Part shown: positions 1 through 24,084 of the stretch, piece by piece
Numbering within the stretch: position 1 is the stretch's first letter
Layout: each line of letters starts with the position of its first letter
IMG/VR virus record: IMGVR_UViG_3300024265_000201
Location: 1 to 24,084 of that record
DNA: 24,084 nucleotides
Strand: one strand, 5' to 3'
Source: a virus
Position numbers and translations under genes: made by a program
Notes under the pieces: generated by a model
What the model saw: only the letters and a program-made list of their open reading frames with translations
Database searches by the model: none
What the model was told of the DNA's origin: nothing

Positions 1-820
1 TATCAAACTTATTAAGAAAACTATTAAGTTTTAGTAGCTTACGTACTATACGAACTTGACCTGCCTTCTTATTACCTTGTAATGCAAGAGTAGCAAGGCC
101 TAAGCCATTAGACATATCACTGCCTATATAAGGTCTTACTTGTTTATATGAGTTCACATTGATATGTATGTTCTGTGTTTCAATCTTCTTTAGGTTATTA
201 TTATACATCTCATCTAGACGGTCTGCATCGACACACATTCCATTGTTTTGCCAATCTAGTGCTTCACGTAATGAAAGCATATCTAGCTTATAACTAAATG
301 AATCTTTAGCAGACTTAACTGCATTGTATAATTCTAAAAGATGGTATACATCAAGTGAACCATATACTAATTGTTTGGGTGGTATTACAGGTACATTCCA
401 CTTAGCTTTCTGCATTATTTTCTTATCAATACCTAGTCTAGCATATGGATCATAACCTAAAGTCTGACGTAATAATTTATCTAATGTATAAGTATCACGT
501 GAAGGCCAAGCAATACGAGCTAACAGAAGTGTATCCTCAAACATATGAGGAATGAATCTGCTACCTGTCTGGCGTTGGATTGTTGAGATGTCATAGCTTG
601 CGTTTTGCATAATTAAAGATGTGTCCTTTAACTGTGCTAGGTATGACATGAGAATGATAGGCTGAGGATTCTTAACCATAAGTACCTCATCCCAATGTGA
701 CTGGTAGAACTGAGCAAGGCATATCTTTCCATACTTGCCTTGTGTCTCAGTATCAAATGCTAGTGGTTGTCCTGTTTTTATACTGGGCAGTAACTCATCC
801 AGTTCAATATATTTGTACAT
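1..820 (-). CDS. DNA polymerase I family (family A), N-terminal part, cut by window edge
   Basis: The first 273 residues of a phage family A DNA polymerase; the gene continues past the left edge, so the polymerase palm is not seen. The visible part is a DEDDy-type 3'-5' proofreading exonuclease: motif I is D23-T-E25 in AFDTET, motif II is N73 and D77 in QNASYD, a further acidic residue is D96 in FEDTLLLAR, and motif III is Y153-x3-D157 in YGSLD. Residues 183-225 (EALDWQNNGMCVDADRL, then INVNSYKQ) match the linker into the polymerase domain of PolA proteins. The ATG at 818-820 has GGAAG about 7 bases upstream and overlaps the preceding gene's stop in TAATG. It is the last gene seen in the leftward replication operon. 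The family is firm; activity cannot be judged from the part shown. Confidence 0.9.
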   Translation of the reverse strand, partial: MYKYIELDELLPSIKTGQPLAFDTETQGKYGKICLAQFYQSHWDEVLMVKNPQPIILMSYLAQLKDTSLIMQNASYDISTIQRQTGSRFIPHMFEDTLLLARIAWPSRDTYTLDKLLRQTLGYDPYARLGIDKKIMQKAKWNVPVIPPKQLVYGSLDVYHLLELYNAVKSAKDSFSYKLDMLSLREALDWQNNGMCVDADRLDEMYNNNLKKIETQNIHINVNSYKQVRPYIGSDMSNGLGLATLALQGNKKAGQVRIVRKLLKLNSFLNKFD

Positions 821-963
821 TAATGTCTTCCAATATACTCCATAATAGCATCATGTATATCAGGATTGCCTGTAAATAAAATCAAAACCCAAAAAGCAAT
901 CCATAGTGCAGATTTTAAATTAACTTCTTTAGTAGAATTATCAAAATAACGTTTATATTTCAT
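820..963 (-). CDS. 47-aa small membrane protein, unknown function
   Basis: A micro-gene between the ssDNA-binding protein and the polymerase. The predicted protein has a charged N-terminus (MKYKRYFDNSTKE), one hydrophobic stretch at about residues 19-32 (ALWIAFWVLILF) that could be a single membrane span, and a short polar tail. AAGGA lies about 8 bases before the ATG. Its start overlaps the upstream stop by 4 bases (ATGA) and its stop shares one base with the polymerase start (TAATG), so it sits in a tightly coupled translational chain. That packing is the main reason to believe it is real. No family recognised; a membrane role is inference from hydrophobicity only. Confidence 0.65.
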   Translation of the reverse strand: MKYKRYFDNSTKEVNLKSALWIAFWVLILFTGNPDIHDAIMEYIGRH

Positions 964-1076
964 TTAATATTCCTTAAGTGATACTTAGCATAAGCTATTA
1001 CTTTATAGCTAGTTTTAGTAACTATTAACTTAATGAGTTGTTCTTTTGACATCGTTTTGAGTCTTTGTAAATTCAT
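960..1076 (-). CDS. 38-aa small basic protein, unknown function
   Basis: A lysine-rich micro-protein (begins MNLQRLKTMSKEQLIKL) with helical character and no recognised domain. AAGGAG is placed 7 bases before the ATG, one of the best ribosome binding sites in this operon. The stop overlaps the next start in ATGA. It lies just downstream of the hairpin that follows the ssDNA-binding protein gene, so its expression may depend on read-through of that structure. Function unknown. Confidence 0.65.
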   Translation of the reverse strand: MNLQRLKTMSKEQLIKLIVTKTSYKVIAYAKYHLRNIK

Positions 1077-1094
1077 AATAATACTCCTTAAAAT

Positions 1095-1123
1095 CACTAC
1101 CACCCTCCGATAGGATGGTAGTG
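1095..1123 (-). terminator. Hairpin downstream of the ssDNA-binding protein gene
   Basis: CACTACCA pairs with TGGTAGTG, an inner CCT pairs with AGG across one mismatch, and the loop is 5 bases. Read on the minus strand it follows the stop by 13 bases and is followed only by GATTTTAAGG, a weak U tract. It may be a partial terminator, an RNA-processing site or a 3' stabiliser. The RBS of the next gene starts right after it. Confidence 0.5.
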
Positions 1124-1136
1124 ACAATGATTACTG

Positions 1137-1754
1137 TTATAACCGAGGACGTTCGCTTTCTTCGTTACTGTCAATAGCACCAGGTACACCTTCAACACCT
1201 TCGAATCCATCTTCTTCTTCAATAGTATCGAAGTTAGCACCACCAGTCCATTCAACGAACTTGCTTAATTGTATAGCATTGAGGTAGAAAGTAACACCAC
1301 ACGTTGCTTTATTGATGTTATAAATTGCCATAACACCATTGACACGACCACGTGAACCGTTACCAACCTTCTTACCTTGCAGAGATACTTCATTGCCTTT
1401 AGAATTAAAAACCTTGACAACCTTTGGATCACCGCTCTGGAAGGTAGTACCTGTCTTAAAGCGTACGACAGTATTACCTGTCTCTTTATAAACAGTCTCA
1501 CCTGCTTCTTTACTTGCTTCTTCATCCTTCACAGTGTGAGGATAAATACCAAGAGACTTAGCAGCCTTTGCACCTTTGGGTTTGTTCTCTTCCCAATAAG
1601 TATTGACCATATCCTTAAAGGATTCAGCCTGTTCAGGAGAGAGAACAACATCAGCTTGATACTTAGGTACACCTTGAAGATCAGGTTTACCATCGCCATC
1701 AATATGAACCCATTCTAATTCACCGACTGGTGAATCAATTACTATATTAGACAT
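1137..1754 (-). CDS. Single-stranded DNA-binding protein, T7 gp2.5-like
   Basis: 205 residues when started at the ATG at 1754, which has AAGGAA about 9 bases upstream; a TTG six codons earlier lacks a site and is rejected. It probably coats ssDNA at the fork and interacts with the polymerase and primase-helicase. The pattern matches T7 gp2.5: an OB-fold core with GVPKYQADVVLSPEQAESF, a variable insert, a VVKVFNSKGNEV strand, a glycine-rich KVGNGSRGRV turn, a NINKATCGVTFYLNAIQLSKFVEW strand pair, then an acidic tail (DTIEEEDGFEG). The tail ends in RPRL rather than the terminal aromatic known in T7 gp2.5. The gene has its own strong promoter with a hairpin at the predicted mRNA 5' end. Family call is by pattern only; other phage OB-fold ssDNA-binding families are possible. 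Confidence 0.8.
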   Translation of the reverse strand: MSNIVIDSPVGELEWVHIDGDGKPDLQGVPKYQADVVLSPEQAESFKDMVNTYWEENKPKGAKAAKSLGIYPHTVKDEEASKEAGETVYKETGNTVVRFKTGTTFQSGDPKVVKVFNSKGNEVSLQGKKVGNGSRGRVNGVMAIYNINKATCGVTFYLNAIQLSKFVEWTGGANFDTIEEEDGFEGVEGVPGAIDSNEESERPRL

Positions 1755-1810
1755 AATTTCAGTTCCTTTCAAAGTTAAAATGTGAGATTCCTTTCAGTTT
1801 CTCTCGAGGT

Positions 1811-1828
1811 ATACGACTTTCGTCATAT
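1811..1828 (-). promoter_or_regulatory. 5'-terminal mRNA hairpin with GAAA tetraloop
   Basis: On the minus strand ATATGAC-GAAA-GTCGTAT forms a 7-bp stem (one G-U pair) closed by a GNRA-type loop. The predicted transcription start from the promoter at 1836-1864 is near 1829, so the stem would be the very 5' end of the ssDNA-binding protein mRNA. Such structures are known to protect mRNAs from 5'-dependent decay; that role here is inference. Confidence 0.5.
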
Positions 1829-1835
1829 TCTATAT

Positions 1836-1864
1836 ATTATACACCATTTGAATCCATTTGTAAA
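1836..1864 (-). promoter_or_regulatory. Sigma70-type promoter for the ssDNA-binding protein gene
   Basis: Minus strand: -35 TTTACA (1859-1864), spacer of exactly 17, -10 TATAAT (1836-1841). It lies between the 60-aa gene and the ssDNA-binding protein gene and gives a leader of about 75 bases. Confidence 0.75.
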
Positions 1865-1890
1865 CCCTTTTATTTCTCTGTCAGTATAAG

Positions 1891-2073
1891 CTATGGATCA
1901 CCTATCTTAAATCGTAGTGTATCATATGTATTATAAGTACGTGGTGGTGGAATAACTTGAGTTGGGATTTTAATGACTTTACCATCCCACTCACGTTCTG
2001 CTAATGGAATATATTCAGTAGTAGTTTGTTCTTTATCAACCCATACACGATTAAATAAATGGTGACTATTCAT
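1891..2073 (-). CDS. 60-aa protein, unknown function
   Basis: A small protein between the primase-helicase and ssDNA-binding protein genes. GGAGATAGAAG precedes the ATG at 2073, and the start overlaps the helicase stop by 8 bases, which supports coupled translation. The sequence is polar with a proline run (IPPPRTYNTYDTLRF) and ends in GDP. No recognised motif or membrane segment. Its place inside the replication operon suggests a replication accessory role, but nothing in the sequence shows this. Confidence 0.7.
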   Translation of the reverse strand: MNSHHLFNRVWVDKEQTTTEYIPLAEREWDGKVIKIPTQVIPPPRTYNTYDTLRFKIGDP

Positions 2074-4330
2074 CTTCTATCTCCGATGGTACTAATGCCA
2101 ATCTATTCAGTCCAGGAATAAAGTATGCATACCCATGTCTGTGACCTGGCAGTGTAGTACGTTTAGATTCAAAACCCATGTCTCGCATTGCATGTCGTAT
2201 AGTAGAAGTTGCACGTGGATCTGGTTCAGACCCTTTAAGTTCTTCATACAGTTCAACTAAGTCTGATTCTAGGAGTTTGCTTTGATCTATCCTGTCATAT
2301 AAACTACGTGGACCATACTGATCACCTATAATTCTAAACTCACGCCAATTACGTATCTTAAGATAATAACAAAGACGCTTAGCAACTGGCATACTTTCTG
2401 CAATTAACCGTTCTTTATCTGCTGATGCTGGTGGTGACATATATGCTTTAGCATTTATGTTCTCGACTTCAGTTGATAAGTAATAACAAAAGTCACATGT
2501 CTCTTCAATTAATTTACGATGTACTACATCAAGACCACCTTCAGCATTTAACCAAGGTGCATCTAACATTACATTAGGTGTATTGAATAGTGCTACTCTT
2601 CTATCATCAGCATCTAACATTAAAGGATTACGATTAGCAGTCATAAGGAATGTAACTTTATGGCTATACGAACATACATCCTCTCGCATAACTCTAATTG
2701 CAATACGTGGTTTACCAGTATATAGTTTAAGCAAACCTAATGCTTCTTCTTTCATACTATAACTAGATAGCTGATCACCATATTCATCTAACTGTATAAA
2801 CAGTTTATCTAGTATCCAAGCGTTATTCTTTTCAAGAAACATTTTAGTAGTAGGTCGTTGAATTGATGGCTCACCAATAATCCTTTCTATTAAACTAACA
2901 AATGTATCTTTGCCACTGCCAGGAATACCTAAGAAATATAGTATCACTGGACTGTATTCAAATGTATCTAATTTCCTGCGTAAGAAACCTAATAGATAAT
3001 CTCTCATCATAGTATCAGGTACTAGAGATTCTAAGTATTGCATTGTAACACTTGGATACTTATAATACTTCTTATAATCTTCAGGTACTTTAAATGCTTT
3101 ATATGCTGGTGTTGATACAAATGCATTGAAGTATTCTTTAATGTCATCAGTATAGAATCCAAATAACTTCTCTGGTTCAGACCCTGCAAGTACGTTAGGT
3201 ACATTACCAGTAACATCAACAGGTTTCATACGTTCGTATGTAATAGAATTAAGATGATTTGTTAGTTGTGTCACTTGATTGAATGTCTGTACTGCTTCTT
3301 CAGCAAGATCTATTACATAATATATACGTCGTTTATAGTCATAGAATGTATTGACTACTGTGTTATGTCTAGTAAGAAATGACATAGAAGATACTTGCCA
3401 ATCTGGATCTTCCTGCCATATAGGTTTACCATCTTCACCAGTAGCATGGCACTCACACATAGGTTCAATGATAGTTCTATTAAGCCGTGATTGTGCCATT
3501 GGATCAGCGAATTGTTCATTCACTTCTCGCATTGCTTTACAATACAAGTCAACATCAATACTTGTATCAGCACCAAATATAGCACTAACCTTACTTAAAT
3601 ATTCACTACCACGACCATCTTCAATGTTCTCTGGTTTCACATAACCGTATTGTCTATACTCATCACAATCTCTAAAGTCATATGGTGTAATTAATTTGAA
3701 TAGTGCTTTACTTATGTAGCCAGTCTTTACAAACATTTCTACTTGTGGTGCTAAATTAAACTTATGATGAGATATTATTGTTGTCTTAGGTGCTGTATTT
3801 CTAACTTCTTTAGCTACTAATATAGACTTAAGTAATGCTATTACCTCAGATGGTGGTGGTTTAAGTGCAGTTAATTCAAATGATTCTTTAGTTTCATTAG
3901 CTATAGTTGGAAGGTATGTCATTCTATTAGCAGATAAAAAATCTATTGCTAAGTCATTAGATGTTATTTTAAAACTGTCATTTAATTCTTCTATGTATTC
4001 ATATACTATAGTACCACAATATTGAAGCTTTCCATCTTTATTCTTTTTACCTTTAGATATGAAATGAAAGTCATAGTCAGGGTCTAATGCTTTAAACATA
4101 TTGTATGTGAGTGTGTTATCACAATCAATAGCAATGATACCTGATTCCTTACCAGTAACAGCACCACCTAATAATGCAGGTCTATACTCTATATCTTTAA
4201 TAGCATGTGCTAGCCAGTCTTTACCAAATATAGGGATGGTCTTTTTACCATTAGGAAGTCTTTTTAGTTCACCACCTAATGATATAGTATGCCAACCCAG
4301 CTCAATAAAAGGAGCTGTGTCTTTAATCAT
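2066..4330 (-). CDS. Primase-helicase: AEP-like N-terminus with SF3 helicase domain
   Basis: 754 residues. The C-terminal half is a superfamily 3 (D5-like) helicase: Walker A GIPGSGKDT at 468-476, Walker B FIQLDE at 511-516, sensor/motif C KVTFLMTAN at 558-566 and an arginine pair in DDRR at 575-578. It should unwind DNA at the fork by ATP hydrolysis. The N-terminal 160 residues look like an archaeo-eukaryotic primase / Prim-Pol fold: AIDCDN (D69, D71) fits the metal-binding DxD and AIDFLSANR (D130) fits the third acidic motif. I do not find the usual S-x-H motif between them, so primase activity is uncertain. The C-terminal 100 residues (SLYDRIDQ, TSTIRHAMRDMGF) look like a winged-helix DNA-binding end. 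It starts directly at the end of the zinc-protein gene, with GAAGGTG upstream of ATG. Helicase call firm, primase call moderate. Confidence 0.85.
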   Translation of the reverse strand: MIKDTAPFIELGWHTISLGGELKRLPNGKKTIPIFGKDWLAHAIKDIEYRPALLGGAVTGKESGIIAIDCDNTLTYNMFKALDPDYDFHFISKGKKNKDGKLQYCGTIVYEYIEELNDSFKITSNDLAIDFLSANRMTYLPTIANETKESFELTALKPPPSEVIALLKSILVAKEVRNTAPKTTIISHHKFNLAPQVEMFVKTGYISKALFKLITPYDFRDCDEYRQYGYVKPENIEDGRGSEYLSKVSAIFGADTSIDVDLYCKAMREVNEQFADPMAQSRLNRTIIEPMCECHATGEDGKPIWQEDPDWQVSSMSFLTRHNTVVNTFYDYKRRIYYVIDLAEEAVQTFNQVTQLTNHLNSITYERMKPVDVTGNVPNVLAGSEPEKLFGFYTDDIKEYFNAFVSTPAYKAFKVPEDYKKYYKYPSVTMQYLESLVPDTMMRDYLLGFLRRKLDTFEYSPVILYFLGIPGSGKDTFVSLIERIIGEPSIQRPTTKMFLEKNNAWILDKLFIQLDEYGDQLSSYSMKEEALGLLKLYTGKPRIAIRVMREDVCSYSHKVTFLMTANRNPLMLDADDRRVALFNTPNVMLDAPWLNAEGGLDVVHRKLIEETCDFCYYLSTEVENINAKAYMSPPASADKERLIAESMPVAKRLCYYLKIRNWREFRIIGDQYGPRSLYDRIDQSKLLESDLVELYEELKGSEPDPRATSTIRHAMRDMGFESKRTTLPGHRHGYAYFIPGLNRLALVPSEIEDE

Positions 4331-4726
4331 TCAGAAATCACCTTCAATTGTTGTCATTCTTATTTCATATGTGCTAAGTATATCTAATACTCGCTTAGCT
4401 TCTTTTACACTACGTATACTTGCTGTGTGATAATTCCAACCTAATTTAGTGCTTAGTTCTTTATACAATTGAGATCTTTTAATTGTACCACTTTGCCATA
4501 TAGGATCTAAAGTGTCATGCACTTGTACTCTCATGTGTTTTACTTTTGAACCAACAATACTGCCTAAAGGATTTGTGGTATTAGGATGGCATCCAACAAA
4601 AGCAGTACAATAAGTACATCGCCAAAAGGGTTTGGTTGCTAAATCTTTACGATGTGGATAAACAATTTTACCTGTAGTAAAATATGCATGAACTTCTTTA
4701 CCACAGACATGACACAATATTTTCAT
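4331..4726 (-). CDS. DUF3268-type zinc-binding phage protein
   Basis: 131 residues. The N-terminal half has the DUF3268 pattern: a CxxC pair (C5, C8), a linker with a conserved tyrosine, a WRCTYC pair (C37, C40), then FVGCHPNT (C46, H47) followed by NPLGSIVGSKVKHMR and HDTLDPIWQSG. The C-terminal half (YKELSTKLGWNYHTASIRSVKEAKRV) matches the helical end of that family, where a short H/C-containing segment often follows. The cysteine/histidine set should bind zinc. Its biochemical role is not known; the family is common beside phage replication genes. The start overlaps the upstream stop by 4 bases (ATGA), and the gene abuts the primase-helicase start, so the three genes form one coupled unit. 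Confidence 0.75.
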   Translation of the reverse strand: MKILCHVCGKEVHAYFTTGKIVYPHRKDLATKPFWRCTYCTAFVGCHPNTTNPLGSIVGSKVKHMRVQVHDTLDPIWQSGTIKRSQLYKELSTKLGWNYHTASIRSVKEAKRVLDILSTYEIRMTTIEGDF

Positions 4727-5028
4727 TGCTCAGTCTCCCAATATCCATATGGAAACTGTCCTACATAGCATACATTATCTGGTTGATATTCAGGTAACCA
4801 ATGAGGAAACATAGAATTCTTAATAGTATCGTGTAATACAAAATCATCTTCAAGTAATGCTTCTTCCATCTCTTTATGCCAATTAACTAACTTAATAACT
4901 GCAACATTTGAGAGGTCAGGTACAAGAATCTTGACTGCTGTATTTAGCGGTACACCAAGGTCTACACGGTACTTAATTAAAAGTATGTCTGCCTCTAGAA
5001 TTAATTTCCGTTTAGCACTTGTTCTCAT
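4723..5028 (-). CDS. 101-aa protein, first gene of the replication operon; unknown
   Basis: The first gene after the minus-strand promoter at 5076-5104, with GAGGAACTA directly before the ATG. Residues 1-45 are basic and helical (RTSAKRKLILEADILLIKYR) and a segment about residues 26-50 (VPLNTAVKILVPDLSNVAVIKLVNW) could form a helix-turn-helix; the second half is acidic and aromatic (GQFPYGYWETEQ at the end). A DNA-binding or regulatory role is possible but not shown. I do not recognise the family. Confidence 0.75.
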   Translation of the reverse strand: MRTSAKRKLILEADILLIKYRVDLGVPLNTAVKILVPDLSNVAVIKLVNWHKEMEEALLEDDFVLHDTIKNSMFPHWLPEYQPDNVCYVGQFPYGYWETEQ

Positions 5029-5075
5029 TAGTTCCTCGTCAGTAAGTGATATGAATAGAGTGAATTTACATTGTT

Positions 5076-5104
5076 ATTATATCACATGACCAAAGCTTTG
5101 CACA
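5076..5104 (-). promoter_or_regulatory. Promoter of the leftward replication operon
   Basis: Minus strand: -35 TGTGCA (5099-5104), 17-base spacer, TGA-extended -10 TATAAT (5076-5081). A perfect 10-bp palindrome CAAAGCTTTG (5091-5100) overlaps the spacer and -35 and could be an operator. Confidence 0.65.
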
Positions 5105-5135
5105 ATATTAAAAACCTATTGAAATCAAAATAGCT

Positions 5136-5150
5136 ATATGCAATGCATAT
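5136..5150. repeat. Palindrome between divergent promoters
   Basis: ATATGCA-A-TGCATAT is a perfect 7+1+7 inverted repeat. It sits between the leftward promoter (5076-5104) and the rightward promoter (5197-5225), where a shared regulator site would be expected. No protein can be assigned. Confidence 0.45.
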
Positions 5151-5179
5151 TGAACTATTAGTATGAAATTAATTGCTCT

Positions 5180-5225
5180 CTATTTCAAAATAAAGGTGTA
5201 CATTTAATTCTACTTGTGTTATAAT
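5180..5225 (+). promoter_or_regulatory. Rightward promoter with conserved upstream element
   Basis: -35 TGTACA (5197-5202), 17-base spacer, TGT-extended -10 TATAAT (5220-5225). A 13-base element CTATTTCAAAATA (5180-5192) lies 4 bases before the -35. The identical element stands at the same distance from the promoter at 5894-5922, which argues that it is a functional UP-like or activator element. Confidence 0.7.
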
Positions 5226-5255
5226 AGTTATTGGAATAGGAAAAGGAGAAAAAGT

Positions 5256-5543
5256 ATGTCAGATATATTTGCACCACTGTTTGAGGTGGCAAGCAAACTA
5301 ATAATGAAAGATGAAGTACCTTTCCACTTTGATGTTGGTACTTTTATTAACAATCAAGGAAATAGATGTCATCTTGTTTCTTGGTGGATTAGTAAAGAGA
5401 CTCAATCTATTGAGGAAGATAGTCTTGCTAGATTTGATGTAATTCAAGACATTATTACACATACAATGTACACTGATGACATTAATGAAGACATGTTGAA
5501 TGACTGGGTAGTAGAACTAACTGAGGTATTAGAACTTGGTTAA
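5256..5543 (+). CDS. 95-aa acidic protein, unknown function
   Basis: First gene of the rightward early-type block. The ATG at 5256 follows AAAGGAG with ideal spacing; an upstream in-frame start 14 codons earlier would fall at the promoter's own -10 and is rejected. The protein is acidic in its second half (DDINEDMLNDWVVELTEVLELG), with a central IDE-like aromatic patch (HLVSWWISKETQ). No family recognised. Position straight behind a strong promoter fits an early-expressed accessory or host-interaction protein (inference). Confidence 0.7.
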   Translation: MSDIFAPLFEVASKLIMKDEVPFHFDVGTFINNQGNRCHLVSWWISKETQSIEEDSLARFDVIQDIITHTMYTDDINEDMLNDWVVELTEVLELG

Positions 5544-5631
5544 AATACTAAAGTTCATAGAGATTATACTTGGTTTATGCCTTATCATTGGTGTAAGCTG
5601 GGTACATGGTTACTTAACTGGATTAACATGA
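5536..5631 (+). CDS. Possible 31-aa membrane peptide with TTG start
   Basis: A short frame starting at a TTG that overlaps the previous gene's end by 8 bases and is preceded by GAGGT at suitable distance. The peptide is a single hydrophobic helix (KFIEIILGLCLIIGVSWVHG) with a lysine near the N-terminus, as in small single-span membrane proteins. The next gene begins 9 bases after the stop. Weak points: non-ATG start and tiny size. Function unknown. Confidence 0.4.
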   Translation: MVKILKFIEIILGLCLIIGVSWVHGYLTGLT

Positions 5632-5640
5632 GGATAAGAG

Positions 5641-5859
5641 ATGACTTGTCGACATGGTGTAAACCATAAACATTGCAGAGCATGCCGCAAACAAGCAGGA
5701 GAATTTGTTGCTAAGCTAGAGGCACTAGCAAAAATGGGTATACAATCTGCTGCTACATTATTAAGTGATATCGATACAGGTGTGCATATTGAAGATCTCA
5801 AAGCACGATTAGATGCAGTTGCTGATGAATATGAGGAGGTGAACCTAATAAAAGAGTAA
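5641..5859 (+). CDS. 72-aa protein with N-terminal Cys/His cluster
   Basis: Starts at an ATG preceded by GAGGATAAGAG. The first 15 residues hold a dense metal-ligand cluster (C3, H5, H9/H11, C12, C15 in MTCRHGVNHKHCRAC) followed by a long helical, partly acidic region that could coil. A small zinc-binding protein is likely; function unknown. The promoter of the next gene begins 18 bases after its stop. Confidence 0.65.
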   Translation: MTCRHGVNHKHCRACRKQAGEFVAKLEALAKMGIQSAATLLSDIDTGVHIEDLKARLDAVADEYEEVNLIKE

Positions 5860-5876
5860 GTATTCTTTAGTACTTT

Positions 5877-5922
5877 CTATTTCAAAATATTTGTGTACTT
5901 TTGAATTAAAATGTGTTATAAT
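5877..5922 (+). promoter_or_regulatory. Promoter of paralogue A, same module as 5180-5225
   Basis: CTATTTCAAAATA (5877-5889), 4 bases, -35 TGTACT (5894-5899), 17-base spacer, TGT-extended -10 TATAAT (5917-5922). Element order and spacing are identical to the promoter about 700 bases upstream. Confidence 0.75.
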
Positions 5923-5928
5923 ATGATT

Positions 5929-5943
5929 CTCACCTAGAGTGAG
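5929..5943 (+). promoter_or_regulatory. 5'-terminal hairpin of paralogue A mRNA
   Basis: CTCAC-CTAGA-GTGAG forms a 5-bp stem that begins 7 bases after the -10, at the predicted transcription start. It parallels the hairpin at the start of the ssDNA-binding protein mRNA. Confidence 0.4.
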
Positions 5944-5966
5944 TAATTTCAAACGAGGTAATACTA

Positions 5967-6506
5967 ATGACTATTAAGAAAGCTTTTATCGAATTGCATG
6001 CCGTACTGGTAGCAAACGAAGAAAAGAAAGTAAAGTCAGTTCTTCCTGAACTGATTGAGATCATGTCTGCCAAAGGTGCTGGTGGTGCTGCTTCTTCAAT
6101 GCATCGTGCTGAGGATGGTAGTGTGCTTTGCATTATGGATTACTACTTCAAGAAGTGGTTGCCTGTTGATCTTGTTGAGTTTGGTGCCAAAGCTAACAGT
6201 GCTTCTGGTCTGAATACAATGTGCAAGCTTGGCACATCTTTATGGACTAAGCAACAACGTGAGTTCAAGAAAGGTAAAGAGAACCTCTTGGAAGATGTTG
6301 CTGCTGGTGATGTACTGCCTACTGAGATTCAAGGTAAGCTTGATGAGTTGGAAGAAGCACGTGGGTTTATCGCTGATTATCCAATTCCTGAACTCGCATT
6401 CGCAAGCATTGAAGATTATACTGCTGCAGATCAGGATGAGTTAGCACAAGTGCATGCTGACTATTACCAAGCAATTGTTGATGCTGAAGCTGCTGAAGCT
6501 GCATAA
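5967..6506 (+). CDS. Paralogue A of a two-copy phage protein family, unknown function
   Basis: 179 residues, ATG preceded by GAGGTAATACTA. The protein is clearly related to the product of 10589-11050: both begin with a TIKK helix and a VLVANEEKKVKSVL-like segment, both have a Y-Y-x-K-x-W centre, and residues 77-101 match the other copy at 19 of 25 positions, including WTKQQREFK. Paralogue A differs in having a glycine/alanine-rich insert (KGAGGAA) and a long acidic, alanine-rich C-terminal tail (about residues 140-179). It looks helical, soluble and abundant: own strong promoter, good RBS, own terminator. A nucleic-acid or host-protein partner is possible. I do not recognise a named family. 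Confidence 0.8.
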   Translation: MTIKKAFIELHAVLVANEEKKVKSVLPELIEIMSAKGAGGAASSMHRAEDGSVLCIMDYYFKKWLPVDLVEFGAKANSASGLNTMCKLGTSLWTKQQREFKKGKENLLEDVAAGDVLPTEIQGKLDELEEARGFIADYPIPELAFASIEDYTAADQDELAQVHADYYQAIVDAEAAEAA

Positions 6507-6525
6507 GTTTCTCGCCACCGAGATT

Positions 6526-6550
6526 AGCCCCTTAATTGGGGCTTTTCTTT
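6526..6550 (+). terminator. Rho-independent terminator after paralogue A
   Basis: AGCCCC-TTAATT-GGGGCT followed by TTTCTTTCTT: a 6-bp GC-rich stem and a T-rich tail, 20 bases after the stop. It isolates paralogue A from the dUTPase pair, which must rely on read-through or an unseen promoter. Confidence 0.8.
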
Positions 6551-6564
6551 CTTAGGAGTAAGTT

Positions 6565-6783
6565 ATGAAACTTATTGAATCACCTCTTGATGTTGCTGCA
6601 TTGCCATTAAGAGTTGTTACGTTTAGATGGGATACTGGTGAAGGTGAGATTTGGATTGAGATTACACCTACTGATACTGGTATTGAACTTTATTGTGATG
6701 GTGAAGGTTGTGCTGAACTTAATTATACTGATAATGAATGTATAAATGCAATGACAATTCAACCAGAACTTTCGGAGAGATAA
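6565..6783 (+). CDS. 72-aa acidic protein, unknown function
   Basis: ATG preceded by AGGAGTAAGTT. An acidic, beta-rich small protein (TFRWDTGEGEIWIEITPTDTGIELYCDGEG) with three cysteines and no known motif. It ends 2 bases before the dUTPase start, and the dUTPase RBS (GGAGAG) lies inside its last codons, so the two are probably co-translated. Function unknown. Confidence 0.7.
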   Translation: MKLIESPLDVAALPLRVVTFRWDTGEGEIWIEITPTDTGIELYCDGEGCAELNYTDNECINAMTIQPELSER

Positions 6784-6785
6784 TT

Positions 6786-7418
6786 ATGTTGACACTTGAG
6801 CAGTTAAAAGAAATGCTCGATTTGCAAGAGAAGTTAGAAGTACATATTGCTGGTGAGGATTGGCGTAATGCTAATCATGACTATGCATTGTGTATTCACA
6901 TGGAATGTGCTGAAGTTATTGATAAGTATGGTTGGAAACATTGGAAGAATTTACCTGATAGAGCACAAAATGCTGATGCTATTGCTATGGAACTTGTTGA
7001 CGTATGGCATTTTGTTATGGCATTCATGTTGACGTTTGATGATTTCAGTGCTGAGTTTATGCATAGTCAATTGCTAGCAGCAGAGAGTGAGTACGAGAAT
7101 GAACCTGAAAAAACTATGGTGCAATACTGTATTGGTATGGGTTATTCAATGTTTGCTATGACACAATTTCCATACGGTAATTTCGTTGGTGCCATGGATA
7201 AGATCGGTATGAGCTTTGACATGCTTTATATATTGTATGTGTCTAAGAATATACTGAACTTATTCAGACAGGATCATGGCTATAAAGATGGAACGTATCA
7301 TAAGTATTGGAGTGGAAGAGAAGATGATGAGCACCTCCATGAGATACGGAATCAGTTAGGTAATGATTTTAATGCTGAGAGATTGTATGCATTGTTAGAG
7401 AATAGATATACAGGCTGA
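6786..7418 (+). CDS. Dimeric dUTP diphosphatase (all-alpha NTP pyrophosphatase family)
   Basis: 210 residues when started at the ATG at 6786, which has GGAGAG upstream; a longer frame from 6738 lacks a site. It should hydrolyse dUTP to dUMP and pyrophosphate, keeping uracil out of phage DNA and feeding dTMP synthesis. Family signs: the magnesium-binding ExxE...ExxD set, E40 and E43 in HMECAEVIDKYGWKHWK, then E69 and D72 in MELVDVWHF; and the C-terminal block NLFRQDHGYKDGTYHKYWSGREDD (159-181), characteristic of the dimeric dUTPases. Helices dominate and there is no beta-trefoil motif of the trimeric class. Its dNTP-pool role fits a phage that has its own polymerase. Confidence 0.85.
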   Translation: MLTLEQLKEMLDLQEKLEVHIAGEDWRNANHDYALCIHMECAEVIDKYGWKHWKNLPDRAQNADAIAMELVDVWHFVMAFMLTFDDFSAEFMHSQLLAAESEYENEPEKTMVQYCIGMGYSMFAMTQFPYGNFVGAMDKIGMSFDMLYILYVSKNILNLFRQDHGYKDGTYHKYWSGREDDEHLHEIRNQLGNDFNAERLYALLENRYTG

Positions 7419-7424
7419 AATGTA

Positions 7425-7454
7425 GGAGACCCTCGATACAGGTTGAGGGTCTCC
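7425..7454. terminator. Strong hairpin between convergent gene blocks
   Basis: GGAGACCCTC pairs perfectly with GAGGGTCTCC (10 bp, 10-base loop). It starts 7 bases after the dUTPase stop and lies 40 bases from the end of the opposing minus-strand operon. Neither side has a T tract, so it may be a bidirectional transcription barrier or RNA-end stabiliser rather than a classical terminator. Confidence 0.55.
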
Positions 7455-7493
7455 AGTTGTTGATGCTAAAAAACTAGTTCAAATTACATCTCC

Positions 7494-7844
7494 TTAAGTA
7501 AATTGTAACATTTTGCCTATTTGAGATGTGATAGAACTTCTAGTCCTACCTAATCTCCCAGCTATTTTGTCTACTTTACCGTAGCATTCATACCATTCTT
7601 GCTTTAGCCAGCGTTGTGCTTTGTGATCCCAAGGTTTGCCATAGTTACAAGGTTCTTTGCAACACTCATGGCTTGTTTGCTGGTCATCCCAAACAAGTAC
7701 TTGATGACGACCAGTAGCTACTAACTGATAGATACACACTTCATCACTATCATGATACTCATCAATTGCAATACATCGTGCATGCTCTAAAGTAGAAGCA
7801 CTGCTTGTACCTTCTTTTGCAATTATTACATACATACTACCCAT
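7494..7844 (-). CDS. 116-aa protein with C-terminal helix-turn-helix-like segment
   Basis: Last gene of the minus-strand small-gene operon. AGAGGAG precedes the ATG at 7844, which overlaps the previous stop by 8 bases. The N-terminal half is a small alpha/beta domain (MYVIIAKEG, CIYQLVATGRHQVLVWDD). The middle carries a Cys-rich stretch (HECCKEPCNYGKPWDH). The end (KVDKIAGRLGRTRSSITSQIGKML, about 90-113) reads as a helix-turn-helix of the kind that senses or binds DNA. A DNA-binding regulator is plausible but unproven; the family is not recognised. Confidence 0.65.
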   Translation of the reverse strand: MGSMYVIIAKEGTSSASTLEHARCIAIDEYHDSDEVCIYQLVATGRHQVLVWDDQQTSHECCKEPCNYGKPWDHKAQRWLKQEWYECYGKVDKIAGRLGRTRSSITSQIGKMLQFT

Positions 7845-8013
7845 CTAAGTTCTCCTCTGTGGATATAGTTACAAGAATGTGAGATGGGTAAGGTGTGTCA
7901 AGCACAGCTTTACGAAGGTATATAGTTGTGACAGATTTGTGATCAACTACATTCTTATACAGCACTGCACCTTTGGTCTCACGGTTAAGTTTTAATGCTG
8001 AAACTTCTTTCAT
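7837..8013 (-). CDS. 58-aa beta-rich phage protein, unknown function
   Basis: AAAGGAG stands 5 bases before the ATG. The sequence pattern (NRETKGAVLYKNV..., TIYLRKAVLD, HILVTI) resembles a small protein seen in many phages in which TKGA-type and LYI+K-type segments form paired strands; its function is unknown to me. It begins just 1 base after the stop of the SprT-like gene and overlaps the next gene by 8 bases. Confidence 0.65.
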   Translation of the reverse strand: MKEVSALKLNRETKGAVLYKNVVDHKSVTTIYLRKAVLDTPYPSHILVTISTEENLDG

Positions 8014-8014
8014 G

Positions 8015-8497
8015 TTACTCCTTTAACTCATGCTTCTCTTCTTCAGTAAACTCTAATGGAGTTATTCGGTCGAGGACTTTGCGGGCAATCTCAGGTGCCA
8101 GCTTAACTGCTTCTTCCACTTTCTTACATGTCAGACAACGCTTTGTCTTAGTTAGTGGTGTCAGGTTGTGACATAATTCACACTCGGCTATATCATCAGC
8201 ATCACACTCAGTAATTAAACCTAATATCTTAGCTGTGCGTTGCCAACGAAATTTATGTGGTTTAGCAAAGCCACTATGTAGGTCAGTAAGAAAACACCTA
8301 ATAGTAGTTCGCAGTGCAGCAGGTCCATCGTATGTTGTGGTACTCAGTTGAACAGTACCATTACAATGAGCCTTACCTAACTTAGCTTTAGTGAACTTCA
8401 ATCTCTTGAAGGTATGCACCCATTGTGTATTCTTTAATAGAATACATGCTAATGCTAGTTCAAAGTGAAATGCTTCTCTGAGTTCGTCTTCATTCAT
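8015..8497 (-). CDS. SprT-like protein lacking the HExxH metalloprotease motif
   Basis: 160 residues; GAGGAACATGAA before the ATG. Overall layout follows SprT-like proteins: an N-terminal W...F..LKFTKAKLGKAHCNGTVQLSTTTYDG segment, a helix at about 64-72, then PHKFRWQRTAKILG (80-93), which matches the H..RW..A..LG block carrying the third zinc ligand, and a C-terminal zinc ribbon (C106, C109, C121, C124). Where active members have HExxH, this protein reads C68-F-L-T-D72, so the two histidines and the glutamate are gone. It is probably a non-proteolytic, DNA- or protein-binding derivative. Alternative: a different zinc-ribbon protein with chance similarity. The family call is by pattern only. 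Confidence 0.55.
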   Translation of the reverse strand: MNEDELREAFHFELALACILLKNTQWVHTFKRLKFTKAKLGKAHCNGTVQLSTTTYDGPAALRTTIRCFLTDLHSGFAKPHKFRWQRTAKILGLITECDADDIAECELCHNLTPLTKTKRCLTCKKVEEAVKLAPEIARKVLDRITPLEFTEEEKHELKE

Positions 8498-8498
8498 T

Positions 8499-8876
8499 TC
8501 ATGTTCCTCTAAATAGACTCTTATAAATCCTATCTATCAAGTCAGTTTCAATACCACTATTGATAAGCATATCGTATGCTTCAGTAAGTAGACCAGCAAA
8601 TTCCTTTATTAACTCTTCATTAGTTAGTAAAGGTTCATCCCAATTGAAATGTGGTGAGTGATCATTAGCATTGTATGATTCCATGTTCTTAAACATCATA
8701 GCACCATACTCATAGACAATAACAATTTGATTGCACTCAGTATTGTAAATATCATTCATGACATATCCACCAGTGTTAATGGTTTTGACACTGTCTAGAA
8801 TAATCTTAGTGCCACCAAATACTCTATGAATCAGTTCTATCTGTTCTTTAGTAAGTGTAAAGGTTTGACTACTCAT
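8499..8876 (-). CDS. 125-aa acidic protein, unknown function
   Basis: AAGGAAT precedes the ATG, which overlaps the previous micro-gene's stop by 8 bases. Begins with a helix (TFTLTKEQIELIHRVFGG), then a beta region (NQIVIVYEYGAMMFKNME) and a C-terminal helical part (NEELIKEFAGLLTEAYDMLINSG). No motif recognised. Part of the leftward accessory operon. Confidence 0.7.
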   Translation of the reverse strand: MSSQTFTLTKEQIELIHRVFGGTKIILDSVKTINTGGYVMNDIYNTECNQIVIVYEYGAMMFKNMESYNANDHSPHFNWDEPLLTNEELIKEFAGLLTEAYDMLINSGIETDLIDRIYKSLFRGT

Positions 8877-8985
8877 GTGTATTCCTTATGTAATGGAACT
8901 TAACCAGTTTGCCTTGTGAGCATGTCCACTGACCTCGTTCAGGTGTATACTTCTCAAAGATCTCAGTGATTTCTTGTTCATTCAT
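8869..8985 (-). CDS. 38-aa micro-protein, unknown function
   Basis: A short frame that links its neighbours: its ATG overlaps the upstream stop in ATGA, and its stop overlaps the next gene by 8 bases. Without it there would be a 100-base gap in an otherwise gapless operon. The sequence is charged (MNEQEITEIFEKYTPERGQW) with one cysteine. Its RBS is weak, so translation would depend on coupling. A second ATG 4 bases downstream, in another frame, gives an unlikely product and is rejected. Confidence 0.5.
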   Translation of the reverse strand: MNEQEITEIFEKYTPERGQWTCSQGKLVKFHYIRNTHE

Positions 8986-9407
8986 AGTTCTATACCTAAA
9001 TGATGGAATGTGTAAGAGAGAGCTTCTTCAGTGGTATGTTTGAGAAGATGATGATCTTCAGGATCAAACTTATATTTGTTTGCAAGATACTCCCAAGTAG
9101 CATTCTCTAAATCTATTCGATATTCAGAACCATCATGTGTATGTGGCATATGTTCATCATCTTCATTCTCTAAGCAGTAAAGAACTTCTTTAACTAAGAG
9201 ATTAAGAACAATGTCATTCGTTTCAGGTACTTTTTCAACACGTTCAATCTTGATAGTAAACCTAATTGGTACATCATGACAAAGATTGTATAAAGTATCA
9301 AGTTCACAGTGAAGTACTGCTGATGACTCAGGAGTAAGTTCTTGATTATCCTTGTAGTGTTTAGCTGTATCAGCAATACACCGAATTGTTTGTTTACTAA
9401 GATACAT
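8982..9407 (-). CDS. 141-aa protein, unknown function
   Basis: AAGGAG lies 8 bases before the ATG. Helical N-terminus (KQTIRCIADTAKHYKDN), central beta strands (VPIRFTIKIERVEKV, DIVLNLLVKEVLYCLEN), acidic and histidine-rich end (EDDEHMPHTHDGSEYRID ... HHLLKHTTEEALSYTFHHLG). The histidines could bind metal, but there is no recognised catalytic arrangement. Member of the leftward accessory operon. Confidence 0.7.
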   Translation of the reverse strand: MYLSKQTIRCIADTAKHYKDNQELTPESSAVLHCELDTLYNLCHDVPIRFTIKIERVEKVPETNDIVLNLLVKEVLYCLENEDDEHMPHTHDGSEYRIDLENATWEYLANKYKFDPEDHHLLKHTTEEALSYTFHHLGIEL

Positions 9408-9558
9408 GCTTTGGACTCCTTACTACAGACTTGATTGTGTAGTTCTGAGTCAGTTTTCTCAAACGAGTCATGACTTCAGTGAGGTTATGTGCAGTGGTTT
9501 TAAACCTGCGAGGTTTGTGTTGTTTAGACTGTAAGAGTACAGTATAATTGTATAACAT
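9397..9558 (-). CDS. 53-aa basic protein, unknown function
   Basis: AAGGAG is placed 8 bases before the ATG. A small, strongly basic protein (LLQSKQHKPRRFKTTAHNL, TRLRKLTQNYTIKSVVRSPK) that might bind nucleic acid. It overlaps the next gene by 11 bases and lies just downstream of the paired hairpins at 9581-9628. Function unknown. Confidence 0.65.
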   Translation of the reverse strand: MLYNYTVLLQSKQHKPRRFKTTAHNLTEVMTRLRKLTQNYTIKSVVRSPKHVS

Positions 9559-9580
9559 TTTAGCTTTCTCCTTTAGCTGG

Positions 9581-9628
9581 GAATCGAGTAGTCGATTCTA
9601 GAAATCATCTGTCAGATAACTTCTAGAA
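9581..9628 (-). promoter_or_regulatory. Two overlapping inverted repeats between small genes
   Basis: Repeat 1: GAATCGA-GTAG-TCGATTC (9581-9598), a 7-bp hairpin. Repeat 2: an imperfect 33-base dyad centred at 9612 with TTCTAGAA at both ends (9596-9603 and 9621-9628) and ATCTG-T-CAGAT in the middle. They share bases 9596-9598, so both stems cannot be complete together. The stop of the upstream micro-gene lies inside the second dyad. Could be an alternative RNA fold that tunes the next gene, or a protein-binding site. Confidence 0.45.
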
Positions 9629-9751
9629 TATACCTCTTCGTAACTTCCACATCTTACCTTTACATCTTAGGCAGTAATAAATCTCATGCCATTCAGTTTC
9701 ATACATCTTCTGCCAAATATGCGAGAAACCTTTCCAACACTTGTCAGTCAT
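9623..9751 (-). CDS. 42-aa Cys/aromatic-rich micro-protein
   Basis: The ATG overlaps the previous stop in ATGA, and GGAG lies about 8 bases upstream. The peptide is rich in tryptophan and tyrosine with a CxxC pair (EIYYCLRCKGKMWKL) and an additional early cysteine, as in half of a zinc finger. Function unknown. Confidence 0.6.
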   Translation of the reverse strand: MTDKCWKGFSHIWQKMYETEWHEIYYCLRCKGKMWKLRRGIF

Positions 9752-9954
9752 CTAATTCTCCAAACTCTATAATGATCACCTTCTTTTCGGGCAATAAACT
9801 TCTTAGGTGCATGCTTTATAGAAGCATTAAAACCTGCGCCATGCATAATTCTATCACTTACAAAACTGTCACCTACTTTCATTTCTTTCCAGGGATATAA
9901 GTTTCTACCTTCTCGAAAGATAGGCATCTTAACATTCTTTTCAATTTTAATCAT
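9748..9954 (-). CDS. 68-aa phage protein with YPW...VGDSF...RVWRI pattern
   Basis: AAAGGATAAATC precedes the ATG. The sequence has a layout I recognise from many small phage proteins: a proline-containing start (KMPIFREGRNLYPW), a KMKVGDSF-like turn, a helix-like KHAPKKFIARK and a C-terminal RVWRI strand. The family has no established function that I can state with certainty; it may be an RNA- or DNA-binding beta protein. It is the second gene after the promoter at 10428-10456. Confidence 0.65.
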   Translation of the reverse strand: MIKIEKNVKMPIFREGRNLYPWKEMKVGDSFVSDRIMHGAGFNASIKHAPKKFIARKEGDHYRVWRIR

Positions 9955-9969
9955 GATTTATCCTTTATA

Positions 9970-9997
9970 GTAGACTCTATATAGTAATAGAGTCTAC
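9970..9997 (-). terminator. Hairpin between two accessory genes
   Basis: GTAGACTCTA pairs with TAGAGTCTAC (10 bp, 8-base loop). It lies 12 bases after the 107-aa gene, without a T tract on the minus strand. Probably an mRNA-processing or partial termination structure. Confidence 0.5.
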
Positions 9998-10009
9998 TTA
10001 GTGATTGAT

Positions 10010-10333
10010 CTAATTAATTATGTCAGAAAGTGATAAGTCTAGCATAGTTAGTAAGACACCGAAGTGTGCTAAAGATTCTTTACTGTTTAGAATGCCATTT
10101 AATATCTCTTCAAAGGGAAGATCTATTCTTATCTTACCAGCTCGTTTCAATTCAAAGAAGAACTTAGTAGCAGTCATCTTTGATCTTGCTTCTGATACGT
10201 AATATTGCCACATATCTTTTAATTCTAACTCTATAAAGTCAGATTCATTTAAGATCATCTCAACAGAGTCTGCTAAAGGAGTGATTTCAAACTCTTTAGC
10301 GAACTCTTCTTTTATTAACGTTACAGTCAACAT
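10010..10333 (-). CDS. 107-aa helical protein, unknown function
   Basis: Starts at the ATG at 10333, with AAAGGAT about 9 bases upstream; a longer frame from 10372 lacks an RBS and overlaps the leader. The protein is acidic and mostly helical (IKEEFAKEFEITPLADSVEMIL, FFFELKRAGKIRIDLPFEEIL), with a hydrophobic end (FGVLLTMLDLSLSDIIN). First gene after the promoter at 10428-10456. Family not recognised. Confidence 0.7.
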   Translation of the reverse strand: MLTVTLIKEEFAKEFEITPLADSVEMILNESDFIELELKDMWQYYVSEARSKMTATKFFFELKRAGKIRIDLPFEEILNGILNSKESLAHFGVLLTMLDLSLSDIIN

Positions 10334-10427
10334 AAATATTATCCTTTTAATTAAATACAGATAAGAGCTCAATTAATAATTTTTCTAACTAGTGAGTAAG
10401 ATTAATTAATTAATATCTCTTATTAAT

Positions 10428-10456
10428 ATTATATCACGAATTTTTATAAAAGTATA
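10428..10456 (-). promoter_or_regulatory. Promoter of the leftward accessory operon
   Basis: Minus strand: -35 TATACT (10451-10456), 17-base spacer, TGA-extended -10 TATAAT (10428-10433). Two small inverted repeats stand upstream: GCGAA/TTCGC at 10473-10490 and CTATA-CAA-TATAG at 10492-10504, possible regulator sites. Confidence 0.65.
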
Positions 10457-10539
10457 TAAATATTTTAAAATAGCGAACAATTAATTTCGCACTATACAAT
10501 ATAGTTTTTTTACTACTGATTAATTCTTTTTTTAAACGT

Positions 10540-10569
10540 AAAAAAAAAGAGACACATTTCTGTGTCTCT
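10540..10569 (-). terminator. Rho-independent terminator of paralogue B
   Basis: On the minus strand AGAGACACA-GAAA-TGTGTCTCT, a 9-bp stem with a GNRA loop, runs straight into an uninterrupted T tract. It lies 20 bases after the stop of the gene at 10589-11050. On the plus strand the stem is also followed by CTTTTATT, so it may work both ways. Confidence 0.9.
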
Positions 10570-10588
10570 CTTTTATTAAACCTTCATG

Positions 10589-11050
10589 TCATTCGTCAAT
10601 TTCTAATTGACGAGGATCTTGAAGTGCTTCATTGTGGTGATGTTCAAAGAGTGGAACAATTGAATCTTTCACTTCTTCCAACTCTTCAATCTTACTATTG
10701 ATGTTCTCAATAGCAAGTTCACCATTCGCAACAAGTGTGAGAAGTTCTGCTTTGTCTCTCTTGAACTCTCTCTGTTGTTTTGTCCACTGATTTGTACCAA
10801 CTTTGCACATTGAATTCAAACCTGTTGCAGTATTAACTTTCTTTCCATACTCAACTTGTGAAGTCAATTCCCAAACTTTATGATAGTAACAAAAGACATG
10901 CAAACCATCATCATCTTCAAAGTGGTTCTTGTCTCTTTGTTTACTTTCAAAGATTGGAATCAATTGATCCAAAATGGACTTGATCTTCTTATCCTTATTA
11001 GCAATAAGAATTTCATACACTTCAATGTAACCTTTTTTAATAGTAGTCAT
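10589..11050 (-). CDS. Paralogue B of a two-copy phage protein family, unknown function
   Basis: 153 residues. Homologous to the product of 5967-6506 along most of its length; residues 73-97 match at 19 of 25 positions, ending in the same WTKQQREFK. Compared with A it lacks the Gly/Ala insert, has an acidic, His-containing centre (EDDDGLHVFCYYHKVW), and ends in a short charged tail instead of the alanine-rich one. The ATG has only AAGTGAG nearby, a weaker site than in A. Unlike its neighbours it stands alone: promoter at 11235-11263, a leader of about 180 bases with structured elements, and a perfect terminator. Two separately regulated copies suggest different timing or a dosage requirement. 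Function unknown. Confidence 0.8.
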   Translation of the reverse strand: MTTIKKGYIEVYEILIANKDKKIKSILDQLIPIFESKQRDKNHFEDDDGLHVFCYYHKVWELTSQVEYGKKVNTATGLNSMCKVGTNQWTKQQREFKRDKAELLTLVANGELAIENINSKIEELEEVKDSIVPLFEHHHNEALQDPRQLEIDE

Positions 11051-11084
11051 AATTTATACTCACTTTATAAAGAGTTAAAAAATA

Positions 11085-11115
11085 GTCTACTAAGTTGTCT
11101 ACTAACTTAGTAGAC
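11085..11115 (-). promoter_or_regulatory. Switch-like hairpin in the leader of paralogue B
   Basis: Two near-identical 12-base units (GTCTACTAAGTT and GTCTACTAACTT on the plus strand) are followed by AGTAGAC. On the minus-strand RNA the early segment can first form a 7-bp hairpin (11097-11115) and then, once the last 12 bases are made, a perfect 12-bp hairpin (11085-11115) that displaces it. It lies 35 bases upstream of the start codon. Confidence 0.5.
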
Positions 11116-11153
11116 ACAAAGGTACTTCATCTATATTGTTAAAGAACTTAAAC

Positions 11154-11176
11154 TTGTTTGAAATTTATTCAAACAA
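11154..11176. repeat. Operator-like inverted repeat
   Basis: TTGTTTGAA-ATTTA-TTCAAACAA, a perfect 9-bp inverted repeat with a 5-base spacer, about 60 bases downstream of the promoter at 11235-11263 and inside the paralogue B leader. It suits a dimeric regulator, or an RNA hairpin. Confidence 0.5.
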
Positions 11177-11234
11177 TCTATAAGTGATGAATTAATTAAC
11201 TTATTTGATATATAATTTATTCTTCACTATTATT

Positions 11235-11263
11235 ATTATAATTTATTTAAATATAAAAGTACA
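11235..11263 (-). promoter_or_regulatory. Promoter of paralogue B
   Basis: Minus strand: -35 TGTACT (11258-11263), 17-base spacer, -10 TATAAT (11235-11240). The -35 is followed by TTTT, as in the paralogue A promoter (TGTACTTTT). Confidence 0.65.
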
Positions 11264-11570
11264 ATTATTTATTTATATTAAAAGTGAATTATTAATATGT
11301 TCTGTATATATTAAAATATTATAATATAAGAATAGTAGAATATTAGTATTTAGTTATAATAAGAGCTACATTGTCATTAATTAGAGTAGTTCTAGTAAGA
11401 ATCATAAATAGATAGCGAAGAAAGTGAATGACGCAAAGACGTAGAACCATTTTATCACTTATAAATATATAGTAATTCTTTAATATAATAAAATACATAT
11501 ATACATTATGATTAGTAATTACATGTTTACGTCTTACTTTATTAGTAAATTGGACATTCTTTTAGTTATT

Positions 11571-11621
11571 GTGCAAAATGTACATATTTGTACAAAATGT
11601 ACATATTTGTGCTTTTGTACA
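11571..11621. repeat. TGTACA iteron cluster
   Basis: Two tandem 19-base units (11571-11589 and 11590-11608), differing at one base (GTGC/GTAC), then a degenerate third. TGTACA occurs at 11579, 11589, 11598 and 11616, so starts are spaced 10, 9 and 18 bases, on one face of the helix. None has a TATAAT 17 bases away on either strand, so they do not look like promoters. Confidence 0.6.
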
Positions 11622-11667
11622 TTATATTTTTTAATATGCCAGTTGTTAATATTAATTATTATATTCG

Positions 11668-11731
11668 CTAATATATAAATATTTTAATATACATGCTAAT
11701 ATATCAATATATTAAAATATTTATATATTAG
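11668..11731. repeat. 24-bp perfect inverted repeat
   Basis: Arms at 11668-11691 and 11708-11731 are exact reverse complements, with a 16-base spacer. The 10-base word GCTAATATAT is found at 11667 (overlapping the left arm) and again in the spacer at 11695. Being almost pure A/T, the repeat could extrude as a cruciform or melt easily. Confidence 0.7.
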
Positions 11732-11745
11732 TATATATTAATATA

Positions 11746-11769
11746 CGCCCCCCAGGAGACAATCCGCCG
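11746..11769. other. GC-rich island in the AT-rich region
   Basis: CGCCCCCCAGGAGAC followed by AATCCGCCG: 18 of 24 bases are G or C, inside a region almost free of G and C, 15 bases beyond the long inverted repeat. It could be a protein-binding, nicking or end-cleavage site. No direct evidence. Confidence 0.35.
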
Positions 11770-11838
11770 TATAATATTATTGCGAGGTTGTGGTTAGGAA
11801 GCTAGCCAGTAGTATATCAATGATTTTATTGACACACC

Positions 11839-11882
11839 TAATGTAGATACGCAATTGCTAATAGTAATGTAGATATGTAATT
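11839..11882. repeat. Pair of 18-base direct repeats
   Basis: TAATGTAGATACGCAATT (11839-11856) and TAATGTAGATATGTAATT (11865-11882) match at 16 of 18 positions, with a 26-base period. They lie 57 bases from the end of the large terminase gene. Confidence 0.55.
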
Positions 11883-11939
11883 ATTTTTATTAATAATATA
11901 TTATTAATATAGTGTAACAAAGAAAGCTGCGTTCTTACA

Positions 11940-13532
11940 TCATACAGCAACACCACCACCTATAGTAATGTAATCCTCATCACTTTGATCATCCTCAAAG
12001 AGATGCACAGTACATGCTTGTACCATATAACGTATTGTATCTGCTCCATGCGCCCACTGATTACGTTTTGGTTCATCTCTCCATACTTCTAATAAATGGT
12101 TCCAGGTTTTTGTATAATTGAGGCAGCACTGTTCCAAATACTCACACTCTTCTGCTATCCAGATATTTTGAAACTCTTGGCGAACCTCTTCTATACCATG
12201 ATGTTTACTAAGCTTCTCTAAAATAGTAGTATTATATACTCCGAGATCATTCAGTATCTCTTCCCGCGTCTTATTATCCTGTGTTAGGTCAGTGACTCCC
12301 ATATCATGTGGCAGATACCAATGACTTATATTCCATGTTTTCTCTTCCGCTATCTCTTTCACATAGTTTACATAATGCCCAAGCCATTCACCAGTATTGT
12401 AATATTCCGCAAGTATCCTACATTGTCTCTTCCACACTTGAAAAAAGCACAGGACCATATAATCTGAGCGACCTGCATCTAGAGTCACATAGACATCCAG
12501 ATTGCGATCATATAACTCATCATAGGTTCGACGTTGACCTCGGCGCACTATCATCTCCAGATACCGTTTCGCCCAATATGTGCCGTCCTGCGCTGCTGTA
12601 AAGGCTTCCTCAGCTGTTGCTGGATATTCCTGGTGTATATCTCCTTCGAGTTCTCGGTGCTGGGCTATCCAGAAATTACGCTGTTCAGGCGTTATGACTA
12701 TATTCATGCTTTCTTCGAGTCGTTTAAAGTAATCGAGCTCTTCGTCGGCAGGATATTGCTGCTCGAACTCTACACAGTCAGGATCATCAAGCCACGACAA
12801 AAATACAGGCAGGAAGTCTTTACCTGCTAGCCGTCCCGCGGCATATTGTTTAGTTGAAGAGTCCCACATGTATTTGAACATGTTGACACCCTCAGCAGTT
12901 GACTCAATAATACCTGTATTACCAGGTGCTAGTGCTTGTAGAGTTCCGGTCTTCGTCTCTTTAGCTCTTTCAGGATACTTGTTGGCTATTTTGCCAAGTT
13001 CGCTAATGTGGAGCCGCTGGAGGGTCGAAGACCGGAAACTTGTGCGTATGAACATTGTGGAGTTATTGGATAGCGTGAACTCCTGGGAGTTGTTCTTGAC
13101 TATCTTCAGATTAAAGAAGTCCTTAACCCATGGTTCTAGAGTGTTCCAGGTATGTTTTAAACGTTCCAGGAGTGTTCCAGATTCATCTTTACCTTGTGCC
13201 ATGAGACCACAATTGTAATTAGCTAAGGTAATCAGGTCGTCAAAGTAGGAGATTAGCCAGAATGTGCTGATTCCTTGCTGTCTAGACTTAAGAATGATCA
13301 GTCTAGGATGCTCTAGACTCTTCGCATATACCCTAAATTGAGCTCTATTCAGTCTAAATGGTATAGGTTCACCTACCTTATCAATGATATTGTAGAGATT
13401 ATTGAGTCTCCATAGCTTAGAAGGTAGATATTTAGTGACTAATTCGGTATAATCAGTTGGTTTTGTTACCAAAAGATCATAGAGCTCTGTATCGTTAGGA
13501 TATAGAGTATAGAATTGCTCTTTGGAGATCAA
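11940..13532 (-). CDS. terL: Terminase large subunit
   Basis: 530 residues; the packaging motor and headful or end nuclease. ATPase: Walker A KSRQQGIST at 82-90, Walker B-type LHISEL at 174-179 (Ser-Glu instead of Asp-Glu, known in some terminases), coupling motif STAEG at 211-215. Nuclease (RNase H fold): first acidic residue D352 in LDAGRSD, second D410 in YLPHDMG, third D498 in WAHGADTIRYM. It starts with TTG at 13530-13532, overlapping the small subunit stop in TTGA; there is no in-frame ATG upstream before a stop and the RBS is poor, so translation is likely coupled to the small subunit. Length is normal for the family. It is transcribed away from the capsid genes. Confidence 0.95.
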   Translation of the reverse strand: MISKEQFYTLYPNDTELYDLLVTKPTDYTELVTKYLPSKLWRLNNLYNIIDKVGEPIPFRLNRAQFRVYAKSLEHPRLIILKSRQQGISTFWLISYFDDLITLANYNCGLMAQGKDESGTLLERLKHTWNTLEPWVKDFFNLKIVKNNSQEFTLSNNSTMFIRTSFRSSTLQRLHISELGKIANKYPERAKETKTGTLQALAPGNTGIIESTAEGVNMFKYMWDSSTKQYAAGRLAGKDFLPVFLSWLDDPDCVEFEQQYPADEELDYFKRLEESMNIVITPEQRNFWIAQHRELEGDIHQEYPATAEEAFTAAQDGTYWAKRYLEMIVRRGQRRTYDELYDRNLDVYVTLDAGRSDYMVLCFFQVWKRQCRILAEYYNTGEWLGHYVNYVKEIAEEKTWNISHWYLPHDMGVTDLTQDNKTREEILNDLGVYNTTILEKLSKHHGIEEVRQEFQNIWIAEECEYLEQCCLNYTKTWNHLLEVWRDEPKRNQWAHGADTIRYMVQACTVHLFEDDQSDEDYITIGGGVAV

Positions 13533-14026
13533 TGTTTTAGGTGCTGTTCAAATGATGTAGCAGGTAAATTGGTAGTTGTGTTTATTTCACGCCCAAAGAA
13601 AGCATTTTGGAGTTCACACAGCGCTCTAGCTAATTGTAATATGGTATCTGAGTTATTAGCAGTAAGTGCAGCTGATGTTATTTTATTTGCTATAGTACTA
13701 GCAGTTGCTTGGAACTCCTGATTAAGTAATTTACCTCCTTCTATACCATTAGTTAAGGTTTGAACTTCTGTATTAACTAATTCGCCTATACCAAATGCTT
13801 CAATTGCTGGTATTAGCTGTTTTTCTACACTTTGCAATAAAATTTCTAGTGCAGCTTTGTCTAATTTGAATAATTCGAGGATTTTATTCCTTTCTACTGC
13901 TGCGTGAAGCTCTTTTCTTAGTTTTAATGCTGAAGCATAAGTTATACCTGTTAGTTCAGCTGCTTCGGCTGGTTTCTTTCCATTTTGTAAATGGGCTAGA
14001 GCAAGTAGTCTTGATTGTTCATCCAT
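13529..14026 (-). CDS. terS: Terminase small subunit
   Basis: 165 residues from the ATG at 14026; a TTG six codons earlier is less likely. It should recognise phage DNA and load the large subunit. The N-terminal KPAEAAELTGITYASALKLRKEL (about 18-40) is a helix-turn-helix; the rest is a long helical region (KLDKAALEILLQSVEKQLIPAIEAF, then QATASTIANKITSAALTANN) fit for oligomerisation, with a short C-terminal tail that could contact the large subunit. It overlaps the preceding small gene by 8 bases and the terL start by 4. The call rests on domain order and neighbour identity. Confidence 0.75.
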   Translation of the reverse strand: MDEQSRLLALAHLQNGKKPAEAAELTGITYASALKLRKELHAAVERNKILELFKLDKAALEILLQSVEKQLIPAIEAFGIGELVNTEVQTLTNGIEGGKLLNQEFQATASTIANKITSAALTANNSDTILQLARALCELQNAFFGREINTTTNLPATSFEQHLKH

Positions 14027-14189
14027 GGACTTGCTTCTCTTCAACTAATTTAGCATAGTTTTTAAGCGCTTCTATTACTACCCAGCTAAAGTTAGCTCTA
14101 CCTTGTTTACGCTCATTTATCTTAAGACTTTCTACAAACAAAGTATCTGCTTCAGTCTTAGTTGAAAAGCTATGTGATTTCGCTGGCAT
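14019..14189 (-). CDS. 56-aa ribbon-helix-helix-like protein upstream of terminase
   Basis: The first gene after the minus-strand promoter of the dyad, with GAGGTGA 5 bases before the ATG, so it should be well translated. After a basic start (MPAKSHSFSTKTEADTLFVES) it has two helices separated by a GRANFS turn, ending in VVIEALKNYAKLVEEK, the typical second helix of MetJ/Arc (RHH) proteins. If so, it may bind the nearby dyad and regulate the divergent promoters; that link is inference. It overlaps the small terminase gene by 8 bases. It could instead be a terminase accessory factor. Confidence 0.6.
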   Translation of the reverse strand: MPAKSHSFSTKTEADTLFVESLKINERKQGRANFSWVVIEALKNYAKLVEEKQVHG

Positions 14190-14201
14190 CAGATCACCTC
14201 G

Positions 14202-14277
14202 TTTAACTAAAAATAAGATTATTATTTTTAATTATAACGTGTTATAATAAGCGTGTACAATGTTATTTTTAGTTAAA
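14202..14277. promoter_or_regulatory. Dyad with nested divergent promoters for terminase and capsid operons
   Basis: The whole segment is symmetric about 14239/14240. Outer arms 14202-14216 and 14263-14277 are perfect 15-bp inverted repeats; inner ATTATAAC (14231-14238) and GTTATAAT (14241-14248) are the two -10 regions face to face. Minus promoter: -35 TGTACA (14254-14259), 17-base spacer, -10 TATAAT (14231-14236). Plus promoter: -10 TATAAT (14243-14248) with TGT extension and a poor -35, TATTAT (14220-14225). Each spacer contains the other's -10, so two polymerases cannot sit there together. Confidence 0.75.
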
Positions 14278-14300
14278 CATATTCCCAATTAGGAGTGGAC

Positions 14301-15005
14301 ATGAGCGAGTTTAAAGATAAAGTAAATGAGTTAGTTGGTAAAATGGAACAAGATGATAAAGGTAGGTGGCAACTACCTGAGGATGCTGTTGAAGGTATCG
14401 ATGAAGCTACATTATATGCGGTTACAGCAGAACGACGTTACCGAGATACTCAAGGAGCTTATACTAAGTCACGACAGGAGATAAAGAGACAAGAAGCTAT
14501 AGCTACTGGTTTTCAAGAAAAACTCTTAGAATCTAAGATTACTCTCACAAAAGAGCAAAGATTTGAATTGAATGAGCTTAAGAAGACTAATCCTGATGCA
14601 TGGCGTGTAAAACTCAATGAATACGAAGAAGCTGGTAGAACTCAATTAAATAGTGAACTCGATGAAATTCGTACAGATAGTGCTAATAAGGGTGAACTTG
14701 AAGTTCGTAAAGAACAAATGGCTGCTTGGTCTGAAAGCACAGGTATTGAATTAACAGATGAAATTGTAGCTAGTGAGCTTCCACCTAGGTTTATGAAGGA
14801 TCTTGAAAAGGGTAAGATTACTTTTGAAGAGTTTCTTGATAAAGCAGGTACTTTTCTTAAAGCTGAAAAAGTCATTCAAGGTTCAGGTGAGAGTACAGAT
14901 GATGATACTATGCATCTTGGACAAGTAGCTGGTGGAAAAGATCCATCTAAACAAGCACAGGAAGGTGATTTTGTTGAATCTTATGAAAAGGATACTCTTT
15001 TCTAA
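14301..15005 (+). CDS. Capsid scaffold protein
   Basis: 234 residues from the ATG at 14301, preceded by AGGAG; an in-frame GTG two codons earlier overlaps that RBS. Very charged, helical and coiled-coil-like throughout (RQEIKRQEAIATGFQEKLLESK, LNEYEEAGRTQLNSELDEI), without cysteines, ending in a flexible Gly/Asp-rich region (GSGESTDDDTMHLGQVAGGKD) and a short aromatic end. This composition, and its place before the major capsid gene, fits an internal scaffold that shapes the procapsid and leaves before DNA entry. No protease domain is seen. Function by context and composition. Confidence 0.7.
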   Translation: MSEFKDKVNELVGKMEQDDKGRWQLPEDAVEGIDEATLYAVTAERRYRDTQGAYTKSRQEIKRQEAIATGFQEKLLESKITLTKEQRFELNELKKTNPDAWRVKLNEYEEAGRTQLNSELDEIRTDSANKGELEVRKEQMAAWSESTGIELTDEIVASELPPRFMKDLEKGKITFEEFLDKAGTFLKAEKVIQGSGESTDDDTMHLGQVAGGKDPSKQAQEGDFVESYEKDTLF

Positions 15006-15190
15006 TGCATATATATTATAAACAAGCAGCAGTGCTTATTAAGAAAACAACTACTGAACTTAATAGGTTACTTTCTTGTGATGGTGAAGATATTAGTTAT
15101 TATGATTCTTCAATATTAGATGAACATATTAACAATTTAATTAACGCTAAAGTTTTAATGGCTTGTGCTAGTGAAGATAAAATTAATTAA
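15005..15190 (+). CDS. 61-aa protein, unknown function
   Basis: Starts one base inside the scaffold stop (TAATG), with AAGGA about 12 bases upstream. Helical and polar (MHIYYKQAAVLIKKTTTELNRL), with two cysteines. Between scaffold and major capsid it might be a small head component. The next promoter (-10 at 15211) follows the stop directly. Confidence 0.55.
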   Translation: MHIYYKQAAVLIKKTTTELNRLLSCDGEDISYYDSSILDEHINNLINAKVLMACASEDKIN

Positions 15191-15216
15191 TATTATTGAC
15201 CAAAATGTGGTATAAT
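15188..15216 (+). promoter_or_regulatory. Extended -10 promoter of the major capsid gene
   Basis: TGG-extended -10 TATAAT (15211-15216). The -35 at the 17-base distance is poor (TAATAT, 15188-15193); a TTGACC at 15196-15201 is too close to act as -35. The promoter would therefore depend on the extended -10 or an activator. Confidence 0.55.
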
Positions 15217-15222
15217 ATGTGT

Positions 15223-15340
15223 GTAGCAAAAGTATTCCTCAATCGAGCTACTTCCGCTATAGTGAGTAACATGATCGCTATACCGAAGGTACTCCGGCGA
15301 TCGTTGTTAGCAAAGAAACTTCTTTTAACTGCTAATGAGG
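15223..15340 (+). promoter_or_regulatory. Structured leader of the major capsid mRNA
   Basis: About 120 bases without a gene. GTAG near the predicted start can pair with CTAC at about 15250. A second, better stem runs from 15268 to 15308: AACA and GATCGC pair with GCGATC and TGTT, and a small inner stem TACC-GAA-GGTA closes it. The leader may protect or regulate the most abundant late mRNA. Confidence 0.5.
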
Positions 15341-15347
15341 ATAAATT

Positions 15348-16499
15348 ATGACTACAGGTGTAGTAGCCCTAACGTCGGATCTCAAACGCAAACGATGGAT
15401 ACGAGAAGGCATGATCCAAGCCGCCTCTAAGTCCTTCTGGTCTCCTTTGACTGGAAGTACGAAGGATGGTGTTGTGTATCAGGTTAACAACACATCCGCA
15501 AAGGAAGGTCACACAGTCGTTTTTGACTTCTCAGGTAATATCACTGGGAAGGCGAAGAAAGGCAAGGAAACTGCCTATGGCGAAGGTGAGGCTAAGCGTA
15601 AGTTCTCCGATAAGATTACTGTTGAACGCTATCGTATGGTAGTAGACAATGGTGATGAATTCGACGCTGTTGATATTGGTGATCTTCAGATCGACCAACA
15701 CAGCGATTCCCGTTCCAAACTCTCTGACTTATTCATTCGCTGGAAAGATCAAGCGCTCTTTGATGCAGCACAGGGACTTTTGGTAACTAATAATGGTGCT
15801 CAAGCTCCGTCACACACTATCGATTTGGGCACAGCGTTCACTTTCGATGTATTGACGGATATTGAAACAACCTTGAAAACTTCCAACGGTTTTACTACTG
15901 GTGGCGTAAGACGTCCTTTGGATGTCTATTCGACAGCAGATGGTGAACCTTGTTGGTTATTTGTTATTGATGCCGCAATGGCCGCACTACTTCGCAAAGA
16001 TACAGCTGGTTATCAGCTTATCATGGCACAGGGCGACGTTCGTGGTAATAATAACCGCAATATCAAAGGCGTAATCGGTAAGATTGGTTCCATGCTAATT
16101 GTTCAAGCTGAACAATTTTTCGGTGAAACTTCAGGAACTACTGCTGGATGGGGTCTGAACGATTCTGAAATTGAAATTTGTGGTTTACGTCAGTATGAGG
16201 GAGCTGATCCTCTTACTGCACTTTGGACTGGTCAGACTGGCTTTGACTATGCTGCAACTCTTTTGCATTCCCGTGGTCTTATCTTAGGCGCTGGAGCTCT
16301 GCAACTTGCATTTGGCAAGCACCCTGACTATCACTGGCAACCATCTGAGGATTTCGCCATTACTTCTGAATCAGCTTTAGAAGTTTGGATGGAAACTCAG
16401 AAATGCAATCTCGTCGCAGAGAATGATGTCTATAAACAGGCCAAAGTAGCAGGCATGGATTATGGTGTTGTTGTCGTCGATGTACAAATTGGTTCATAG
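15348..16499 (+). CDS. Major capsid protein, N4-gp56 family
   Basis: 383 residues; GAGGATAAATT before the ATG. Builds the icosahedral shell, expected HK97-like fold. Pattern of the N4-gp56-like capsid family: basic helical start (LKRKRWIREGMIQAASKSFWS), a strand with HTVVFDFSGNITGK, a loop with YGEGEAKRKFSDKITVERYRM, then IDQHSDSRSKLSDLFIRWKDQALFDAAQGLL, and further on RRPLDVYSTADGEPCWLFVIDAAMAALLRKD. Codon use is slightly more GC-rich than neighbours, as often seen in highly expressed genes. It follows scaffold and precedes a decoration-like protein, the usual order. No protease cleavage site is evident. Confidence 0.85.
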   Translation: MTTGVVALTSDLKRKRWIREGMIQAASKSFWSPLTGSTKDGVVYQVNNTSAKEGHTVVFDFSGNITGKAKKGKETAYGEGEAKRKFSDKITVERYRMVVDNGDEFDAVDIGDLQIDQHSDSRSKLSDLFIRWKDQALFDAAQGLLVTNNGAQAPSHTIDLGTAFTFDVLTDIETTLKTSNGFTTGGVRRPLDVYSTADGEPCWLFVIDAAMAALLRKDTAGYQLIMAQGDVRGNNNRNIKGVIGKIGSMLIVQAEQFFGETSGTTAGWGLNDSEIEICGLRQYEGADPLTALWTGQTGFDYAATLLHSRGLILGAGALQLAFGKHPDYHWQPSEDFAITSESALEVWMETQKCNLVAENDVYKQAKVAGMDYGVVVVDVQIGS

Positions 16500-16512
16500 G
16501 GAGGATTAGATA

Positions 16513-16947
16513 ATGGGTACAACTAATATCAGTCGTCTCGAAGGGCGACACAAAAAACGCGATGTTAATGTCTTCTTCGCTGAAATTGATTTTGATGAAA
16601 TCATTACAGCTGCTGAAATTTATCAGCTGTGTGTTCTTCCTCCAGAATCAGTGGTTCTCAGTGCAGTTGTTCTCCCAATCGTGCTCAATAATGCTGGTAC
16701 ATCAGCAACATTTGATCTCGGTGTTTTGGCTGGAGACGATCTCATTGATGGTGGCAATTTGTTGACAGCTGCAGGTACAGATATACCAAGTACTGCAGTA
16801 CCTCTCCATCTGCCTACAGGCGGAATATTAATCTGGACAGCCGCGACTTATGGTGGTACAGCTCCGACAGCTGGTAAGCTGTTTGTTTATGTCGAGTATC
16901 TCGAGTATAAGCAGTGTACGGGTGAACTGACAAACTTCGCAACGTAA
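16513..16947 (+). CDS. Probable capsid decoration or head-stabilising protein
   Basis: 144 residues; GGGAGG before the ATG, 13 bases after the major capsid stop. Starts with a basic stretch (RLEGRHKKRDVNVFFAEIDFDEI) then becomes beta-rich with hydrophobic strands (LPPESVVLSAVVLPIVLNNAGTSATFDLGVL, GGILIWTAATYGGTAPTAGKLFVYVEYLEY). Proteins of this size and make-up commonly follow N4-gp56-like capsid genes and are thought to sit on the head surface. Function by context, not by motif. It is the last gene before a terminator. Confidence 0.6.
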   Translation: MGTTNISRLEGRHKKRDVNVFFAEIDFDEIITAAEIYQLCVLPPESVVLSAVVLPIVLNNAGTSATFDLGVLAGDDLIDGGNLLTAAGTDIPSTAVPLHLPTGGILIWTAATYGGTAPTAGKLFVYVEYLEYKQCTGELTNFAT

Positions 16948-16965
16948 TTTCAATGTAAGGCTATG

Positions 16966-16996
16966 AGCCCACTTACTTCATTGTAGGTGGGCTTTT
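16966..16996 (+). terminator. Rho-independent terminator between capsid and tail genes
   Basis: AGCCCACTTAC pairs with GTAGGTGGGCT (11 bp with one G-T) around a TTCATT loop, followed by TTT. It lies 19 bases after the decoration gene. It should cut transcription so that head genes are made in excess over tail genes, with partial read-through. Confidence 0.8.
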
Positions 16997-17008
16997 GAGG
17001 ATCAAATC

Positions 17009-17077
17009 ATGGCTAAGAAAACTCCTACAAAGAAAGTTCCTGCAAAGAAAACTCCGTATCGTCGTAGAGGTCGTTAA
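17009..17077 (+). CDS. 22-aa polycationic peptide
   Basis: A complete micro-gene, GAGGATC 7 bases before its ATG. The peptide has a repeated lysine/proline pattern (TPTKKVPAKKTP) and ends in YRRRGR; roughly half of the residues are Lys or Arg and none is acidic. It resembles histone H1-like or protamine-like tails. The next gene starts 2 bases after its stop, and the terminator is just upstream. It may package or neutralise DNA, or be a head or connector component. Small size limits certainty, but RBS, spacing and composition support it. Confidence 0.6.
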   Translation: MAKKTPTKKVPAKKTPYRRRGR

Positions 17078-17079
17078 TT

Positions 17080-17916
17080 ATGCCTCGCATAGATGACATT
17101 TTTTTGCTTGTCAGAGATACTCTAAATGATCATGATAAGCAACGATGGCCAGATGACACTCTTATGCGAAACCTCAGGTTAGCTATAAAAGATATAGCTA
17201 TCCAGACTAATTTATTCAAAATGATTATCACCATTCCTTTGAAGAATGGTACGAGTATATTTAAGATGCCTGAGGGCATCTTAAATCTTTCTCATGTAAC
17301 ATACGACAGAGAAGATTTACCGTTACGCAGTAGCGGTTGGATGTCTGCTAATAGAGAAATAGACTGGCGAACTAAAGCAGTACTTTTACCTGATGGTGAG
17401 TTAGAATTTGCTGTTTACGATGAAGTTAAACGTAGAGAATTATCTACATATCCTAGAGCTTTTGGAGACTTCCAACAACCTTATTTTTCTGAACCTAATG
17501 AATTTGGTTTAGTAGGTGATCTTACTGTTCCTGCTGGTCTTTATGATCAGCTTTCACCTTATGGTGTTATTGCTGAACTTGTAGATTCAGATATGTCTGA
17601 TGATATACAGACTTCATATTATGGTGTTGTTACAGCTGTGGAAGAAGGTGAAGTACTTACTATTTATTATTCTAGATGTCCACCACTACCAGCTACAATG
17701 GCTGATGAATTTGAATTAGATGAGTGCTTTGATGCAGCACTTAAATTTTATATCTGTGGTACAGCTCTACGCAATGATTTAGATATTAACAATCGTACAA
17801 TGGCTAGTGAAGAATTTGCATTATATCAGCGAGATATAGATGCTATAATAGACCTTGCACATGTTGATTCAGTTGCCGCAGCTTGGTTTGAATCACATTA
17901 CAATTCAATGGGATAG
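17080..17916 (+). CDS. Head-tail connector / adaptor protein
   Basis: 278 residues. N-terminal helices IDDIFLLVRDTLNDHDKQRWPDDTLMRNLRLAIKDIAIQ (4-42) and the C-terminal region LPATMADEFELDECFDAALKFYICGTALRNDLDINNRTMASEEFALYQRDI follow the layout of phage adaptor proteins: a helical bundle in which an RW residue pair, a beta insert (about 80-210) and a final L-D-x3-A-L-x2-Y helix set attach to the portal underside. This matches DUF6682-like adaptors in my memory; I am confident of the type but not of the exact family. It begins the tail block, after the small basic peptide. Confidence 0.7.
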   Translation: MPRIDDIFLLVRDTLNDHDKQRWPDDTLMRNLRLAIKDIAIQTNLFKMIITIPLKNGTSIFKMPEGILNLSHVTYDREDLPLRSSGWMSANREIDWRTKAVLLPDGELEFAVYDEVKRRELSTYPRAFGDFQQPYFSEPNEFGLVGDLTVPAGLYDQLSPYGVIAELVDSDMSDDIQTSYYGVVTAVEEGEVLTIYYSRCPPLPATMADEFELDECFDAALKFYICGTALRNDLDINNRTMASEEFALYQRDIDAIIDLAHVDSVAAAWFESHYNSMG

Positions 17917-17918
17917 TT

Positions 17919-18413
17919 ATGACTCAACGAACACTTAATCGCTCACTTATAATCCATAAAGATTTAGCTCTTGGTCCTGGTACAGCAGTTCAAGTACGTG
18001 GTACTAATACATCTACTGAACAGAAAATAGAATTAACTTTTATTTTCCGTACGATAGATGAAATTCGTAACTTAGATTTTGCTCTTTATACTCGCGTTTA
18101 TTTGCATACACTTGGTCCACCTGTAGAATATTACTTTAATTCTGCAAGTGCTGTTGCTGATAACGCAAAAGAAATTTTAGCTCCAGTTCCAGCTGTGGCA
18201 CTTGGTCGTTGGCTTAAGATTGGTCCTGCAGCACCTAATTACGTTACTGCTGATTTTACAGATTTATCGCATGCTGTTAATACTACGCAAGCTAAACAAG
18301 CTGGTTATATGGTTTGGAGCAGCACTTTAAATAAGCCCTTATGGGCAGTTGGATCAGTAGATAGTGATAATTGGGTTGATGCAACAGGTGCAACAGTGCA
18401 TACACCAATCTAA
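17919..18413 (+). CDS. Tail-associated protein, copy 1 of a tandem pair
   Basis: 164 residues. The first 90 residues are homologous to those of the next gene (LNRSLIIHKDLALGPGTAVQVRG, and FIFRTIDEIRNLDFALYTRVYLHT versus FRNANEIKALDYNRYTHVAIHT). This copy is shorter and ends with a polar domain (AGYMVWSSTLNKPLWAVGS). It begins 2 bases after the connector stop and overlaps the next start by one base. The shared N-terminus is probably an anchoring domain to the tail or capsid, and the differing C-termini the exposed parts. Function by context. Confidence 0.6.
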   Translation: MTQRTLNRSLIIHKDLALGPGTAVQVRGTNTSTEQKIELTFIFRTIDEIRNLDFALYTRVYLHTLGPPVEYYFNSASAVADNAKEILAPVPAVALGRWLKIGPAAPNYVTADFTDLSHAVNTTQAKQAGYMVWSSTLNKPLWAVGSVDSDNWVDATGATVHTPI

Positions 18414-19090
18414 TGAGTAGAATACTTCACAGACAATTAATAGGGCACGAAGATCTTGCTTTAGGTTTTGGTAAAGTTATTCAAGAACGTGGTCCTGAAA
18501 CACTTAATTTTCAACAGATTGAGTTAGAGTGGATATTTCGTAATGCTAATGAAATTAAAGCTCTTGATTATAATCGATACACACATGTTGCGATACATAC
18601 TATACCTGAAGGTCCTGTTATTCAGTATTATTATGATCCAAGCTCAATGGCTGTTCCTGATGATGCTACTGTAATAAAACCTAATTCTGTAACACTAGCA
18701 CAAAGTGGTAGATATATAATAACAGGAGCATTAGATACTATCATAGCTTCAGCATCAGATGAATTTACACCAATTGTAATAGGAGGTCCAAAAACTACTT
18801 TTAGATCTCCATATCCAATGAGTATAGTTTATGTAAGAATTAGTTTAACTACAGCTCCAACAGGAGCTGCTTTTATTGTTGATGTTACAATGAATGGTAC
18901 TAGTTTATTTAGCACACTTCTTCAAATTGATGCAAATATGAAAAGTTCTGTGGGTTCAGCAATACCTGCAGTACTGAGTACTACACTTATACCAGATGAT
19001 GCAGAGTATTTAGTCTATGTAACACAAATTGGTTCTAGTGTAGCAGGTTCAGGATTAAAAGTAGCTGTAACAGGTAGAAAAGCAGGCTAA
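18413..19090 (+). CDS. Tail-associated protein, copy 2 of a tandem pair, with beta-sandwich end
   Basis: 225 residues, starting at TAATG. The N-terminus matches copy 1; the C-terminal 120 residues are strand-rich (SIVYVRISLTTAPTGAAFIVDVTMNGTSLF, VLSTTLIPDDAEYLVYVTQIGSS, GLKVAVTGRKAG), a pattern typical of jelly-roll or receptor-binding-like domains. That layout, a shared anchor with a variable beta end, suggests an adhesin or appendage part. There is no enzymatic motif. Confidence 0.6.
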   Translation: MSRILHRQLIGHEDLALGFGKVIQERGPETLNFQQIELEWIFRNANEIKALDYNRYTHVAIHTIPEGPVIQYYYDPSSMAVPDDATVIKPNSVTLAQSGRYIITGALDTIIASASDEFTPIVIGGPKTTFRSPYPMSIVYVRISLTTAPTGAAFIVDVTMNGTSLFSTLLQIDANMKSSVGSAIPAVLSTTLIPDDAEYLVYVTQIGSSVAGSGLKVAVTGRKAG

Positions 19091-19091
19091 T

Positions 19092-19502
19092 ATGGCTGCT
19101 ATTTATCAGTGGTTTCCAGGTGGAGGCATATTTCTAACAACTACGATTTATCCTGCAGAAGCAACAGACACGATGGATTTCAGTGCTTCTCTAGTGTATG
19201 GTTTAATGCTTCCAATATTACCAGATCCGATGGATGGTAATGTTGAATCTTTAAGTGGGAGTATTACTGTAGTATTACTATCTTCTGGACCACACGATGA
19301 TCCAATAGATGGTCGTGTTATATCTTTAACCGGAAGTATCACTGCAGTATTACTATCTTCTGGACCACATGATGATCCGATGGATGGTCGTGTTATATCT
19401 TTGAGTGGAAGTATTACACCTAAATTAGTAGAAGCTGTATTAGAAGAAAATGCAATGGATATTGGAGTATCGCTAGTCTCAGGTTCAATGACACCAGTTT
19501 AG
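19092..19502 (+). CDS. 136-aa protein with 25-residue internal repeats
   Basis: Contains three consecutive 25-residue units of the form D-P-M-D-G-x-V-x-S-L-S-G-S-I-T, followed by VLLSSGPHD in the first two units; a degenerate copy precedes them (TMDFSASLVYGLML) and another follows (AMDIGVSLVSGSMT). Each unit should form a strand-turn-strand module. Repeats of this D/G-S-x-S-G-S kind occur in phage virion proteins, usually tail parts; function otherwise unknown. The corresponding DNA repeats are almost identical over 75 bases, so recent unit duplication is likely. RBS is weak. Confidence 0.6.
   Translation: MAAIYQWFPGGGIFLTTTIYPAEATDTMDFSASLVYGLMLPILPDPMDGNVESLSGSITVVLLSSGPHDDPIDGRVISLTGSITAVLLSSGPHDDPMDGRVISLSGSITPKLVEAVLEENAMDIGVSLVSGSMTPV
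19272..19421 (+). repeat. 75-bp tandem direct repeat inside the repeat protein gene
   Basis: Two copies, 19272-19346 and 19347-19421, mostly identical; a more diverged third lies just before. The repeat is in frame (25 codons), so copy number can change without breaking the gene. Confidence 0.75.
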
Positions 19503-19511
19503 GAATTATAA

Positions 19512-20477
19512 ATGATTCTCTTACCGAAATACAGAAATTTTGTTCCGAATAGACCTTTTAAGGTTGGTGGTGCTGTAGTCGGAGAAGTTAAAGCAATTAT
19601 GTATGACTTAAATATGAATATCGTATATGAGTCAGAATGGGATCGTAATTTAGTTGTTAACAATGGTTTAGATGAAATAGTACTACCTGGTTACAATATT
19701 AATGTTAGAAGTGCGACTGGAACTAGTAGTACTGGAGTAAGTGCTTCTGATACTACTATAGGTGTATTACTTCAAGATAATTTTAATATTTTTGGTGCAG
19801 ATAATGGTCTTCGTGCTGGTCCAGTTGCACCTGATTATGAATTTTCTACCGTAGTTAGTAAAAGATATGGAGCTGGTGTAGGTACAGGTACTATTAGAGA
19901 ACATGTATTAGCTTTTGGTGCCAATGGAACAGATATATTTCAGCGAATTGTTTTACCTGTTTCAGTAGTTAAAGGCGCAGATAACATTGTTGATATCCTT
20001 ACAAAGATTATAATTTTTCCTGACTTAACAGATCATATAAGTACAGCAGTATTTAAGGGAGTTACTTACGATACAATTACACGTGTTAGTGATGTTCATA
20101 CAACAACCTTTTCAGGAGCAACTGCAGGATTTGGTCCTACTGGAGGGAGTTCTAGTTGGTTGGCTTATGATGGTGCTATTGGTTCTGTTATACAAGGTCC
20201 ATCAGGAGGTACTGCTCAAGCTGATGTTGGCTTTGTTCTTTCTACATCAACTTATAGCCCAGGTGATTACTTTCAAGATGTTTTGTGCGAAGTACCATTA
20301 GATGGTTGGAATCTTGTAAGCGGTATACGTTGTTTAGGTGGTGATTTACAATGGTTTAGATTTCAAACACAGTTTACTGAAGCTGCTGGTGAACCAAATC
20401 CAGGCGATCCAGTACCAAAAGATAATACTGAGATTATGGACTTTTCTTGGAGGTATAATTGGGGAGCTCGTCCGTGA
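19512..20477 (+). CDS. Tail appendage protein, paralogous to the next gene
   Basis: 321 residues; AGGAATTATAA precedes the ATG. N-terminal part has an AIMYDLNMNIVYESEWDRNLVVNNGLDEI segment of the kind seen at the base of tail fibres. The C-terminal 140 residues share blocks with the following gene: VTYDTITR versus TVYDTVTR, SWLAYDGAIG versus NWKAYDGLLG, and GWNLVSGIR ... RFQTQFTE versus GWILAAGIR ... FFQTQFTA. Probably a trimeric or oligomeric virion protein of the tail or fibre. No hydrolase motif. Its stop overlaps the next gene's GTG start in GTGA. Confidence 0.6.
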   Translation: MILLPKYRNFVPNRPFKVGGAVVGEVKAIMYDLNMNIVYESEWDRNLVVNNGLDEIVLPGYNINVRSATGTSSTGVSASDTTIGVLLQDNFNIFGADNGLRAGPVAPDYEFSTVVSKRYGAGVGTGTIREHVLAFGANGTDIFQRIVLPVSVVKGADNIVDILTKIIIFPDLTDHISTAVFKGVTYDTITRVSDVHTTTFSGATAGFGPTGGSSSWLAYDGAIGSVIQGPSGGTAQADVGFVLSTSTYSPGDYFQDVLCEVPLDGWNLVSGIRCLGGDLQWFRFQTQFTEAAGEPNPGDPVPKDNTEIMDFSWRYNWGARP

Positions 20478-21427
20478 ATGTAATCTCTTGTAAATTTGGT
20501 ATGAAAGGATTTCTAAGAGGTCGTTTATACAACGTAAAAACAAATAGGTATAGAGTTGTAACAGATTGGATACCTAATGCTATGCTACTCTCTGGCATGA
20601 ATCAAATGGCAGATTTCAGTAACTGGGCTGGTGGTGCATCTAAGTGCCATGTAGGTACAGTTTCTGTACCTGCACCATCAACAACTGATACTCAGTTATT
20701 AGGGTATGTAGATGGTACAGCTACAATTGTTGAAAATACATCTGGTGCACAACCATCAGTACCATTTTATGGTTGGGATAGAACAACTTATCAATTTCCT
20801 GTTGGACCAATTGGAGGACAAAATTTACAAGAGGGTGGTATTGGTTGGGCAACAGCTCATAGTCCTGCTGCATTAATCTGTAGAGCATTATTTACTGATG
20901 GTATGGGCGGTAATCCTACTTTTACTCCATTACCAGATGAGGTAATGCAAGTTCAATATGAATTACGGTATTATCCACCATTATCTGATGTTCTTGGAAC
21001 TGTTACTTTAAATGGAACAGTTTATGATACTGTTACTAGAGCTGCCTTAGTTGCTCAATGGGGAGAAAATATTGGTATACAAATGGGAGTTTGGTCTACT
21101 AGTTCTGTTAATTGGAAAGCTTATGATGGATTGCTTGGTACTATAGAACAAAACCCTAATGGGTTAAATGAAGATAATGATAATACAGCTCAATTTAATC
21201 ATGCTTATGGTAACAATAATTTTTATGTAGATATGCAATGTGATTGTGGTGTAGGTGGTTGGATACTAGCTGCTGGCATTCGTAGTATTGCTATAACCAC
21301 TAATGCAGGATTCTTTCAAACTCAATTTACAGCACAAGGAACAGGTAATACTATTCCAAAGACACTTAATGATTTCAGTATGTCTTTAGTTTGGCGGTTA
21401 GCTTGGAGTGAGAAAATACTACCATAA
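20474..21427 (+). CDS. Tail appendage protein, paralogous to the previous gene
   Basis: 317 residues using GTG at 20474, which has GGGGAG 7 bases upstream and overlaps the previous stop in GTGA; a longer frame from TTG 20459 is rejected because it would start before that site. Same C-terminal homology as the preceding gene, including the final SxxWRxxW-type strand (SLVWRLAWSEK). The N-terminal basic region (CKFGMKGFLRGRLYNVKTNRYRVV) and a LLSGMNQMADFS segment resemble fibre-base proteins. Likely arose by tandem duplication, then diverged. Confidence 0.6.
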   Translation: MNVISCKFGMKGFLRGRLYNVKTNRYRVVTDWIPNAMLLSGMNQMADFSNWAGGASKCHVGTVSVPAPSTTDTQLLGYVDGTATIVENTSGAQPSVPFYGWDRTTYQFPVGPIGGQNLQEGGIGWATAHSPAALICRALFTDGMGGNPTFTPLPDEVMQVQYELRYYPPLSDVLGTVTLNGTVYDTVTRAALVAQWGENIGIQMGVWSTSSVNWKAYDGLLGTIEQNPNGLNEDNDNTAQFNHAYGNNNFYVDMQCDCGVGGWILAAGIRSIAITTNAGFFQTQFTAQGTGNTIPKTLNDFSMSLVWRLAWSEKILP

Positions 21428-22119
21428 TGGCTATTATTGAAAACAGAATGAGTACTGTGCCAGTTCCAAATGGCTATTTTTCACCTGATGATATTTTATC
21501 TGGTTCTTTAATAAGTCGTGAAGCTGGACCTATTGCATTAAATGATCCTTCTGGAGGACAAGCATATCAATCTTGGATACTTACTTATTCTGATCCTGAT
21601 TTTGTGCTAACTCCACAAGATGTAGGAGCACCTTCTATAGTATTAAGTGTAGCAGGAGTAGTAAGACTTGGACTTGCTTTTGATCAAAATGGACATCCAG
21701 CAATATGCTATAATACTCTTACAAATGGTTTTTTGTATTGGTTTGACTCTAGTATTCCTGGATTTACCACAACAGATTTTGGTACAAGTGTCTTTTCACT
21801 TGCATTAACTTTAGACGACAAACGAAACCGTCAAACTCAAGTCAATGATATTATTCTTTGGTATACAAAAGTTGGTGTAGTAGGGCATGATTTATTTAAT
21901 CGTGTTCAAAGAGAAAGATTTACTATACCAACTTTAATGAAAACTGCTATACCAAAATATATTGTACAAGTTGGTATGCATAAGGGTTATAGAGTTCAAC
22001 TTACATTACTTGGTGGACCAACTATTCCTATATTATCTGTTTATACTGTTGAATTAGATGTCGAAAGAGTGTTTGAGGTTGAATTAGCTACTAAAGTGTC
22101 ATTTGAGGTTGAGTTATGA
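21427..22119 (+). CDS. Phage structural protein, tail region
   Basis: 230 residues, TAATG junction. The central block NDIILWYTKVGVVGHDLFNRVQRERFTI with a later VGMHKGYRVQLTL follows a pattern (I-L-W/F-Y...L-x-x-R-x-Q-R-x-R-F...G-M...R-x-Q) that I know from phage virion proteins lying near tail genes; function is not established. The C-terminus is acidic and repetitive (VELDVERVFEVELATKVSFEVEL), with three V-E-V/L-E-L-like units. It overlaps the next gene in ATGA. Confidence 0.6.
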   Translation: MAIIENRMSTVPVPNGYFSPDDILSGSLISREAGPIALNDPSGGQAYQSWILTYSDPDFVLTPQDVGAPSIVLSVAGVVRLGLAFDQNGHPAICYNTLTNGFLYWFDSSIPGFTTTDFGTSVFSLALTLDDKRNRQTQVNDIILWYTKVGVVGHDLFNRVQRERFTIPTLMKTAIPKYIVQVGMHKGYRVQLTLLGGPTIPILSVYTVELDVERVFEVELATKVSFEVEL

Positions 22120-22580
22120 GTACTCTTGATCAATTTCCAACAGAAGCTACACAGATATTAGATGCTGATATAATGCATTTAAAGCGTGGTACTGGTGTTA
22201 ATTCTGACAAATTTATAAATGGCGCTAATGTTAAAGCTGTACTAGGTAAATCTATTATTATTGAAAATCCAGTATTAAATGATGATCTTAGTTATTTTTT
22301 TATTAGCGTTCCAATTACAGTTACAAAAATACGAGCTGTTTTGGTTGGTTCTGCAACACCATCTGTAACATGGACTATTCGACATGGTGTAGATAGAAGT
22401 GCAGCAGGTGCAGAAGTTGTGACAGGCGGAACGGTCACTACTGGTGTTACAACAGGTTCCGATATCACTGCTTTTGATGATGCAACTATTATTGCTGATT
22501 CTTGGGTTTGGATTGAAATCACTGCACAAAGTGGTACAGTGGGATCAATTATTGTCACTTTATTTTATGATGAGGATTGA
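22116..22580 (+). CDS. 154-aa beta-rich structural protein
   Basis: Short N-terminal polar segment (TLDQFPTEATQILDADIMHLKRG) like those that bind other tail proteins, then a strand-rich domain (SYFFISVPITVTKIRAVLVGSATPSVTWTIRHGVDRS, TIIADSWVWIEITAQSGTVGSIIVTLFYDED). It resembles the beta-sandwich end of the 18413-19090 product in style. Probably a virion surface component; not an enzyme. Confidence 0.55.
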   Translation: MSTLDQFPTEATQILDADIMHLKRGTGVNSDKFINGANVKAVLGKSIIIENPVLNDDLSYFFISVPITVTKIRAVLVGSATPSVTWTIRHGVDRSAAGAEVVTGGTVTTGVTTGSDITAFDDATIIADSWVWIEITAQSGTVGSIIVTLFYDED

Positions 22581-22583
22581 ATT

Positions 22584-23042
22584 ATGGCACAAGGAACTGT
22601 AGTAGCGTTTGATCAATGGATGGTTGATTTAGCTGAAGCACTAATGGATCATGAATTAGGAACTTTTTATATTGCTTTAGTTAACAATACATCTGCCCCT
22701 ATTGTTAGTACAGCAATTCCACATTGGAATGGCACAGGAACAACTAATTTACAGACCAACGAAGCTAGTCCAAAAACTGGTAATTATACTGCTGATGGAC
22801 ATGCTTTGGTTAATCCTACTGTAACATTAGTTGGTGGCGATGCAGAAATTGATTTTGATGATAAAGGTGTTTATTCACAACACGCATCAAATCCAACTAA
22901 TGCATTTTATGCTGTAATTTATAACAATACAGCAGCAAAACATTGTGTTTTGTTTATCGAACTAGGTGGTGTATTTGATATGACTACAGGTGATTTAACA
23001 ATTACTTTTGGTGCACCATTAATGTACTTAGATAACACTTGA
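22584..23042 (+). CDS. 152-aa tail-region structural protein
   Basis: GAGG precedes the ATG. The start AFDQWMVDLAEALMDHELGTFYIALVNNTSAP follows a pattern found in many small phage virion proteins (F-x-x-x-x-x-L...G...L-x-x-x-T-F-x-x-A-L-x-x-S-x-x-x-P). The rest is beta-rich (FYAVIYNNTAAKHCVLFIELGG, DLTITFGAPLMYLDNT). Function unknown; packed with tail genes. Confidence 0.6.
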   Translation: MAQGTVVAFDQWMVDLAEALMDHELGTFYIALVNNTSAPIVSTAIPHWNGTGTTNLQTNEASPKTGNYTADGHALVNPTVTLVGGDAEIDFDDKGVYSQHASNPTNAFYAVIYNNTAAKHCVLFIELGGVFDMTTGDLTITFGAPLMYLDNT

Positions 23043-23054
23043 TAAGAGGTTAAA

Positions 23055-23417
23055 ATGAATCAGAGACAATTTGTACGTAATATTGGTAGAATCCCACGTT
23101 TATTGTTTCATATCAAACGTGTAAAGGCTCGTGCTAAAGGTCAGACAGGTGCTGATAAAGAATTTTCTTTAAAACGTGTTGCAGGGTTTGAAACTGAACT
23201 TAAACGTCGGAAGTTAGAAATGGAATTAGCTGATATGCAAGAACAGTCAGAAGTTCATGCAGAAGGTTATGTACCAAAGAAGTATGCTGATGTTTTAGCT
23301 CGTTTACTTAAAGTAAAACTAGATCATCAAGTGACAGATGAAAGTATTGCGCTTAAAGAATGGATTAAGGAAGAAAGCATCGGTATGCCAACAGGTGCAG
23401 CAGAATTGACTACATAA
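23055..23417 (+). CDS. 120-aa helical, basic protein, unknown function
   Basis: GAGG 6 bases before the ATG. Basic N-terminus (RQFVRNIGRIPRLLFHIKRVKARAKGQ) and a helical, charged remainder (ETELKRRKLEMELADMQEQSEV), likely a coil. Not membrane-bound. It lies between tail and LamG-like genes; chaperone or virion function is possible but not shown. Confidence 0.65.
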   Translation: MNQRQFVRNIGRIPRLLFHIKRVKARAKGQTGADKEFSLKRVAGFETELKRRKLEMELADMQEQSEVHAEGYVPKKYADVLARLLKVKLDHQVTDESIALKEWIKEESIGMPTGAAELTT

Positions 23418-23439
23418 TAAATTTTAGTCAGGTAAGACT

Positions 23440-24084
23440 GTGGCATTAACGATTAATAATTTCTGGGGTGCTGAAACTGGTGGCATGGATGAAGCTAGTG
23501 CCTTTACCGGTGCTAGCGCATCAACCACCCAAAAACATTCTGGTGCATATAGTTATAAGATAACTACTAATACGGAGGAATTTGATTTAGATCCGTTCGA
23601 AGCTATTGCTAGTGGTGGAGTTAAAACTATTATTGGTTTTTGGTATCGAACACCACCAGTAACTACTGTTGATACTGTAGTTGAGGGATTTGGTACAACT
23701 AATTTAGATTTTTCGCTAAATTTATCGTCTAGTAAACTCAATTTGCGGGATTCTGGAGATACTGTAGTTATTACTGGTACTACGGTATTGTCGACAGCAA
23801 CTTGGTATTTTATTGAAATATATGTTGAGCGAGCAAATTCCGGAGCGGCAGAACTTTTTATTGATGGAGTTTCAGAAGGAACTGCTAGTGCTAAAGATTT
23901 TAATGCAATTACTGGTGGATTGCAGTTAAAATTTATTGGTAGTGGTACAGCTGGAGATTCGATATATATTGACGATATTTATTTTCAATCAGGTGCAGCA
24001 TCCTCAGCAGATCGATTAGGTGGTTGTGAAGTAATTAGTTATCGTTCGAGTAAAACAGGAGTCACGCCTGATACTGATGATAAA
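23440..24084 (+). CDS. LamG / concanavalin-like tail protein, C-terminus outside window
   Basis: Starts with GTG at 23440 (AGGT about 7 bases upstream) and stays open to the right edge, at least 215 residues. The sequence follows the concanavalin A-like (LamG) lectin pattern: NNFWGAETGG at the start, ASTTQKHSGAYSYKI, FWYRTPPV, TWYFIEIYVERANSGAAELFIDGVSEG, then DSIYIDDIYFQS. The following LGGCEVISYRSSKTGVTPDTDD continues as in known phage virion proteins with this fold. It may bind surface glycans or stabilise the tail. No start better than GTG is visible. Confidence 0.7.
   Translation, partial: MALTINNFWGAETGGMDEASAFTGASASTTQKHSGAYSYKITTNTEEFDLDPFEAIASGGVKTIIGFWYRTPPVTTVDTVVEGFGTTNLDFSLNLSSSKLNLRDSGDTVVITGTTVLSTATWYFIEIYVERANSGAAELFIDGVSEGTASAKDFNAITGGLQLKFIGSGTAGDSIYIDDIYFQSGAASSADRLGGCEVISYRSSKTGVTPDTDDK

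Follow-up and report, generated by a model that had tools for sequence, protein, structure and literature searches.

The window, which is the whole stretch of DNA analysed (24,084 nucleotides of IMG/VR virus record IMGVR_UViG_3300024265_000201), carries two homologous open reading frames, here called copy A and copy B. Both lie where a first-pass annotation of the sequence had placed them:

5967..6506, + strand: copy A, PHROG_10459, 179 aa; the distal paralogue, next to the replication module, with an Ala-rich acidic C-terminal helix
10589..11050, - strand: copy B, PHROG_10459, 153 aa; promoter-proximal early paralogue

The two products are identical at 61 of 135 residues (45%; BLASTP, E 3e-39), and the previously reported 19 identities in 25 positions were recovered within the conserved block NSASGLNTMCKLGTSLWTKQQREFK. 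Similarity extends beyond this block and beyond low-complexity sequence to nearly the whole length of both proteins. On the PHROG_10459 profile, A aligned with model positions 2-159 of 162 (E 1e-47) and B with positions 1-155 (E 2.3e-46), and all 22 members of the first family alignment matched the same profile. PHROG_10459 is listed in PHROGs as a phage protein family of unknown function and lumps together A and B, which are split by the tree presented here. The profile searches that the first-pass annotation had called for returned this full-length similarity and no known function for either protein; there was no match in Pfam, NCBIfam, PADLOC or PDB. Nothing on the A or B proteins was found in the literature, and the Kafunavirus passages located in PMC8472413 deal with taxonomy, tail spikes and morphology.

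Lineage and genomic position

The window belongs to the KF-1-like (Kafunavirus-related) lineage, with which it shares capsid, terminase, primase and gene order, and the family is restricted to podophages of this group. Major capsid proteins 58-71% identical were found in exactly those 12 phage records that carry the family; across the lineage the large terminase subunit is 42-54% identical and the primase 40-45%. The hosts span Edwardsiella, Vibrio, Pseudoalteromonas and Dickeya. Of the 33 records that reach 38 kb or more, 28 have at least two family copies, and the family was found wherever the early region of the lineage could be checked. The capsid-positive contigs that gave no family match were all short or fragmentary, with no true absence among them; the two largest, G045 and G046, are both cut in the early region.

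The gene order across the loci is mcp(-)-terL(+)-B(+)-A-primase-dda-SSB-pol, in which the first family gene to follow the terminase is B, and A stands beside the replication module, directly upstream of SSB in two loci (L020 and L021). The tree separates the family copies by these positions, with an A clade of 53 rows (support 99/91) that includes 39 of the 40 position-A copies. The divergence of A and B was early and their positions are stable, with two copies per genome; A and B are ancient paralogues that mark the KF-1-like podophage lineage. Their placement on opposite strands, put forward earlier as a meaningful mark of the pair, is a local trait seen in 12 of 47 loci; in the other 35, A shares the strand of the primase. 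The window encodes its own Gp2.5-like SSB (1137-1772, matching phrog_112), and its presence counts against the nucleic-acid-binding role proposed below for A.

Protein features and codon usage

In B, the residues of CYYHKxWE...NxMCKxG are invariant or nearly so. B retains a strict CxxH...C site, possibly for a metal; in A this site is partly lost. What A has instead is an acidic motif conserved at its C-terminus, G-F-x-T-L-E-E, which may serve to bind a partner. The long helix has a basic side at 358 degrees, made up of K87 (conserved in 113 of 113 sequences), K95, R98 and K101, and a hydrophobic side well away from it at 203 degrees; K4/K5 are nearly invariant in the family. The protein core has a net charge of +3.5 to +3.9 and the last 25 residues are acidic, with a long Ala-rich acidic tail in A against a short charged tail in B. 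The earlier suggestion of a nucleic-acid directed protein gains indirect support from the conserved basic face and from the combination of basic core and acidic tail.

No clear fold match was obtained with Foldseek (best E 0.77) or with VIA-align (best Z 4.8 and 5.1, with coiled coils predominating), and the best hits of the PDB profile search were coiled-coil regions of toxins at chance level (E 0.12-0.13). Phrog_112, the Gp2.5-like SSB family, did not appear in the match lists of A and B, which covered E ≤ 1. The treble-clef zinc domain of HNH nucleases and endonuclease VII was considered and rejected (hhalign probability 0.1-0.2, E 0.35-0.41), as it needs CxxC...CxxC ligands and the family has CxxH...CxxG. 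As a side observation, the spacing of GLNTMCKxG in the family resembles GLxxxCKxC, and several weak Foldseek matches are endonucleases.

The codon usage of A is the nearest to that of the major capsid gene among the gene classes tested, ahead of SSB: the mean relative rank is 0.078 for A, 0.207 for SSB and 0.53 for other genes (p 3e-15), in an amino-acid-normalised comparison that serves as a proxy for abundance only. A fell in the top quartile of capsid-like codon usage in all 27 loci, which points to a protein that is probably made in very large amounts. Among the 27 genes of the window, B takes the 3rd rank and A the 5th, and no contrast in abundance between the two is visible there.

An abundant early protein of this kind could act against the host, as T7 Ocr or gp5.5 do, serving as a stoichiometric inhibitor or decoy that blocks a host nuclease, a nucleoid protein or RNA polymerase. 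The acidic C-terminal tail, the probable abundance of A and the location of B as the first family gene after the terminase would suit such a role. The core, however, is basic and no DNA mimic, PADLOC gave no match, A stays with the replication module, and two copies are conserved across very different hosts, unlike host-specific inhibitors, which turn over fast. We regard this reading as doubtful.

Promoters, terminators and the leader of copy B

The predicted transcription signals around the two genes are as follows:

5894..5922, + strand: A promoter, TGTACT-N17-TATAAT with TGT extended -10 (consensus match, predicted)
6526..6543, + strand: intrinsic terminator after A, AGCCCC-TTAATT-GGGGCT with T-rich tail (predicted)
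6565..7418, + strand: genes that would depend on read-through past the A terminator, namely an ORF of 72 aa and, at 6786-7418, a gene for a dUTPase_2 / NTP pyrophosphohydrolase
11235..11263, - strand: B promoter, TGTACT-N17-TATAAT, 184 nt 5' of the start codon (consensus match, predicted)
10543..10574, - strand: intrinsic terminator after B, with a stem of 14 bp and a GAAA loop (predicted)
10428..10456, - strand: promoter-like TATACT-N17-TATAAT downstream of the B terminator

The TGTACT-N17-TATAAT promoters before A and B are present, but they do not single out the pair, as T[T/G]TAC[A/T]-N17-TATAAT serves this entire group of phages as its house promoter. In the window the same consensus also precedes SSB (1836, - strand), the gene at 5256 (5225, + strand) and the terminase genes (14231, - strand). 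Across the loci, 136 exact copies were counted at spacing 17, against 1-10 at spacings 14-15 and 19-30 and a single site of TTGACA-N17-TATAAT. No paper on this promoter of the KF-1-like group was found.

The predominance of the unusual -35 element over TTGACA, together with the presence of the family wherever it could be checked, raises the idea of a MotA-like promoter-recognition cofactor that reads T[T/G]TAC[A/T]. Several B genes, whose transcripts should be among the earliest, have the house promoter themselves, so it ought to function without any newly made phage protein. The predicted fold has no known DNA-reading domain, and a better candidate in KF-1 and VPMS1 is the HTH/Sigma70_r4-like phrog_26674 protein, whose gene follows A; such a role for the family is very unlikely.

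Intrinsic terminators follow both genes as first annotated. Over the lineage, one lies 3' of A in 47 of 49 genomes and 3' of B in 27 of 55, against a background of 17%. The description of both genes as single-gene units therefore holds as a conserved feature mainly for A, and even A is not strictly monocistronic: in the window the next gene begins 21 nt past the A terminator with no promoter between, and so probably depends on read-through, and the next gene is likewise less than 60 nt away without a promoter in 35 of 46 cases. At the A terminator, expression apparently drops before the following genes. The view of an abundant or dose-critical protein fits copy A, with its capsid-like codon usage and near-constant terminator. 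A house-type promoter follows the B terminator in 13 of 22 cases, the window among them, where the TATACT-N17-TATAAT element may start transcription anew for the early genes that follow.

A leaders are short. The leader of B in the window holds these elements, all on the - strand:

11154..11176, - strand: small hairpin, 9 bp with 5-nt loop, just 5' of boxA, where boxB sits in rRNA leaders
11133..11147, - strand: rrn-type boxA GTTCTTTAACAATAT, an exact fit to the gamma-proteobacterial consensus GYTCTTTAANA
11085..11115, - strand: large hairpin of the leader, with a 12-bp stem; L003, L018 and L044 show compensatory changes
11050..11076, - strand: conserved ribosome-binding region AACTC...AAAGTGAGTATAAAT, which can fold ACUC/GAGU

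The gamma-proteobacterial boxA consensus GYTCTTTAANA was taken from PMC5725501, and its instance in the window is GTTCTTTAACA at 11147-11137 (- strand). BoxA was present in 22 of 57 B leaders, where 0.5 were expected, and in none of 49 A leaders; the enrichment of the published consensus upstream of B has p 8e-15. The other 35 B leaders, including those of KF-1, PH1 and VPMS1, have no boxA within 400 nt. Leader structures were compared within the clade of the window, in which the large hairpin covaries and the ribosome-binding region can pair as ACCU/AGGU instead of ACUC/GAGU in L044 and L001. A pattern scan for window-type leaders returned 96 viral-contig stretches, in which the recognised lineage members (L084, L212 and L214) were already known. 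In Rfam the sole match, to a eukaryotic snoRNA, lay elsewhere in the window and fell short of the gathering threshold (27.4 bits against 50), and a partial literature search found no report of a boxA leader in the KF-1-like lineage. A and B differ in tail, leader and ribosome-binding site as first described, and the proposal of two modes of expression is borne out by the boxA leader on B but not A and by the apparent step-down at the A terminator.

The covarying hairpin, the ribosome-binding-site hairpin and the conserved basic face are what might be expected if the protein were an RNA-binding autoregulator of its own structured leader, the B/A pair forming a dose-control loop. These structures, however, come from the clade of the window, and boxA leaders outside it differ in structure; we consider autoregulation quite unlikely.

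The succession of promoter, hairpin, boxA, hairpin, B and terminator also resembles pL-nutL-N-tL1 of lambda, and A terminators precede genes that lack promoters. B could accordingly be an N-like elongation or antitermination factor that joins the Nus complex so that RNA polymerase passes the terminators after B and A. Yet boxA is missing from most B leaders and all A leaders, a new house-type promoter stands past the B terminator in 13 of 22 cases, and a hairpin followed by boxA is the rRNA order, which requires no phage protein. N, moreover, is not known to combine abundance with capsid-like codon usage. An N-like role is unlikely.

Proposed roles and likeness to known systems

Our preferred reading, to which we give a probability of about 0.35, is that A is abundant, binds nucleic acid stoichiometrically and serves replication, and that B is its immediate-early, separately regulated paralogue. 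A would coat or organise phage DNA (or ssDNA/RNA) once the replication operon switches on, and the series of strong promoter, A and leaky terminator would yield A in quantity and the downstream gene products at a lower level. The immediate-early form would be B, produced from the first transcript and controlled by its structured leader, in which the rrn-type boxA may recruit the host NusB-S10 complex and keep early transcription going. B would then supply the early regulatory dose and A the bulk. A bolder and doubtful extension is that the pair represents a new class of phage nucleic-acid-organising protein, in an early and a bulk form, with the leader of the early copy capturing the host rRNA antitermination complex as a lytic infection begins.

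The pair marks its lineage, and one copy has the codon usage typical of the virus's most highly expressed proteins. If the roles of A and B were solved, a PHROG family would gain a function and a major protein of the infected cell would probably be identified. The boxA leader is a separate claim, that of a podophage using a host rRNA-type antitermination signal for its early transcript.

Among known systems, phi29 p6, which organises the genome, activates replication and takes part in the early-to-late switch (PMC10899789), is like A in manner only, in that A is proposed to be abundant, replication-linked and nucleic-acid-binding; the searches with A and B turned up no relation in sequence or fold. 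A resembles the Gp2.5-like phage SSBs in its basic core and acidic tail, high predicted expression and replication-gene neighbours, but phrog_112 is missing from the matches listed for A and B, and the genome has its separate SSB. The B leader shares with the boxB-boxA-boxC leaders of rrn operons the hairpin-then-boxA order and the exact GYTCTTTAANA, but it drives a phage protein gene, and about 40% of B leaders have the boxA. The B unit is like pL-nutL-N-tL1 in having an early promoter, boxA, first gene and terminator; it differs in the hairpin placed before boxA and in the new promoter often found past the terminator, and the searches made with B brought up no similarity to N. In T7, the abundant gene 10 is followed by Tphi, a step-down terminator before further genes; the A unit has the same arrangement, with a replication-module gene in the place of a capsid gene.

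Distribution and paralogy of the family

The two ORFs singled out in the first-pass annotation, copy A (5967-6506, plus strand, 179 aa, beside the replication module) and copy B (10589-11050, minus strand, 153 aa, the first family gene after the terminase), were found to be homologous and to carry promoters and terminators as described there; the 19 of 25 identities reported for the WTKQQREFK block were reproduced, and BLASTP gave 45% identity across 135 residues. The profile search that had been proposed placed both proteins over their full length in PHROG_10459, annotated in PHROGs as function unknown. For A and B, Pfam and NCBIfam returned nothing above the database cut-offs, PADLOC zero matches and a PDB profile search no significant match.

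In the phage collection, the family is present in 12 records (some phages being counted twice, as GenBank and RefSeq entries), exactly those 12 that bear the capsid protein of the KF-1-like podophage lineage: Edwardsiella KF-1, IW-1, ETP-1 and ZHX, Pseudoalteromonas PH1, Vibrio VPMS1, Dickeya Amaethon and two metagenomic podophages. Profile searches of IMG/VR and of bacterial contigs yielded 69 and 3 family loci, respectively; many loci are mutually related contig fragments, hence all counts are of non-independent events and p-values overstate the evidence. The three bacterial or MAG contigs (L081, L082 and L083) are labelled Negativicutes, Gammaproteobacteria and Komeilibacteria; two of them, L081 and L083, measure about 43 kb and also encode the phage primase, so each is probably a phage contig placed in a bacterial bin.

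Two copies occur in most of the 47 whole records searched, and at least two in 28 of the 33 records of at least 38 kb (our count). Where a contig has the capsid gene but no family match, it is a short or fragmentary one, and the largest two such contigs stop within the early region. KF-1-type phages have a third, partial copy (3801-4259 in KF-1; 1467-1925 in locus L016) that lacks the N-terminal helices, differs in its C-terminal half and gave no Pfam match.

Gene order is conserved across loci as mcp(-), terL(+), B(+), A, primase, dda, SSB, pol. B shares the terL strand in 50/50 loci and A the primase strand in 35/47; therefore the window's opposite-strand layout, previously read as a mark of the pair, is a local inversion common to its close relatives and a few others, and no family trait. 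In an unrooted tree, which gives no ancestral side, an A clade of 53 rows (support 99/91) takes in every one of the nine lone A copies and 39 of the 40 copies at position A; L030 and L056 depart from this split, each having both its copies on one side of the tree. A and B are two ancient paralogues.

Promoters and expression of A

The TGTACT-N17-TATAAT promoter, which had drawn attention in the first-pass annotation, proved to be the house promoter of the phage group, lying upstream of A, B, SSB, capsid and further genes. T[T/G]TAC[A/T] with TATAAT, called like terminators and boxA as a sequence match, occurs at 136 sites with spacing 17, 23 with spacing 16, 7 with spacing 18 and 1-10 at each other spacing, against one exact TTGACA site at spacing 17. 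A promoter cofactor is one rival reading of the family. House promoter matches in the window are:

1836, minus strand, house promoter
5225, plus strand, house promoter
5922, plus strand, house promoter
11235, minus strand, house promoter
14231, minus strand, house promoter

An intrinsic terminator follows A in 47/49 genomes, B in 27/55 and 17% of the remaining ORFs that reach 150 aa, within a 160-nt window which, like the 60-nt gap used below, we set mid-analysis with some data already seen. Because the next gene starts at most 60 nt away without a promoter match in 35/46 cases, the terminator of A probably lowers expression of what lies behind it and does not close the unit. In closeness to capsid codon usage, A belongs to the top quartile at each of 27 loci and commonly ranks first; the amino-acid-normalised mean relative rank of A is 0.078, compared with 0.207 (SSB), 0.377 (B) and 0.53 (other genes), and within the window A is 5th and B 3rd of 27.

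In KF-1 and VPMS1, A is followed by a phrog_26674 gene (8513-9166 and 38368-38916, respectively), a candidate regulator with helix-turn-helix and Sigma70 region-4-like matches. In the window, a dUTPase_2/NTP pyrophosphohydrolase gene (6786-7418) lies shortly beyond the terminator of A.

Residue conservation and predicted structure

Twelve positions are invariant in 57 B copies (C54, H57, K58, E61, G69, K71, N79, M81, C82, K83, G85 and W89), whereas the equivalent site is relaxed in A (C 69%/D 30%; F 52%/H 35%; C 71%/S 28%), which suggests a putative metal site in B. A has its own conserved C-terminal motif, G-F-x-T-L-E-E.

AlphaFold2 models (mean pLDDT 94.6 for A, 88.3 for B) comprise a pair of N-terminal helices, five short strands and a long helix followed by another, with an additional C-terminal helix in A. 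Fold searches gave no clear match in PDB, and none in BFVD beyond the family itself. On the long helix, conserved basic residues (K87, 113/113; K95, R98, K101) make up a face pointing away from the hydrophobic one, and it is mainly this indirect evidence that favours nucleic-acid binding; a host-directed decoy is a rival reading. Our tentative reading, at a probability of roughly one in three, is that A would be a nucleic-acid-binding protein, made in abundance, that serves replication, and B a paralogue expressed immediately early and regulated separately. Homology, copy number, position, divergence, terminators, codon bias and boxA enrichment were obtained by computation; from these, abundance, binding, metal, step-down and Nus recruitment are inferred.

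The leader of B

BoxA, an antitermination element, was spotted by eye in the B leaders and scored later; at a score of at least 21 of 24, again set mid-analysis with some data seen, it occurs within 400 nt upstream of B in 22/57 genomes, where second-order Markov sequences would give 0.5, and upstream of A in 0/49. The published gamma-proteobacterial consensus GYTCTTTAANA (PMC5725501), an outside definition applied afterwards as a check, places 14 of its 59 matches across all loci upstream of B, in a region that makes up 1.2% of the sequence (p 8e-15, overstated by the relatedness of loci), and the window's site fits it exactly. The element may recruit Nus factors; an N-like antitermination factor is a further rival for the family.

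The window's clade has a large hairpin after boxA; in an alignment of only four sequences, 5 of its 11 pairs show compensatory changes and all cells are paired. A small hairpin, judged by eye, lies across the B ribosome-binding site; an RNA-binding autoregulator is the remaining rival. Between terminase and B lies a very AT-rich intergenic stretch of 0.9 kb (11100-11940) with numerous overlapping direct and inverted repeats, possibly an origin or genome end.

Directly 5' of boxA, a hairpin was found in 18 of 25 boxA-positive loci, against 22% at random positions under a slightly stricter definition. Most of these B leaders share with rRNA leaders the order of hairpin, then boxA.
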